Shown in pieces: positions 1 to 60,400 of a DNA stretch of 60,400 nucleotides; position 1 is the first letter of the stretch, and each line of letters begins with the position of its first letter. Both the position numbers and the translations under genes were made by a program. Origin of the DNA: Kiritimatiellia bacterium (GTDB lineage: Bacteria; Verrucomicrobiota; Kiritimatiellia; RFP12; JAAYLN01); assembly GCA_017509565.1 (NCBI GenBank), contig JAFWPM010000254.1, positions 1 to 60,400 of the forward strand, given 5' to 3'. The notes below the pieces were generated by a model. The model ran no database searches, was not told where the DNA came from, and worked only from the letters and a program-made list of their open reading frames with translations.

Positions 1-1065
1 ATCGGCATATCGTTCTACACCTTCCAGGCGGTTTCATACGTGCTCGACTGCGCATCCGGCAAGTGCCGGCCCGCGGCGTCTCTCCTTGATTTCGCGAACT
101 ACCTCGCCTTCTTCCCCAAGCTGTGCGCCGGACCAATCACCCGCCCAGCCGACCTCATTCCGCAAATGGAGCGCCTCCCGGCGCGAACCGCGCCAATCGA
201 CACGGGCCGCGCCGCCACCCTCGTCCTCGGCGGCCTCCTCAAGAAGGTCGTAGTCGCGAACTGGCTCGCCGGCCACCTGGCGGACCCCTTCTTCACAGAC
301 CCCGAGTCCTTCGGCGCCGCCGACGCCCTGCTCGGCATCTACGGCTACACGCTCCAAATCTACTGCGACTTCTCCGCATATTCCGACATCGCGACCGGGT
401 GCGCCCTCATGCTCGGATTCTCCTTTCCCTGCAACTTCCGCGCGCCCTACCTGGCCACCTCGCTACAGGACTTCTGGCGCCGCTGGCACATAACGCTCTC
501 CTCCTGGCTCCGCGACTATCTCTACATCCCCCTGGGCGGCTCACGCTGCGCCACCTGGAAAATCCACCGGAACCTCATCCTCACCATGCTTCTCGGCGGC
601 CTCTGGCACGGCGCGGGCTGGTCCTACATCGCCTGGGGCGCAATCCACGGCGTCGGGCAGTCCATCGAGCGCCAGTTCAACCGGCGCCGCCCAGGCGAAC
701 AATCCGGCCGGCGCCGCGCCACAGCCTTCCTCCGCGCCCTGATCACATTCCACGTCGTAGCCTTCGCCTGGATATTCTTCCGCGCCGGCGCGGCCGACGC
801 CGAAGGCCTGCGGACCGTCCGTCTCGTCCTCGCCTCGCTGGCGGACTTCTCAAGCCCGCACGCGCTCGTCTCCCCGCTGGCCTTCGCCTTCCTCGCGGCG
901 GCCTTCGCCCTCCAGGCCCTCGACGGCGAAACGCCGCGCCGCATCCAGTCCGCCTTCAACCGCCTCCACCCCGCCGCACAGGGCCTCCTCGCCGCCATGC
1001 TCCTGACCGCAATCCTCGGCCTCGGGCCTTCCGGCGTCGCGCCTTTCATTTACTTCCAGTTCTAG
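1..1065 (+). CDS. MBOAT family polysaccharide O-acetyltransferase (AlgI-like), 5' end outside the window
   Basis: The frame is open from base 1, giving 354 residues before the TAG stop. The N-terminal third of the protein lies upstream of the window. It begins with ISFYTFQAVSYVLD, a block typical of AlgI/DltB membrane-bound O-acyltransferases. The family histidine is in GLWHGAGW (His codon 607-609), and several hydrophobic segments follow to the C-terminus. AlgI-type proteins sit in the inner membrane and pass acetyl groups to a periplasmic SGNH or AlgJ/X-type partner that acetylates a polysaccharide. An SGNH protein with a small membrane partner is encoded at 18.1-19.1 kb, so these genes may share a pathway; that link is inferred. 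The next gene starts 6 bases downstream but encodes a regulator. Confidence 0.9.
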   Translation: MGISFYTFQAVSYVLDCASGKCRPAASLLDFANYLAFFPKLCAGPITRPADLIPQMERLPARTAPIDTGRAATLVLGGLLKKVVVANWLAGHLADPFFTDPESFGAADALLGIYGYTLQIYCDFSAYSDIATGCALMLGFSFPCNFRAPYLATSLQDFWRRWHITLSSWLRDYLYIPLGGSRCATWKIHRNLILTMLLGGLWHGAGWSYIAWGAIHGVGQSIERQFNRRRPGEQSGRRRATAFLRALITFHVVAFAWIFFRAGAADAEGLRTVRLVLASLADFSSPHALVSPLAFAFLAAAFALQALDGETPRRIQSAFNRLHPAAQGLLAAMLLTAILGLGPSGVAPFIYFQF

Positions 1066-1071
1066 CCCGCC

Positions 1072-2256
1072 ATGAAGACCGGCGACCAGGAACCGGCTGT
1101 CCTCTACGTTGACTGCGTTCCGTCCAGCAACATGGTGCGGGTGCGTCTGGCGGGCATCCGCCGATATGCCGAAGCCCGCAATTGGCGCGTCGAAACGCTG
1201 AAACACGATGTCTGCACCCCGGCGGCGCTGCGCGAAGCTCTCGCGCGGCTGCACCCCATCGGCTGCGTGGCGGAATGCTGGTGTCAGGAGACGGCGCTGC
1301 GTCCAGCCCTATTTGGCCGGACTCCGGTCGTCTATTTCAGCCCGCCCGACCGCACCGGGTGGCGGAACGCGCGCGGCGTAATGTGCGACGAGGCCAAAGT
1401 GGCGCAAATGGCTTTCAAGGAGCTCTCCGCCGGACAGCCACAGTCCTTTGCCGCGCTGTCGTTCTTCAAGGACGAACGCTGGTCGCGGGAACGAATCAAC
1501 GCCTTCCGCGAATGCTGCCGCAAGGCCGGATTCGACTGCCCGGTTTCATATTTCGAGGTCGGGAGCTACGAGGAACTTCCATCCCGCGTTGGCGAACTGG
1601 TCCCGTGGGCGGCGGCGCTCCCGCCGCACTGCGCCGTCTTCGCCGTCAATGACTTCTGCGCGCTCGGCGCGGCAAAGGCCCTCGCCGCCGCGGGGCGCAC
1701 CTTTCCAAGAACGGTAACGCTCATCGGCGCAGACGGCGTTGAAATTGCGGACAGGGACAAGGCCATTGCCGCGACCTTTTCCACAATCAGGCTCGACTTC
1801 GAACTCGCGGGCTATCTCGCGGCGAAGACGGTCGCGGAAATCGCCGAACAAGGCAGCCCCGCCTGCCGCGTAGCCACCTTTCCTCCCCTGATGGTGGAGC
1901 GCCGCAAATCCACGCGCGGATACGGCCGCCGCGAACCGCACATCCTCAAAGCCATCGAAATGATCCGGCGCGAGGCGTGCGATGGCCTCACCGTCGCACG
2001 CCTCGCCGCGCGCTTCCCCGGAACCCGTCGCCTCTTCGAGATGCGCTTCCGGGAGGCGGCCGGCCATCCCGCCCTCGACGAAATCCTGAACGTCCGGCTG
2101 GCCCGCGCCATGGAGCTTCTTGCCAGCACGGACATGCCCGTCTCGGCGGTCGCGCACTTCTGCGGCTTCAAGGCAAGGTGGGAGTTCTGGCATTTTTTCC
2201 AGAAAAGGACAGGGTTTTCCCCAATGAAGTTCCGCAGCGACCGGCGGCATTCCTAG
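1072..2256 (+). CDS. XylR-like transcriptional regulator (periplasmic-binding-protein-like sensor plus AraC DNA-binding domain)
   Basis: The protein has 394 residues. Residues 10-270 resemble a LacI/periplasmic-binding sensor (VLYVDC start, CAVFAVNDFCALGAAKAL and TLIGADGVE blocks), as in E. coli XylR. Residues 290-394 form an AraC-type double helix-turn-helix (LTVARLAARF, then VSAVAHFCGF and FFQKRTGFSPMKFR). A family member of this kind binds a sugar and switches a nearby promoter. It precedes GH5, LamG and further glycoside hydrolase genes on the same strand and is the likely local regulator. A paralogue lies at 40.0-41.2 kb and shares the ILYLN/VLYVD start and the domain order. The start ATG follows the MBOAT stop by 6 bases. 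Confidence 0.9.
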   Translation: MKTGDQEPAVLYVDCVPSSNMVRVRLAGIRRYAEARNWRVETLKHDVCTPAALREALARLHPIGCVAECWCQETALRPALFGRTPVVYFSPPDRTGWRNARGVMCDEAKVAQMAFKELSAGQPQSFAALSFFKDERWSRERINAFRECCRKAGFDCPVSYFEVGSYEELPSRVGELVPWAAALPPHCAVFAVNDFCALGAAKALAAAGRTFPRTVTLIGADGVEIADRDKAIAATFSTIRLDFELAGYLAAKTVAEIAEQGSPACRVATFPPLMVERRKSTRGYGRREPHILKAIEMIRREACDGLTVARLAARFPGTRRLFEMRFREAAGHPALDEILNVRLARAMELLASTDMPVSAVAHFCGFKARWEFWHFFQKRTGFSPMKFRSDRRHS

Positions 2257-2304
2257 CAAAAAAAACTTTTCGTAAAATCAAACACACTACCAGCGGGCGT
2301 ATGG

Positions 2305-2310
2305 CATAAT
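2305..2310 (+). promoter_or_regulatory. Predicted extended -10 element of the GH5 gene
   Basis: TGGCATAAT reads as an extended -10 (TGn followed by CATAAT). The predicted transcription start is about 5 bases before the ATG at 2322, so the leader would be too short for a ribosome binding site. I see no convincing -35 box. Confidence 0.5.
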
Positions 2311-2321
2311 GTTTTCACTAT

Positions 2322-3953
2322 ATGAAAACAAACCTCGCAATAGCGCTCTGTTTCCTTCTTGCGGCGCCGGCCGTCCCGGCGCGGGCGCAGGAGGTGCAGC
2401 ACCCGATGCCGGCGCTCCGTCCCCTTTTCGGATTGGAATGGCGGCTGCCGAAGAAATATGCGACGCTCGAAGGAGACCGACTGGTCATCGACATACCGGC
2501 GGAGGCCGGCCCTTCAGACGCCTGCGCGACGGCCCGGCTGCCGGCGGCGATGCTTGCGGACGCGGGCGGCTTCGCGATGGCGGTCGAGGCGGAGGGGCGC
2601 GGCATATCAAAACCCGCCAAGCGGCACCTCGGCCTCAAGTTCCAGCTCCACTGGCGCGACGAAGCCACCGGCCGCGAAGGCTACCCCAACTGCGCTAACG
2701 AGATTGGCGACTTTCCACGCAAGACGCTTCTCAACGAAGTTGACTTCGGCGGGGCGAACCCCGACGAGGCGACGCTCATGCTCGGGCTGCAGGGCGTGAC
2801 CGGCCGCGTAGAGTTCGATCTCGCCACCCTCCGCGCCGCGCCAACGCCCGGGCTCTTCCGCCGCGTAAACGAAGACTACATCGTCCGGTATCCGGATCCC
2901 TTCGAAAAGGAGCACGACATTCGACAGCCGACAATCGACAACTCCGGCAGTCGCAATGTCGAAATGTCGCCGCGGCTGTCGGCTGTCGAATGTCGAATGT
3001 CCGGTTATGTCCCAGAGCGGCGCAAGCCGCTTCGCGGCTGCATGCTCCCCGGCCGCGCGACGACGGAGGACGACATCGAGACGCTCCACCACTGGGGCGC
3101 GACGATGGCGCGCTTCCAGATGTCGCGCCGCAGCGACAACGCCGATCTCGACGAATACGCCGCCTGGGTCGATTCGCGCCTCGACAACCTGGAGAACGTC
3201 CTGCGCTGGGCCGCCGCGCGCGGCATGAAGATCTGCATCGACCTCCACGCCACCCCCGGCGGGTGCGACGCCTCCGGCGGGCAGGCCCTCTTCCGCGACG
3301 AGCGCTACGCGCGCGCCTTCGTCGATACCTGGCGGCGCATCGCCGCCCGCTTCCGCGGGCATCCTGCAATCTACGGCTACGACCTCATGAACGAGCCGCT
3401 CCAGAACGGCCGCGCGAAGTTCGACTACTGGACAATCCAGCGCCTCGCGGCGGAGGCCGTGCGCGAGATCGATCCCGTGACGCCGATCATCGTCGAGGCC
3501 AACCACTGGGCGCTCCCGGACGCCTTCGCCTACCTTTCGCCGCTGCAGATGGACAACGTCATCTACCAGGTCCACTTCTACGACCCGCACGACTTCACCC
3601 ACCAGGGCGTCGGCGGACGGCCCATCGGCCCGAAGTGGCCGGACCCGGAGAAGAACTGGACGCGCGACCGGCTCCGCGAGATTCTCCGCCCGGTGCGCGA
3701 GTTCGAAGCGCGCCACCACGCGAAAATCTACGTCGGCGAGTTCAGCGCCGCCGCCGGGGCGGAAGGCGCGGAGAACTACCTGCGCGACTGCATGGCCCTC
3801 TTTGGCGAATACGGCTGGGACTGGACCTACCACGCCTTCCGCGAGTGGGACTGGTGGAGCGTGGAGCACGAAGGCCCCGACCCGAAGCACATGGCCCCCG
3901 CCACGGACGACACCCCGCGCAAGCGCGCGCTGCTCGAAGGCCTTTCTGAATGA
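2322..3953 (+). CDS. Secreted glycoside hydrolase family 5 (cellulase-like) enzyme
   Basis: The protein has 543 residues with a signal peptide (about residues 1-22, ending in ARAQ). Residues 30-190 look like a beta-sandwich accessory domain. Residues 230-540 are a GH5-type (beta/alpha)8 barrel. The putative acid/base is Glu358 in YDLMNEPL and the nucleophile Glu473 in YVGEFSAA; a barrel aromatic/His block is HFYDPHDF. Family members cleave beta-linked glucans or mannans; the substrate here is unknown. Residues about 199-228 are encoded by an inserted palindromic element that keeps the frame and lies between the accessory domain and the barrel. The gene heads the structural part of the first carbohydrate locus and is followed 52 bases later by the LamG gene. 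Confidence 0.9.
   Translation: MKTNLAIALCFLLAAPAVPARAQEVQHPMPALRPLFGLEWRLPKKYATLEGDRLVIDIPAEAGPSDACATARLPAAMLADAGGFAMAVEAEGRGISKPAKRHLGLKFQLHWRDEATGREGYPNCANEIGDFPRKTLLNEVDFGGANPDEATLMLGLQGVTGRVEFDLATLRAAPTPGLFRRVNEDYIVRYPDPFEKEHDIRQPTIDNSGSRNVEMSPRLSAVECRMSGYVPERRKPLRGCMLPGRATTEDDIETLHHWGATMARFQMSRRSDNADLDEYAAWVDSRLDNLENVLRWAAARGMKICIDLHATPGGCDASGGQALFRDERYARAFVDTWRRIAARFRGHPAIYGYDLMNEPLQNGRAKFDYWTIQRLAAEAVREIDPVTPIIVEANHWALPDAFAYLSPLQMDNVIYQVHFYDPHDFTHQGVGGRPIGPKWPDPEKNWTRDRLREILRPVREFEARHHAKIYVGEFSAAAGAEGAENYLRDCMALFGEYGWDWTYHAFREWDWWSVEHEGPDPKHMAPATDDTPRKRALLEGLSE
2917..2993. repeat. In-frame palindromic element inside the GH5 gene
   Basis: Arms 2917-2933 and 2977-2993 are a perfect 17-bp inverted repeat around a 43-base spacer. 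The right arm runs into a period-7 repeat (GTCGAAT twice, 2985-2998). The element encodes about 30 residues absent from the flanking GH5 pattern, without a stop or frameshift. Confidence 0.85.
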
Positions 3954-4005
3954 GTTTCGACCCCCACGCACCAAGCACACAAAACAACCAACCAAGGAGC
4001 AAACC

Positions 4006-6225
4006 ATGATCAAACGCATCAGCCGACCTTCTTCGTTCCCGCGAAGCGAGGCCGTCCTTCGCGGCATCGCCGCGGCCGTCCTTGCGGGAGCGGCTTGCAC
4101 CGCGACCGCCTCCGCCGACACCATCGACGCCTCGGCCTTCGCCGGACATTTCGACATCATGTTCCCCGGCTACGCCGGAGCGGCGCCGGTCGAGAACTTC
4201 CCGGTCCTCGTCCGCCTTTCCGCCGAGCGCAACGGCTTCGACTACGCCGCATGCCAGGCCCTCGGCGCCGACCTGCGCTTCGCCGACGCGGCCGGCAACC
4301 TCCTCCCCTGCGAAGTCGATACGTGGACCCCCGGCGGCGAATCGCTCGTCTGGGTCAAGGTGCCGTCGCTCTCCCGCTCCACGCGCATCACCGCCTACTA
4401 CGGCTGCGCCAACCCGCCAGCCAACACGCCGTCGGCCGTGTGGTCCAACGGCTTCGTCGGCGTCTGGCACCTCGGCGGAAGCGCGCTTCCGCTGAAGGAG
4501 TCGTCCGGCGTCGGCACGGACTTCGATACGTCGAAGGACAACGGCGAGACCCTCGGCGCGCCCGGCGCCGTCGGCGGCGCGGTGGATTTCGCGACGGGGG
4601 GACGCACCGGCCGCCTGAGCGCAGCCGACGATCCCGACCTCGACGGATTCAGCAGCTTCTCCGTCGAACTCTGGTCGAAACAGGCGGCGGGGGCGGATTA
4701 CCTGTCATACATGCTCACGAAAACCGCGACTGGCGCGTATGCCTACACCCTCTGCCAGAACAAGGGAACGACGACGACGAACAGCGTCTTCTACGTATTC
4801 TCTGACGCGACGAACGACAAACGGAAAAACATCGCCGGAGACAGCCGGAACCTCGTCGTCCCCACGATGGGCGTCTGGAACCACCAGGCTTTCGTCCGCG
4901 ACCTCGCGAAGGAAAAATCCTTCAGCTATCTCGATGGCACGCCCGTGCCGGAGGGGGGCAAGACGCTGACTGCCGATGAAATGGTGGCGGTCTGCGACAG
5001 CTCTTCCCCGCTCTACCTCGGGAACGCGACCGGAAACAACCCCTCGGCAGCCTTCCCCGGCCAGATCGACGAGCTGCGCATCTCGAACGTGGCGCGGTCG
5101 GCCGACTGGGTGAAGGCGACGCACGACTGCGTCGCGGACGCGGACTTCGCCGCCTACGAGGTGGGCAACGACTGGACGAAGTATGCGCGCAAGTTCACCG
5201 TCTCGTTCCCCGGCGCGCCGGACGGGACGCTCGCGGACTTCCCGGTTCTCGTGAAGGTGGCGGAAAACAGCCCCGCCGGCTTCTCCTACGCCGACTGCGC
5301 CAAGCCCGAGGGACGCGACCTGCGCTTCGCCGACGCCGACGGAAACCTCCTCGCCTGCGAGGTCGACACGTGGAACACGAACGGCGCGTCGGCCGTCTGG
5401 GTCAAGGTGCCGGCGCTCACCGCCTCGACGAAGATCACCGCCTACTATGGCTGGTCGTTCGCGCCGCCGGTCGATGCGACCAACGTCTGGGATTCCGGCT
5501 ACGTCGGCGTCTGGCACCTCGGCGAAAGCGCACTGCCACTCAAGGAGTCGTCCGGCACCAGCACGGACTTCACGGAAACGATGAACGGTGGCGAGACGCT
5601 TGCATCTTCCGGCGCCATTGGCGGTGCGGTCGATTTCACGTCCGGCACCGGAACAAACCGCCTCGAAGCCGCAGACCACGATGCGCTCGACGGTTTCTCA
5701 AGTTTTACTGTGGAACTTTGGTCGAAACAGATTAGCCCGTGCAGCGGTCACCAGCCGTATATACTCACGAAAATCGCATCCGGCCAATACGCCTACCTTT
5801 TCTACCAGAACAAGTCGGCGCAGAGTGTCTTCAAGATTGGAATTGGGGGTACTGACAACGGAAACATTATTGATGGGATATCTATGGTTCCCTTAATGGG
5901 CGACTGGAACCACCAAGTCGTCATCCGCGACACGGAGAATGGCAAGGCTTTCGCATTTCTCAACGGTTCAAACTTGTCATCAGATGGCGCACCTCTGGTA
6001 AACGTTTCAGCCATCTCCAGTAGCACCTCCCCGCTCTATCTTGGCAACGCAAATGGGCAAGGTAAAAACCCATTCCCCGGCCAAATCGACGAGCTGCGCA
6101 TCTCGAAGGTCGCTCGGTCGGCGGCGTGGGTGAAGGCGACGCACGACACGGTCGCCGCGCCCTCCTTCGCGCGCTATTCCGCGACCCGCGGCAACAACGA
6201 CGCGACAGTCATCTCCATCCGGTAG
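4006..6225 (+). CDS. Secreted protein with tandem DUF2341 plus LamG/concanavalin-like modules
   Basis: I chose ATG 4006 because AAGGAG lies 6 bases upstream and a signal peptide follows (MIKRIS, hydrophobic run, ending near ASAD). The 739-residue protein holds two similar units of about 345 residues. Each has a DUF2341 segment (FPVLV, DLRFADA.GN, WVKVP, ITAYYG) followed by a LamG-like lectin fold (VGVWHLG, ALPLKESSG, VELWSKQ, FPGQIDELRIS, ARSA.WVKATHD). The two halves are an internal duplication. Such modules bind carbohydrate at or outside the cell surface; no catalytic motif is visible. It lies between GH5 and hydrolase-like genes. The C-terminus, RYSATRGNNDATVISIR, is nearly repeated in the fragment at 10540-10773. 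Confidence 0.85.
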   Translation: MIKRISRPSSFPRSEAVLRGIAAAVLAGAACTATASADTIDASAFAGHFDIMFPGYAGAAPVENFPVLVRLSAERNGFDYAACQALGADLRFADAAGNLLPCEVDTWTPGGESLVWVKVPSLSRSTRITAYYGCANPPANTPSAVWSNGFVGVWHLGGSALPLKESSGVGTDFDTSKDNGETLGAPGAVGGAVDFATGGRTGRLSAADDPDLDGFSSFSVELWSKQAAGADYLSYMLTKTATGAYAYTLCQNKGTTTTNSVFYVFSDATNDKRKNIAGDSRNLVVPTMGVWNHQAFVRDLAKEKSFSYLDGTPVPEGGKTLTADEMVAVCDSSSPLYLGNATGNNPSAAFPGQIDELRISNVARSADWVKATHDCVADADFAAYEVGNDWTKYARKFTVSFPGAPDGTLADFPVLVKVAENSPAGFSYADCAKPEGRDLRFADADGNLLACEVDTWNTNGASAVWVKVPALTASTKITAYYGWSFAPPVDATNVWDSGYVGVWHLGESALPLKESSGTSTDFTETMNGGETLASSGAIGGAVDFTSGTGTNRLEAADHDALDGFSSFTVELWSKQISPCSGHQPYILTKIASGQYAYLFYQNKSAQSVFKIGIGGTDNGNIIDGISMVPLMGDWNHQVVIRDTENGKAFAFLNGSNLSSDGAPLVNVSAISSSTSPLYLGNANGQGKNPFPGQIDELRISKVARSAAWVKATHDTVAAPSFARYSATRGNNDATVISIR

Positions 6226-6300
6226 CCGAGGAAAGCCGGCACGTGCGGCGTTCGCATTTGGCGAGCGCCGCACTTTTGCATTTGGTAGAACATCTTCCCC

Positions 6301-7830
6301 ATGCGCCCTTCCGCCCTAGACATCTCCCTGGGCCGGCAGCTCTTCGTGGACGACGCGCTCGTCGAATCGACGGCGGGGGTCGTGCGCCACTGGAACAGGC
6401 CGGTCAAGCGGGACGCCCCTGTCGTCTGGCCTGGCCTCCCCGGCGCCGTTCCCGCAATCACCGACCTCGCCACCCCGGACGACCCGGCCAACCTCGTCTG
6501 CGCCACCGACGGCGGCCTCTGGTGGGATCCGACGCGCCGCGCGTTCCGCCTCTGGTACAACGTGGACTGGCTGGGCGACATCTGCTACGCGGAGTCGGCG
6601 GACGGCCTTTCATGGGAGTTTCCCGACATCGGCGTCGTCCCCGGCACAAACCGCGTTTTCGCAAGCGACGTCATCGACAGCTGGAGCGTCATGCCGAACT
6701 ACGCGGCCCCCGACCCCTACGCCGACTGGAAGCTCCACGTCTCCTCTCCCTACGTCCCGCCCGCGTGGCCGCCGACGACGGACGACAGGCTCTGGGAATC
6801 GGGGGACGGGCTGCACTTCCGCCCGCTCGGCCTCGCGGGCCGCTCCGGCGACCGCTCGACTTCCTACTACGACCCGTTCCGCGGCGAATGGGTCTTCTCC
6901 CTGCGCTCGGCGTCGCTGCCCCGCACGCGCCATCGCTTCGTCTCGCGCGCATTCGGGGGCGACGCCTGCCGCTGGGCGTGGCCGGGGGACGCGGCCGCGC
7001 TGGAGTCGCTCCGCGGCGCCCCGGAACCGGAACCGTGGCTCGACGCCGACTACGGTCCCGGCCGCCAGCTCTACAGCTTCAACGCCGTCGCCTACGAGTC
7101 CGTCATGCTCGGCGCGATGGAGATTCTCGTCAACACCGAACACGACAACGGCGACTGCTCCAAGGTCGGCCTTCCCAAAAACACGGGCCTTCACTTCTGC
7201 TTCTCGCGCGACGGCCGCACCTTCGCTCCGCGCGCGGAGCCGGACATCGCGCCGGAAGGATGGGGGAGCGGCGCGTGGGACACGGGCTACCTCTCGGCCA
7301 CCGGCGGCGTCTGCGTCGTGAAGGACGAGCGGCTCTGGTTCTACTACTCCGGCCTGCGCGGCGACGGCGGGCGGCTGGCGAGCGGGACAACGTGGTTCCG
7401 CAACGGGATGTATTCCAACGGCTCGATAGGCCTCGCGACCCTGCGGCGCGACGGCTTCGCGGGAATGGTCGCCGACGGGCGCGGCGAGATCGTGACGAAG
7501 CCGCTCGTCTTCGACGGCGGCCACCTCTTCGTCAACGCGGAGTGCCGGTTCGGGTCCGTCTCGGCCGAAATCCTCGGCGAGGACGGACGCCCGGTCCGCG
7601 GCTTCTCGGCCTGCGACTGCGCGCCGTTCCGCCAGGCCGATTCCACGAAAACGGAACTGCGCTTCGCCGGCGGGAGCCTCGCCACCCTTTCCGGCCATCC
7701 GGTTCGCATCCGCTTCATCCTCGAGTGCGCGACGCTCTACGCCTTCTGGGTCTCGCCCTCGCCACGCGGGGGGTCGCGCGGCTACGTCGCCGCCGGCGGC
7801 CCCGCCTACCCCGGCCTCCGGGATCTTTGA
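6301..7830 (+). CDS. Predicted beta-propeller glycosidase-like protein (GH32/GH43-type fold)
   Basis: The protein has 509 residues and no signal peptide, so it is probably cytoplasmic. The opening LFVDDALVES and repeated blade-like segments (FRLWYN, ESADGLSWEF, DRSTSYYDPFRGEWVFSLR, HFCFSRDGRTF) resemble GH32/GH43-like five-bladed propellers of the kind often labelled hypothetical in Verrucomicrobia and Planctomycetes. I cannot assign catalytic residues with certainty. It lies 75 bases after the LamG gene and 4 bases before the GH2 gene, so it is probably cotranscribed with the latter and works on oligosaccharides released outside. The assignment is by fold pattern only. Confidence 0.6.
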   Translation: MRPSALDISLGRQLFVDDALVESTAGVVRHWNRPVKRDAPVVWPGLPGAVPAITDLATPDDPANLVCATDGGLWWDPTRRAFRLWYNVDWLGDICYAESADGLSWEFPDIGVVPGTNRVFASDVIDSWSVMPNYAAPDPYADWKLHVSSPYVPPAWPPTTDDRLWESGDGLHFRPLGLAGRSGDRSTSYYDPFRGEWVFSLRSASLPRTRHRFVSRAFGGDACRWAWPGDAAALESLRGAPEPEPWLDADYGPGRQLYSFNAVAYESVMLGAMEILVNTEHDNGDCSKVGLPKNTGLHFCFSRDGRTFAPRAEPDIAPEGWGSGAWDTGYLSATGGVCVVKDERLWFYYSGLRGDGGRLASGTTWFRNGMYSNGSIGLATLRRDGFAGMVADGRGEIVTKPLVFDGGHLFVNAECRFGSVSAEILGEDGRPVRGFSACDCAPFRQADSTKTELRFAGGSLATLSGHPVRIRFILECATLYAFWVSPSPRGGSRGYVAAGGPAYPGLRDL

Positions 7831-7834
7831 CGAA

Positions 7835-9373
7835 ATGGAAACCCCGCTTTTCTCCGATTCGACGATGGCGCCGTTCGACGACGGCTGGATGTTCACGCCG
7901 CCGGGCGCCTCCGCCGCGCGGCCCGTCACGCTCCCCCACGCCTGGAACGCGGAGGGCTGGAGCTACGAGGCGCCCAGGCCGGCCGAGCCGGCCGGGACGG
8001 GGGTCTATCGCAAGACGCTGCACGGCGTCGGCGCGGGCGACGTCCTGAAGTTCGAGGGGGTCGCGCTCTCCTGCCGCGTCCGGATCGACGGGAAGGAGGT
8101 CGCGTCGAACCTCGGCGCGCACCGCGCCTTCGAGGTCCCGCTCGATTCGGCGAAGGAGGGATCCGAACTCGTGGTCGAAGTGACCGACAAGCCCTCCACG
8201 CCGCTTCTGCCGGAGGGCTGCGACGCGGTTTTCGCGGCCTCGCCGCGATACCGGCGCTGGCCCGCCGCGTTCGGCTCCTCCATGAAGGCCGGCGGCATCT
8301 GGCGGCACGTCCATCTTGTCCGCCGGCGCGGGACGGTCATGGAAACGCCCGCCGTCACGCCCGTCGGCACCCGCTTCGAAGGCACGCTCTCCTTCCTTGG
8401 CAGCCCGGAGGGCCACTCGGTGCGGCTCACGCTTTCCGACGGCGCAGAAACCGTCGCAAAGACCGTCCCCGCGACCGCCGGCGCCTTCGCGATCGCGCCG
8501 GAGCGCCCCGTCTTCTCGTGGCCGCTTCGCCCGTACCTCTACACGCTCGTCTCGGAACTCCTCGCGCCGGACGGCGCCGTTCTCCAGACGATCCGCCAGC
8601 CGCTGTGGCTCATGACCTTCGAGACGCGCGACAGCGAGTTCCGCATGAACGGCAGGCCCTACTTCCTGCGCGGCCAGAACGGGTTTCCGCACTGCAACGT
8701 CCCCTACGACCGCGAGTACATCCGCCAGTATGTTTCCGCCTGCCGCGCGCAGGGCGTCGAAATCAGCCGCTTCCACACCGAGCCGCCCTCCCACGAATGG
8801 CTCGACGAGTGCGACCGCCAGGGGGTCATGGTGATTCTCGAAATGCCGCTCCACGGCTCCGTCGGCTGCTATTCCTTCGGCAGCGAGCAGTTCCAGAAGA
8901 CGGAACTCGCCGAAATCATCTCGGTCGTCCGGGAATGCCGCCACCACCCCTGCGTCCAGATCTGGAGCATGGGCAACGAGCTCATCGTCGCCTGCGAGCG
9001 CGACCGCGGCCTCGGCAAGCCGCTGTTCGACGTGCTGGAGGGCTGGATCGCCGAAGTGCGGAAACTCTCCGCCCAGCCGGTGATCGCCAACTCGAACGGC
9101 GACGCCGCCAACCTCGTTCACAAGACCGTCGGCGACATCGACGACATCCACCAATACGGCGGGTGGTACACGGAAACGCTCTACGACCTCAGGCATTTCG
9201 CCGACTGCACCCTCAAGAACGACATGCTGTTCCAGCCCGCGATCAGCACGGAGAGCATCGCGGCCTACACGAACGACGACGGCGAACCCTTCGTGCGGGG
9301 GAACGACGTCCGCCAGCGGAAAGTCGTGGACATGCGCATCGGCCGGATCGCCGACCTCTCCGCGCAGGTGTAG
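7835..9373 (+). CDS. Glycoside hydrolase family 2-like enzyme, N-terminal part ending at an in-frame amber codon
   Basis: 512 residues: a sugar-binding jelly-roll domain (TLPHAWNAEGWSY, CRVRIDGKEVASNLGAHRAF), an immunoglobulin-like domain, then a TIM barrel with Glu382 in SMGNEL as probable acid/base and Glu473 in ISTES as probable nucleophile. No signal peptide is present. The family includes beta-galactosidases and beta-glucuronidases. The frame stops at TAG 9371-9373 after DLSAQV, yet the same frame continues (DYQAFMLKEYAEAL) for a further 1170 bases with clear protein-like content. CAG to TAG would be the simplest lesion. TAG is the ordinary stop of neighbouring genes (1065, 2256), so general recoding is unlikely. 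With the barrel cut near its end, activity is doubtful. Confidence 0.8.
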   Translation: METPLFSDSTMAPFDDGWMFTPPGASAARPVTLPHAWNAEGWSYEAPRPAEPAGTGVYRKTLHGVGAGDVLKFEGVALSCRVRIDGKEVASNLGAHRAFEVPLDSAKEGSELVVEVTDKPSTPLLPEGCDAVFAASPRYRRWPAAFGSSMKAGGIWRHVHLVRRRGTVMETPAVTPVGTRFEGTLSFLGSPEGHSVRLTLSDGAETVAKTVPATAGAFAIAPERPVFSWPLRPYLYTLVSELLAPDGAVLQTIRQPLWLMTFETRDSEFRMNGRPYFLRGQNGFPHCNVPYDREYIRQYVSACRAQGVEISRFHTEPPSHEWLDECDRQGVMVILEMPLHGSVGCYSFGSEQFQKTELAEIISVVRECRHHPCVQIWSMGNELIVACERDRGLGKPLFDVLEGWIAEVRKLSAQPVIANSNGDAANLVHKTVGDIDDIHQYGGWYTETLYDLRHFADCTLKNDMLFQPAISTESIAAYTNDDGEPFVRGNDVRQRKVVDMRIGRIADLSAQV

Positions 9374-9388
9374 GACTACCAGGCGTTC

Positions 9389-10543
9389 ATGCTCAAGGAA
9401 TACGCCGAGGCCCTGTGGCGGCGCCGCCGGCCGGACAGCAATTTCGCCGGCTACATCCCCTTCGGGCAATACACATGGTTCCGCCATCCGTTCCAGAAGG
9501 GACCCGGAGGCCTGGAGCCGAAGCGCATCTGGGACGCCTTCCGCGAGGTGCTGGGGCCGGTGCATGTCCAGCTGGAATGCTTCGACCGCCACGTTTACGC
9601 GGGCGCGCCGATCCGCGGAACCCTGCGCCTCTACCACGAAAACGTGCATCTGCCGGAAACCTGCGAGTTCGCGGTCCGCGTGGAAAGCGCCGGTGAAGTT
9701 CTCTTCTCCGCCCCGGTCGCGGTGCGCTACCACGAATCGGCGGAGATGGCCGTCGAGCTGGGGCCCTTCCCGAAAGGGGTGCGGCGGCTGGAGCTCGCCG
9801 CGCTCGCGGAGGGGCGGGTCGTCGCGCGGAACCATCTCGACCTGCGCGGCTACGCGGTCGGGGAGGCGGAGCCCGCGCGGAATGTCGCGGTCTTCGACCC
9901 CGAAGGGCGGCTGCGCGGCATCGGGACGGAACTCGGCGACCCGGCTGGAATCGCCGGATTCGACCCGGGGAGGACGACGTTCCTCGTCGGCCCCCATGCC
10001 CTGGGCCGCCAGACGCAGTCCGCGCGGGAGGCGGTCCGCGACTGGATCGGGCGCGGCGGGTTCGCGGTCGTCCTGGAGCAGAACCCGGGACCGTGGACGG
10101 GCAATGTCTTCGGAACGGGCATCGGGTTCGTCCGCGCGTGCCAGCCGCAGTGGTCGCGCTGGGCGATGAACCTCGTGAAGCACACCGACCGCGCCGACAT
10201 CTGCGAGCCGTCCGACCCGCTGTTCGCGGGGCTGGCGGAAGAGGACATGCGCTGGTGGAACGGGGACACCTTCCTCGCCCACGACTACCTCGCGCTCGAC
10301 ACGCTGCGGGAGGGCGACCGGATCCTTTCGCGCATCGGCAACGGCCTCGACGCCGGCGAACTCATGCCGGTGCAATACGAATACCGGGATTCGAGCTACA
10401 GCCTGACCGCCGTCGAACGCCGCGTCGGGCGCGGCGCGATCCTCTGCACTTCGCTGCTCGTCGGGACGAAACGCGGACTCGAACCCGTCGCCGACATCCT
10501 GCTCTGCAACATGCTTGCGCAGTCGCGAAAGCCTGGAGCCTAG
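9389..10543 (+). pseudogene. C-terminal remainder of the GH2-like enzyme, downstream of the amber codon
   Basis: This part is in the same frame as the gene that stops at 9373. It completes the barrel (FAGYIPFGQYTWFRHPFQ) and adds beta-sandwich and glutamine-amidotransferase-like segments (GRTTFLVGPHALG, AVRDWIGRGGFAVVLEQ, NGDTFLAHDYLAL). It could be translated separately from ATG 9389, but I see no good ribosome binding site there, and a product without the N-terminal domains would be unusual. Readthrough, a real nonsense mutation and a sequencing error are all possible. The intact protein would have about 902 residues, a normal size for GH2. Its stop TAG 10541-10543 overlaps the stop of the opposing LamG fragment (shared CTAG). 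Confidence 0.65.
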
Positions 10544-10773
10544 CGGAGGCTTATGACGGTTGCGTCTTCGGAATAGCGCGTCAGGGCGCCTGCGGAGAGG
10601 ATGGCATGGACGCATCGTATTTCGTCCACCATGCCCGCTATTTCCGCGCCACCGCATCCGCCGCCAAGCGCAAATGCGCCTGGAAAGAAGGAGTTGCCTT
10701 TGAGCGGGTTTGCCTCTGGCATGAAGGGCAAATACGGTCCGCAAATTAGGGTTATTGCTTCCACGCAAGCCAA
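10540..10773 (-). pseudogene. C-terminal remnant of a LamG-domain protein
   Basis: The 77-codon frame encodes a piece that looks like the end of a LamG domain (GNSFFPGAF, GGAEIAGMVDEIRC, ILSAGALTRYSED) and ends in DATVISLR, almost the same ending as the LamG protein at 4006-6225 (DATVISIR). Nothing LamG-like precedes it, because upstream on this strand is the 3' end of the phosphoesterase gene, which overlaps it by 22 bases. I read it as the tail of a lost gene. A short functional protein is possible but less likely. Confidence 0.55.
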
Positions 10774-12572
10774 CCGGCCCAGGCTGCAAAGGAGATGATG
10801 AGGACTTTCTGGGTGGCGGTGACGAATGGGGAGAATGGAATCGCGTCCACGTTCAGGAAGACGGCGAAGAGCGCAACGACGACCGCAAACCAGGCCGCCC
10901 AGGCGATTTCAGAGCAGCGGTGACGAAAGGTTGCGGCGACGATGACCGTTCCGCCGCCGACGGCAAAATAGCAGCCGAGGTTATGGACTGCCCCATTGAC
11001 ATCGAACGGCACGAGCGCTATCGTGCAAAGCCCGGCGAAATTGACGACCCCGCCAATGGCGATGCCGGTGCGCCGCCATCCCCGGCTGCGCCGCGCGAGC
11101 GACGCCCACACGAGTCCTACGCTTGTGGCAGAGAGAAACATTCCGGCCATAAACCAGTAGTGGCATACCGGGTATAGGACGCCCTTTACCTCGATTTCGC
11201 CAAGCGCGCTCAGCATCTGGCAAAAGGGGTTGTAGCCCCCACCCGGATAGATGACGGCGGCGACGATGAAGCATGCAAATGCCAGGGCACCAATTGCAGA
11301 CACCAAAATGCCTTCCCTGGAACGGCAATCGGCAACAACGGCAATCGGCAAATACTCGCGGGAGCCGTCGGGCGCGCGTGCCACCGCCACCGCCTCCCCG
11401 GGCGACAGCGCCGATATGACGCCGTCATTGGAGATTGTCGCTACGTCGTTGTGGTATTTGAAGGCATGGTCGAATTTACTTATGGCGTTTGGCGGCATAT
11501 ATTGGGTTGTGTGGTCGGCATCGTAGCACCCCCACATCCCGGAATCGTGCAAAGTCTCGGCGCGGAGCGCCATTGTGTCCCCCGCCTGCAGCCGTGTTAC
11601 GGCAAGGCGCAGGGTGCGGTTGGATCCGCCTCCGACGCGGGTGAAATGGACAAGGCCGCGTTTAAAGTCAAACTGCACGGCATCGAAGGTCTGTCCAGCC
11701 CAGGTCCCGGCATCCTTTTCCGGAAGTCCCGGAATCCACGGCAGCGAACGATTGATGTAGTCCACGTAGGCGGCGTCGCAAGGCTCGGAGACATGCCACA
11801 GGCCATCGACGCAGGACTGCAACTCTCCATGATGATGGCCGGAGATGGCCAGGGCGACGCGACCCGTCGCGGATAACGGCGCAAGCGCCTTGCGCAGGGG
11901 AAGAAATGTTTTCTTCTCCCCATCGTTCGCGGCGACGCCCGCAATTGGGGCATGGCTGGCCACGACCGCCAGCCAACCTGCGGGGAGCGTCCCGAGCACT
12001 TCTTTTGATAGCCACCGCAGTTGCGCTACGGAAACCTCGTCGGCACGGCCCCACCAGGAACGGCCTGGAATTACGCCTTCGTGCGTGTCCAACGCCACAA
12101 GGCGAACGCCCGCCGAAGGGAAATCGACAAAATAGGCGCAAGATCCGGGGGCGCCGGACATGGTGTGCGCCAGACGGCGCACGGCCTTGGTGTCGAGAAG
12201 AATGGCGGCCGTCTTCACAGCGCCATAGGTGAAGCCGTCTTCCACGTCTGGAGCCGCGCGAACGGTGAAGTCATGGTTGCCGTGCAGCGGCAGGAAGTCG
12301 CCGCCGGCAGCCTCGACGGCTGCGACCCAGAGCCGGCGGTAGCGTTCGACAGCCTCGTCTATCTCAAAGCGCGATCCGAAAGCGTCGGGGATGTCGCCTC
12401 CGCAGACAACCGTGCGAAGACCAGTTTCCGCAATCAATTCGGCCAAAAGTTCGCCGGAGCGGCAATGGTTTGATGGCACATGCAGGTCTGAAATGAACCA
12501 GAAACCGAAAGGGCAGGTCTTCGAAAGTTCACCGACGCGTGAGGCAAGCCGCGATATTTCCTCTTCGAACAT
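10752..12572 (-). CDS. Calcineurin-like metallophosphoesterase fused to an Ig-like segment and a DUF998 membrane domain
   Basis: ATG 12572 is chosen because GGAAAG precedes it and the metallophosphoesterase fold starts soon after. Of 606 residues, about 20-330 hold the metal-binding blocks FISDLHVP, GGDIPD, HGNHDF, SHAPI and SGHHHG. About 330-430 hold a bacterial Ig-like (BIG2-type) strand pattern (VATISNDGVISALSPGEAVAVA). From about 440 to the end there are some seven hydrophobic segments with DUF998 hallmarks (YPGGGYNPFCQMLSALG, HNLGCYFAVGGG). The junction codes from a duplicated 14-base sequence, which suggests two ancestral genes joined in frame. It is the last intact gene of a minus-strand operon, 28 bases after the DUF4091-like gene. 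The natural substrate is unknown; the catalytic half has no obvious signal peptide. Confidence 0.8.
   Translation of the reverse strand: MFEEEISRLASRVGELSKTCPFGFWFISDLHVPSNHCRSGELLAELIAETGLRTVVCGGDIPDAFGSRFEIDEAVERYRRLWVAAVEAAGGDFLPLHGNHDFTVRAAPDVEDGFTYGAVKTAAILLDTKAVRRLAHTMSGAPGSCAYFVDFPSAGVRLVALDTHEGVIPGRSWWGRADEVSVAQLRWLSKEVLGTLPAGWLAVVASHAPIAGVAANDGEKKTFLPLRKALAPLSATGRVALAISGHHHGELQSCVDGLWHVSEPCDAAYVDYINRSLPWIPGLPEKDAGTWAGQTFDAVQFDFKRGLVHFTRVGGGSNRTLRLAVTRLQAGDTMALRAETLHDSGMWGCYDADHTTQYMPPNAISKFDHAFKYHNDVATISNDGVISALSPGEAVAVARAPDGSREYLPIAVVADCRSREGILVSAIGALAFACFIVAAVIYPGGGYNPFCQMLSALGEIEVKGVLYPVCHYWFMAGMFLSATSVGLVWASLARRSRGWRRTGIAIGGVVNFAGLCTIALVPFDVNGAVHNLGCYFAVGGGTVIVAATFRHRCSEIAWAAWFAVVVALFAVFLNVDAIPFSPFVTATQKVLIISFAAWAGWLAWKQ
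11322..11351. repeat. Duplicated period-7 repeat at the phosphoesterase/DUF998 junction
   Basis: ACGGCAATCGGCAA occurs at 11322-11335 and again at 11338-11351. Within each copy GGCAATC/GGCAA has a 7-base period. It is translated, in frame, as part of the linker between the soluble and membrane halves. Confidence 0.8.
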
Positions 12573-12600
12573 TGTCTTTCCGCGCCATCCTGGACCTGCA

Positions 12601-14964
12601 TCAACGCCCAACCGAATCAAACGCTCGCAAGGCCGTTTCGCGCAGGGCGAGGATGTCCTCCCCTTTTTGAGTTTGCACGCGCCTGCGCCGCCAATGCCAG
12701 CCTGTCCTGTCCCAGGCCGCATTCGACCGCTTCATCACATCGGCGAGGACGTCTTCCCTGCCGGCCGCCTTGAGCGCGTCGATCAGGCGGGCATCTTCAG
12801 CCGCCTCGCGCAGCGTCTCGTAGAGCGCGGTAATGGCGACATCCTCGCCAAGCGGCATTACCGCCTGGTAGTCGAGGTTGAGGACGCCCCAGGAGTCTAT
12901 GTCCCACACGTCGATGTTGGGGTGGCAATACTCATAGTAGGCGAACCCGTTGAAGCCAAAGCGCCGGCATCTCCAGACCATCTCGCGGCCAGTTCTGCCG
13001 GCAGGGTGGCAATACATCGCATTGATGGGGCGGGGGTAAAGCCAAATCCATTCCATAAGCGCGCTGGCGGTGCTGGGCAGTCCATCTTCGGACGCCGACT
13101 CCCCATACCGGTCGTCGGCGTGGTCTGGTCGAGGCGTCGCGAGATAGGAGTGCGGGCATGAAATGTCAATGCAATCGTTGTATTCCGGCAGCAAGGCCCC
13201 TGCGACAGTCTCCGGTGAGTAAAAGGGAGAGTTGCCATCGCCTTTTCCCCTACCTGCATAGAAAAGCGGATCGCAGTGGAGACGCAGGTCCGGTGCGGCG
13301 TCCTTGACAAGACGGGCGAGGGCCATCACGGAACGGGCGTTGCCCGGCTGCGGCTCATCAGGCAGGAAAGCGGCGACGCGACTGCTCTCCAGACCTAAAA
13401 GGCGGCTACGCGCGAGGAATGCCCTTGCCCCATCCTGAATTCTCAGGCGATCGTTTTCCGAAAGCGCCGCGAACTCTCCTTTGGCGACGCGCTTGTAGAG
13501 TTCCGGGTCGCACCACTTGTCGCAGCCAACGCTGGCTTGCGGCACAGAGGAGAAGAATATGGCCTCCTTGGATCCAGGCTCAGGAAGAAAGCGGGTTGTG
13601 GTCGCGCCAATGCCGATGTATCGCTCGGCGTCTCGCGCCACGCGGCGCTCGCTCTCGAAAGGATACTGCTTCGTGAATGGCTCGTAGGCGTATATCCACA
13701 TCGACTGCTGCGGAAGTGACAGATCGACGATTGTCAGCGGAATCGGGAGGGCCGCGCTTGCAGAGGCCGCTGGGTGAGTCGCGCTAGCGGCCACCGCGCG
13801 TAACGCACCGTCGCGCAATCCCGGCGCCGCGCCGCTCGTGGTGAGGCGCAGCATGACGACGCATCCTTCGCCCGGCCCTAGCGGGACTGCGCAGGGGAAC
13901 CCCGCGACCTGCGACGGGTTTGCCAGGTATCGGCGAAGGAAGTTCTCGCGCGGAATGGCGTTCGTGAAGAAGAACGGGACAAGGTCGATCTCGTCCCTGT
14001 CGCCGTTGTTTATGCCGAATGCGTTCTCGGTGGCGAGCTTGACGCGTTCCAAGGCGGTGATCCGCCGCCTGGGCGGCGAAATCCGCATCGCGCCGCCAAC
14101 GAGCAACTCGACCGCCACGCCATCGCCGAAGCCATCTGCCGACAGGCCGATGGATTGCGGCGCGTCAGTTCCGTTCACTACGGCGAAATAGCGGCTTTCT
14201 GTCTCATTCAACGCCATGGTGAGCGGGAAATCCGCCGGCGTCGTGCCAGAGGGTTTTGAATTCAGGCTAGGCGTGGGCATCGGGAGTATTGAGACCGCAC
14301 CGCGCTCTCCGCCGGGGAATTCGAGCGCACCGTCAGACGCTATGCCGTCGATGGCCTCCGGGTATCGCGATGAGACTTCGCCGTCACCCCAGACGTAAAC
14401 GTCGTCCAGGACAGTGCGGGATTCTGGCGGGACGGCCTGGAAGGAGAGGCGCAGGAAGTGGCCAGTGCCTCTGCAGCGCAACCGTGTGATGGCGCCCGTC
14501 GTTGAAAAGGCGATTCGATCATGCCAGTTGGCGCGGTCTTCGGAGAATTCGACGAATCCCCCCGCCTGGTGGCACTGCGCATGAAGCAGGGTCACTTCAC
14601 TGAATTTGCAGGGGCGCTTGAAGTCAAAGGAAACAACAAGCGGCGAAGCGTCTTTCCGGCCCACAACCTGGGTGTCGGCTTCGGCCGGATGGCGGCGGAA
14701 GAGACGATAGGCGGGGACGGGTTCCCCTTTTGCCTCACGGGTATCGGAGGGGGCTTCCGGCGATGTCTCCCACTCGTATTCGACGCCGGTGAAAAGCCTG
14801 TCGCCGAACCAGCGCTGGTTCGGCGTGAGGAGCAGCCCCTCCGGAGCGCCGGACGGGTCTGGTGTCCCGTCAAACCAGCGGATAGGGATGGGAGCCGCCA
14901 TGGCCGAGGCCATGGCGGCTATCGCCAAATGAGCGGCAAGACAGGGATGGCGCGTCAGGTGCAT
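12601..14964 (-). CDS. Secreted DUF4091/GH123-like protein
   Basis: The protein has 787 residues with a signal peptide (about residues 1-23, ending AMAAP). Residues 90-210 look like a discoidin/galactose-binding beta-sandwich (FKRPCKFSEVTLLHAQ, FVEFSEDRANWHDR, LDDVYVWGDGE). The C-terminal half is a barrel with DUF4091 character: LPDEPQPGN contains adjacent Asp536 and Glu537, the kind of pair used by GH123 beta-N-acetylgalactosaminidases, and FNGFAYYEYCH and WGVLNLDY follow. GH123-like activity on amino-sugar glycans is a reasonable guess, not a certainty. It starts 7 bases after the FGE-like gene and is followed 28 bases later by the phosphoesterase gene, so one operon is likely. Confidence 0.75.
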   Translation of the reverse strand: MHLTRHPCLAAHLAIAAMASAMAAPIPIRWFDGTPDPSGAPEGLLLTPNQRWFGDRLFTGVEYEWETSPEAPSDTREAKGEPVPAYRLFRRHPAEADTQVVGRKDASPLVVSFDFKRPCKFSEVTLLHAQCHQAGGFVEFSEDRANWHDRIAFSTTGAITRLRCRGTGHFLRLSFQAVPPESRTVLDDVYVWGDGEVSSRYPEAIDGIASDGALEFPGGERGAVSILPMPTPSLNSKPSGTTPADFPLTMALNETESRYFAVVNGTDAPQSIGLSADGFGDGVAVELLVGGAMRISPPRRRITALERVKLATENAFGINNGDRDEIDLVPFFFTNAIPRENFLRRYLANPSQVAGFPCAVPLGPGEGCVVMLRLTTSGAAPGLRDGALRAVAASATHPAASASAALPIPLTIVDLSLPQQSMWIYAYEPFTKQYPFESERRVARDAERYIGIGATTTRFLPEPGSKEAIFFSSVPQASVGCDKWCDPELYKRVAKGEFAALSENDRLRIQDGARAFLARSRLLGLESSRVAAFLPDEPQPGNARSVMALARLVKDAAPDLRLHCDPLFYAGRGKGDGNSPFYSPETVAGALLPEYNDCIDISCPHSYLATPRPDHADDRYGESASEDGLPSTASALMEWIWLYPRPINAMYCHPAGRTGREMVWRCRRFGFNGFAYYEYCHPNIDVWDIDSWGVLNLDYQAVMPLGEDVAITALYETLREAAEDARLIDALKAAGREDVLADVMKRSNAAWDRTGWHWRRRRVQTQKGEDILALRETALRAFDSVGR

Positions 14965-14971
14965 TTCGTCG

Positions 14972-16369
14972 CTATTTCAGCCCTGCGGTGCAGATTACCC
15001 TGAAACCCAGATTGGCGAAGTGCTTCGACGGGTCCGCGTACAAGCGCCTTGCGGAGCGCGCGTAGTTTGCGTTGAACTGCCAGGAGCCGCCACGCCTCAC
15101 CCGAGCTGCAACAGTCGCGCCAGAAAGGGTTTTTGCGACATCGTTCGGATTGACATTCAAGAAACCCGCGTTGGCGCTGACGTCTGCTTCATACCAGTCG
15201 CCACACCATTCAAGCACGTTCCCCAGCATATCGTAGAGTCCCCAGTCGTTTGGGGCGTATGAGCCAACGATAGCCGTGCCGCAGTCTGGGTCGTAAGACG
15301 AGTTTGCGGTAGTGTTGGTGACATTGCCGGCATAGCGGGCAATCTTTGAAAGGTTTGCATCGACGGTCTGGTTGCTGTCACCGTTAAGGGCCACCTTGAC
15401 TTGCATGGCGGATCCATCGGGATAGTATCCGGAGCCATTTCCCGCGCGACAGGCATATTCCCACTGCGCCTCACTGGGGAGGTCGAAGTCAAGGCCCGTC
15501 TTCAGGCGCAGAAGCCCCAGGAAACTGTCGTTCGTCGGATCCTGCGCCAGCGTTCCGGCTGCGGTTGTCGTTGAAGACGAAGAGGCGTGGGTAGTCCGGT
15601 GGGTGTTGCGGATTTCGTTGAATGAGATGTTTTCCATTGGGCGCGAGCCGCCTTCAACGCTGAAATACGCCTTTTGGGCTGAGTTGGTGGCAACAAGCCC
15701 CCATTGGGTCTGCGTGATTTCAAAGACGCCGATATAGTAGTTGTTTGTGAGGGACAAGTTGAAATTCTCCTCGGTTGTGACGCTGCGCTGCGTTCCTTCG
15801 GCGGTTGTGGATCCCATCGTCCATGTGATGTCGCGGGCCATGATCTTTCGCATAAGGAGCATGGTAGTCTTGTAGAGGTCGCTGGTGACGCCGCCGGGAA
15901 CGAAGTCGGCTGCTGGGTAGTAGCGTCTTGGCGTTGCCGCCGTGGCGGCGGACGATATGTCCACGACCATGTAGTCCGGGGTGTTGTCGGTAGTCCAGGC
16001 GGTCACCACGGCACGCGCGCCGCCGTCTGGGATTTTGTGGTCGGGCCACGAGAGCGCAGGTTCCCATGTGATGGCGCGCGAACCAGCCTCGACCAGCTTC
16101 CAGACGTCGCCCTGGGCGTTGCAAACGGCCGCGCCGCCTATGCTTGTCCATCCGGGGTCGTCGGACGAGGCGCTTGTGTTGGCGTTGGTCTGCACGTCCA
16201 GAGTGACAACGGCGTCGCCGCCTTCAAGCGTGTAGGCGACGGTCACCGTGCGGCTTGGGTTCTGGGTCATTGCGACAGACGTTATTTGGGGCGTAGCCGC
16301 CAATGAGGCAAAGGCGGAGAAGGCCAGCGCGAAGAATGCGGTATCCAATCTATTGCTGGTGAAGTTCAT
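14972..16369 (-). CDS. Secreted formylglycine-generating-enzyme-like (SUMF1 fold) protein, copy 1
   Basis: ATG 16369 has AAAAGGAG upstream. The 465-residue protein has a signal peptide (ends SLAATP), an N-terminal beta-sandwich (residues about 25-170: ITSVAMTQ, VTVAYTLEGGDAVVTLDVQTN), then an FGE-sulfatase/SUMF1 fold (LPSEAQWEYACRAG, WGLYDMLGNVLEWCGDWY, RVRRGGSW, LGFRVIC). True FGE enzymes oxidise a sulfatase cysteine using a copper-binding cysteine pair near RGGS..C..C; here the block is QFNANYARSARR, without cysteine. No sulfatase gene is in the window. A structural or binding role is therefore more likely than catalysis. It follows the small secreted protein gene by 49 bases. A paralogue at 38248-39606 has the same layout and the same C-terminal AGLK. 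Confidence 0.85.
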   Translation of the reverse strand: MNFTSNRLDTAFFALAFSAFASLAATPQITSVAMTQNPSRTVTVAYTLEGGDAVVTLDVQTNANTSASSDDPGWTSIGGAAVCNAQGDVWKLVEAGSRAITWEPALSWPDHKIPDGGARAVVTAWTTDNTPDYMVVDISSAATAATPRRYYPAADFVPGGVTSDLYKTTMLLMRKIMARDITWTMGSTTAEGTQRSVTTEENFNLSLTNNYYIGVFEITQTQWGLVATNSAQKAYFSVEGGSRPMENISFNEIRNTHRTTHASSSSTTTAAGTLAQDPTNDSFLGLLRLKTGLDFDLPSEAQWEYACRAGNGSGYYPDGSAMQVKVALNGDSNQTVDANLSKIARYAGNVTNTTANSSYDPDCGTAIVGSYAPNDWGLYDMLGNVLEWCGDWYEADVSANAGFLNVNPNDVAKTLSGATVAARVRRGGSWQFNANYARSARRLYADPSKHFANLGFRVICTAGLK

Positions 16370-16418
16370 GATTTGACTCCTTTTGTGGGGTGAGGTTGAA
16401 GGTTGTTGGGTTGAAGTC

Positions 16419-16670
16419 CTATCTCAGGACGATGGCGGTGGCGATAGCTTTGTCGGAGCGAAGCGCCACGCCTTTGCCGGCAAGGGAATGCGTCCCTGTG
16501 ACGAGCGGGGCGGAAGCCGATGCCATGACGCTGGTGTGGGCCGCGGACGCGGCAATGGGGTCGCCATCGACGATGCATGTGGCGGCCGTGGCCAAGCCAG
16601 CCGCCATAGCGGCACCGATGGCTATGCAACAGCGTAGTTTGAGCATTGGGGGTCTTGCGGAATTTTCCAT
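16419..16670 (-). CDS. Small secreted protein of unknown function, copy 1 (paired with an FGE-like gene)
   Basis: The 83-residue protein starts at ATG 16670, where AAGGAGG lies 5 bases upstream. A basic start and hydrophobic run (CCIAIGAAMAAGLATAA) form a signal peptide; the mature part is only about 50 residues. It contains DGDPIAASAAH and ends GVALRSDKAIATAIVLR. The gene at 39629-39913 encodes a paralogue (SGNPVAAATEG and GIALRTDKAIFFTLIIR) in the same place, upstream of a second FGE-like gene. I do not recognise the family. The conserved pairing suggests a functional partner of the FGE-like protein, perhaps a surface or shed component. Confidence 0.75.
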   Translation of the reverse strand: MENSARPPMLKLRCCIAIGAAMAAGLATAATCIVDGDPIAASAAHTSVMASASAPLVTGTHSLAGKGVALRSDKAIATAIVLR

Positions 16671-16750
16671 TTTGTCCTCCTTGGAGTAGGTTGTTTGTTG
16701 TACGGCATTCGTGGAACGCCGCGTCCCAACGCAATGTTGGCTACCATTCC

Positions 16751-16756
16751 ATTATA
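16751..16756 (-). promoter_or_regulatory. Predicted -10 box for the small-protein/FGE-like/DUF4091/phosphoesterase operon
   Basis: TATAAT on the minus strand, with a weak -35 candidate TTTCAA 17 bases upstream (16774-16779). The leader would be about 75 bases and includes the strong ribosome binding site AAGGAGG. It points away from the AraC promoter at 16827. Confidence 0.5.
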
Positions 16757-16826
16757 CTTCAGGCCGCATCGCATTGAAAGGAATAATATTCCCAGCAAAT
16801 TGGATAATCTTTCCGGGTGGTTTTGC

Positions 16827-16832
16827 TATAAT
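16827..16832 (+). promoter_or_regulatory. Predicted extended -10 element of the AraC-family gene
   Basis: TGCTATAAT is a perfect extended -10. The expected start of transcription is about 2 bases before ATG 16841, so the mRNA should be essentially leaderless. No ribosome binding site precedes the ATG. Confidence 0.6.
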
Positions 16833-16840
16833 GGTCGGCT

Positions 16841-17677
16841 ATGAAAATAAAGCACCTGGAGCATCTGGAGAACAGCGCCTATTTCGGCAACGGGAAGATG
16901 CCGTGCGTCGTGCGCGAGATGAAGGACGCGCCCAGCAACGCCTTTGTCGCTCTGCACGACCACGGCTTTTCGGAACTGGTTGTTGTCGCGTCGGGGAGCC
17001 TTCAGCATATCCACACAAAGGGCATCGAACGGATATCCACCGGCGACTTCTTCGTCATCCACCCCGGCGAACGCCACGGTTTCGCCGAACTTGCCGAGGG
17101 GACATCGGTGTTCAACATCCTTTTCGATAACGCCGCAATGCCCCAGGCCATGTCCCTCGCGGGATGCCCCCTGACGCCGCTCCTCTTCCCGCATGATGGC
17201 GACAGGGTCCGTGCGCGGCCATTGGGGCGCGTCCCGCGAAAAAGCCTAGGCGGCATCATCGGGATAATCAAGGCCATGCGCGGGGAAGGCGCCGGGCACC
17301 GCCTTTTCCGCCACGCCGTCTGCGCCTCGCTCTTCGCGGCGCTTGCCCTCACCCTGTCAAGATATCTGCGTGACCAGCCAGACGACCCGTCGGAGACCAT
17401 CAAGGGCGAACTGGACTTCATCGCTGAGAACTATATGCGGAAAATCACCCTCGGCGAACTCCGCGCCGTCTCCGGGCGTTCCATGCGGGCGCTCTACAGG
17501 GAATTTTACAGGTTCTGCGGCAAAAGCCCCGGCGAATACATCATTTCCCTGCGCGTCGCCAAGGCGAAAGCCCTCCTTTCGCGAAACACGCCAACCTTGG
17601 ACGAAGTGGCGGCGCAGACCGGTTTCTGTGACGCCAGCCACCTGTCGCGCACCCTTCGCGCCCATAAAGATTACTGA
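16841..17677 (+). CDS. AraC-family regulator with N-terminal cupin sensor
   Basis: The 278-residue protein has an arabinose-binding-like cupin domain (residues 20-110: HDHGFSELVVVASGSLQH, GDFFVIHPGERHGF) and a C-terminal AraC DNA-binding domain (residues 180-278: ITLGELRAVSGRS, YREFYRFCGKSPGEYI, LDEVAAQTGFCDASHLSRTLRAH). It is divergent from the small-protein/FGE-like operon with about 170 bases between the genes, the usual arrangement for a regulator and its target. The signal it senses is probably a sugar or glycan fragment. This is inferred from the family and position. Confidence 0.85.
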   Translation: MKIKHLEHLENSAYFGNGKMPCVVREMKDAPSNAFVALHDHGFSELVVVASGSLQHIHTKGIERISTGDFFVIHPGERHGFAELAEGTSVFNILFDNAAMPQAMSLAGCPLTPLLFPHDGDRVRARPLGRVPRKSLGGIIGIIKAMRGEGAGHRLFRHAVCASLFAALALTLSRYLRDQPDDPSETIKGELDFIAENYMRKITLGELRAVSGRSMRALYREFYRFCGKSPGEYIISLRVAKAKALLSRNTPTLDEVAAQTGFCDASHLSRTLRAHKDY

Positions 17678-17732
17678 AAGGCATTTGCCCTTCATGTTAG
17701 CATAAAAGTGACAGACAATTAATAGATTTAAT

Positions 17733-17930
17733 GTGGCCACCGGCAATCCGTGGGCCTTCGCGAACTCGGTTATCGTGGGCTTCCCGCCGCGCTCCAGTAT
17801 CGCGTTCCAGTCGTCGGACAGAATCTGCCTCAAGCAATATCTCCCTTGCGACCAAGCAGCCGTGAGAACGGGACAATGGCGTCGAAATATCCGTCGGCCT
17901 CGACTCCGGGCGGACGTTGCGCAAACTTTT
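17733..17930 (-). pseudogene. Relic coding fragments in the 434-base gap 17678-18111
   Basis: This gap holds no intact gene that I can support. On the minus strand, one fragment (GYFDAIVPFSRLLGRKGDIA) ends in TGA 17832-17830. A second frame begins within it at TTG 17833 behind AAGGGAGA and encodes a helix-turn-helix-like stretch (AILERGGKPTITEFAKAHG) that runs after about 30 codons into AT-rich non-coding sequence. The second piece recalls the N-terminus of IS30-type transposases, but this is weak. The rest of the gap contains AT-rich sequence and the promoter of the next operon. Confidence 0.25.
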
Positions 17931-18034
17931 CCGTTCAAGGATGGGGATGTCCATGCGCGAATTCCGCTTCAACAACGCGCGGCGCGACAGGCAATAGCAG
18001 AACAAAGGGACAGGCAACTTGTCGCACCCTGTTT

Positions 18035-18063
18035 CCGACATTTTGATATCATTTTGATATAAT
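18035..18063 (+). promoter_or_regulatory. Predicted promoter of the polysaccharide-export operon
   Basis: CCGACA (18035-18040), a 17-base spacer and TATAAT (18058-18063) preceded by TGA (extended -10). The sequence TTTTGATAT is present twice, at 18041-18049 and 18052-18060, the second overlapping the -10. The leader to ATG 18112 would be about 40 bases. Confidence 0.6.
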
Positions 18064-18111
18064 ATCTTCCCCATAGTCTTCCCCATAATAGTCAATCGTA
18101 AAAATCGTAGC

Positions 18112-18399
18112 ATGGCGAAAATTGACAATCGACAAGCAATGCCCGACACTATCGACAACAATTCACCGCCGCCCAGGCGCTGCGCTTCCGCAGCCACGGC
18201 CTTCGCGGTTTTCGCCGCCGCCGCCCTCCTGCTACGCGCCCCCGCGCTTCTCCGGGCCGCCGACAACCTCCCGCTCGACTCCCCGCGCCGGCCGGCGTGC
18301 CTGGCCGCAATGCGGCACATCGCCGCGTTCTCGCACGCGCTCCGCCTCGACGCCCCCTGCCTCTTTTTTGAATCCACTGAAAGGAATTTCCTAGAATGA
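18112..18399 (+). CDS. Small single-span membrane protein coupled to the SGNH gene
   Basis: The 95-residue protein has one hydrophobic span (about residues 26-48, TAFAVFAAAALLLRAPALLRAA) and a short outside tail (LDSPRRPACLAAMRHIAAFSHALRLD). Its TGA overlaps the ATG of the SGNH gene (ATGA, 18396-18399), which implies translational coupling. The tail resembles the membrane-anchored N-terminal region that precedes some DUF459/SGNH domains, so the two products may form one membrane-tethered unit split over two genes. The N-terminal codons contain a period-7 repeat (TTGACAATCGACAA, 18121-18134). Too short for a firm family assignment. Confidence 0.55.
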   Translation: MAKIDNRQAMPDTIDNNSPPPRRCASAATAFAVFAAAALLLRAPALLRAADNLPLDSPRRPACLAAMRHIAAFSHALRLDAPCLFFESTERNFLE

Positions 18400-19121
18400 A
18401 CCGCACCACATCCGCATTGCTCTCAACCATCGCCGTCATATCAGGCGCCTTCGCCGCGCCGCCGGAGGAGCCAGCCATCCCGCAGCCCGACGCCCCAGTC
18501 CTCATGATCGGCGACTCCATGATGCGCCTCCTCGGCCATGAGATGGAAAAGACCTTCAAGAAGGCCGGCGTCCAGCCTGCCGTCGCCTTCTCCTCCCTCG
18601 GCTCCGGCCTCGTCCGCCCTTCCGTCTTCGACTGGAACGCAAAGGTCGATGAGCTTCTCACCGCGCACAAGCCCAAGACGGTGTTCGTCGCCATCGGGAC
18701 CAACGACCGCCAGGCCATCGAGGCCGAAGGCATCGGCACAATACGCTACGAAAACGCCGCCCAGTGGCGCGACGCATACTCCAAGTGCATCGGTGGCCTG
18801 ATGGACCGCCTTGTCGCCGGCGGCGTCACCCGCGTCGTGTGGATGCTCCTCCCCGACATGAACGACACCGCCGTCCAGGAACACGCCCAGCTCGTCAATG
18901 AAATCGTCAGGGAGCAGGCCGTCGTCGGAAACCGCGGCGAGGCCGTCACCCTCCTCGACCTCGGCGCCATCCTGTCCCGCCGCCAAGGCAAGTTCACACG
19001 CTACCTAATGTCGCCCGACGGACGCTCCCTCGCAGTCCGCGACCCAGATGGCGTCCACCTCTCCGTCGATGGCGCAAAGTTCGTCGCACAGGCGATTCTC
19101 AAGCGCTACTGGGGCAAGTAG
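18396..19121 (+). CDS. Periplasmic SGNH/GDSL hydrolase, DUF459-like
   Basis: The 241-residue protein has a signal peptide (ends SGAFAAP). SGNH blocks are visible: GDSM with Ser41, a Gly block (SLGSGL), GTND, and DPDGVHLS with Asp218 and His221, giving a complete Ser-Asp-His triad. Such enzymes transfer or remove acetyl groups on exported polysaccharides and often work with an MBOAT protein; one is encoded at 1-1065. It lies between the small membrane protein and the TPR/beta-barrel exporter on the same strand, which supports a role in modification of an exopolysaccharide during secretion. Whether it adds or removes acetyl groups cannot be told from sequence. Confidence 0.85.
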   Translation: MNRTTSALLSTIAVISGAFAAPPEEPAIPQPDAPVLMIGDSMMRLLGHEMEKTFKKAGVQPAVAFSSLGSGLVRPSVFDWNAKVDELLTAHKPKTVFVAIGTNDRQAIEAEGIGTIRYENAAQWRDAYSKCIGGLMDRLVAGGVTRVVWMLLPDMNDTAVQEHAQLVNEIVREQAVVGNRGEAVTLLDLGAILSRRQGKFTRYLMSPDGRSLAVRDPDGVHLSVDGAKFVAQAILKRYWGK

Positions 19122-19196
19122 CGCCCCCCCACGCAGGCGCAGCCCTGACCCGTCCCGCCCCCAGCAACAACCTAGCGCCATCAGCCACCCCAGAAT

Positions 19197-19400
19197 ATGA
19201 ACACGACACACAACCGTGCGGGCCTCGCCCTTTGCGCCATCGCGCTTGCGGCGGCGCTCCCCGCCTCCGCGGAGCCGCCGCGCTTCCTTGCGCCACTCCC
19301 CGAGGCCGTGCCCGAAAAATCCGCCTCCGAAATCCTCCCCATCCCGCAGGAGGCCGAGGAGGCGGACAAGGTTCTTTTCCAGGAGGCAATCGATGCCGCA
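19197..19400 (+). other. 5' segment of the TPR/beta-barrel gene in a different frame (signal peptide and linker)
   Basis: ATG 19197 opens a classic signal peptide (LALCAIALAAALPASAE) and a linker ending FQEAIDAAKKG. The frame then runs into GC-rich nonsense, while the next frame (one base further) takes over with QDVSVTDESALLYAG and stays open to 22848. The switch lies in the purine run around 19400-19411 (AAAGAAAGGAG). A single inserted base, real or a sequencing error, would explain it. Programmed frameshifting is less likely. Confidence 0.7.
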
Positions 19401-22400
19401 AAGAAAGGAGCAGGACGTCTCCGTGACCGACGAGTCGGCCCTCCTCTACGCCGGTCTGGGCCACCTCCAGGACGAGGAGTACGAGGACGCCATCCCCTTC
19501 CTCGAAGAGGCGCTGCGCCGCGACCCCACCCTCCAGGCCGGATGGGAGGGCCTCGGCTGGGCCCACATCAAGATCGACGACATGGCCACGGCCAAGGCCA
19601 TCTGGGAGTATTTCCGCCGCCTGATGCCGGAGCAGTCGCTTCCCTACGCCCTCCTCGGCCAGATGGCCGTAATTGAGCAGGACTGGCCCAAGGCCGACAC
19701 GCTTTTCAGGAAATCGCTTGAAATCAAACCCGACCAATTCGATGTCCGCTACTGGTACGGGCAGAACCTCATGCGCCTTGGACGGGCGTTTGAGGCCGAG
19801 AGGATTTTCCGCGAACTGATTAGACTTGAGCCAGACCGCCTCGACGTTGAACACGACCTCGCCTCCCTCCTCATCCAGCGCCTTGAGTTTTCCGAGGCCG
19901 TCGAAATCTACCGCCGCATCAACGAGGAACTGCCGGACAACACCCGCTTCATGCTCGAGCAGGCCATGCTTGAGCTGAAGGTCGGCGAACTCGTGCGCGC
20001 CGACGAACTCTGCCGCGAAATCCTCGAACTCGACGAGGAGAACCTCGACGCCATGCGCCTCCGCGCCGACATCGCCGAGATTTCGGGCCTCAACGACATC
20101 ACGCCGCTTGAGGACCTGATAGAGCAGACCGAAAACCCCATCCAGCGCGCCGCCCTCTCCATCCGCCTCGCGAACCGGTGCATCGCCGAGAACCGCCACA
20201 AGGCAGGCTCCTACGACCAGGGGAAGATCATCGGCCTCGTCGAAAGCGCCATCGCCGACAACCCGACATCCGTCGACTACCGCCTCCTCTTCGCCCAGAT
20301 CCTCTTCATGAACGGAGATTTCGCGCGCGCGCATTCCACCGCCGTGGAAATCCTCGAACGCTTCAACCGCTGCCACTTCGAGGCCAAGCAGCTGCTGCTC
20401 GAAATCGCCATGCGCGAACTCCGCTACGATGACGCACTCCAAATCCTCGCAGACCTCTACTCCGGGATTCTCGCTACGGCCCCCGAGGCCCATTTCTACC
20501 GCGCCAGGATCTTCACAATGCAGGGCCGCTACGCCGAGGCCAAAAGCGAAATCGACATCGTCGAGGCCGCCGCCACCAAGGGCACCGTCCTCTCCCTCGT
20601 CTACACAGCCCTCACCGACAGCGACTGGACGCCGGCGACTTCCATACGCCGCCTCCACGAGCACATCCTCTCCCTCCAGCGCGAGGGCTGGACGCTCGTC
20701 CCGCCAACCGAACTCGAATCCCTGCTCAAGCCCGAGGAGGGCGAGGGCCGCAGCGCCCCGCCGCGCCAGGAGAGCGTCCCCGCCACGGCGCGCTTCTTCG
20801 ACTACCTCCGCTGGTGCGTGACCGGCACCCGCAAGTTCGGCCCCAAGGCCGAAGCCGAAATCTCCCGCCCGAAGAAGTATTTCACTGTGATGTTCGACGG
20901 CGACCTCCGCTCCTCCCTCCTTCTCGGCAACGAGGTCGCCGAGGACTTCGGCGTCCCCTTCGGCATTTTCGTCCCCACCGCCCCCTCCAAGGACTATGTG
21001 CCCTCCCGCGCCGGCTGGGACGAAATACGCGACTACGCCAAGACCGGCAACTGGGTCGTCGGCAGCCAGCTATACGAGTCCTACGAGAAGAAGCCCGTCG
21101 ACATGGACGGCAACGACCTCCGCGCCCCGCTCCCCAACCGCATCTGGAACCAGGACCGCAACCGCATCGAATCCATGAGCGAGTGGGACCGCCGGCTGCG
21201 CAACGAGTTCCGCGCAAGCCGCCTGACGCTCCGCCAGGAGATGGGCGCCGACGACGCCATCGTCCCGATGGTCTCCTACCCCTTCAGCGACATCGGCCTG
21301 AGCGGCGCCTGCAACCTGTACTCCATCCGCGACCCCGCCGGGACCATCGTCGCCGAGGCTTCCCGCTCCTACCGCCTCGGCTTCGTCCAGAGTTCCTCCG
21401 GCTACACCGTCTTCGGCGACAATCTCCTTATCTGCCGCCAGTATGCGCCGAATTGGACAGACGAGGGCTCTGATGTCGTCCGCCACGCCTACGAAAAGCA
21501 CCCGCTTTTCATCGCCCGCAAGCTCCGCGCCGAGGTCTCAATGCTTATGAACCGCCCCAACGAGGCCAACGCCACGCTCGACGCCATGCGGCGCGACGGC
21601 TACCCCGACGCCCTCTGCCGCGAACTTGAGGCTTCCATCCACTCCCATTTCCAGAACAAGCCCGTCCGGGAACGCCCGCCCCTCATAGCCGACACCGACT
21701 ACATGGACGACGCCACGAACGTCGTCATCAATTCGACGCTCCGCGAGGGGACCGACAACCCGCTCGTAAGCCTCGGCAACCCATACGTCGGAGCCCTCGC
21801 CTCCAACTCCAAGGCCAACGACCAGATCGAGACCACGACCTTCGGCGGCCGCGCGGGCATCGACCTCACCCGGAACACGACTTTCTCCATCGAGGCCACG
21901 CGCGGCTCCATGAAGCAGACTGTCCGCCCGCGCTGGGATGCCGTCGCCGTCACCAACGTGCCATACGCCAAGAGCAAATACAAATTCAAGATGGAGGAGC
22001 AGGTCGTAAAGGGGACCCTCACCCACCGCACCGAGAGCGGCGCCATACTCTCCGCCACCTTCGGCGTCGCGAAGAAAAAACTCAAGTCCGCACCCGGCAT
22101 CGAGGACATCAACCTCCAGGACGACCTTAACTCCCACCAGTTCACCCTCCCCGAAGACGAAACCTCGTACATCGGGGCGCTCGGCGCCATCTGGAACCCG
22201 ACCGACAACCTCCGGCTCAATGTCATACTCAGCCACGACTACGTGCCGTCGGCCGTCAAGAACATTGACTACAACGGCATCAGCGCCGCAATGCGCTGGC
22301 GCCCCGAAGACGCCTGGGTCGTCGATTCGCAGGTCCAGTACCGCTCGTACTCCGACGACAACGCCTTCTACAACGGCCAGATTGAGTCCATGTGGGAAAC

Positions 22401-22848
22401 GGGCGCGGACAACGGCATCTGGGCCGGCGTCCATCTCGCCACCTTCTCCACAAGCCACCCCCACGACTTCTACTGGACGCCATACTGGGACCAGCGCATC
22501 CTGGGCGTCCTCCGCTACACACAGCATCGCGAGGGCTACGGCTTCACATTCAACCTGCTCGGCGGCATCAGCCAGTCGGAGGGCCGCGACGACCGCCTGT
22601 ACGAGACCGAGGTAACCAGGGAACGCGAGGTTCTTGTCGATGGCGTGGCCAACACTGTCACCGAGACCGTCACCGAATACCAGCCGCTTGAGGACAAGGA
22701 TGCCGGCTGGCACAAGGTCTGGGGCTTCTCCGGCACCTACGAGAAGGACCTGACCCCATCCCTGACCGTCATCATCGAGGGCCAGGTGATGGCCCTGCGC
22801 GACTACATCGACCACTCCGCGCTTCTCTACCTCCGCTACTACTTCTGA
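19393..22848 (+). CDS. TPR, polysaccharide-deacetylase-like and outer-membrane beta-barrel protein (exopolysaccharide export), frameshifted at its 5' end
   Basis: From the in-frame ATG 19393 the product has 1151 residues. Residues about 10-450 are TPR repeats (LYAGLGHLQDEEYEDAIPFLEEAL, then WGLxxAHIK-type and YWYGQNLMRLGRAFEAERIF units). The middle has a NodB-like start (FTVMFDGDLRSSLLL, FGVPFGIFVPTA) that recalls polysaccharide deacetylases. The last 350 residues are amphipathic strands ending in LLYLRYYF, the terminal aromatic typical of beta-barrels. The plan resembles PgaA/PelB exporters with a deacetylase-like module built in. It follows the SGNH esterase, so an acetylated exopolysaccharide is the likely cargo. 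Without the out-of-frame signal peptide at 19197 the product could not reach the outer membrane. Confidence 0.75.
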   Translation: MPQRKEQDVSVTDESALLYAGLGHLQDEEYEDAIPFLEEALRRDPTLQAGWEGLGWAHIKIDDMATAKAIWEYFRRLMPEQSLPYALLGQMAVIEQDWPKADTLFRKSLEIKPDQFDVRYWYGQNLMRLGRAFEAERIFRELIRLEPDRLDVEHDLASLLIQRLEFSEAVEIYRRINEELPDNTRFMLEQAMLELKVGELVRADELCREILELDEENLDAMRLRADIAEISGLNDITPLEDLIEQTENPIQRAALSIRLANRCIAENRHKAGSYDQGKIIGLVESAIADNPTSVDYRLLFAQILFMNGDFARAHSTAVEILERFNRCHFEAKQLLLEIAMRELRYDDALQILADLYSGILATAPEAHFYRARIFTMQGRYAEAKSEIDIVEAAATKGTVLSLVYTALTDSDWTPATSIRRLHEHILSLQREGWTLVPPTELESLLKPEEGEGRSAPPRQESVPATARFFDYLRWCVTGTRKFGPKAEAEISRPKKYFTVMFDGDLRSSLLLGNEVAEDFGVPFGIFVPTAPSKDYVPSRAGWDEIRDYAKTGNWVVGSQLYESYEKKPVDMDGNDLRAPLPNRIWNQDRNRIESMSEWDRRLRNEFRASRLTLRQEMGADDAIVPMVSYPFSDIGLSGACNLYSIRDPAGTIVAEASRSYRLGFVQSSSGYTVFGDNLLICRQYAPNWTDEGSDVVRHAYEKHPLFIARKLRAEVSMLMNRPNEANATLDAMRRDGYPDALCRELEASIHSHFQNKPVRERPPLIADTDYMDDATNVVINSTLREGTDNPLVSLGNPYVGALASNSKANDQIETTTFGGRAGIDLTRNTTFSIEATRGSMKQTVRPRWDAVAVTNVPYAKSKYKFKMEEQVVKGTLTHRTESGAILSATFGVAKKKLKSAPGIEDINLQDDLNSHQFTLPEDETSYIGALGAIWNPTDNLRLNVILSHDYVPSAVKNIDYNGISAAMRWRPEDAWVVDSQVQYRSYSDDNAFYNGQIESMWETGADNGIWAGVHLATFSTSHPHDFYWTPYWDQRILGVLRYTQHREGYGFTFNLLGGISQSEGRDDRLYETEVTREREVLVDGVANTVTETVTEYQPLEDKDAGWHKVWGFSGTYEKDLTPSLTVIIEGQVMALRDYIDHSALLYLRYYF

Positions 22849-22859
22849 CGCCGATTTGC

Positions 22860-22865
22860 TATAAT
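22860..22865 (+). promoter_or_regulatory. Predicted extended -10 element of the hemolysin III family gene
   Basis: TGCTATAAT, identical to the AraC promoter element at 16825. The expected start of transcription falls on the A of ATG 22872, so the mRNA should be leaderless. Confidence 0.6.
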
Positions 22866-22871
22866 GTCCCC

Positions 22872-23540
22872 ATGCGAAAGAATTACGTGGAAGGGGAAAT
22901 AGAGCAGTCTCCGGGAGAGGAGATCGCCAACGCCGTAACGCACGGCGTCGGCTTTCTCTTCGCCGTCGCGGCCCTCGCGGTCGGCACCGTGTTCGCATCC
23001 ACCCATTCCTCCCCCAAGGTCGTCACCGCCGTGGCCATCTACGGCTCCACCCTCTGTCTGCTGTATCTTTCCTCCACCCTCTACCACGCCTTTCCCCAGG
23101 GCTTCCGCGCCAAGCGCGTCTTCCACATCTTCGACCATTCCTCCATCTACCTCCTCATCGCCGGCTCGTACACCCCGATCGTCCTCGGGGCGACCCCGCC
23201 CGCGATCGGCTGGACGATTTTCGGCATCGTATGGGGCATGGCCGCCCTCGGCGTCGTCATGAAGGCCTTCATGACCGGGCGCATGAAGGCCTTTTCCAAC
23301 TTCACATACCTCGCCATGGGCTGGATGATCGTATTAGCCCTCAAACCGCTCTGGAACTCCATCGGCCCGCGCGGTTTCGCCTTCCTCGCCGCCGGCGGCC
23401 TCTGCTACTCGATCGGCTGGATTTTCTACCTTGTCCGCTCAATCCCGTTCGCCCATGCCATCTGGCACCTCTTCGTCCTTGCCGGCTCCATCCTCCACTT
23501 CTTCGCAATCCTCCTCTACGTTATCCTCCCAAATGGCTGA
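22872..23540 (+). CDS. Hemolysin III / PAQR family membrane protein
   Basis: The 222-residue protein has seven predicted membrane spans and the family motifs EIANAVTHGVGFLF, STLYHAF, FDHSSIYLLIAGSYTP and HAIWHLFVLAGSILHF, whose His residues form the probable zinc site. Bacterial members (YqfA/TrhA) are inner-membrane proteins linked to membrane energetics; hemolysis is not their established role. Its stop overlaps the start of gluQ by 8 bases. An extended -10 element directly precedes the ATG. Confidence 0.9.
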   Translation: MRKNYVEGEIEQSPGEEIANAVTHGVGFLFAVAALAVGTVFASTHSSPKVVTAVAIYGSTLCLLYLSSTLYHAFPQGFRAKRVFHIFDHSSIYLLIAGSYTPIVLGATPPAIGWTIFGIVWGMAALGVVMKAFMTGRMKAFSNFTYLAMGWMIVLALKPLWNSIGPRGFAFLAAGGLCYSIGWIFYLVRSIPFAHAIWHLFVLAGSILHFFAILLYVILPNG

Positions 23541-24543
23541 CACGCCGACACCACCGCCAGTCGGGCGCCTTGCCCCTAGTCCGACGGGAGCCCTCCACAT
23601 CGGCAACATCAGGACCCTGATGTGCGCCTGGCTTTCGGCGCGCTCCAAAGGCGGCCGCGTCGTGCTCCGCATCGAGGACCTCGACCATCCCAAGGTCAAG
23701 CGCGGCTCGACGGAGGCCCTGCTCGACGACCTCCGCTGGCTCGGCTTCGACTGGGACGAGGGCCCGGACGTTGGCGGCCCCAGCGCACCATACGTCCAGT
23801 CGCTTCGCACCGACCTCTACCGCGACGCACTTTCAACACTCCGCGCCAGTGGCCTCGCCTACCCCTGCGTCTGCACCCGCTCCGAAATCGAACGCTGCCA
23901 GTCCGCGCCACACGCCGGGGAAACCCTCCGCTACGACGGACGCTGCCGCGACCGCTTCCCCTCCTACGGCGCCGCCATGGCCGCATCTGGCGGCCGCCCG
24001 CCGGCCTGGCGCTTCCGGATCCCCGACGCGGCCTCCGGCCACTCTCAGGTAGTTTCCTTCACCGACCTCTTCGCCGGCCCATTCTCCCAGGACGTCTCGG
24101 CCTTTTCCGGCGATTTCGCCATCGCGCGCAACTCCGACGGCGCCGGCTACGCTCTCGCCGTCGTCGTGGACGACGCCGCCATGGGCGTTACCGAGGTCGT
24201 CCGCGGCGACGACCTGCTCCCCGCCACCCCCGCGCAAATCCTCATCCACCAGGCCCTACGCCTGCCAACCCCACGATACTGCCACCTGCCACTCGTCGTC
24301 GGCCCGGACGGCCGCCGCCTCGCCAAGCGCCACGGCGACAGCCGCGTCTCCGCCTTCCGCGAAGCCGGCGTCGGCCCCGCCTCCATCATCGGCTTCCTCG
24401 CCGCCTCGCTTGGATGGCTCCCCTCCCCGTCCCCGGCCTCCCTCCGCGACCTCGTCCCGCTTTTCTCTCTCCCCTCCATCCCCCGCGCCCCTCTCGTTTT
24501 CACCCCCGACCTCCTTCTTCCCCACTCTTCCCCAGGTCGCTAA
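23533..24543 (+). CDS. gluQ: Glutamyl-Q tRNA(Asp) synthetase
   Basis: I chose ATG 23533 because homology-like sequence starts at once (GRLAPSPTGALHIGN). The 336-residue protein is a short glutamyl-tRNA synthetase paralogue without the anticodon-binding domain. It has the HIGH-type block (ALHIGN), a zinc-site pattern (CVCTRSEIERC), WRFRIPD, GVTEVVRGDDLL and the modified KMSKS block LAKRHGDSR. GluQ attaches glutamate to the queuosine base of tRNA(Asp). It overlaps the hemolysin III gene by 8 bases and is followed 15 bases later by the GH78 gene. The C-terminal 40 residues are proline-rich and unlike the family. Confidence 0.9.
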   Translation: MADTPTPPPVGRLAPSPTGALHIGNIRTLMCAWLSARSKGGRVVLRIEDLDHPKVKRGSTEALLDDLRWLGFDWDEGPDVGGPSAPYVQSLRTDLYRDALSTLRASGLAYPCVCTRSEIERCQSAPHAGETLRYDGRCRDRFPSYGAAMAASGGRPPAWRFRIPDAASGHSQVVSFTDLFAGPFSQDVSAFSGDFAIARNSDGAGYALAVVVDDAAMGVTEVVRGDDLLPATPAQILIHQALRLPTPRYCHLPLVVGPDGRRLAKRHGDSRVSAFREAGVGPASIIGFLAASLGWLPSPSPASLRDLVPLFSLPSIPRAPLVFTPDLLLPHSSPGR

Positions 24544-24558
24544 AGCCCCTCCCCCACC

Positions 24559-27027
24559 ATGTCCATTACCCAAATTTTCCGTCCGGCCCGCCTTTCACGC
24601 GGCAACACCTCCATCACCGTCCAGCAGCCCATCGACCGCGCGGCATGGGTCTGGCATCCCGCACTCGCCTCCGAAATCCCCGGCAGCGTCCCGCGCCTCC
24701 TGCGCTTCCGCTGTCCTTTCACGACCTCCGGCGAACCTTTCCTTTTCGACATCTCCGCCGACGAGCGCTTCATCCTCCTCCTTGACGGCGCAATCGTCGC
24801 CCGCGGCCCAAACCGCGCCTCCGTCGAAAATTGGCAATACCAGTCGTACCGCGCCGAACTCGCACCAGGCCAGCACCTTTTCGAAGCCATCTGCTGGACC
24901 ATCGGTCCCAATGCGCCACTTGCCCAGCTTTCATGGAAGGGCGGCTTCATCTTCTGCGCCGACGGCAACTGCGCCGGCGCCCTGACCACCGGCTCCCCGT
25001 CCTCCGCATGGCAGGTCGGCATCGCCGGCGGCCTGTCAACGGCGCCGGCCACCCCGGGGTCTGGCGCCTGGGGCGTCGGCGGGACCTTCGTCGAAACCGG
25101 CGACGGCCCCATCTCCAGCATCCCCGCCGAATTCGTCGAACCGGCAATCGTCCGCAAACCCATCTCCGCCGAACCCGGCTCACGCAACTACGGCAGTCGC
25201 CAGCCTGGATGGATGCTTTTCCCCACGCAGATCCCCGACCAGCTGGAACGCCCCATCGCGCCCGGCGCCTTCCGCGCCGTCAACATCTCCCGCGACCAGC
25301 CCACGCCACCCGCCGGCTGCCAGGAGCCGCAGCCCTTCTTCTACTCCGCGGCTGACGCCGTATCCCCGCTTGTCAGGGCATTCGACTCCCTCCTCCGCGA
25401 CTCCGCGCCCCTTTCCGTCCCGCCGCACTCCACCCTGCACGCCCTCTGGGACCTCGGCGACTACTACTCGGCATACCCCGTCCTCTCCACCACGGGCGGC
25501 CAGGGTTCCAGCATCCGAATCCTCTTCCACGAATCACTCAAGGCGGAGGACGGCCTCAAGCACCACCGCGACGAGTTCGTCGGCAAGGCCCTCCTTGGCT
25601 TCGGCGACGAATACCGCCCGGCGCCGGCCGCGCCAGGCCAGCCTTCCACCTTCACCCCGCTGTGGTGGCGCGCCGGCCGCTGGGCGGAAATCGAGGTTTC
25701 AACCGACGCGTCGCCTGTCACCCTGATCGGGCTCTCCCTCGTGGAGTCCAGATACCCACTCGAACGCGAAGGGGCGTTCGACTGCGACGACCCCACGCTC
25801 GGGCCAGTCCAGAAGATATGCCTTCGCGGGATGCAGATGTGCTGCCACGAAATGATTTTCGACTGTCCCTTCTTCGAACAGCAGATGTATCCCGGCGACA
25901 CCCGCATCCAGCTCCTCGTCCTATCCGCACTTACGCGCGACGACCGCATGGCCCGCCGCGCCATCGAAATCTTCGCCAAAAGCGCCCGCGACGACGGCAT
26001 GGTCCCCTTCAACTTCCCATCCCGCAACATCCAGGAGGGCGCCACCTACACGCTCTGCTGGCTCCTGATGTTCCGCGACTTCCTCTACTTCCATGACAAC
26101 CCCGAATGGCTCCGCGCCCAGCTCCCGGCCATGCGCCACACACTGTCCGGAATCGCCGCATACGAGGATCCCGACGGAATCCTGCGCAACCTCCCGGGCT
26201 GGAACTTCCTCGACTGGATCGCCAATTCGCCCCACCGCAACGGATCCTGGGCCCCTGGATCGCTTGAGGGGGACACCTCGCGCGGCTCGATCTTCAGTCT
26301 TCTCTGGATCATCGCCCTCAAGGGCGCGGCCGATGTCGAAACCGCCCTCGGCGACACCATGATGGGCGACTACTGGAGGGCCAAGGCCCGGCGCACCGCC
26401 GATTCGGTAATCCGCATCTTCTGGAGCGCCGAGCATGGAATGATCGCCGATTCCGACGCCTTCGACAGCTTCTCCGAACACGCGCTCTCACTCGCCATCG
26501 TCGCCGACATCCTCCCGCCGGAGCAACGCGCGCTCGCCTCTCGCGCGCTCCTTGGGGAGAAACGCCTTTCCCGCGCGTCAGTCTACTTCTCCCACTACCT
26601 CTTCGAGGCATATTTCCTGATTGGGCGCGGCGACCTCTTCCTAAGGCGCCTCGACCTCTGGCGCCACTACGTCGCTCTCGGCCTCCGCACGCCGCTTGAG
26701 GCCCCCGAGGGCGGCAAGAACGGGCAGCGCGAGGCCCGCAGCGACTGCCACGCCTGGGGTTCCCATCCCATCTTCTGGCTTCAGTCCGGCGTCGCCGGCG
26801 TCATGCCGGCCTCGCCATTCTTCTCCACCGTCCGCGTGGCGCCCCAGCCCGGTTCGCTCCGCTTCATCAAGTCACGCGTCCCGCACCCGCGCGGGTTCAT
26901 CGACGTCGACCTTGCATTCGACAATGGAAGGGCCTCTGGCACCATCACCCTCCCGGCCGGAATCCCCGGCACTTTCGAATACGCAGGCTCAACCGTCGCA
27001 CTCAAGCCCGGAGCCAACTCAGTCTGA
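24559..27027 (+). CDS. Alpha-L-rhamnosidase-like glycoside hydrolase (GH78 type)
   Basis: The 822-residue protein has no signal peptide. An N-terminal beta-sandwich (residues 25-150: AAWVWHP, FLFDISADERFILLLDG, GPNRASVENWQYQSY), further beta-domains and an (alpha/alpha)6 barrel (residues about 410-740) fit GH78. Barrel blocks include FDCPFFEQQMYPGDTRIQ, which carries acidic residues in the position of the family catalytic acid, GWNFLDWI and ASVYFSHYLFEAYF. A C-terminal beta-domain closes the protein. It probably removes terminal rhamnose from imported oligosaccharides in the cytoplasm. It starts 15 bases after gluQ, an odd partner, so cotranscription may be incidental. Confidence 0.8.
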   Translation: MSITQIFRPARLSRGNTSITVQQPIDRAAWVWHPALASEIPGSVPRLLRFRCPFTTSGEPFLFDISADERFILLLDGAIVARGPNRASVENWQYQSYRAELAPGQHLFEAICWTIGPNAPLAQLSWKGGFIFCADGNCAGALTTGSPSSAWQVGIAGGLSTAPATPGSGAWGVGGTFVETGDGPISSIPAEFVEPAIVRKPISAEPGSRNYGSRQPGWMLFPTQIPDQLERPIAPGAFRAVNISRDQPTPPAGCQEPQPFFYSAADAVSPLVRAFDSLLRDSAPLSVPPHSTLHALWDLGDYYSAYPVLSTTGGQGSSIRILFHESLKAEDGLKHHRDEFVGKALLGFGDEYRPAPAAPGQPSTFTPLWWRAGRWAEIEVSTDASPVTLIGLSLVESRYPLEREGAFDCDDPTLGPVQKICLRGMQMCCHEMIFDCPFFEQQMYPGDTRIQLLVLSALTRDDRMARRAIEIFAKSARDDGMVPFNFPSRNIQEGATYTLCWLLMFRDFLYFHDNPEWLRAQLPAMRHTLSGIAAYEDPDGILRNLPGWNFLDWIANSPHRNGSWAPGSLEGDTSRGSIFSLLWIIALKGAADVETALGDTMMGDYWRAKARRTADSVIRIFWSAEHGMIADSDAFDSFSEHALSLAIVADILPPEQRALASRALLGEKRLSRASVYFSHYLFEAYFLIGRGDLFLRRLDLWRHYVALGLRTPLEAPEGGKNGQREARSDCHAWGSHPIFWLQSGVAGVMPASPFFSTVRVAPQPGSLRFIKSRVPHPRGFIDVDLAFDNGRASGTITLPAGIPGTFEYAGSTVALKPGANSV

Positions 27028-27081
27028 CGCGCCTGAAGCCGCATCGCCCAATGGCGGCGCGCAATTCCGCGCGCGCAGCCG

Positions 27082-27984
27082 TCAGGCCATCACTTCGCAA
27101 ATCGCGTCGGCCCCGGCCAGCAGCATCGCGAGCCTGTCGATGCCAACCGCGATCCCGCCGCATTCAGGAAACTCCCCCCGCTCCAGCATGCCTAGGAAGT
27201 CCTCGTCGAGCGGGTAGTCGTCCTCGCCAATGGCCCGCCGCTCGGCCCGCGCGGCCTCAAAGCGCCGCCGCTGCTCCGCGCCATCGGTCAATTCGCCAAA
27301 GGCGTTTGCAAGCTCTATTCCGCAGACATACAGCTCCCAGCGCTCAGCGACGCGCGGGTCCGCCGTGCTAAGCCTTGAAAGTGACGCCGCCTCGCGCGGA
27401 TACCCGTAAAGCACGCACGGCACATCCTTCGGCAGTCCCGGTTCGACCTTCAGCGCCATGTCCTCGTCGAAGCGGTCCTGGTCAAACGATTCCAGCGGAT
27501 CCCAGCCCGCAAATTCCCTGTAGGCGTCGCGGACGGGAATCACGCGCCACTCCGCGCCAAGGTCGCATTTCCTCCCGCGGTATTCGACCTCAAGCCCCCC
27601 GCGGGACTTGGCCGCGGCGTATCTCGCAAGGTCTCGCATCTCATCCAGGATGTCAAGCGCCGAAGCGCCGCGGCGGTACCATTCGAGCATCGTGAATTCC
27701 GGGTTGTGGATGCGCCCCCTCTCGCCGGCGCGGAAGCATGGCCCAATCTGGAAAATCCTTTCGGCGCCGCCGCCCACCAGCTTCTTCATCTGCAATTCGG
27801 GGGATGCGCGCAGCCAGCCATGACCGCACTGCGGACAGTCTATGTGGGGCTCCGGGGCCGGGGCCGCAATCCAGACCGGCGTCGTAACCTCGATGTAGGC
27901 ACGCGCGTGGAACCAGTCGCGCATTGCCGAAGTCAGCCTGTCCCTCAGGACCAGTTTTTCAAAAGTGCCTGCCATTGTCATCAA
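27082..27984 (-). CDS. epmA: EF-P--(R)-beta-lysine ligase (EpmA/PoxA/GenX)
   Basis: The 300-residue protein is a stand-alone class II lysyl-tRNA-synthetase-like catalytic domain with no anticodon-binding domain. Motif 2 is RIFQIGPCFRAGERGRIHNP followed by EFTMLEWYR, and motif 3 is GIAVGIDRLAML. This length and architecture define EpmA, which attaches beta-lysine or lysine to translation factor EF-P. GGAG lies 8 bases before ATG 27984. The NUDIX gene ends 9 bases upstream, so the two are probably cotranscribed. The HIDCPQCGHGWL segment adds two cysteines not needed for catalysis. Confidence 0.9.
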   Translation of the reverse strand: MMTMAGTFEKLVLRDRLTSAMRDWFHARAYIEVTTPVWIAAPAPEPHIDCPQCGHGWLRASPELQMKKLVGGGAERIFQIGPCFRAGERGRIHNPEFTMLEWYRRGASALDILDEMRDLARYAAAKSRGGLEVEYRGRKCDLGAEWRVIPVRDAYREFAGWDPLESFDQDRFDEDMALKVEPGLPKDVPCVLYGYPREAASLSRLSTADPRVAERWELYVCGIELANAFGELTDGAEQRRRFEAARAERRAIGEDDYPLDEDFLGMLERGEFPECGGIAVGIDRLAMLLAGADAICEVMA

Positions 27985-27993
27985 CAGCTCCGC

Positions 27994-28509
27994 CTACCTT
28001 GAATATCGCCATTCCACCGGTTCGTCTCCCTCGTACCGCATGAAGCCATGGAATGGGCGTGGGTCGCCATCGAAAACCAGAGGCAGGAAAAGCGCGTCGC
28101 CCTTCCACATCGGCAGCGAAGGAATGCTGCCTATGTCAATCCAGGAAAGGCGGCCCTCGTCGCTGGCGTCGAACGGGCGGCCGGAGAACTTGTCAACAAT
28201 GAACACGAAGGCGAGCCAGTGCTCCTTTTTCGGCCCGAAATCCTGCCAGACGATTGTCCCCCTCAGGCTCATTTCAATTACATTCAGCCCCGTTTCCTCC
28301 ATGATTTCGCGTCGCATCCCCTCATCGACGCTCTCCCCGAATTCGACCTTCCCGCCGATTCCGTTCCACTTCCCCTTGTTCTCGTCACCTTCCTTGAACG
28401 TTCGGTGCACCATCAGCACCCTTTCCCCGTCCCTGATGAACGCCAGCGTCCCCACGATTGGCCTGAACCTTGAAGGGAGACACCCTTCTTTTATAACGCG
28501 CGTACCCAC
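27994..28509 (-). CDS. NUDIX hydrolase (8-oxo-dGTP diphosphatase-like) with a REP-encoded N-terminal segment
   Basis: I chose GTG 28509 because AGGAGG lies 6 bases upstream; the frame is open further up but without support. The 171-residue protein opens VGTRVIKEGCLPSRF, in which KEGCLPS is translated from a REP copy at 28471-28490. The NUDIX fold then begins at RPIVGTLAFIRDGERVLMVHR. The NUDIX box is complete (GKVEFGE, REIMEETGL). A mutT/NUDT1-like role in clearing oxidised nucleotides fits the opening TLAFIRDG.RVLMVHR. The original start was probably displaced by the REP insertion. It lies between the transposase gene and epmA. Confidence 0.85.
   Translation of the reverse strand: MGTRVIKEGCLPSRFRPIVGTLAFIRDGERVLMVHRTFKEGDENKGKWNGIGGKVEFGESVDEGMRREIMEETGLNVIEMSLRGTIVWQDFGPKKEHWLAFVFIVDKFSGRPFDASDEGRLSWIDIGSIPSLPMWKGDALFLPLVFDGDPRPFHGFMRYEGDEPVEWRYSR
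28471..28490 (-). repeat. REP palindrome copy 1, inside the NUDIX gene
   Basis: Reads AAGAAGGGTGTCTCCCTTCA on the minus strand. AAGGG and CCCTT form the stem around TGTCT. It is identical to the copies at 29602 and 46598. Confidence 0.9.
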
Positions 28510-28547
28510 TTTCAGCCTCCTTGCCCTTGCCTTCTTGCCTTGTTGAT

Positions 28548-29582
28548 TTATGCCCTGCGCCGTCCGGCGCAGAAAAGAAGCGTATTCCCTCCAACGCAGA
28601 ACTCCTTGGGATATGTCAGTATCTCCTGGCACGTGCTCGCATCGGCAATCGCCTTCCTGACGAACACCTCCGAGCCAAATGCGACTCCTCGCGACACCGC
28701 CTGCTCCCGCCGTTTCATTGCCGCCGCAGTAGTCGCCAATACGAGTTTCCCCTGGCTTTTGCCATCGCCGCCACCCGCGCCGGCATTCTCAGCGCAGTTG
28801 CCCTTACCCGTTGCCCTTGCCACGGCAGCGCCTTCGCTTCCGACCGCTTCCCCAGCTTGGGATTCGCCGGCTTCATCCTCAATCAGCGTACGACGAATAA
28901 TCTCCACATGCTCCTTCCACTTGGCAGCCTTGGTTGCATTTGACTGGACAGCTGACAGAAGCGCATTCTTTGCGTCATAGTCACCCTGGCAGGCGGCGCC
29001 ATACCCGCTCCACGCATATCGGCCCGGATCCTTGACAATGCCGGCCCGAACCGGATTCATCGTTATATATGTCGAGATTGCGCCTAGGGCATCATGCGAA
29101 CCTTCAACAAGTACACTGTGGAATGGCCCCTGCCAGATTGTCCCTTCGAGGTTTCCATGGTTTGAGCAATACCACAGGGAAAACCGCTGCTTGAAGGTTT
29201 TCATGAACTCCGAGATGTCGAACATCCTCCTGCGGAAAGCCGCGGTCTCACTTTCGGCGATTGCACCGGCCCCCGTCTCCTGAAGCGCCCTCCACCGGGC
29301 CTGTATCCTGCTGGCCTTTTTTTCTCCATAGAGGACGGAAATCCTGTCATCGAGTTCGTCTCGGCTGACCTCCCGCTTCTCCGGCACATGCACCAGCAAA
29401 TGGAAATGATTATCCATGATGCAGTAGTTCACGATTTTCACGCCGGAGAAATACTCCGCGCGTCTCAGCATCTTCAGGAACATGCCTTTGACATCGTCTG
29501 TCAGAAGGAAATGCTGCAATGCGCACCTACTCATCACGTGATAGTGGGCGTTACCTTCAACCTTGACTCTGGCTCTTCTCAT
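28548..29582 (-). CDS. REP-associated tyrosine transposase (RAYT, IS200-like Y1/HUH family)
   Basis: The 344-residue protein starts MRRARVKVEGNAHYHVMSRC and has the HUH motif in DNHFHLLVHV (His59 and His61). The probable catalytic tyrosine is in STYITMNPVRAG, within the block that characterises RAYTs. RAYTs recognise REP hairpins and cleave single-stranded DNA at them. Identical REP palindromes lie 20 bases upstream (29602-29621) and about 60 bases downstream (28471-28490), and two more are at 46.5-46.6 kb, so this is very probably the cognate enzyme. Residues about 240-285 are a low-complexity Gly/Ala/Glu stretch whose DNA has period-7 TTGCCCT repeats. The C-terminus (RGVAFGSEVFVRK) is normal for the family. 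Confidence 0.9.
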   Translation of the reverse strand: MRRARVKVEGNAHYHVMSRCALQHFLLTDDVKGMFLKMLRRAEYFSGVKIVNYCIMDNHFHLLVHVPEKREVSRDELDDRISVLYGEKKASRIQARWRALQETGAGAIAESETAAFRRRMFDISEFMKTFKQRFSLWYCSNHGNLEGTIWQGPFHSVLVEGSHDALGAISTYITMNPVRAGIVKDPGRYAWSGYGAACQGDYDAKNALLSAVQSNATKAAKWKEHVEIIRRTLIEDEAGESQAGEAVGSEGAAVARATGKGNCAENAGAGGGDGKSQGKLVLATTAAAMKRREQAVSRGVAFGSEVFVRKAIADASTCQEILTYPKEFCVGGNTLLFCAGRRRA

Positions 29583-29601
29583 GTTGTGCTACTCCTCATT
29601 A

Positions 29602-29621
29602 AAGAAGGGTGTCTCCCTTCA
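29602..29621 (+). repeat. REP palindrome copy 2, upstream of the RAYT gene
   Basis: AAGAAGGGTGTCTCCCTTCA, with the AAGGG/CCCTT stem. It is followed by ATTACCTTCAATTATAATTT. It is in the opposite orientation to copy 1, so the transposase gene sits between inverted copies. Confidence 0.9.
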
Positions 29622-29677
29622 ATTACCTTCAATTATAATTTATCAAAAAAGAGGGTGGTTTTCAAGGCAATTTTTGG

Positions 29678-29683
29678 TAGAAT
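29678..29683 (+). promoter_or_regulatory. Predicted extended -10 element of the CE7-like esterase gene
   Basis: TGGTAGAAT. The expected start of transcription coincides with ATG 29690, so the mRNA should be leaderless. No ribosome binding site is present. Confidence 0.55.
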
Positions 29684-29689
29684 AGTTTC

Positions 29690-31072
29690 ATGAACACTCC
29701 ATCATTCATTTTCGCCAAGGTTGGCGCAGTTGCCGCGGCCGCATTCCTTCTAGCAAACATGGCGGAGTCGGCGCCATTGGACAACGCCTGGCTCAAGGGG
29801 ACAACCGACAAGCCACCCCTGTCCTATGAACCGGGCGAAGAGATGGTTTTCACCATCGAGCCAGTTGGCGTTGAAGGCGACATCCAAGATGGGGAATACT
29901 CGCTGGAATGGATTCTTTCCGATGACTTCGGCCGCAATGAATCCGGCCGCGTCCCCTTCTCCACCGAGCCGTTCACTTTCAGGACAAGCCTTGACCAGCC
30001 GGGGTTCGTCCGCCTTCAGGCCTACGTCCTCGACAAAGACGGGAAGCGTTATGTCAAGAAGTTCACAGGAGACTCCACGACCCCCGAAGGCCGCGAGGCA
30101 ATGAACAGGTTCGAGAAGCAGAAAAAGAACGTTTTCTTCGACGGCGGCGCCGCCGTGCGTCCCGACCTCCTTGCCCCGCCCGAAGAGCCTGCCGACTTCG
30201 ACGAGTTCTGGGCCAGGCAGTTCGCGAGGCTCGACCTCGTCCCGATCAAGGCCGACCGCATCGAGATCGAAAGCCCGCAGCCGAAGGCGAGGCTCTACGC
30301 GGTCCGCATCGACTGCGCCGGCCTTCGCCCGGTGACGGGCTACCTCTCCGTGCCGAAGGACGTTGAGAATGGCGCAACCTTCCCCGCCCGTCTCGAAACG
30401 CACGGCTACAGCGGCAACCGCTGCACCCACGGCAGGCCGGGCTGGGGGCGCGACAACGAGATTGTCCTCAACATCAACGCGCACGGCCTCAAGCTCGTCG
30501 AATTCGGAGCAACGGAAGCGGATACGAAGGCGCTTCGCTGGGAAATCCGCTCCGGCGGGCGCGACTATGCGTTCGACCCCGAGCAGAACAAGGATCCTGA
30601 AACGGCCTATTTCAACGGCATGGTGCTTCGCGTCAAGCGCGCCCTCCAGTTTCTCAAGACCGTCGAGGGCTGGAACGGCGCGGACCTCATCGCCTCCGGA
30701 GGAAGCCAGGGCGGGCTCCAGACGATCTGGGCCGCCGGCTGCGGCGAGGGTGTTACCCGCGCCGACAGCGGCATCACATGGTGCTGCGATCTTCCATGGA
30801 ACGCCAAGCGCAACGGCTGGTACATCCCCTGGGTCGACGCCCTTGGATACTACGACGCGGTGACGTGGGCAAAGCGCATTCCCCAGAACTGCCATGTCAA
30901 CATAACCCGCGCGGGGATAGGCGACTACACCTGTCCGCCGATGGGCCTGGCAAAGCTTTGGAACGCCATTCACCCAGGCAACCGCGAAATCCACTGGGTG
31001 CAGGGTTCCGAGCACGGGTATGTCCCGCCCGAATACGAGGGCCGCGACTTCCCGATTTTCGATGCAGAGTAG
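29690..31072 (+). CDS. Secreted acetyl xylan esterase-like alpha/beta hydrolase (CE7/AXE1 type)
   Basis: The 460-residue protein has a signal peptide (ends MAESAP), an N-terminal immunoglobulin-like domain (residues about 40-130) and an AXE1-type alpha/beta hydrolase domain. The catalytic triad is readable: Ser339 in GGSQGG, Asp412 in GIGDYTCPP and His442 in GSEHGY. CE7 enzymes remove acetyl groups from xylan fragments or small acetylated compounds. The gene stands alone between an extended -10 element and a perfect rho-independent terminator, so it is a single-gene unit. Confidence 0.85.
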   Translation: MNTPSFIFAKVGAVAAAAFLLANMAESAPLDNAWLKGTTDKPPLSYEPGEEMVFTIEPVGVEGDIQDGEYSLEWILSDDFGRNESGRVPFSTEPFTFRTSLDQPGFVRLQAYVLDKDGKRYVKKFTGDSTTPEGREAMNRFEKQKKNVFFDGGAAVRPDLLAPPEEPADFDEFWARQFARLDLVPIKADRIEIESPQPKARLYAVRIDCAGLRPVTGYLSVPKDVENGATFPARLETHGYSGNRCTHGRPGWGRDNEIVLNINAHGLKLVEFGATEADTKALRWEIRSGGRDYAFDPEQNKDPETAYFNGMVLRVKRALQFLKTVEGWNGADLIASGGSQGGLQTIWAAGCGEGVTRADSGITWCCDLPWNAKRNGWYIPWVDALGYYDAVTWAKRIPQNCHVNITRAGIGDYTCPPMGLAKLWNAIHPGNREIHWVQGSEHGYVPPEYEGRDFPIFDAE

Positions 31073-31109
31073 CAAAGATTCCCCAATACAAGTTTGCAGG
31101 CTACAGATT

Positions 31110-31146
31110 GGAACTGGCCGGAAATCCGGCCAGTTCCTTTTTTTTT
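31110..31146 (+). terminator. Rho-independent terminator of the CE7-like gene
   Basis: A perfect 12-bp stem (31110-31121 with 31126-31137, GGAACTGGCCGG and its complement), an AAAT loop and nine T residues (31138-31146). It begins 37 bases after the esterase stop. The rest of the 31147-31253 gap holds nothing that I can support. Confidence 0.95.
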
Positions 31147-31253
31147 GAGGAGGAATTGGCAAGTTGGCCGGGCTGGACGCCGTCAAGACCCGGGATGGCG
31201 CACGGCAACGGCAGTGCCGCATCGCGGCCTGCAAGCGCCGCCATTCACTGCGA

Positions 31254-31766
31254 CTACTTTTCCGCGGTGACGTAGACGCCACCGGGGCCTTCGGCGGCTG
31301 CCGGCAATTCGCCGCCATCGGCGGCGCCGTAGGAGAAGGCCACTTCACTGGAGGCGGTGATTCCTGAATAGAGGCGGTCAAGCGTTGCCGCCCGGACGGA
31401 AGGCCGGAGCTCGCATTCCCAGACGACGAAGACGCGCCACCCCGATTCGGCCCACATGGACTCGTGGAGGCGGTCGCGCTCGACGTTGCGCCTGAACTTC
31501 TCCTTCCAGAAGCGGACATGGCTTTTCGGGGTAGTGGCGACCTTGCACCCGCTGTGGCGATGCCAGAAGCACCCGCGCACCTCAACGATGGCATTGAACT
31601 TGCGGAGAACAATGTCCGGATGGCCTGGAAGACGCGCGACATTCACGCGAAACCGCAGGCCATGCGCGAAAAGGAAGCGGCGCACGACAAGTTCGGGTTT
31701 CGTGTCGCGGCTCCTGATGCGGCTCATGGTCCAGCTTCGCCGCTCCCTTGACAGCGTGTCGGTCAT
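31254..31766 (-). CDS. vsr: Very short patch repair endonuclease
   Basis: The 170-residue protein matches Vsr in length and order: RSRDTKPELVVRRFLF, LPGHPDIVL with Asp51 aligning with the catalytic Asp51 of E. coli Vsr, GCFWHRHSGC with His69 conserved, FWKEKFRRNVERD and GWRVFVVWEC. The residue equivalent to His64 of the E. coli enzyme is Arg here (EVRGCFWH). Vsr nicks next to T:G mismatches made by deamination of 5-methylcytosine. No cytosine methyltransferase gene is in the window, so its partner must lie elsewhere. It starts 20 bases after the stop of the DUF5107 gene on the same strand. Confidence 0.9.
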   Translation of the reverse strand: MTDTLSRERRSWTMSRIRSRDTKPELVVRRFLFAHGLRFRVNVARLPGHPDIVLRKFNAIVEVRGCFWHRHSGCKVATTPKSHVRFWKEKFRRNVERDRLHESMWAESGWRVFVVWECELRPSVRAATLDRLYSGITASSEVAFSYGAADGGELPAAAEGPGGVYVTAEK

Positions 31767-31786
31767 TGTCCCAGCCTGCGCCAGAA

Positions 31787-34700
31787 TCAGGATTGCAGTT
31801 CCGCAAGGAGGCGGCGCAGTTCGCCGGCCTTGCTTCTGGCCTTGGCGGCGCGCTCCATGGCCGAATTGTCGCCGGCGAACTTGGCATAGGCGTTTATGAC
31901 TTCAGGCGCAGGCGTCTCAAGTTCCGCTATGGCCTGCCGGAGTTCGGCGAGAAGGGGCGCGCATTCCGAATCGCGCCCGAGCTGGCGCAGGGCCTTAGCG
32001 CGCCAGTAGTCCATTTCGCCGGCATGGATCCAGCCCTTGAGCGCGTTTTCGAGTTCGGCGCGGCATCCCGCCTCGTCGCCGAGCGCCTTGCGGCACTGCG
32101 CCATGAAGTAGCGGCTCTTAGGCTCGGTTCCGGCGTCGCCGGGGCGGCCGGCCTGGAGGTTTTCGGGGTAGGTCGTAGACTCCTCGAAGAAAGCGAGAGC
32201 CTTTGCGAAGTCGCCGCGCCCCATCGCCTCGGTGCCGAGGCCGAGGCAGGCATCGACAAATGGGGCCAGAAGGCCGTCTGCGCCTTCCCAGACATGGAAG
32301 CGGCGGCCTGTGAGGATTGCATGGGCTTCGGCGAAGCGGCCGACGGCGTTGAGGGCGTAGGCAAGGCGGAGCATGCATGGGTCGTATGACTCCGCCGCCG
32401 CGCGGTATTTTTCGAGAAGGGCCACGCGCTCCGCTGCCGGAATGTCAAGTTTTTCGGCGAGCTTGGAGGCTTCGTCGAGGGTGCGGAAATTCAGCGGATC
32501 GGCTTCGAGGGCGCGCAGGTAGACATCGTATGCCTCGCGGCTGGCGATTCCGGACGGGACGCCGGTATTCGTGAAGTAGGTGCCGGGATGCGAGAGGCCG
32601 AAGGCTATGCAGCGCAGCGCGAGGGCATGGCGCGGCGCGAGGGCGACGCACTTCCTCCAGTCTTCGAGCGCGGCGTCCTTGCGGTCGTGGTTCCATTCGC
32701 AGCAACCTAGGTAGTAGTGGAGGTTGGGGAAGGCCGGGAGAACGGCGGAGTTCCCTCCGCCGCACTGGACAGAAGCCGAGGCGGCGGCGCACTGGGCAGA
32801 AGCCGAAGCGGGCGTGGCGAGCGCGATGCGCAGGGCCTCCTCCTCTTCGAGGCGGTTCGGGAAGACATAGTCGGTCGGCATGGCCTCGGCGTCGCGCCAT
32901 GCGGCTAGGGCGGCGGGGATGTCGCCCTTCTTCGCGAGGGCCGCGCCCTTGAAGACGCCGAAGAGGGCGTTGCGGAGCGAATCGCAGGCCGCGATTGTCT
33001 CGGACAGCGGGAGGGCTTCGGGGCCGGTGCGGAAGGGCTTTTCGGAGGCGGCGCCAGCAAGCGCGGCATCGCAAAGGCGGATTACGTCGTCCCACAGGCC
33101 GACGCCCCAGTAGTCGGAGACCGCCTCAAGGAGCTGCTGCGCCTTGATTCCGCGGTTCGCCAGCGCGGCGGCTGCGCCGTCACGCTCGGCGATGGCCCAG
33201 ACTTCAAGCGGGTCGCAGGCAAGGGCGCGGTCGAAGCACTCATCCGCGCCGTTTCCGGCGCGGCGCAGGAAAATCCCCTTCATCGTCCAGAGTTTGGCTT
33301 CGTCCTGTCCCAGCGCGAGGGCGTCGTCGATTCGGACGAGGGCTTCCGCGAAATCGCCGCGCAGCGAGGCGATTCGGGCGAGCTCCACGAAGGACTCCTT
33401 CTTGTGCGTGAGGCGCCAGGTGCAGCGCCAGAATAGATCCTCGGCGCGCTTGAGGTTCCCGAGGTGGCGCTCGACGAGGGCGAGGTAGTACTCCGGGGCG
33501 GCGTCGAGGGCGCGCGTGTGGTTCTGCGTGGCGCGGGCGACGGCGCGCTCAAGATATGGCTTCGCCGCGACGAAGGAGCCCTCCTTCGCGAGGCGGACGC
33601 CCATTGCGAGGTTGGCGCGGGTGTAGTCCGGGTCGATTTCAAGTGCGCGTTCGTAGTAGGGGACGGGATCGACGAGGCCGTTGTGGAACTGGTCGAGCCT
33701 GAGCCCCGTCTCGTAGGCGAGTTCGGCGCTTGTGTATTCCTTCGGCGGCTTCGGATTGGCGACCTTGGGAGGAAGCGGGTCGCGCGGGTCTGGGCCGACG
33801 GGCGTGTAGGAGAGGAACTCGTGGCCGGAGGCGTCGAAAATCGCGGCGGTGTAGCGCTGGTCGGCCGTTTCCGTGTCCGCCGGGATGATTTCTCGCCAGG
33901 GGTTGTCGGGACCGATTGAAACGCCCTGCTCCTCGAAGACGCAGTCGCGGTCGCGGAAGAGGCGGACTGTGCAGCCTTCAAGTTCGCGCGTTGAGTGGAA
34001 GCCGACGAGGAGCGAGCCGTCCTTTTGGCGGTCAACGTTCACGGCGCCGTCGACCGTCACGTTCTTGACGCCGCCAATGCCCTTGACCGGGAACCAGAAC
34101 TGCTCGACCTTGCGCGTCTCGTAGGGGGCGATCCAGGAATAGTCCGGCTGGTTGTCGCTCCAGCAGCCGACCATGAGCTCAAGGTACGGGCCGTCGTTGT
34201 CGGTAAGGACCTTGTCCCAGACATGGGCCTCGGGGAAGTTGCCCCAGAGGAAGAACTTCTTGCCGACGGTGATGTGGCGGTTGGAGACATGGACTGTGCC
34301 GCACTGCCTGCCGTGGTCGTAGCCGGCCATGAAGGCGTTGTCGGGGTCCATGCCGAAGATGGAGCGCGACTCGATTGTGAAGTTGCGCCACCACGAGAGG
34401 TCCATGTCCCCCTCGATGTCGTTGGCGTACTTCGAGCGCTGCGAGGGCAGCAGCTCCAGCTCCTCCTTGCGCGGGCCTATGGGATAGTGCGTCCAGTAGT
34501 TCTTGTGGTGGTCGAAGCCGAGGTGCATCGACGGCGGGAAGAGAATCTGGTAGTCGTCGCCGCAGTGGACGGAGACGTTCGCCCAGTAGATCATCGACTC
34601 GATCCACGGCCCGCGGTTCATGAAGATGTTCCGGGCGCGCAGGACGGCGCGATCGGGGAGGAGCGAAAGCCCGATTGTCCATTTGAGGCGGCGGCGCAGC

Positions 34701-35155
34701 TCGGTCTCTCCGATCCAGACCGTCGGGGTGCCGTCCGGGGCTGTCGTCGTGCGCCAGTCGATTGGCATGGCGGTAGTCGCGCGGTGGTGGTGCGGGAAGT
34801 TCCATTCGACGCCGCCGGAGATCCACGCGCCCAGCATGCCTATGAGTGCGGGCTTCACGACATGCTGGCGGTAGAAGGTCTCGTAGCCGGTCTGCTTGTC
34901 GGTGAAATTGAGCAGGTGTCCGCCATGTTCCGGAAGAAGGCCGAGGTGGAACCACTTGTTTTCCAGGGTCAGGTACTTGTAGGTTTCATCGGCGCGCCCG
35001 TCATGCAGGACATCCTGCATCGGGTACGGGTAGACGCGGCCCTGGGCGCCCTGGTAGACGCGACCGGTGTAGAAAATCGGCGTCTTGTCGTATCCGCCTG
35101 GGGCGTATGTCGGGAGGACTATGGAGTCTTCGCGGAAAATTGGGGTGTTTTTCAT
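31787..35155 (-). CDS. DUF5107 domain and TPR-repeat protein
   Basis: The 1122-residue protein has no signal peptide. Residues 1-430 match the DUF5107 style of a sugar-mutarotase-like beta-sandwich (KWFHLGLLPEHGGHL, GGVEWNFPHHHRA, HLGFDHHKNYWTHY, WDKVLTDNDGPYLELMVG). Residues about 470-1110 are many TPR units (YYERALEIDPDYTRANLAMG and others). Proteins of this type occur beside glycosidases and are thought to act in the cytoplasm on sugars; the reaction is unknown. Its promoter at 35164-35169 is separate from the GH50-like operon. A 27-base duplication adds a 9-residue repeat inside the TPR region. Confidence 0.8.
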   Translation of the reverse strand: MKNTPIFREDSIVLPTYAPGGYDKTPIFYTGRVYQGAQGRVYPYPMQDVLHDGRADETYKYLTLENKWFHLGLLPEHGGHLLNFTDKQTGYETFYRQHVVKPALIGMLGAWISGGVEWNFPHHHRATTAMPIDWRTTTAPDGTPTVWIGETELRRRLKWTIGLSLLPDRAVLRARNIFMNRGPWIESMIYWANVSVHCGDDYQILFPPSMHLGFDHHKNYWTHYPIGPRKEELELLPSQRSKYANDIEGDMDLSWWRNFTIESRSIFGMDPDNAFMAGYDHGRQCGTVHVSNRHITVGKKFFLWGNFPEAHVWDKVLTDNDGPYLELMVGCWSDNQPDYSWIAPYETRKVEQFWFPVKGIGGVKNVTVDGAVNVDRQKDGSLLVGFHSTRELEGCTVRLFRDRDCVFEEQGVSIGPDNPWREIIPADTETADQRYTAAIFDASGHEFLSYTPVGPDPRDPLPPKVANPKPPKEYTSAELAYETGLRLDQFHNGLVDPVPYYERALEIDPDYTRANLAMGVRLAKEGSFVAAKPYLERAVARATQNHTRALDAAPEYYLALVERHLGNLKRAEDLFWRCTWRLTHKKESFVELARIASLRGDFAEALVRIDDALALGQDEAKLWTMKGIFLRRAGNGADECFDRALACDPLEVWAIAERDGAAAALANRGIKAQQLLEAVSDYWGVGLWDDVIRLCDAALAGAASEKPFRTGPEALPLSETIAACDSLRNALFGVFKGAALAKKGDIPAALAAWRDAEAMPTDYVFPNRLEEEEALRIALATPASASAQCAAASASVQCGGGNSAVLPAFPNLHYYLGCCEWNHDRKDAALEDWRKCVALAPRHALALRCIAFGLSHPGTYFTNTGVPSGIASREAYDVYLRALEADPLNFRTLDEASKLAEKLDIPAAERVALLEKYRAAAESYDPCMLRLAYALNAVGRFAEAHAILTGRRFHVWEGADGLLAPFVDACLGLGTEAMGRGDFAKALAFFEESTTYPENLQAGRPGDAGTEPKSRYFMAQCRKALGDEAGCRAELENALKGWIHAGEMDYWRAKALRQLGRDSECAPLLAELRQAIAELETPAPEVINAYAKFAGDNSAMERAAKARSKAGELRRLLAELQS
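32761..32811. repeat. In-frame 27-bp direct repeat in the DUF5107/TPR gene
   Basis: Units start at 32761 and 32788; CGCACTGG, then A or G, then CAGAAGCCGA is common to both. They encode ASASAQCAA and ASASVQCGG in succession, between two TPR units. The reading frame is preserved. Confidence 0.75.
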
Positions 35156-35163
35156 ACGTTAAG

Positions 35164-35169
35164 ATTATA
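35164..35169 (-). promoter_or_regulatory. Predicted extended -10 element of the DUF5107 gene
   Basis: TGGTATAAT on the minus strand. The expected start of transcription is about 2 bases before ATG 35155; the mRNA should be nearly leaderless. Confidence 0.6.
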
Positions 35170-35269
35170 CCACCTGGCTCCTGGCAGATGCGAACTATAA
35201 TGAACGCAAAATAGCAACTTTTATGCAGGATTCCCGCCTTTTCGACGTGGAAGGAACCGAAGGCAAGGT

Positions 35270-37087
35270 TTACTTGAAGAGCCCTTCCGCTGAAGACTCC
35301 GAGTGGCGCTGGTACATCGCGGCGGCGGTTTCGCGGCAGGCGCCGACAAGCTCGGGATACGGCACGTCGCAGATTGAGACAAAGCCGCATGGGAAGTTCT
35401 CACCGTCAAAGCGACCGGTGAGCGGCTGGTCCTGGTACTGGAACCAGTGGCAGCCGACGTAGCGCGGATCGTCCAGGCATGTTTCAACGTAGTGGCGGAA
35501 ACGCGCCGCACGGTCCTCGGCCCCGAAGGCGTGTACCAGACCGTGGGAGAACTGCCCACGCCCGCCCGTGCAGAAGTGGAACTCGCCAATCAGGAGCGGC
35601 TTGTCCGGCGCGCCCCGCGGCAAGTCGCAGGAAGGCTCCAAGTCGTAGTGGTTTGCGCTTACGACATCGCAATGGCGTGCCGCCGCAAGCCACACCGAGT
35701 CAATCTCCCCGAAGTCGTTGTGGATGCGCGAGCCAAGGTAGAGGTGATTCGGAAGGGCCTCCTTGAGTGCGGCGCGGATGGTCGAGTAATAGGCCTCCGC
35801 CACGGCGGCGACATTCGTCCCGCAGCCGTCCCAGCCGAGTTCGTTATCGACGAATACGCCCAGGCACCAGGGGTCATCCTTGATTTTCGCGGCAAGAATC
35901 GCGGCCGCCGCCGCGATGTCTTCGGCGAACCTTGGTGAGAACACGTCAGGGACGGCACGCCCGTGGGCCTTGCTTCCGTTCCATGTCGGGAGCACGGTTC
36001 GCGACGAGAAGTCGATGCAGGCGCAATACGGTGTGCGGCGCGACTCCCAAACGCAGTCGTGGTTCCAGTTGCCGATGGTGTTGAGGCCCCATGCCCTGAA
36101 GCGGCGGTGCACGGCCCCGGCATGGCGCGCCCTCCAGCCGTCGCCGTATTTGCGTTTGAGGTTTTCGCGCAATGGCCACGCTTCCGCAGCATCCGACCTG
36201 CATTCGAAGAAAGACTCGCGCCCGGCAACGCGCGTAGGCAGTCCCGGATAGACGCTGCACACGCCGAGGGACCAAAACAAATGCCCGTCGGGATTGACGA
36301 ACCACCAGCGGCCATCAACCTTTTCCGTGCGGAAGAAGCCGGTCGCCGCGAGTTGCGGGCCATCCGCCCAGCCGCCGAATCTGTCGGCATTGGGGACCGG
36401 GCCGGCGGCGTTGGCGGCAAGCCAGGCCTCCTCTGCGTCGCGCGCCTCGGCCAATTCGGCGTCGGAGTGAATCTTGCCCGGCCACTCGTCGTGGCGGAAT
36501 TGCCCATAGCGGTCAACGAACGGGAAGAAAGTTCCGGAGGGGATCACCTTCGGCCTCAGGGCGACAAACGCGGTGTCAACGCCCAGGACGACGGGAAGGA
36601 TGCGGCCAGCGGCGACCTGCACCGACGGCGATGGGGCCACATCGGCGGACACCTCGATCCGCCCCGTCCTTGAGAAATCGGGGAGGTCGCCCAACGATGG
36701 CACCTTGCCCAGCATTCCCTCCAAGTCCACGGGGGAGTCGGTGGCGTAGGGAGTGTCGTTGAGCGGGACGACGATCATGCGAACGCCGCCGGGCGGGATG
36801 CGGGTCGCGCGCCACGGGGCTTTCAACCGGCCATCCCCGTCCGAGGACATCCCGTCGCCGAAGACGGCGACGCGAACACGCTGCGCCTGATCGGTCGCGT
36901 TGCTCAAGGCGACGCGCACCTCGCCTACGCCGGAAAGGTCCCACGCCCCGATGCCATGCGGTGGCGCTATGCAAAGGCATGGGCGGCCACCGCCAACGGA
37001 TTTTTCCACGGCAAATGGCAGCGACTCCTCCGCCGCGCCGAACGCGACTGCGAAAAGCCACGCGGCAATGCAGGCAAGCATTTTCAT
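35270..37087 (-). CDS. Secreted GH50-like (beta-agarase-type) glycoside hydrolase
   Basis: The 605-residue protein has a signal peptide (ends AFGAAE), an N-terminal beta-sandwich (residues 25-190) and a TIM barrel. Barrel blocks fit GH50: WFVNPDGHLFWSLGV, WGLNTIGNW, VFVDNELGWDG with Glu416 as likely acid/base, LLIGEFHFC with Glu502 as likely nucleophile, and HWFQYQDQPLTGRFDGEN followed by GFVSICDVPYPELV near the C-terminus. GH50 members characterised so far cleave agarose; in a gut organism another galactan may be the substrate. Its ATG overlaps the stop of the sialidase-like gene (ATGA), so the two are translationally coupled in the second cassette operon. Confidence 0.8.
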   Translation of the reverse strand: MKMLACIAAWLFAVAFGAAEESLPFAVEKSVGGGRPCLCIAPPHGIGAWDLSGVGEVRVALSNATDQAQRVRVAVFGDGMSSDGDGRLKAPWRATRIPPGGVRMIVVPLNDTPYATDSPVDLEGMLGKVPSLGDLPDFSRTGRIEVSADVAPSPSVQVAAGRILPVVLGVDTAFVALRPKVIPSGTFFPFVDRYGQFRHDEWPGKIHSDAELAEARDAEEAWLAANAAGPVPNADRFGGWADGPQLAATGFFRTEKVDGRWWFVNPDGHLFWSLGVCSVYPGLPTRVAGRESFFECRSDAAEAWPLRENLKRKYGDGWRARHAGAVHRRFRAWGLNTIGNWNHDCVWESRRTPYCACIDFSSRTVLPTWNGSKAHGRAVPDVFSPRFAEDIAAAAAILAAKIKDDPWCLGVFVDNELGWDGCGTNVAAVAEAYYSTIRAALKEALPNHLYLGSRIHNDFGEIDSVWLAAARHCDVVSANHYDLEPSCDLPRGAPDKPLLIGEFHFCTGGRGQFSHGLVHAFGAEDRAARFRHYVETCLDDPRYVGCHWFQYQDQPLTGRFDGENFPCGFVSICDVPYPELVGACRETAAAMYQRHSESSAEGLFK

Positions 37088-38241
37088 GATGGTTTCCTTG
37101 TTGAAACTGCGCAGGAAGCCGGGACGCGGAAGCGCCCATTTCTGATGTCATCTTCCCGGAAGGCGGCGAAAAGGATCTGCCGCGTACCAGTGCGGTCGTG
37201 GTCGTAAACGACGGCGATGCGGCCGTCGGGGAGCTGCTGGCCGTCGGGATAGGAGACATTCTCGCGCCCAGTGTCCAAAGGCAGCGCCCAAGGCCATGTC
37301 GCGCCGTCGTCTTCGGAGAGATACGCCGTCATGTCGCGGCGTCCGTTTCCGGATTCGCCGGGGAGTCCGTTCTTCACGAGGAGGAGGTTGCCGGAAGCGA
37401 GCCGCCGGACGAAGAACCGCGAACTTGTGTGCGGCAGGGCGGATGGCCTGGGTTCGGTCCACGTCCATCCGCCATCCGCCGATTCGGCCTCCCATAGGGC
37501 GTTTGGCCCGGTTGCCGCGCGGATGTAGAGTCGCAGCCGCCCGCCCGCGAGTTCAACGATCTGGTGCTCGTCGAACGTCCGCTCGTTTTCCGGAAGAGTG
37601 GCCCCGCCGCGCTCAACGAAGGTTCCGCCGCCGTCGGTCGAGGCGTACACGCACGCGCTGGGCGCCTCCTTCCAGTGCGCCACGGGGAAGAGCCACGTGC
37701 CATCAGAAACGACCGTCGGCTTGCACATCATCACGCCACGCGCGATTTGCCTGAAGCACTGCGAGCCGGCAAGCGCATCTATGTCCGGCACGGCCTCCGG
37801 GTCGAGTTCGGCCATCATGAGCCTGTCGTTCGACGGGTCGCAACGACATCCGGCGTATTTGTCGGATGGATCGGCGGCTGGCGGACAGGTCCGCTCCGTC
37901 CACGTCCAGCGCAATACGCCGTCCGGCGACACCCAGAGTTCCGGATCGAACGCGCGGACGGGGCCGCCGGGGTCGGGATCGTAAACGAGGACTTCACGCC
38001 ATGTCGATCCGCCGTCGGCGCTTGTCGAAAGGATCAGGTAGTTGTCCGCGACCTCGCACCCGGTGGCGCTGGCGTACCACGTCGCCCAAAGGCGTCCGCC
38101 GGAAGGCGATGCAGCAAGCGACGGAATTCCCTCGTGGCAGCGCGTTTCTGGCGCGTATGGGCCCAGCGGGACAGTGAAGACCGCGCCGGCCATGCGCGCA
38201 ACGGCGCGGCGGGCCGGCGCGGCTGAATGGGTGTTTGCCAT
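37084..38241 (-). CDS. Sialidase-like BNR/Asp-box propeller protein
   Basis: The 385-residue protein has no clear signal peptide. Four Asp boxes mark a six-bladed propeller: SADGGSTW, STDGGGTF, SADGGWTW and SEDDGATW. HEGIPSLAASPSGGRLWATWY near the start and SYPDGQQLPDGRIAVVYDHDR near the end are typical of exo-alpha-sialidase-like proteins of environmental Verrucomicrobia and Planctomycetes. Many such proteins are not true sialidases. It begins 6 bases after the FGE-like gene stop and overlaps the GH50-like gene by 4 bases. The start could also be Met17. Confidence 0.8.
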   Translation of the reverse strand: MANTHSAAPARRAVARMAGAVFTVPLGPYAPETRCHEGIPSLAASPSGGRLWATWYASATGCEVADNYLILSTSADGGSTWREVLVYDPDPGGPVRAFDPELWVSPDGVLRWTWTERTCPPAADPSDKYAGCRCDPSNDRLMMAELDPEAVPDIDALAGSQCFRQIARGVMMCKPTVVSDGTWLFPVAHWKEAPSACVYASTDGGGTFVERGGATLPENERTFDEHQIVELAGGRLRLYIRAATGPNALWEAESADGGWTWTEPRPSALPHTSSRFFVRRLASGNLLLVKNGLPGESGNGRRDMTAYLSEDDGATWPWALPLDTGRENVSYPDGQQLPDGRIAVVYDHDRTGTRQILFAAFREDDIRNGRFRVPASCAVSTRKPS

Positions 38242-38247
38242 GTGCGG

Positions 38248-39606
38248 TTACTTCAGCCCGGCGGAGCAGACGACGCGGAAGCCGATGTGGTAGTAGCGGT
38301 CCGACACCGCGCTGCCGTCGCGATACGCCGGCCGGCAGTCGCCCGCCACGTTGCGCCAGCCCCCGCCCCGCCTCACGCGGTTCGCGCCCGCCGCACCGGA
38401 GAGGGTCTTCGCAGGGGCGGAGGGGTCGATGTTCACCGCGCCGCCGTATGCGTTGATGTTGTCCGCGTAAAAGTCAAGGCACCACTCCCACACGTTGCCG
38501 AACATGTCGTATACGCCCCAGGCGTTCGGAAGATAGCTTCCAACGATGGCCGTGCCGCCTGTCGCTCCGCACGACGGCTCGGGGTTGACGTAGGAAGTCC
38601 CGTTCAGAACCTGCCCGCCGTTGCGCTGGTAGCGCCCATGCAGGTTGAGGTTCGCGTCCGCGTCGGTGTTCAGGATGCCCGACCCGTCGCCCCACTTCGT
38701 GTCGCCGTTTCCCGCGCGGGCCGCGAACTCCCACTGGGCCTCGGAGGGGAGGTCGAACAAAATGCCCGTCCTGGCTTTCAGTTTTCCCAGGAAGGAAACC
38801 GGGTTCGGGGCGGCGGGCCAGTTGTAGGTCGCGTCCTCCGCCGAATTGCTGGAGTTGCGGATCTCGTTGTAGCACACCTGCTCCACCGGGCGCATCGCGC
38901 GGTCGGCCGGGTTGTAGAAGTATGACGGTGCGGGGCGGCTCGGCTGCACCAGGTCCCATTGCGCCTGGGTGACGGGGAACACGCCGATGTAGTAGTTATT
39001 CGTGAGCGTCACCTGGTGCGTCGCCTCGCGCGTCGCGTTTCGTTTCGTCTCCAGCGTCGTCGAGCCCATCGTCCACTCCACGTCTTTGGCCATGATTTTG
39101 CGCATGACAAGCTTGGTGGTCCGGTAGTCAGGGTTGCCGAGGATGCCGCCGGGAAGGAACTCTACCGCCGGATAGTATTTCTGCGTGTCTGGCTGGGCGG
39201 CGGCGGAGATGTCGACCACCATGTAGTCGGGAGTGTTGTCGGGCGCCCACGCCGTCACGACGGCGCGCGCGCCGCCTGCCGGGATCTTGTGGTCGGGCCA
39301 CGAGAGGTCGGGGCGCCAGGTGATGGTGTGCTGGCCGTCGCCCGTCACTTTCCGCCAGACGTCGCCCTGCGCGTTGCAGACCGCCTCGCCGCCGATGCTC
39401 GCCCAGACCGTTTCGCCGTTCACCACGGCGTTCGTCTGGACGTCGAGCGTCACTACCGCCGGGGCGTCAGCGAGCGTGTAGGTGACGGTGACAAGGCGGC
39501 TGGAGGCGTCCTGGGACATCACGACGCCGGAGACTTCCGGGGTCGAGGCCTGCGCCGCAAGGGCGGCGGCGGTTGCGAATGAGAGAAGAATTGCCGATGT
39601 TTTCAT
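38248..39606 (-). CDS. Secreted formylglycine-generating-enzyme-like (SUMF1 fold) protein, copy 2
   Basis: The 452-residue protein has a signal peptide (ends LAAQAST), an N-terminal beta-sandwich (VSGVVMSQ, VTVTYTLADAPAVVTLDVQTN) and an FGE-sulfatase fold (DLPSEAQWEFAARAGNG, WGVYDMFGNVWEWCLDFY, NRVRRGGGW, HIGFRVVC). It shares most of its length with copy 1, including DNTPDYMVVDIS, MRKIMA and the C-terminal AGLK. The cysteine region reads RNVAGDCRPAYRDG, so one cysteine is present where copy 1 has none; a full FGE pair is not evident. It lies 22 bases after the small secreted protein gene, with no strong ribosome binding site, which suggests coupling. Confidence 0.85.
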   Translation of the reverse strand: MKTSAILLSFATAAALAAQASTPEVSGVVMSQDASSRLVTVTYTLADAPAVVTLDVQTNAVVNGETVWASIGGEAVCNAQGDVWRKVTGDGQHTITWRPDLSWPDHKIPAGGARAVVTAWAPDNTPDYMVVDISAAAQPDTQKYYPAVEFLPGGILGNPDYRTTKLVMRKIMAKDVEWTMGSTTLETKRNATREATHQVTLTNNYYIGVFPVTQAQWDLVQPSRPAPSYFYNPADRAMRPVEQVCYNEIRNSSNSAEDATYNWPAAPNPVSFLGKLKARTGILFDLPSEAQWEFAARAGNGDTKWGDGSGILNTDADANLNLHGRYQRNGGQVLNGTSYVNPEPSCGATGGTAIVGSYLPNAWGVYDMFGNVWEWCLDFYADNINAYGGAVNIDPSAPAKTLSGAAGANRVRRGGGWRNVAGDCRPAYRDGSAVSDRYYHIGFRVVCSAGLK

Positions 39607-39628
39607 GATTGGTCAGTCTGGGTCGATG

Positions 39629-39913
39629 TTAGCGGATGATGAGTGTGAAGAAGATGGCCTTGTCAGTGCGGAGCGCGATGCCGTCGGACTCCCCGCTGGT
39701 GCGGTAGCGCAGTTCCAGCGGGGCGTCAGGGACGGCAGCTGCTGAGATGGTGCCAGTCCCGAGCGCGATTCCGGCCGAGGCGACGGAGCAACTGCCTTCC
39801 GTGGCCGCCGCAACGGGGTTGCCCGAGATGATGAACTGGTAGGCGAACGCCTGCGATGCCAGAAGCGCAAGCGAAAGCGCCGCAAAGCCGAGTGGCAGTA
39901 GTAGTTTGTTCAT
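39629..39913 (-). CDS. Small secreted protein of unknown function, copy 2 (paired with an FGE-like gene)
   Basis: The 94-residue protein starts at ATG 39913 behind AGGAGGAGG. A signal peptide (LLLPLGFAALSLALLASQAFA) leaves about 70 mature residues with SGNPVAAATEG, LELRYRTSGESDG and the ending GIALRTDKAIFFTLIIR. The paralogue at 16419-16670 shares the middle block and the ending. The two copies hold the same position, first in an operon and directly before an FGE-like gene. The family is not known to me. A single cysteine lies in EGSCSVAS. Confidence 0.75.
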   Translation of the reverse strand: MNKLLLPLGFAALSLALLASQAFAYQFIISGNPVAAATEGSCSVASAGIALGTGTISAAAVPDAPLELRYRTSGESDGIALRTDKAIFFTLIIR

Positions 39914-39955
39914 TTGCCTCCTCCTGAAAGGCTGGGTTGATTGTGACAGTCAACA

Positions 39956-39961
39956 ATTATA
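39956..39961 (-). promoter_or_regulatory. Predicted -10 box of the second small-protein/FGE-like operon
   Basis: TATAAT on the minus strand, about 40 bases before ATG 39913. Just downstream, 39937-39952 contains TTGACTGTCAC, built on the 9-base palindrome TGACTGTCA, at the expected start of transcription. It could be an operator. Confidence 0.45.
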
Positions 39962-40032
39962 TCTTCAATTCCGCGCAGAAATACTTACTTTTGCCAAAAG
40001 TTTTAAGCCTGCCCCGGCGTCGCTGGCGCGCA

Positions 40033-41202
40033 CTATTTGCGATTGAGCCTGCGCCAATCGCGCATGGTCATGCCAGTTCTGGAGCGGAAGAATTTCTGCA
40101 GCGCCAAATCGGTCTTCCAGCCGCAGAAGGAGGATATGGCGCCGATGGCGGTGTCCGTCTGGGCCAGGAGAGTAAATACCTTTTCAAGGCGGATGTGCTG
40201 GATTTCGTTCAGGACGGAATGCCCGGTGGCTTCGCGGAAGCGCATTTCGAAGAGCCAGCGCGAACATTCGAACCGGGCCGCCAGTTTCTCGGCTGTGAGG
40301 CCGTCGCACGCCTCGCGGCGGATCATGTCTATCGCCTCAAGAACGAACTTCTCATGGCGTCCGCGCCCGCCTGTCGATTTGCGACGCACCGCCATCAGCG
40401 GGCCAACGGTGTATGCGTTTCCATCACACGGGGTCTCAGGACCGCATCTATGTGAGATTTTTTCCCCAATCAATTTCGCCGCGAGGAAGCCGGCGCGCTC
40501 ATGGTCGAGCTGGATGCTTGAAATCGTCGGGACGGTCGTCTCGCATATCGCCTCGTTGTTATCGACGCCGAGGAGCGTCAAGTCATGCGGAATGCTGATG
40601 CGGGCGGCGCGCGCGGCGGCTACGGCATAGTAGGCCAAGAAGTCATTGACGGCGAATACGGCGCAATGACGGGGCAGCGCGGCCAACCAGGACGGAAGCC
40701 GCCCGATGAATGACGGCCATTTTTCGCCAGGCCTGTTAAAAACATGGCATGTCATTCCGGAACTCTCGCACAGGGCGCGGAACACCTGCAATCGGAGATG
40801 CGACCATGAATAGTCCGGGCAGACGCCAATTACGGCGTAGGCGGCGGGACGGCCGGCGGACAGTTCGCGGAAGGCGGCGCGCGCTATGGCCTCGTTGTCG
40901 GCCGCGACAAAGGCGGCGCCCCCGGCGCGCAGCGCGGGCGGCGGATGCAGATAGACCACCGGGACGTCGCCGAAGAGCCGTGGCGGAAGGCGCACTTCGT
41001 CATCGGAATTCTCGACGACGCACCCGGCGACCTTGTGGCGCGCGGCGAGAAGCGCCGCCAGGCGCTTCGGCTTCAGCCCCTTCTTCGGGACAATCTCAGC
41101 ATCCCACCCACGCGCCACGCAGTAGCGGCGCAATCCCGATAGCGTCGCCCCATGGATGCGGTCGCCAGATTCAGCATTCAAATATAGGATGGTTCGCTTC
41201 AC
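40033..41202 (-). CDS. XylR-like transcriptional regulator (sugar-binding sensor plus AraC domain), copy 2
   Basis: The frame is open to ATG 41307, but the family-like start is GTG 41202 (KRTILYLNAESGDRIHG), giving 389 residues; the upstream 35 residues look like leader sequence. The sensor domain has CAVFAVNDFLAYYAVAAARAA and LTLLGVDNNEAICE, typical of LacI-like folds. The C-terminal AraC domain has LTAEKLAARFECSR, IGAISSFCGWKTD and FFRSRTGMTMRDWR. It lies between the GH5-like gene upstream and the second cassette operon downstream, all on one strand, and probably controls one or both. It is a paralogue of the regulator at 1072-2256. Confidence 0.85.
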   Translation of the reverse strand: MKRTILYLNAESGDRIHGATLSGLRRYCVARGWDAEIVPKKGLKPKRLAALLAARHKVAGCVVENSDDEVRLPPRLFGDVPVVYLHPPPALRAGGAAFVAADNEAIARAAFRELSAGRPAAYAVIGVCPDYSWSHLRLQVFRALCESSGMTCHVFNRPGEKWPSFIGRLPSWLAALPRHCAVFAVNDFLAYYAVAAARAARISIPHDLTLLGVDNNEAICETTVPTISSIQLDHERAGFLAAKLIGEKISHRCGPETPCDGNAYTVGPLMAVRRKSTGGRGRHEKFVLEAIDMIRREACDGLTAEKLAARFECSRWLFEMRFREATGHSVLNEIQHIRLEKVFTLLAQTDTAIGAISSFCGWKTDLALQKFFRSRTGMTMRDWRRLNRK

Positions 41203-41323
41203 TGTCTGGAAAAATCGCCTGGAGCGACTTTCGACTGGACGCAGTCGAATAAGACAATCATAGCGAAATACCGTGGAAAAATCAAACCCGGCTTGAAAAT
41301 TTAACAAGTGGCGGCCGCAGCTG

Positions 41324-42472
41324 CTATGCGAAGCCCCGTGGACGACTGAAATCCTCGTCCGCGAGGTCGTTGAAGCGCCTGATCAGCGCGGTTTCGCGCG
41401 GGTCGTAGGGGCGGAGGGACGGGCGGTAGAGGTCGTGGAACCACTTGGTCATGTCCCATGTGCGGCTCTCCGGGGTGTCGGCGTCGAGGTCGCGCCACAT
41501 CGACTCCCACGGCTCGAAGGTCTGGTACTTGCCGGCGACGAACCCCCAGCAGGTGCAGCCGATGCGCTCGATGTAGTAGAGCGGGTAGGCGGAGAAGACG
41601 TCGTTGCCCCGGATGCGGGCGAGCCACTCCGTATTCACCATCGGGCGGCCGTAGTGGCGGCGCAAGTCGCGGATGGTCCTTATCTGGTTCTCGTATGTCT
41701 GGTAGCAGTGGTAGGAGACGATGTCGGAGAGTTCGCCGGCGAGGACCTGCGCCTTGTTCGGCGAGGCCGGGTCGCATCCGTAGTCTGCGCTCCAGAGGTC
41801 GGCCGCGAGCGGCTGCGCCGGGTTGATTGACCAGGCCAGCTCGAACATTTCGCGGAGCGGGCCGAGGCTCGCCTCGCCGCGTCCGGAGTTGCCCGGCTCG
41901 TTCCAGAGGTTCCAGAAGGCGACGCGGTCGTCGTTCCTGTACTTTCCCATGAGTTCCTCGCACATCGAGAAGAACTTTGGCTTGAGCACCGGGTCATCGA
42001 CCTGGGAGAAGCCGATTTCGCCGGGGAAGCTCCCGTGCTGGCTAAGCTTGCGGCCGCCGTGGTAGCCGATGTCGAAGGTCTGCGGCCCGGGCTTGGGGAG
42101 CTTCCAGATCGACTTCGGGCGCATACAGTCGTTGCCGAGGACGACTATCGCGCGCATCCCGTGGCTTGCCATGATGGAGAGCGTCCGCTCGAAGCGCTCC
42201 ATGAAGCCGTCGGGGTCCTCCAGCCACACGCCGAAGCCCTGGAGTTCGACGAGAATGCGGAGCGTATTGAACCCGATGGACTCCGCGACGGCGAGTTCGC
42301 GGTCCATTTCCGCGAAGCGCTCCTCGCATCCAAGCGCCTGCCACTGGTCAACGCGGTTGGCGCAGCTCGCGGGCATGTAGTTGCAGCCCCTCATCCAGGG
42401 CATGGTGTCATACCACGCCCAGGCGCGCTTCTTAGTCCATGGCCCATTGCGTTTGCCGGAAGTCCTGCTCAT
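41324..42472 (-). CDS. GH5-like cytoplasmic glycoside hydrolase
   Basis: The 382-residue protein has no signal peptide. It is a TIM-barrel glycosidase of clan GH-A: WMRGCNYMPASCAN near the start, TLRILVELQGFGVW, AFWNLWNEPGNS with Glu192 as likely acid/base, and PMVNTEWLAR with Glu282 as likely nucleophile. Relatives are often labelled 1,4-beta-xylanase, but the substrate is not predictable here. GGAG lies 8 bases before ATG 42472 and a TATAAT box precedes the gene. The XylR-like gene follows on the same strand, so the enzyme and regulator may be cotranscribed. Confidence 0.8.
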   Translation of the reverse strand: MSRTSGKRNGPWTKKRAWAWYDTMPWMRGCNYMPASCANRVDQWQALGCEERFAEMDRELAVAESIGFNTLRILVELQGFGVWLEDPDGFMERFERTLSIMASHGMRAIVVLGNDCMRPKSIWKLPKPGPQTFDIGYHGGRKLSQHGSFPGEIGFSQVDDPVLKPKFFSMCEELMGKYRNDDRVAFWNLWNEPGNSGRGEASLGPLREMFELAWSINPAQPLAADLWSADYGCDPASPNKAQVLAGELSDIVSYHCYQTYENQIRTIRDLRRHYGRPMVNTEWLARIRGNDVFSAYPLYYIERIGCTCWGFVAGKYQTFEPWESMWRDLDADTPESRTWDMTKWFHDLYRPSLRPYDPRETALIRRFNDLADEDFSRPRGFA

Positions 42473-42521
42473 CGGTAATTCTCCAAAGTGATGCGGTCGT
42501 CAATAACCGCCGACAACTAAG

Positions 42522-42527
42522 ATTATA
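42522..42527 (-). promoter_or_regulatory. Predicted -10 box of the GH5-like gene
   Basis: TATAAT on the minus strand. The expected leader is about 43 bases and includes the GGAG ribosome binding site. Confidence 0.45.
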
Positions 42528-42586
42528 CTCCATTGCCACGCCATCGTGGCAACAATGATGAAATGCAAAAGGAAACTTTCATGAAA

Positions 42587-44494
42587 TCATCGCATTGCCG
42601 CAAGGACGTCGGCGATCGCCTCCGCGGCCGCGGCGAGCATGTCGCGTCCGTGCGCGGCAGAAACCGCGACGCGCAGTCTCGCCGCGCCCATCGGGACGGT
42701 CGGGTACCTTATTGCCGGGATCATGAAATTCCGCTCCATGAGGCGCGCCGAGGCTTCGGCGGCGATTTTCTCATCTCCGAGAATCAGCGGGACAATTGCC
42801 GAATCAGTGCCGGCTGGGATACCGCGCCGTGCCAGCGAGGCAGTGAAAAACTCAACGTTCCCCCGCAGCTTCCCTACGCGCCACGGTTCGTCTTCGAGGA
42901 TTTGCAGCGCCGCGATGGCGGCCGCGACGGCCGTGGGCGAGGGTGCCGTGGAAAAGATGAATGGGCGTGACCTGTTCACGAGGTAGTCGATTACCCTGCG
43001 GCTTGCGCATACGAATCCACCCTCCGAGCCAAGCGACTTAGAGAGCGTCCCGATGGTGATGTCGGCCCTGTCGCATCCGAAATGCTCGGCAAGCCCGCGT
43101 CCGCCATGGCCGACGACGCCCACGGCGTGGGCGTCGTCAATGTATGAAATCGCGCCGTATTCGCGGCAGAGCGCGATAAGTTCAGGCAGGGGGGCGAGGT
43201 CGCCGTCCATTGAGAATACGCCATCGGAGACGACGAGCCGCCGGCGATAGCCGCCGGCCTGCGACAGCTTGCCGCGGAGGTCGCCCATGTCGCAGTGCCG
43301 GTAGACGGAGACGTCGGCCCCCGAGAGCCTGCATCCATCGATGATCGACGCATGGTTGAGCTCGTCGGAAAGGATCAAATCCCCCTTCCCCGCAATGGCC
43401 GATATTGCGCCGACATTGGCCATGTACCCTGTGGCGAAGGACAGGGCGGCCTCGGCGCCGAAGAACTCCGCAAGGCGCTCCTCCAGTTCGGCGTGGATCG
43501 GGAAAGTCCCGGTTGTCAGGCGCGCCCCGGCGGTGCCCGCGCCGTACTGCATGGCCGCGTCGGCCGCCGCGCGCCTGACGCGCGCGTCCTCGGCCAGGCC
43601 CAGGTAGCCATTGGATGAAAGCACAGCGACATTGCGGCCGGCGAGGCTTGCGACCGTGCCAGGCAGTCCGCCAAGAACGCGCGTGGACCGCCAGAGGCCG
43701 CGCCCGCGCATGGTTTTCAGCTCGCTGTCGATCGAGTCGCGCCAGCAGGAGTCCCCAACGCCGCTCAGCGGGGTTGCGCCCTCGACAAGGACAGGCGTCT
43801 CCTCAAGGAAGCGGATAGTCTCGTCCGGGCTAGATGATATGCCTCGGCAAATGAAGATGCGCCCGCCGTGCGGGTCGCCGGGCTCCTTCATGCGCGTGAT
43901 CCTGCGGTAGCCGATTCCAGGCGACGCGACATATCCGGTAACGTAGTCTGGGTCGTCGGAGATGCAAATCTCCGCGACAATTCCGGGCGCGGCGGCGACC
44001 TTTGAAGCGAGGACAATTGCCTCGGCGTAGTGGTTTTTGGCCGTGGGCGGAAGGCGCCCCTGGGCTCCGGCCGCATCCATGCATGTGGCGCGGACGCCAC
44101 GCTCATGGTCGGGCTCAAGCCGGACAAGGCTGTCGGCATCGACAAGCATGGCGCCCCTCATCGGCCGCGAGCCCTTCAGCATGGCGACTATTTCGGACGC
44201 CCGCGCTATGCCGGCCTTGCGAAGAAGGGACTCCGCGACTGCGAGCCCATCCTCGGGCGTCGCGGCCACCTCGGTTGAGACAGGAAGCGCCGGAATGTGC
44301 AAAATCCCGGAAGTCTCCACGACCTTAAGCGAAATTGAGTCAGGGGTGCCCTTGGGATGCGCCATTGCGCGGCGCACAAGCGCCGCCGCCGTCTCCGGCG
44401 CGGCCTTGCCGGCGACGATTCTCTCCGCGCCCGAGATGTGGGCGCCGTCGCGCGAGGCGCGCATCTTCACCGAATAGAGGGGGCGGTCACTCAT
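42587..44494 (-). CDS. bioWF: Fused 6-carboxyhexanoate-CoA ligase and 8-amino-7-oxononanoate synthase
   Basis: ATG 44494 overlaps the bioA stop by 8 bases. The 635-residue protein joins two biotin enzymes. Residues 1-240 are BioW (YSVKMRASRDGAHISGAERIV, RATCMDAAG, RITRMKEPGDPHGGRIF), which activates pimelate to pimeloyl-CoA. Residues about 265-635 are BioF (SSNGYLGLAEDARVRRAA, DELNHASIIDGCRLSGA, YIDDAHAVGVVGHGGRGL), a PLP enzyme that condenses pimeloyl-CoA with alanine; the PLP lysine is Lys486 in GTLSKSLGSEGG. Fusion would pass pimeloyl-CoA straight to its consumer. It completes the bioD-bioA-bioWF operon. bioB is not in the window. Confidence 0.95.
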   Translation of the reverse strand: MSDRPLYSVKMRASRDGAHISGAERIVAGKAAPETAAALVRRAMAHPKGTPDSISLKVVETSGILHIPALPVSTEVAATPEDGLAVAESLLRKAGIARASEIVAMLKGSRPMRGAMLVDADSLVRLEPDHERGVRATCMDAAGAQGRLPPTAKNHYAEAIVLASKVAAAPGIVAEICISDDPDYVTGYVASPGIGYRRITRMKEPGDPHGGRIFICRGISSSPDETIRFLEETPVLVEGATPLSGVGDSCWRDSIDSELKTMRGRGLWRSTRVLGGLPGTVASLAGRNVAVLSSNGYLGLAEDARVRRAAADAAMQYGAGTAGARLTTGTFPIHAELEERLAEFFGAEAALSFATGYMANVGAISAIAGKGDLILSDELNHASIIDGCRLSGADVSVYRHCDMGDLRGKLSQAGGYRRRLVVSDGVFSMDGDLAPLPELIALCREYGAISYIDDAHAVGVVGHGGRGLAEHFGCDRADITIGTLSKSLGSEGGFVCASRRVIDYLVNRSRPFIFSTAPSPTAVAAAIAALQILEDEPWRVGKLRGNVEFFTASLARRGIPAGTDSAIVPLILGDEKIAAEASARLMERNFMIPAIRYPTVPMGAARLRVAVSAAHGRDMLAAAAEAIADVLAAMR

Positions 44495-45794
44495 GGAAGT
44501 CTCCGGCCTCCTGCACCGGGGCGGCCTCGCGCGATGCGATGTCGCCAAGCGCCCCGCAAATCCGCGAAACCGCTTTCGCATCCGAAACGAGCGGCGGCAT
44601 CGCGTAAGCGAATTTGCCGAATGGGCGCAGCCATACGCCGTGGCTGTCGATGACGCCATCGACATCGGGCCGCGACGGCATTCCCCTGAGTTCAACGACT
44701 GCAACCGCGCCGAGGATCCTTACATCGGCGACATTCGGGAGTGACTCGACGCCGGCCAACCCGCGCCGGAAGCCATCCTCTATTTCCGCGACCCGCTCCC
44801 CGTATCCGCCTTTCGCGAACAAATCAAGCGAGGCAATCGCGGCCGCGCACGCGATGGGGTTGGCCATGTACGTCGGCCCGTGCATGAAGGCGTTTGGACT
44901 GCCCGCCGAAATGGCATCGGCAACCTTCGCTGAGGCAAGCGTCGCCGCAAGGGAGACATGCCCGCCCGTGAGGGCCTTGCCGACAGTCATGATGTCGGGT
45001 TCCACGCCTGCGCGGCCATGCGCCCACAGCGGCCCGGTCCTGTGGAACCCGGCCGCGATTTCGTCGAACACAAGCAGCGCCCCGTATTCGTCGCACAGCC
45101 TCCGCATCTCGCGCAGGTAGTTGCAGTGGTAGAAGTTCATCGCGTTCGCCGCCTGGAACACCGGCTCGCATATCACGGCCGCGATTTCGCCCCCGTGCAG
45201 CGCCATCTCCCGGCGCAGCGACTCGGCGGCCTCGTCGCGCCACTCGCCGCCAGGTGGCAGCGCCGGCTTGTCCGCAAAATAGTGGCGCGTCATGATTCCG
45301 CGGAAGAGCGTATGCATCCCGTCCGGGTCGGATATGGCCATGCAGAGCGAGGTGTCGCCGTGGTACCCGCCCTTCAGCGCAAGCAGCTTGTTTTTTTCAG
45401 GGTGGCCCAGCGCCGTCTGGTACTGGACTGCCATTTTGGCCGCGACCTCAACCGAAATCGACCCCGAATCGGCAAAGAATACGCGGTCCAGCCAGGGCGG
45501 GGCCATCCCGGCAAGACGCTCGGCAAGTTCGATTGCGGGGAAGTGCGTGAAGCCGCCGAACATCACATGCGGCAGAATACCCGCCTGGCGGCGGATGGCA
45601 TCGACTATTTCCGGGCGGCAGTGGCCATGCGCGACGCACCACCAGCTCGACACGGCGTCTATCAGGCGCCTTCCGTCCGCAAGGACAATATCCAGCCCTT
45701 CGCCGCGGGCGGCAAGCCGCACCGGTGGCGCGGATTCGCCCAAGGCCGCGTAGGGGTGCCAGATCCGCGCCCTGTCGTAATCAAGCGGCGTCAT
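44487..45794 (-). CDS. bioA: Adenosylmethionine--8-amino-7-oxononanoate aminotransferase
   Basis: ATG 45794 overlaps the bioD stop (ATGA). The 435-residue class III aminotransferase opens RARIWHPYAALG, the BioA signature, and has SSWWCVAHGH, MFGGFTHFPAIELAERL, FADSGSISVEVAAKMA, YHGDT, DEIAAGFHRTG and the PLP lysine Lys273 in VGKALTGGH. BioA converts KAPA to DAPA with S-adenosylmethionine as amino donor. It overlaps bioWF by 8 bases downstream, so the three biotin genes form one translationally coupled unit. Confidence 0.95.
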   Translation of the reverse strand: MTPLDYDRARIWHPYAALGESAPPVRLAARGEGLDIVLADGRRLIDAVSSWWCVAHGHCRPEIVDAIRRQAGILPHVMFGGFTHFPAIELAERLAGMAPPWLDRVFFADSGSISVEVAAKMAVQYQTALGHPEKNKLLALKGGYHGDTSLCMAISDPDGMHTLFRGIMTRHYFADKPALPPGGEWRDEAAESLRREMALHGGEIAAVICEPVFQAANAMNFYHCNYLREMRRLCDEYGALLVFDEIAAGFHRTGPLWAHGRAGVEPDIMTVGKALTGGHVSLAATLASAKVADAISAGSPNAFMHGPTYMANPIACAAAIASLDLFAKGGYGERVAEIEDGFRRGLAGVESLPNVADVRILGAVAVVELRGMPSRPDVDGVIDSHGVWLRPFGKFAYAMPPLVSDAKAVSRICGALGDIASREAAPVQEAGDFHE

Positions 45795-46474
45795 GCGAAA
45801 ATCTCCGAGAAGTCGATGTCGGGCAGCGCGCCGCCGAAGTCTATCCGCGGCATCCTCACCACGGCGGGGGGGCAGCCCCATGCCCGCAGGCGGCGCCGCA
45901 CGGTCTCCACGGCATCCTCGTCTATCACGGGGTCTGCCTTGGCGCACCAGTTATGGACAACGCCGGCGACGCGCATCCCGCGCCTGAGCGCCGCCTCGAT
46001 CGACAGCAGCGTGTGGTTTATCGAACCCAGGCGCCCGCACGTGACAAGAACGAGCGGCCAGCCGCGCGCGGCGGCGTAGTCGGACGAGAGGGTGTCACCC
46101 GCGAGTGGCACGTCCATGCCCCCGGCCGACTCGACGAGAGTCACGCCATGCCGCGCGATCACCTTCTCCGCCGCGGACGTGATTGCATCCAGGTCAACGG
46201 TCCGCCCCTCCAGGGAAGCCGCGAGCATTGGCGAAGACGGGAATTTGAAAATCTGGGGCGCAGTCAGCCCGGCTTCGTCCTCCGGGAAGCGGACGCCGCC
46301 GCAAATGGCGCGATGGACGGCGATGTCCTCGGAAAACCCGCAATTGCCCGTCTGCACAAGCTTGAAGGTGATGGCATCCACACCCTTCCCCGCGAGCCAC
46401 CTGGCCATCATCCCAGTCGCGACGGTTTTGCCGACATCCGTGTCAATGCCGGAAACGAAATAAGCCCTGTCCAT
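45791..46474 (-). CDS. bioD: Dethiobiotin synthetase
   Basis: I chose ATG 46474 because the product then starts with the P-loop region AYFVSGIDTDVGKTVATG. The 227-residue protein also has TFKLVQTGN, VESAGGMDVPLAGD and LVTCGRLGSINHTLLSIEA, all typical of BioD, which closes the ureido ring of dethiobiotin with ATP and CO2. It is the first gene of the biotin operon; bioA overlaps its end by 4 bases. A possible extended -10 (TGGTAAAAT, 46516-46521) lies upstream. I see no clear BirA operator. Confidence 0.93.
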   Translation of the reverse strand: MDRAYFVSGIDTDVGKTVATGMMARWLAGKGVDAITFKLVQTGNCGFSEDIAVHRAICGGVRFPEDEAGLTAPQIFKFPSSPMLAASLEGRTVDLDAITSAAEKVIARHGVTLVESAGGMDVPLAGDTLSSDYAAARGWPLVLVTCGRLGSINHTLLSIEAALRRGMRVAGVVHNWCAKADPVIDEDAVETVRRRLRAWGCPPAVVRMPRIDFGGALPDIDFSEIFA

Positions 46475-46515
46475 GTCTATAACCCAAATAAAGCAGCCTA
46501 AAAAGGCACCCTTCC

Positions 46516-46521
46516 ATTTTA
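46516..46521 (-). promoter_or_regulatory. Predicted extended -10 element of the biotin operon
   Basis: TGGTAAAAT on the minus strand. The expected leader to ATG 46474 is about 35 bases. The REP copy at 46542 lies just upstream. Confidence 0.4.
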
Positions 46522-46541
46522 CCACGATTGGAACCCATATA

Positions 46542-46561
46542 AAGAAGGGTGTCTCCCTTAA
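46542..46561 (+). repeat. REP palindrome copy 3, biotin operon upstream region
   Basis: AAGAAGGGTGTCTCCCTTAA. It differs from the other copies only in the last bases after CCCTT. Confidence 0.9.
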
Positions 46562-46597
46562 CGTTGTTCACTCCCTTGGTTGCACCCATACCTAATT

Positions 46598-46617
46598 AAG
46601 AAGGGTGTCTCCCTTCA
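46598..46617 (+). repeat. REP palindrome copy 4, biotin operon upstream region
   Basis: AAGAAGGGTGTCTCCCTTCA, directly repeated 56 bases after copy 3. It is followed by ATTGACAAT. The two copies occupy most of the intergenic region 46475-46712 together with the divergent promoters. Confidence 0.9.
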
Positions 46618-46685
46618 ATTGACAATATTTCGCTTTGGTTTCCTTTTCAATTCGTTTCCATCATGCGCTCGGGTAGCGGTTATGG

Positions 46686-46691
46686 TATGAT
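46686..46691 (+). promoter_or_regulatory. Predicted extended -10 element of the cupin/MBL/DUF1116 gene
   Basis: TGGTATGAT. The expected leader is about 15 bases and carries AGGAT as a weak ribosome binding site. Confidence 0.5.
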
Positions 46692-46712
46692 GAATCACAG
46701 GATTTAGGATTT

Positions 46713-49046
46713 ATGGAAGGTTTGGACATTGTCGAATACGGCGGTGAAGGTTACCGCCGCCTCGTGGCCGGCGCAAAGTGGACCGTGGCCACCCTCAACT
46801 ACGCAAGTCGCTTTGACAGGCGCAACCTCTGCGAACTGGAACGCCACATCCTCACCGACGAGACTTTCGTGCTGCTTGCCGGGAAGGCCACCCTGCTGAT
46901 TGGCAGGGATGCCCGCGAGATTGAGATGGAGCCCCTGAAATACTACAATGTCAGGGCCGGCATCTGGCACCACATCCTCGTTTCGCCCGACGCGCGGGTT
47001 CTCGTCGCCGAAAACGCGGACACCTCACGCGCCAACTCCGAATTCCTCGACATCAAAACCGGCCGCGCCTTCCGCAAGCGCCCGGAATTCGAGGAGGTCC
47101 TCCCCGGGACATTCCTGCTCCGCGTCCCATTCGGCCCGGTGTGGACGGGCGTATACCTCGTAAGGGGGAGTTCCAATTTCCTGATTGACTCCTCGCATCT
47201 TCCGCCGGAGCAATACCTCATCCCCGCACTGGGCGACCTTGGGCTGGAACCAGGCGACATCGACTGGCTCCTCTGCACGCATGTGCATGGCGACCACATC
47301 GGCGGCCACTACGCCCTGCACACGGGATACGGGATCAAGGCGGCGACGCTGGACACGTCCGCGGACGCCCTCCGCGACCCCGTTTCGGTCGCGATCCGCG
47401 TCAGGACGCGCTTCCCGAAGAACTCGCCGCCGCCGCAGTCGTTTCTAAAGGGCATCGAGCCGGACGCGCTTGTCGGCGCTGGCGAACTCCTTGAAGGCCG
47501 CTTCAGGGCGATTCCCGCCCCCGGCCACGACGACGACTGCATTGTCTGGCTCGACACCGCCACCCGCACGGCCTTCACCGGCGACTCCATCCAGGCCAAC
47601 GGCACCCCCACGCAGGGCGTCGCCTTCTACCGCAGCCTGCCGGCCTACCGCGCGACACTCGACCGGCTGATGGCCGAAGACATTGAAAATCTCGCCTGCG
47701 GCCACGACTATGCCGGAATCGGCGACATTGTGCGCGGCAAGGAGGCCGTCGGGCGCGCGCTGAAATACTGCGCCGAACGCCCCGGCGTCTACCGCGGGAA
47801 GATTGAAGAATACATTGCCGATGGCGTCCCCGTCGAGGATGAACCCGTCTCGCTCGCGCGCCGCCTGATAGGCGAAGTAGGCTGTGGAATGCCCGAGATG
47901 CTTTTCATGGCGCTGCACACTGTCTGCGAGCACCTGAGGCAAATTCAGGGAGAGGCCGGGACGGCTCGGGGCGGTTCTTGCCAGCGCGACAGCCATGTGG
48001 ACATGGCCCTCCAGAATTCCGCCGCGGCCCTTCGCGATGCCGGAAACCCATACTGGGTCGATGTCCAGAGCGCCGGCGACTTCCTCGGGCTGCCAGACAA
48101 GACCATCCTGCACGCCGGACCGCCGATAGGCTACGACCGGATGTGCGAGGGCCACCGCCGCGGCCTCGTGAACGCCTGCCTGCTGGAAGGCTGGGCGAAA
48201 ACGCCGGAGGAGGCCGCAAAACTTCTTGAAAGCGGCGCCATTGACATCCAGCCCGCATGCGACTGGCCGACCGACGGCTCCGGCTACGGCATCATAACCC
48301 GCTCCGTCCCCATGCTCGTAGTCGAGGACCGCGACTGGAATTTCCGCGCCGGGCTTTTCCCCGCCGAGGGGCGCTTCGGCGGCGGCTTCTGCGGCTGGGG
48401 CGTATACTCGCCGGAAATCGCCGCGAACCTGGCATGGATGCGCGACACGCTCTTCCCGCCGCTTGCGGCGCTCCTGCGCGCCGAAGGTGGATTCCCGATG
48501 AAGGCGCTCTTCGCCGAAGCGCGGCGCATGGGCGACGAACTCCATTCCTCGCAAACGGCGATCGACGCGCTCTTCACGCGCGCGATCACCCCGTGGGCGC
48601 TACGCTGCCCCAACTCCCGTGACCTCCTGGAATACTTCGCCGGCACAAACCGCTTCACGCACAACTTCGGCCAGGCTGCAAGCCGCGCGCTGCTTCTCGG
48701 CATGGAGAAGTCAGGCCGCCGCGGCTTCCTGACCGCCGCAGGCGGGAACGGCGTCGAATACGGCGTAAAGTTCGCAGGCTCGCCGGAGTGGCACACCGCC
48801 CCCGCCCCGATGATCGAGGGCCCATACCTCGTAGAGGGCGCAAAGCGTGAAAACCAGCTTCCTTGGCTCGGCGACAGCTCAATCACCGAATGCCGCGGCT
48901 GGGGCGGGCAGATCCGCCCCGTGAACCCCGCCGTCGGCGGCCCCTGGACAATTAACGGCGGCATGATGGACCGCAACGGCGGCTGGATGGGCGCCGGCTC
49001 GACCCGGATCCCAGACGCCTGCTTCCCCGCCAAAACGAAAGAATAA
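46713..49046 (+). CDS. Fusion of a cupin, a metallo-beta-lactamase-fold domain and a DUF1116 (AllG-like) domain
   Basis: Residues about 1-110 are a cupin (WTVATLNYASRFDRRNLCELERH, FVLLAGKATLLIG). Residues about 125-340 are a metallo-beta-lactamase fold with the zinc motif HVHGDH (His190, His192, Asp194, His195), APGHDDDCIVW, TGDSIQ and CGHDYAG. Residues about 425-770 match DUF1116: DVQSAGDFLGLPDKTILHAG, PPIGYDRMCEGHRRG, NGVEYGVKFAGSPEWHTAPA and LGDSSITECRGWGG. DUF1116 includes AllG, a component of the oxamate carbamoyltransferase of anaerobic allantoin use. Here no allF, allH or carbamate kinase gene is near. The three parts are on one unbroken 777-residue chain with no signal peptide. I know of no described protein with this order. 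The gene shares an operon with the six-hairpin protein 13 bases downstream. Confidence 0.85.
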   Translation: MEGLDIVEYGGEGYRRLVAGAKWTVATLNYASRFDRRNLCELERHILTDETFVLLAGKATLLIGRDAREIEMEPLKYYNVRAGIWHHILVSPDARVLVAENADTSRANSEFLDIKTGRAFRKRPEFEEVLPGTFLLRVPFGPVWTGVYLVRGSSNFLIDSSHLPPEQYLIPALGDLGLEPGDIDWLLCTHVHGDHIGGHYALHTGYGIKAATLDTSADALRDPVSVAIRVRTRFPKNSPPPQSFLKGIEPDALVGAGELLEGRFRAIPAPGHDDDCIVWLDTATRTAFTGDSIQANGTPTQGVAFYRSLPAYRATLDRLMAEDIENLACGHDYAGIGDIVRGKEAVGRALKYCAERPGVYRGKIEEYIADGVPVEDEPVSLARRLIGEVGCGMPEMLFMALHTVCEHLRQIQGEAGTARGGSCQRDSHVDMALQNSAAALRDAGNPYWVDVQSAGDFLGLPDKTILHAGPPIGYDRMCEGHRRGLVNACLLEGWAKTPEEAAKLLESGAIDIQPACDWPTDGSGYGIITRSVPMLVVEDRDWNFRAGLFPAEGRFGGGFCGWGVYSPEIAANLAWMRDTLFPPLAALLRAEGGFPMKALFAEARRMGDELHSSQTAIDALFTRAITPWALRCPNSRDLLEYFAGTNRFTHNFGQAASRALLLGMEKSGRRGFLTAAGGNGVEYGVKFAGSPEWHTAPAPMIEGPYLVEGAKRENQLPWLGDSSITECRGWGGQIRPVNPAVGGPWTINGGMMDRNGGWMGAGSTRIPDACFPAKTKE

Positions 49047-49059
49047 CGGACACCCCGCC

Positions 49060-51144
49060 ATGGAAACACGCCTCTTCATCGGAACCGACGGAATATCCAA
49101 TTCCCAATCGCCATCGTCCCTAGCCGAAATCATCCCCTGGAGCGCGCCAGATCCGGCGCTGCGCCTCGCCGACGAGTCGGCCGTTGACCTGGGCGAAGGC
49201 GCCTTCGCCGTCACCCGCGCCATCGTCAACGCAGGGTCCGCGCCAGTCTCGTTCCAGGACGAATTCCGCGTCAAGGACCTCTTCGACGCCACCCACTACC
49301 TCATCCCATGCGTAAACTACAACGGGAATGGCTTCGGCGGCGAGGAGAACATCTACAACGGCCGCTCCATGGGCGCAGTCAAGACTCCGACCGGGCTCTC
49401 GCTCGACGGCGACCCCTGGGTCTTCTCCTACGAGCGCACGGGCGTCCCAGGATGCACCCTCACCGAAAACGCCACGACTGGGATAGCGGTGTTCGCCGCC
49501 AACGACACGCATGAGTCGCTCGTCTGCTCCTGCTCGCTGGAGCGCCGGTCTGGGGGGGGCGACAATGCCGCGCGCTACGACCACGTCCTCATCCGCCCAG
49601 TCGTGGAATCCCCCAAGACATACGAGAACAAGGGAGTCTTCGGCCCACGCTACGAGAGCCGCATAACCCTCGCGCCGGGCGAAAAGTTCACCGCCACCAC
49701 CTACGTCTGCATCTGCCCGCCGAAATGGCGCAACTACGCGGCGGTGCCGATGATGGGGCACGCCCTTCGCCTGCTAAGGCCGTCACTCGACCCATGCATG
49801 GCCGACGACGAGGCATACGAACTTGGAACCCGCTACATCCGCTCCCTCTTCTGCATCGCGGGCGACGGCAAAACCTGGCTCCTCGCGACCAACCGCAAGC
49901 AGCGGATGTTCGGAGACCAGCACGCGGCCAGAATCACGCGGGAGGAAATGCGCGAACGCATGAAATGGGAATGGTGGACGGACATCGCCACCTTCGGGAA
50001 CGGCTTCGAGCTTGGCTTCACGGGCCAGAACTTCCTCAACGCGCGACTCCTCGCGGCGAAGGCCCTCGGCGCCGAACCGCGCGACCGGTCGCTCCTTGAA
50101 AAGTGCATTGGCGTCTTCGACGCATTCATCGCCACGCAGCGCCCAAACGGCCTGCTTTTCCCGCGCTGGAACTGGAATTCCGACGGGGGCGACCCGAACC
50201 GCGCGACCGACACCTGCAATCTCGGATGGGGCGCCGCCGAGGCCGTCCGCATGGCGCGGCTTCTCCGCGCGCACGGAATCGACAAGCCTGAGCTGGTCGA
50301 ATTCTCGCGCAAGCTGTGCGACTTCTTCCTGGACCACTGGTCGGACGAATACGGCTTCGGCAAATCGTGGCTGCTCGACGGGACCCCGGTCTCGACCGGC
50401 GGCGCAATCGGCGGGTTCATCGTCCCGGCGCTGATTGAACTCTACGACGAGTGCGGGGAGCGCAAGTACCTGGACGGGGCGCTGCGCGCCGAGGACTTCT
50501 ACTTCAGACGCGACCTGGACGACTTCATCTGCACGGCGGGGGCGATCGACTGCCAGTGCATCGACAAGGAAACGGCCTACCCCTTCATCTGGAGCGAACT
50601 CGCCCTTCACCGCATCACGGGCGGCAGCATCCACCTGGAGCGCGCCGAGAAGGCCGCCTGGTATTTCACAAGCTGGATGTTCTTCTTCGACACCGTCGTC
50701 GGCCCCGAAACCGACTTCGCGCGCTACGGCTACCACACAACCGGCGGCACGTCTGTCAGCATAGAGCACCAGGTCATCGACCCATGGGGCGGCATACTCC
50801 CGCCCGAACTGCTAGAACTGGCCGACCTCACTGGGAACGGCGCCTTCCGCCAGATTGCCGGTCTGATGTGGGCGAACTCGCTTCAGGGCATAACGAGGAA
50901 GCTCGGGGATTTCATCCACGAAACGCAGCGCCCGATCGGCTCGCAGAACGAGGCGTTCTTCCAGGCCCGCTTCAACAAGTACCGCCCCGATGTCGAACCC
51001 GGCTACTTCAACGACCTGCTGGTGTCATGGCCAAGTTCGTACCGCGTCTGGACGGTGGACCGGCTTCGCCGGCGCGGCCTGGCGATGCGCCGGGACGCCT
51101 GGCCCAGTCACCAGAAGCCATACTGCCCGGACGCCAACACGTAA
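49060..51144 (+). CDS. Six-hairpin glycosidase-like protein of unknown specificity
   Basis: The 694-residue cytoplasmic protein has an N-terminal beta-sandwich (residues 1-225) and an (alpha/alpha)6-barrel-like C-terminal part (residues about 250-680: ELGFTGQNFLNARLLAAKALG, FPRWNWNSDGGDPN, TCNLGWGAAEAVRMARLLR, EYGFGKSWLLDG, GGAIGGFIVPALIELYDECG, YFRRDLDDFICTAGAIDCQC). That layout occurs in GH127, GH88 and related families, but I cannot place it in one. It follows the cupin/MBL/DUF1116 gene by 13 bases, so the two act together. Its 3' end overlaps the convergent CPBP protease gene by 37 bases. Confidence 0.7.
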   Translation: METRLFIGTDGISNSQSPSSLAEIIPWSAPDPALRLADESAVDLGEGAFAVTRAIVNAGSAPVSFQDEFRVKDLFDATHYLIPCVNYNGNGFGGEENIYNGRSMGAVKTPTGLSLDGDPWVFSYERTGVPGCTLTENATTGIAVFAANDTHESLVCSCSLERRSGGGDNAARYDHVLIRPVVESPKTYENKGVFGPRYESRITLAPGEKFTATTYVCICPPKWRNYAAVPMMGHALRLLRPSLDPCMADDEAYELGTRYIRSLFCIAGDGKTWLLATNRKQRMFGDQHAARITREEMRERMKWEWWTDIATFGNGFELGFTGQNFLNARLLAAKALGAEPRDRSLLEKCIGVFDAFIATQRPNGLLFPRWNWNSDGGDPNRATDTCNLGWGAAEAVRMARLLRAHGIDKPELVEFSRKLCDFFLDHWSDEYGFGKSWLLDGTPVSTGGAIGGFIVPALIELYDECGERKYLDGALRAEDFYFRRDLDDFICTAGAIDCQCIDKETAYPFIWSELALHRITGGSIHLERAEKAAWYFTSWMFFFDTVVGPETDFARYGYHTTGGTSVSIEHQVIDPWGGILPPELLELADLTGNGAFRQIAGLMWANSLQGITRKLGDFIHETQRPIGSQNEAFFQARFNKYRPDVEPGYFNDLLVSWPSSYRVWTVDRLRRRGLAMRRDAWPSHQKPYCPDANT

Positions 51145-51926
51145 AGGCCGAGCGTCAGGTTTGTCACGGCGTGCGCGATAGTTGGCGCGCGCAGGCCGCC
51201 GGTCCTGACCGCCAGCATACCGTAGGCCGCGCCGGCGACGGCGCCCATGAACCAGCGGTCGTGTTCGAACGCGAACACGGCCACAACGGTCCAGAATGCC
51301 TGCGCGTCGAATGCGGACAGCGGCACCGAGCGCCAGTCGCGGCTCTGGAGCCACCTGTACAGGAAGCCGCGGAAGAAGAACTCCTCCGCGGCGGAGATCA
51401 CGAAGGCGGATCCGCACAGCCTCGCAACGGCAAGCGGCCATCCGGCCTCGGCCGGGGAAAAGGCCAACCCGGACGACGTTTGGGGAACCGCCGGGAACAG
51501 GGCGGGGTCGAAGTATTCCGGCCATGCGCCAAGCGGCATTATCAGCCATTTGTTGGAGAAAAGCGAGAAGGCCCGCAATTTCGCGTAGGCCCACGGAGTC
51601 TCCGGAAGTATCCACGCCACGGCCACGGCCAGGCCAACGGCCAGCCCGGCGGCGACATCGCGGAGGGCACTGCGTCCGGCGGCCGCGCCATTCCCCTGCC
51701 CCGCCGCCGCAACGCGCCACGGGCGGAGCGCGAAAATCAGCGCGGCGCACAGAGCCGTCTTGATGGCGTATGCAACCGGCGCGGCCGCCCTCGGGACGTT
51801 GACCGACATTGCCCCGGCGACCTGGAAGGCCAGGATGAAGGCGATCCAGAGCAGGTAGGGCGCGGCCAAAGCCGCCGCGGCGCGAAACGCGCCGCGTCCG
51901 GCCCCTTTTTCGCAGTCCAGCGCCAT
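51108..51926 (-). CDS. CPBP family intramembrane metalloprotease
   Basis: I chose ATG 51926, 8 bases after the preceding stop, with AGGCTGG as ribosome binding site. The 272-residue protein has about seven membrane spans and the CPBP/Abi motifs EEFFFRG, FEHDRW and HAVTN, which carry the catalytic glutamates and metal ligands. These proteases cut within the membrane; some act in PEP-CTERM/exosortase sorting (CAAX-protease-related family), a link I cannot confirm because no exosortase gene is visible. It is the last gene of the hom operon. Confidence 0.85.
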   Translation of the reverse strand: MALDCEKGAGRGAFRAAAALAAPYLLWIAFILAFQVAGAMSVNVPRAAAPVAYAIKTALCAALIFALRPWRVAAAGQGNGAAAGRSALRDVAAGLAVGLAVAVAWILPETPWAYAKLRAFSLFSNKWLIMPLGAWPEYFDPALFPAVPQTSSGLAFSPAEAGWPLAVARLCGSAFVISAAEEFFFRGFLYRWLQSRDWRSVPLSAFDAQAFWTVVAVFAFEHDRWFMGAVAGAAYGMLAVRTGGLRAPTIAHAVTNLTLGLYVLASGQYGFW

Positions 51927-51934
51927 GTCCAGCC

Positions 51935-52924
51935 TCAGCGGTGCAGCCCAAACATCGCCACGCCCGGTTCGGCGGCGCGAATCTTCGCCAGGATGTCCCT
52001 GCATTCGGGATCGTCCTCAACGATGACAGGCTTGACGCCATGCTCCGTCTTCCAGTTCTCGTAGAGTTCCAGCTGCCTCTTCAGGTCGCCGGAAATCCTT
52101 GCGGAATCCTTTTCCATGCGCCGAAGTTCGTCGGCCAGCCGGTTCCGTTCAGGGCCGGTCGCGGCGTCGCGCCTTTTCACAAGTTCTTCGGCCCTTGCCG
52201 CCATCCGCCGGTTTTCCGCGTTCAGCTCAAGCAGCCTTGCGGAATAGGGGTTTGCCCTGAGGGCGTCGCCCTCCATGCGCGCCTTGCGCTCAGCCAGCGC
52301 GGAGTTGAGCCGGAAATATTCCATCAGGTTGGCGACATCCGACGCATAAAGGCCATCGCGCGTCCCCTCGAACATGGCGATGTTGCTTGTGGGCACGAGG
52401 CACTGGGCGGACCACTTGCCGCCGCTCCAGACCGAGCAAAGGGCCATTTCATCGCCCCTGGAAGTAAACACGGTCTTGGCGATTTCCACGAGGAAGCCCC
52501 CTGGGGCCTTGCCCTGGAGCTTCTTGCCGTCCTTCTTGTAGACCGGCCCGTTGACGGTCAGCACGCCCCAGCGCATGACGACTGGCGACGACTGGGGGAT
52601 GGAGTCGAGCGAAAGCGGCTCGTCCTCCTGCGCCTCGCTTGGCTGCGGGCAGGCCGCCGTTGCCCCGGACTGCGCGGGCGCCGGAGCAGGCTGGCGCCGC
52701 GGCCGCGCCGTGATTTTCCTGACACCGCCGAAGGAGCGGGTGTCATGGACGGCCGGGACGGGCTGGAACGGCAGGGCGTCGCCGGAGGGGAAGTCCTCGG
52801 CGTAGTCTTCCCCGAACAATGGTTCCGGCGAAGGCTGGCGCAGCCGCTCCCAAACGGGGGGCGCGAGAAAATACACAGCCGCAGTGCCTAGGGCCAGGGC
52901 GGAAATGTAGCGCGGCCAGAACAT
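51935..52924 (-). CDS. Single-span membrane protein with a proline-rich segment and coiled coil, function unknown
   Basis: The 329-residue protein begins with one hydrophobic span (residues about 5-24) preceded by MFWPRY. A Pro/Ala/Gln-rich linker follows (residues 70-100), then a beta-rich SH3-like segment (residues 110-170: VVMRWGVLTVNGPVYKK, FLVEIAKTV, SAQCLVPTSNIAMFEG), then a charged coiled coil (residues 190-290: ALAERKARMEGDAL, ENRRMAARAEELVKRRDAA). The design suggests an inner-membrane anchored periplasmic protein that detects or spans something, but I recognise no family. It lies 2 bases after hom and 8 bases before the CPBP gene. Confidence 0.7.
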   Translation of the reverse strand: MFWPRYISALALGTAAVYFLAPPVWERLRQPSPEPLFGEDYAEDFPSGDALPFQPVPAVHDTRSFGGVRKITARPRRQPAPAPAQSGATAACPQPSEAQEDEPLSLDSIPQSSPVVMRWGVLTVNGPVYKKDGKKLQGKAPGGFLVEIAKTVFTSRGDEMALCSVWSGGKWSAQCLVPTSNIAMFEGTRDGLYASDVANLMEYFRLNSALAERKARMEGDALRANPYSARLLELNAENRRMAARAEELVKRRDAATGPERNRLADELRRMEKDSARISGDLKRQLELYENWKTEHGVKPVIVEDDPECRDILAKIRAAEPGVAMFGLHR

Positions 52925-52926
52925 CG

Positions 52927-54225
52927 CTAGTCCTTGAGGATGCGGTAGGCGACTGGCGGTTCGGCGACGACTCCGGCGGCCAGGATTTCCGCAAGCGCCT
53001 CCTTGACGCCGGCCTCGCGGGCCTTGCCGGTGATGACCACAACGGGAACCGCGCCGGGCTTGTCGTCGCCCTGCTTCTGCATCGCGGCGGCTATGCTTAC
53101 GCCGTGGTTGCCAAGTATCGTGGCGAACTTGCCAAGGGAGCCGGGCTTGTCAATCACCGAAAGGCGCGCGTAGAAGGCGTTGCGCATTTCGCTTGCGGGC
53201 ACCAGCGCGGAGGCCTCGCCCGTCTTGGGGATGACATTCCGGTGCCGGACCTCGCCGGCGGCGAGGTTCATGGCGATGTCGGCGATGTCGCCTACAACCG
53301 TGCTTGCCGTCGGGAAACGCCCTGCGCCGCGCCCGTAATAAAGGGTGTCGTCGGCCATGTCGCAGCTGACCAGCGCGGCGTTGAACACGCCGGAAACGGA
53401 TGCGAGCATGTTCGTCTTCGGCACGAGCGTCGGGGCGACGAATACCTTGATGCCGTCATCCTCGCGCGCGATGGTCGCGAGAAGCTTGATCTTGAAGCCA
53501 AGCTCCCCGGCGTAGCGGACGTCACGGCCGTCCAGCCCGCGTATGCCCTCGACGAGTATCGAGTCGAGGGGGATCTGGACGCCATACGAAAGCGCCGCGA
53601 GGATCAGCGCCTTGTGGGCCGTGTCGAACCCGTCGATGTCAAGCGACGGATTGGCCTCCGCGTAGCCGAGCCTCTGGGCGTCGGCGAGGACATCGTCGAA
53701 CGGAAGGCCCTCTTCCTCCATGCGCGTGAGGATGTAGTTGCAGGTGCCGTTGAGGATGCCGTTTATGCGCCGCACGGCGTTGCCGACAAGGCCCTCGCGC
53801 AGGACTCGGATGATAGGGATGCCGCCTCCGACCGAGGCTCCGAAGTATATGTCAACGCCCTTGTCGGCCGCACGCCCGAATATTTCGGCGCCGCACTCGG
53901 CAAGGAGTTTCTTGTTTGCCGTGACGACGGCCTTGCCGGCATCTATTGCGGCGAGGATGACCTTCCGCGCTATGCCAATCCCGCCGATGAGCTCCACTAC
54001 AATGTCAACGGAGGGGTCCGATATCGCCGCGAAGGCATCGGTGCAAAGTATTGCCGGATCGACCTTCACGCCGCGGTCCGTGGTGATGTCAAGGTCGGCT
54101 ATCTTGGCAAGTGAGATGTCAAGGCCCGTTCTGGCGACGAGCAGGTCGTGGTTCTTCGTCAGGATTTCGGCGACACCCGCGCCTACGGTCCCGAAGCCTA
54201 CAATCGCAACTCCTATTTTCTTCAT
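52927..54225 (-). CDS. hom: Homoserine dehydrogenase
   Basis: I chose ATG 54225 (AAAGGAATCTGGGAA upstream), which places the Rossmann motif GFGTVGAG at once. The 432-residue protein has VTANKKLLAECG, YFGASVGGGIPII, GILNGTCNYILTRM, YAEANPSLDIDGFDTAHKA and GRGAGRFPTASTVVGDI, followed by a C-terminal ACT domain (residues about 350-432) for amino-acid feedback. It reduces aspartate semialdehyde to homoserine on the way to threonine and methionine. It heads an operon with the coiled-coil membrane protein and the CPBP protease, and is divergent from gltD. Confidence 0.95.
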   Translation of the reverse strand: MKKIGVAIVGFGTVGAGVAEILTKNHDLLVARTGLDISLAKIADLDITTDRGVKVDPAILCTDAFAAISDPSVDIVVELIGGIGIARKVILAAIDAGKAVVTANKKLLAECGAEIFGRAADKGVDIYFGASVGGGIPIIRVLREGLVGNAVRRINGILNGTCNYILTRMEEEGLPFDDVLADAQRLGYAEANPSLDIDGFDTAHKALILAALSYGVQIPLDSILVEGIRGLDGRDVRYAGELGFKIKLLATIAREDDGIKVFVAPTLVPKTNMLASVSGVFNAALVSCDMADDTLYYGRGAGRFPTASTVVGDIADIAMNLAAGEVRHRNVIPKTGEASALVPASEMRNAFYARLSVIDKPGSLGKFATILGNHGVSIAAAMQKQGDDKPGAVPVVVITGKAREAGVKEALAEILAAGVVAEPPVAYRILKD

Positions 54226-54260
54226 TTCCCAGATTCCTTTGTTTAAAATGCGACCTTTCC

Positions 54261-54266
54261 AATATA
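54261..54266 (-). promoter_or_regulatory. Predicted extended -10 element of hom
   Basis: TGGTATATT on the minus strand. The expected leader is about 29 bases and includes the ribosome binding site. Confidence 0.5.
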
Positions 54267-54469
54267 CCAAATCACAGTTCACCGCGGCAAGCGCCGGTTT
54301 TGCGCCGCGCGGACGTGACGGGGCGCCGCGCCGTGGCGAAGGGCGTTCCTGCGGGCGTCGTGGCGCGCCCACTTTTACATTTTCTTGTCGCCGGGGAACG
54401 GATGTTGGACCGCCGATGTAAAGATACGCCCGTCGGATTGGCACGGAATCGCATTGGCATGGCCTGTGC

Positions 54470-54475
54470 TACCTT
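54470..54475 (+). promoter_or_regulatory. Predicted extended -10 element of gltD
   Basis: TGCTACCTT. The expected start of transcription is about 2 bases before ATG 54484, and no ribosome binding site is present, so the transcript is probably leaderless. The 54267-54469 stretch between hom and gltD is GC-rich and holds nothing else that I can support. Confidence 0.4.
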
Positions 54476-54483
54476 TCACTTTC

Positions 54484-55845
54484 ATGCAAAGGATAGCAGA
54501 CATATACCGGGAAACGGGCGAACGCAGGCGCGACTGGCGCGAGGTCGAGCGCCTGCTTTCGGATTGCGAACTGACCGGGCAGGCCGGGCGCTGCATGAAC
54601 TGCGGCATGCCATTCTGCCACGCCTACGGATGTCCTCTCGGCAATCTCGTGCCGGACCAGAACCGCGCCGTCTCCCAAGGCGACTGGAGGCGCGCATACG
54701 CGCTCCTTTCGGCGAATTCAGACTTCCCCGAATTCACCTCGCGGGTCTGCCCCGCGCTGTGCGAGGCGAGTTGCGTCCATAACCTCGACGAGGAGCCCGT
54801 CATGGTGCGGCAATTCGAGAAGCGCATCACAGAGACGGCCTTCGCCAGCGGCTGGGTCGTGCCGCGGCCGCCGGCCCGTGAAAACGGGCGCCGCGTGGCC
54901 GTAATTGGCGCGGGGCCGTCCGGGCTGTCGGCCGCCGTGACGCTTCGCAGGCGAGGATGGGGCGTGACGGTGTACGAGAGGCGGGCGGACATCGGCGGCC
55001 TGCTCCGCTACGGGATACCATGCTTCAAGCTCGACAAGGGGCTGATAGACCGGCGCAGGAAAATATTGGAGGCCGAGGGCATCCGCTTCGTGACGGGCTG
55101 TGAAATCGGCAAGGACATCTCCGCGGAATGGCTGGCGCGCCGCCACGACGCCGTAGTCGTCGCCATCGGGACGCCCGCCGCGCGCGACCTGAAGATACCG
55201 GGGCGCGAACTCGGCGGCATCCACCTGGCCCTTGAACTCCTCGAAGGGCAAAACCGCCATTTGACTGGTGAAATACCGCAAGCCCCGATTGACGCCAGGG
55301 GCAGGCGCGTCCTGGTGATCGGGGGCGGGGACACCGGCTCCGATTGCGTAGGGACGGCCATACGCCAAGGCGCGGCAAGCGTCACGCAAATCGAAATCAT
55401 GCCCAGGCCGCCAGAGAACCGGGATGCGTCCACGCCTTGGCCCCTCTGGCCATACATGCTGCGCACGAGCTCCAGCCACAAGGAGGGGTGCGAACGCCGC
55501 TGGAGTCTCAATTCGCTGAAGTTCACAGGCGAAGGGAATATGGTCGCCGGCGTGGAGGTCGAGACTGTCGAATGGGAGTTTTCGCCGCAGGGCAGGCCGA
55601 TGAAGTTCAAGCCGGTCCCGGGCAGCGGGGAGACGATTGCGGCCGACATGGTATTCCTGGCCATGGGCTTCACCGGCGTTCCCCCGGACACGCCGCTGGT
55701 CGCGCAGCTCGGGCTCGCCCAGACGCCGCGCACGGCACTTGTCCCGGATCCCGGCCGCGGCGTATATTGCGTTGGCGACTGCGCAAACGGGGCGTCGCTC
55801 GTGGTTAGGGCGATAGCGGACGGCAAGGGCATTGGACTCTATTGA
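54484..55845 (+). CDS. gltD: Glutamate synthase small subunit
   Basis: The 453-residue protein starts MQRIADIYRETGERRRDW. The N-terminal domain carries iron-sulfur cysteines (CMNCGMPFCHAYGC and VCPALCEASC). FAD- and NADPH-binding folds follow (GAGPSGLSAA, ADIGGLLRYGIPCFKLDK, VIGGGDTGSDC, CVGDCANGASLVVRAI). It supplies electrons from NADPH to the large subunit for making two glutamates from glutamine and 2-oxoglutarate. gltB starts 13 bases after its stop. The order gltD-gltB is the reverse of the E. coli order. Confidence 0.95.
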   Translation: MQRIADIYRETGERRRDWREVERLLSDCELTGQAGRCMNCGMPFCHAYGCPLGNLVPDQNRAVSQGDWRRAYALLSANSDFPEFTSRVCPALCEASCVHNLDEEPVMVRQFEKRITETAFASGWVVPRPPARENGRRVAVIGAGPSGLSAAVTLRRRGWGVTVYERRADIGGLLRYGIPCFKLDKGLIDRRRKILEAEGIRFVTGCEIGKDISAEWLARRHDAVVVAIGTPAARDLKIPGRELGGIHLALELLEGQNRHLTGEIPQAPIDARGRRVLVIGGGDTGSDCVGTAIRQGAASVTQIEIMPRPPENRDASTPWPLWPYMLRTSSSHKEGCERRWSLNSLKFTGEGNMVAGVEVETVEWEFSPQGRPMKFKPVPGSGETIAADMVFLAMGFTGVPPDTPLVAQLGLAQTPRTALVPDPGRGVYCVGDCANGASLVVRAIADGKGIGLY

Positions 55846-55858
55846 ACGGGTGGCAGCG

Positions 55859-58800
55859 ATGAATCTCCAAGCAAACGAAGGCCGCGAAAGCCGCAGCCTC
55901 TACAGAAGCGAATACGAACGCGACGCATGCGGCGTCGGGATGGTGGCCGACCTCTCGGGCGAGGCCAGCCATGGCATCGTGGTCAAGGGCATCACGGTCC
56001 TGAAGCGCCTGATGCACCGCGGCGCCACGGGCAACGATCCCGAGACTGGCGACGGCGCCGGGCTTCTGCTTAAAATACCGCAGGGCTTTTTCAGGAAAAC
56101 CGTCCCCGTCCTGCAGGGGAGGTTCGGCATTGCCGTGATTTTCGGCGGCAAGGGCGAGGAGGAGGCTATTGGCGACGCCGTCCGCGCCGAGGGATGCAGG
56201 GTCCTTGCCTGGCGCGACGTGCCGACGGTCCCCGCCGCGATAGGCCGCGACGCCCGCGCGGCAATGCCGCGCATCTGGCAGCTTTTCATCGGCCCAGCCG
56301 ACGACTGCGCCGACGAGGCATCCTTTGAACGGCGCCTCTACATTGTGCGGCGGCAGATCGAAAAGGCGGCCCCGTCGGCCTATGTCTGCTCCTGCTCGTC
56401 GCGAACCGTCGTTTACAAGGGCCTCCTCCTTGCGACGCAGATTGAGAAATTCTACCCTGACCTTTCCGATCCCGACTTCATCTCGCCATTTGCCATCGTC
56501 CACCAGCGCTACTCCACAAACACATTCCCGACGTGGGAGCTGGCGCACCCCTTCCGCTGCATCGCCCACAACGGTGAGATCAACGCCCTGAAGGGGAACC
56601 TCAACGCGCTCGCCGCGCGCGAAGCCTCGCTTGCGTCGCCGCTATTCGGCGACGACCTGCGGAAGGTGCTGCCCGTGGCGCGAGGCGGGCAGTCGGACTC
56701 GGCCTCACTCGACAACGTCTTCGAACTGCTCGTCGCAGCGGGGCGCGACGCCCCCCACGCCATGATGATGCTCATTCCGCAGGCATGGGGCGCCAAATAC
56801 CACATGGGCCACGACGTCAGGGCCTTCTACGAATACCACTCCGCCCTGATGGAGCCCTGGGACGGCCCGGCCGCCGTGGCCTTCACCGACGGCATCGGGC
56901 TAGGCGCGGCGCTCGACCGCAACGGGTTGCGCCCAGCGCGATGGACGCTTACCGCGGACGGGCTCTTCGTCCTGGCGTCCGAAACCGGCGTATTGGACAT
57001 CGCCCCGGGGGACGTCCGGCGCCGCGGCCGCCTTAAACCCGGTTCAATTCTCTGGCTGGACCTTGGGAAACACCGCCTAGTCGAGGACTCCGAGCTGAAG
57101 GCCTTTTACGCGCGGCGGCGCCCGTACCGCCGCTGGGTCAAGGAAAACCACATCCCGGTCACGGGGCTTTTCACGGAAATCGCGCCTTCGCGGCCGGCCG
57201 ACGGCCTCAAGGGGCGGCAGGCGGCCTTCGGCTACACGCTTGAAGATGTCGAACAGATTCTCCGCCCCATGGCGGAGACCGGGCAGGAGCCTGTCGGCGC
57301 GATGGGCAACGACGCCGCGCTCGCGTGCCTGAGGAAGGTCGAAGGTCAGAAGGTCGAAGGTCGCAGGCCGGGAGTGTCGCTCTTCGATTTCTTCCACCAG
57401 CTTTTCGCGCAGGTTACAAACCCGCCGATAGACCCCATCCGCGAGGAACTGGTCATGTCGATCATGACCTACATCGGCAATCAGGGCAACATCCTCGACG
57501 AGACTCCGGGCCACGCGCGGCTCGTGAAGATGACGCGTCCCGTGCTGACGGACGACGAACTCTCCCGGCTGCGCAACATCCCCGACTTCCCGGCCGCGAC
57601 GCTGCCGCTGTTCTTCGGCGCGGAAGGGCTGAAGGCCGCGCTCGACGGCCTAGCGGCCACCGCGCTCGCCGCCGCGAAGGGAGGCGCGAAGATCCTCGTG
57701 CTGAGCGACAAGGAGATGGACGCGCGGCATGGGACGAGAGACGGGACATCGCGTCTCGCGCCTGGCGTCAACTGTCAATCCGACGCCTCCTGCCCCCGCA
57801 TCCCATCGCTACTTGCCGTGGCGGCGGTGAACAAGGCTCTCGCCGAATCTGGCGCCAGGCCGTCGGTGGGAATCGTCGTCGAGTCCGGCGAAGTGCTTGA
57901 AGTCCACCACTTCGCCGTCCTGCTCGGCTTTGGCGCGACGGCGGTGAACCCCTGGCTCGCCCTCGAAACGGTGGCGGAGATCGGCAGGGCCGACGCGGTG
58001 AAGGCGACGGCCAACTACGTCGCGGCCACCTGCAGGGGGCTCATGAAGATCATGTCCAAGATGGGGATATCGACACTGCGCTCATACCGCTCGGCGCGGA
58101 TTTTCGAAGCCGTCGGGCTCGGGCCGAAGATTGTGAGCGAATACTTTGCAGGAATCGCCTCCCCGGTCGGAGGACTGGAGCTGGAGGAGATCGAAAGCAT
58201 TGTCTCGCGCAGAGGCGCAGAGGGACTTCCCCCCGGCGGGGAGTACCGCTTCCGCAAAGGCGGGGAGGAACACCTGTGGAACCCGCAGCGTTTGACAGAC
58301 TTCCGCGAGTCAGTGCGGCACAACGACTACGGGCGTTTCAGGCGCTACACGGACGACATCGACCGGAACAGCCATGTCACCCTGCGTTCGCAGCTGGAAT
58401 TTGCGAATGCCGCCAATTCGGAACTTGAAAATGGAGCTGGCGGCAATCTCGCGATGGCAACGCCTGTCGAGCCCGCAGATTCAATAGTGAAGCACTTCGT
58501 CGGCGGGGCGATGTCGCTCGGCTCCCTCTCGCCGGAGGCACATGAAACCATCGCGCTTGCGCTGAACGGCCTCGGCACGATGTCGAACTCCGGGGAGGGC
58601 GGCGAGAACCCCGAACGCTACGGGACCGACCGGAACAGCGCCATCAAGCAGGTCGCATCCGGCCGCTTCGGCGTGACAATCGAATATCTGCGCTCCGCGA
58701 AGGACCTGCAGATCAAACTCGCGCAGGGCGCCAAGCCCGGCGAGGGCGGCCACCTCCCGGCCCACAAGGTCAACCCGTTCGTCGCGCGCCTGCGCCACGC

Positions 58801-60289
58801 CAAGCCCGGAACGGCGCTAATATCGCCTCCCCCGCACCACGACATCTACTCAATTGAGGATTTGGCGCAGCTGATATACGACCTCAAATGCGCCAATCCC
58901 AATGCGCGCGTCTCGGTAAAGCTCGTCTCCGAGGCGGGTGTCGGGACAATTGCGGCGGGAGTCGCGAAGGCCCATGCCGACGTTGTCGTCATTTCCGGGT
59001 TCGACGGGGGGACGGGCGCGGCCCCGGCGACCTCCGTCAAGCACGCCGGCCTCCCATGGGAACTTGGACTCGCCGAGGCGCACCAGACACTCGTCAAGAA
59101 CAACCTGCGCCACCGGGTGAAGCTCCAGGTTGACGGGCAGCTCCGCACCGGCCGCGACATAGTGATAGCCGCGATGCTGGGCGCCGACGAGTTCGCATTC
59201 GGCACCTCGATGCTGGTTTCGCTTGGCTGCGTGCAGTGCCGCAACTGCAACCTCAACTGCTGCCCAGTAGGCATCGCGACGCAAAAGGAGGAGCTGCGGG
59301 CGAAGTTCGCAGGCAGGCCGGAACATCTGCAAACCTACTTCCGCTTTCTCGCGGAGGAGGTGCGCGGGCATCTTGCAGCGCTCGGGCTGAAGTCGCTCGC
59401 CGAGGCGCGCGGCCACGCCGACCTGCTGGCGGCCAAACCGGGCTCCCGACTTGACTTCGGTGAAGTTCTGCAAACGGCCGCAAACGACGCCGGCCGGGCG
59501 CAATCGGACGCCGCCGCGTCGGGCACGGCGGAAGCGCCCATTCCGTACGACTGCCGCGAGCTGATCCCGGCCGTCGAACGCGGCGAAGCCACGCTTTCCC
59601 GCACCATCTCCAACTGCGACCGCTCCGTCGGTGCGGCGCTGTCGGGCTGGCTGGCAGCCGGCGGGGGTGGCAGGCCTGTGACATGCCGCTTCGCCGGCGT
59701 CGCGGGGCAGTCCTTCGGGGCGTTTCTGGCGCGCGGGGTCACCTTCGAACTCTCCGGCGAAGCGAACGACTATGTCGGAAAATCGCTGTCGGGGGGCGTC
59801 ATAGCCATCATGCCTCCGTCCTCGCAGCCTGCGACCTTCAGCCCCGGGGAAAACGTAATCGCGGGCAATGTAATCGCCTATGGCGCGACATCCGGGGCAA
59901 TCTACATAAATGGACAGGCCGGAGAACGGTTCGGCATCCGCAACTCAGGCGCCACGCTCGTCGTGGAGGGCGTCGGCGACCATGGCTGCGAATACATGAC
60001 GGGCGGCGTTGCGGCTGTTCTCGGCCCGGTAGGAGTGAATTTCGCAGCCGGGATGACCGGTGGCGTGGCATACGTCCTGGACGAGACCGGCGACTTGGAC
60101 CTGAACTGCAATCTCGACTACGTGGACCTCTTCCCCGTCGAGGATGGTTCCGACGATGAGGCTACGCTAAAGGCCCTTCTCGCGGAACACGCCGCCCGGA
60201 CGGGTTCGCGCAAGGCCCGGAGCTTGCTTGGCGACTGGGCGAACGCCCGGCCGCGCTTCGTGAAAATATTGCCGCATGGGGTCTCATGA
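55859..60289 (+). CDS. gltB: Glutamate synthase large subunit
   Basis: I chose ATG 55859, which gives a short propeptide and catalytic Cys24 in DACGVGMV. The frame is also open to TTG 55832. The 1476-residue protein has the glutamine amidotransferase domain (residues 24-430), a central domain, the FMN synthase domain ([41 protein letters not shown]) and the glutamate synthase beta-helix ([24 protein letters not shown]). The iron-sulfur motif [15 protein letters not shown] keeps the family spacing and adds two cysteines. Two in-frame insertions not seen in typical GltB lie at about residues 493-502 and 624-646. Its stop overlaps the carB start (ATGA). Confidence 0.95.
57335..57362. repeat. In-frame period-7 repeat in gltB, insertion 1
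   Basis: AAGGTCGAAGGTC occurs at 57335-57347 and 57350-57362. Each half is itself built on AAGGTCG with a 7-base period. It encodes [10 protein letters not shown] just before the conserved [16 protein letters not shown] block. Confidence 0.8.
57727..57795. repeat. In-frame palindromic insertion in gltB, insertion 2
   Basis: It contains two short hairpins: GAGACG/CGTCTC (57738-57743, 57752-57757) and GGCGTC/GACGCC (57764-57769, 57782-57787), the second with ACTGTCAAT in its loop. It encodes about 23 residues ([14 protein letters not shown] and on) between the conserved [11 protein letters not shown] and [11 protein letters not shown] blocks, where most GltB proteins have only a few residues. 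Confidence 0.75.
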
Positions 60290-60400
60290 AACGCACTGAC
60301 TTGAAGAAGATAATGGTAATCGGCTCCGGCCCGATAGTCATAGGGCAAGGGTGCGAATTCGACTATTCCGGGTGCCAGGCGGTGAAGGCGCTGCGCAGGG
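60286..60400 (+). CDS. carB: Carbamoyl-phosphate synthase large subunit, N-terminal fragment
   Basis: ATG 60286 overlaps the gltB stop (ATGA). The 38 codons in the window read [20 protein letters not shown] then [10 protein letters not shown], the well-known start of CarB. The enzyme makes carbamoyl phosphate from glutamine, bicarbonate and ATP for arginine and pyrimidine synthesis. The coupling to gltB puts two glutamine-using enzymes in one operon. The remainder lies beyond the window. Confidence 0.93.

Follow-up and report, generated by a model that had tools for sequence, protein, structure and literature searches.

The closest described relatives of the proteins considered here are the members of the FGE/SUMF1 family (PF03781), which includes PvdO and EgtB. 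TvpA of Treponema denticola, a variable protein and DGR target, has a C-type-lectin fold, and an FGE-like fold is also seen in PorK/GldK of the T9SS. Another resemblance is to the ECF52 sigma factors. In ECF52 SCO4117, the sigma domain, a zinc finger, a TM segment and a carbohydrate-binding module are combined in one protein (PMC5826349; reviewed in PMC8999054), and the group is described as exclusive to Actinobacteria (PMC5826349).

We compare these systems with a gene pair from a Kiritimatiellia bacterium. Kiritimatiellae are frequent in the guts of herbivores, and most of them are uncultured. A literature search found nothing joining Kiritimatiellae or Kiritimatiellota to a sulfatase-modifying factor, an ECF sigma factor or a sorting signal. 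The stretch of DNA analysed (the window) comprises 60,400 nt, positions 1-60,400 of the forward strand of contig JAFWPM010000254.1 (assembly GCA_017509565.1). Its own genome (G000) is 3.2 Mb in size and 90% complete. The original prediction, made from the sequence alone, placed two copies of a cassette in the window, each with a small secreted protein and an FGE-like protein. All four ORFs were found exactly at the positions it had given. They are listed below with their neighbors.

16419..16670, minus strand: small secreted protein A, 83 aa including the stop (ORF, AAGGAGG site, family profile match)
16422..16445, minus strand: C-terminal tail of A, IATAIVLR (alignments)
14972..16369, minus strand: FGE-like secreted protein A, 465 aa, with a signal peptide, an N-terminal beta-sandwich and an FGE/CLec-fold domain
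14993..15784, minus strand: FGE-sulfatase-like domain of A, residues 196-459 (Pfam PF03781)
39629..39913, minus strand: small secreted protein B, 94 aa including the stop (ORF, family profile match)
39842..39913, minus strand: signal peptide of B, ending QAFA before YQF (sequence inspection, family alignment)
39656..39718, minus strand: predicted FGE-docking hairpin of B, LELRYRTSGESDGIALRTDKA (conserved block; the homologous segment is ordered only when joined to FGE)
39632..39655, minus strand: C-terminal tail of B, IFFTLIIR (alignments)
38248..39606, minus strand: FGE-like secreted protein B, 452 aa (ORF, Pfam, pairwise comparison)
38269..39072, minus strand: FGE-sulfatase-like domain of B, residues 179-446 (Pfam PF03781)
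16841..17677, plus strand: AraC-type regulator, AraC_binding and HTH_18, divergent from cassette A (Pfam)
40033..41307, minus strand: LacI/AraC-hybrid regulator, Peripla_BP_3 and HTH_18, upstream of cassette B (Pfam)
37084..38241, minus strand: BNR-repeat protein downstream of cassette B (Pfam)
12601..14964, minus strand: 787-aa protein with a signal peptide and no family match, downstream of cassette A

The small protein represents a new family, and the cassette is real and recurrent. Nothing meaningful was matched by the small proteins in Pfam, NCBIfam or PHROGs. Each small gene follows a strong ribosome-binding site, AAGGAGG in the case of 16670-16419 and AGGAGG in that of 39913-39629, and in the family alignment the two products share 38% identity. 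Alignments give a common layout, consisting of a signal peptide, a YQFI(I/V)SG(D/Y)P block, a stretch of variable sequence, then repeats, each some 15 residues long, that end in LEAR.RT..SDG.ALRSDK, and a final strand of four hydrophobic residues followed by R or K. Protein A is without most of the LEARYRT segment found in the rest of the family and without most of the hairpin. Within-family dN/dS values of 0.13-0.56 show purifying selection on the small gene. Its profile matches 32 of 192 genomes, the own genome being counted among them. In a phylum-wide sample of 388 genomes, matches were found in only six, all from the order of the window. The relatives bearing named records are Kiritimatiellae and Verrucomicrobia MAGs, many of them from ruminant gut samples. 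A further match lies at G040:C19:4200-4385, in a different genus of the same order. A phage origin was rejected, since phages gave only two 50-base matches and PHROGs nothing meaningful.

The pairing of the small gene with an FGE-like gene is far above chance. The own genome carries six close FGE-like paralogues, and each of the six has a small gene directly upstream, which adds four close pairs to the two in the window. The other five paralogues are 55-61% identical to the query. When small-protein and FGE matches were compared across the 192 genomes, the convincing small genes adjoined an FGE-like gene, mostly from 20-100 bp upstream, and the order was reversed in one subgroup (L080, L081, L086). 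Matches standing without such a neighbor were at contig ends (L078, L085, L088, L090) or were weak chance matches (L089 and others). Profile searches could have found the small protein mostly without an FGE-like neighbor, or placed it in a known family; they did neither. Seen from the other side, 121 distinct FGE-like genes were identified, and for 116 of them the sequence reaches 450 bp or more upstream. A recognised small protein or tail lies directly upstream of 56 of these 116 and another FGE-like gene directly upstream of 38, the two classes overlapping, and several of the remaining genes follow a diverged tail protein missed by the profile. Distances among small proteins follow those among their FGE partners (Mantel r 0.59 over 33 pairs, reached by 0 of 5000 permutations), a correlation that may in part reflect shared species history.

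Some loci depart from the simple pair. At L070 (5234-9179), two FGE-like genes diverge, with a small or tail gene for each in between. At L006, a 236-aa secreted protein ending in ATVLFMR (4956-5666, minus strand) lies directly 3' of an FGE-like gene that has no small gene upstream. Tandem arrays of at least three FGE-like genes are seen at L149, L150, L154, L155, L157, L158, L097 and L098, and in L149, L150, L154 and L158 one array member carries the tail at its C-terminus.

The two FGE-like proteins of the window share their domain plan, as originally proposed, and are 55% identical over their full length. Both match Pfam FGE-sulfatase PF03781 (E 9e-29 and 2e-31), and the likeness to FGE/SUMF1 is one of fold and sequence family. 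Unlike that enzyme, the cassette protein is secreted, has an extra N-terminal beta-sandwich and a small-protein partner, and is without the catalytic Cys pair. The first catalytic Cys is absent in 108 of 109 FGE-like proteins, the lone match being a possible misregister, and the second is present in 48 of the 109. Judged by these residues, the protein is not a formylglycine-generating enzyme, and genes named sulfatase-modifying factor in Kiritimatiellae genomes are probably misnamed. The best PDB match of the FGE-like model is Treponema TvpA (E 6e-16), followed by PvdO and FGE, and this modelled likeness suggests a binding rather than a catalytic role. The protein is thus probably a non-enzymatic binder.

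Two further assignments were considered. Despite the TvpA-like fold, a DGR variable protein was rejected, since a search of G000 for the reverse transcriptase RVT_1, in which the positive controls matched, found none, and no diversification by a retroelement is therefore indicated. The best NCBIfam match of both window proteins is PorK/GldK (E 8e-25 and 3e-20), but the scores of 88 and 73 bits lie far under the curated cut-off of 350 bits and give T9SS membership no support. A search of the own genome for SprA gave no match, and the control genomes were equally silent.

Structure prediction hints at how the two proteins meet. On its own, the mature L111 small protein is modelled as disordered (pLDDT 57, pTM 0.15). 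For a tethered model, the small and FGE genes of this locus, which are in the same frame, were joined by reading the single intervening stop as a residue, and the alignment was built from nine natural in-frame read-through pairs plus FGE rows. This model reached pLDDT 82 and pTM 0.82. Residues 41-60 of the small part rose from about 53 alone to pLDDT 77-80, with two strands, when joined to FGE, and the other residues of the small part, like the linker, stayed mostly below 50. The model gives a weak hint that the conserved hairpin docks on the FGE-like protein, although it is a single model, scored by pLDDT and pTM, with nine covering rows, in which the tether may bias the result.

The cassette most likely encodes a secreted glycan-binding or sensing module; physical docking, glycan binding and signalling are what we infer from the data. 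As the leading explanation, which we hold tentatively, we propose a secreted binding pair in which the small partner docks on the lectin-fold FGE-like protein, the tail is a separate element, and signalling is confined to a minority of relatives. The FGE-like protein, with a non-catalytic C-type-lectin fold and its N-terminal beta-sandwich, would bind polysaccharide or its fragments. The small protein would be its dedicated partner, a mostly disordered repeat peptide that docks through the hairpin. The hhhhR/K-COOH end may then form a distinct recognition or sorting tail. In the minority of relatives, the partner would belong to a larger protein, an ECF sigma factor or an anti-sigma-like membrane protein, and form its extracytoplasmic end, so that binding could control transcription. 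An unmatched family tied to FGE-like binding proteins, sometimes within transcription switches, offers a testable entry to the ways in which Kiritimatiellae sense and hold plant polysaccharides.

The tail itself supports a second, clearly less likely explanation, in which hhhhR/K acts as a signal for sorting to, or assembly at, the cell surface and the small protein serves to tether the FGE-like protein or to help in its export, with sensing secondary or absent. The ending is the most constant part of the small protein, with R or K in 53 of 60 tails. It is also found on large proteins of surface type that contain LamG, passenger-associated or InlB repeats (L153, L154, L067, L195, L204, L209). 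Among 334 complete genes of the own genome, ten have an hhhh(R/K) ending against 1.24 expected if positions are independent. Six of these ten lie outside the cassette (p 0.002), one of the six being a doubtful gene call. Against this explanation, the endings outside FGE cassettes have only five or six residues in common, which may have arisen independently, and no processing enzyme was identified. Furthermore, the association of the tail with signal peptides is not significant (p 0.37). Because of this result and the doubtful gene call, the tail outside the cassette is treated as a lead from sequence. Three of the own-genome proteins concerned (L195 2937-6194, L204 3-1646, L209 9819-13010) carry DUF2341 or LamG and an hhhhR end, and no FGE-like neighbor was noted for them.

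Fusions raise the possibility of signalling. An ECF sigma factor is present at 12 of 55 distinct loci with a tail and an FGE-like gene, and at all 12 the tail lies in a single stop-free frame. It runs on from the sigma factor itself at six loci and from a membrane protein whose gene is adjacent, at the anti-sigma position, at the other six. The Pfam domains Sigma70_r2 and r4_2 are present in four of the fused ORFs at cassettes as well as in the giant ORF L182, and the fused ORF of L068 also has a sub-threshold zf-HC2. Sigma-70 regions 2 and 4 are joined to the small protein in relatives and at one own-genome locus (C311, L002), not at the window loci. The reading frame is kept in three related species despite an 18-base change in linker length. 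In many fused ORFs the tail is preceded by a signal-like segment and by a start codon that has a Shine-Dalgarno-like site; a separate secreted product is thus possible and the topology of the fused form uncertain. These relatives resemble ECF52 in their sigma domain, TM segment, extracytoplasmic C-terminus and, in one case, the weak zf-HC2. The difference lies in the extension: here it is a short peptide of repeats that has a second, secreted FGE-like protein as its partner, whereas ECF52 carries a carbohydrate-binding module of its own. The window loci, unlike ECF52, have no sigma factor; their copies are the free secreted form beside AraC-type regulators.

The tail has other carriers. It forms the C-terminus of FGE-like proteins that precede another FGE-like gene (L075, L076, L082, L127) and of the FGE-like protein of L007. 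On own-genome contig C5, an ECF sigma factor is read in frame into a 1278-aa protein that matches CBM60 weakly (L182, 3786-7622, plus strand); it ends in DAFIMVVR, and its junction has an internal Shine-Dalgarno-like site, an ATG and a signal-like segment. Simple repeats of the TCAACCCCTCAAC type lie between genes at L111 (61-105), L048, L052 and L136, and are sometimes read within the linker before the tail.

Two further explanations give signalling a larger place. An unlikely one takes the cassette as an envelope sensing module, in which a secreted lectin-fold FGE-like receptor docks on a short hairpin peptide that is free or forms the extracytoplasmic end of a sigma (ECF) or anti-sigma protein, and hhhhR/K is an undescribed sorting or recognition signal common to large surface proteins. 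The other, which we regard as improbable, holds that sigma-dependent surface signalling is ancestral, as in the fused loci, and that the small proteins of the window, being free, are remnants derived from that state. The stop-free frame at 12 of 12 sigma-associated loci is in its favor, but these make up only 12 of 55 loci, and most loci have the free form, which is well conserved and present in several families. The leading explanation is limited here as well: at 39 of the 55 loci, both window loci included, the 1.6 kb upstream contains no sigma gene, and signalling is therefore not the general case.

It is quite improbable that the pair is a maturase and its substrate, in which case a PvdO-like or other FGE-fold oxidase would modify the small peptide, much as in systems that make peptide natural products. 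A single short conserved peptide gene ahead of an FGE-fold gene would be expected there, and the nearest folds include PvdO and FGE. However, the peptide has no conserved Cys (22 of 52 have none at all), the FGE Cys pair is absent, and the commonest neighbor families listed include no transporter or protease. The C-terminal tail-FGE fusions and the tandem FGE arrays with one tail also agree better with a partner protein than with a product that is released. Activation of the sulfatases of adjoining polysaccharide clusters, suggested by the Pfam name, is close to refuted and rejected here, since the catalytic Cys pair is missing and the own genome is nearly without sulfatases (two partial PF00884 matches), the residual doubt coming solely from its 90% completeness.

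The secreted binding pair also fits its genetic surroundings. An AraC-type regulator was predicted next to each cassette, and Pfam identified HTH_18 domains at both loci. The prediction of carbohydrate genes as neighbors stood in part: it holds for the BNR-repeat protein and for a borderline GH5 near cassette B (41324-42472, Pfam), and not for 12601-14964 and 35270-37087, for which no Pfam family was matched. The neighbor genes support a connection with polysaccharide use but not the suggested stand-in for SusCD, and a surface or secretion role of the cassette is plausible. Across relatives, cassette neighbors include GH127, GH28, GH5, GH2, GH92, BNR proteins, regulators and sigma factors; the pair thus recurs next to varied hydrolases, in agreement with the proposal of a reusable two-gene module.
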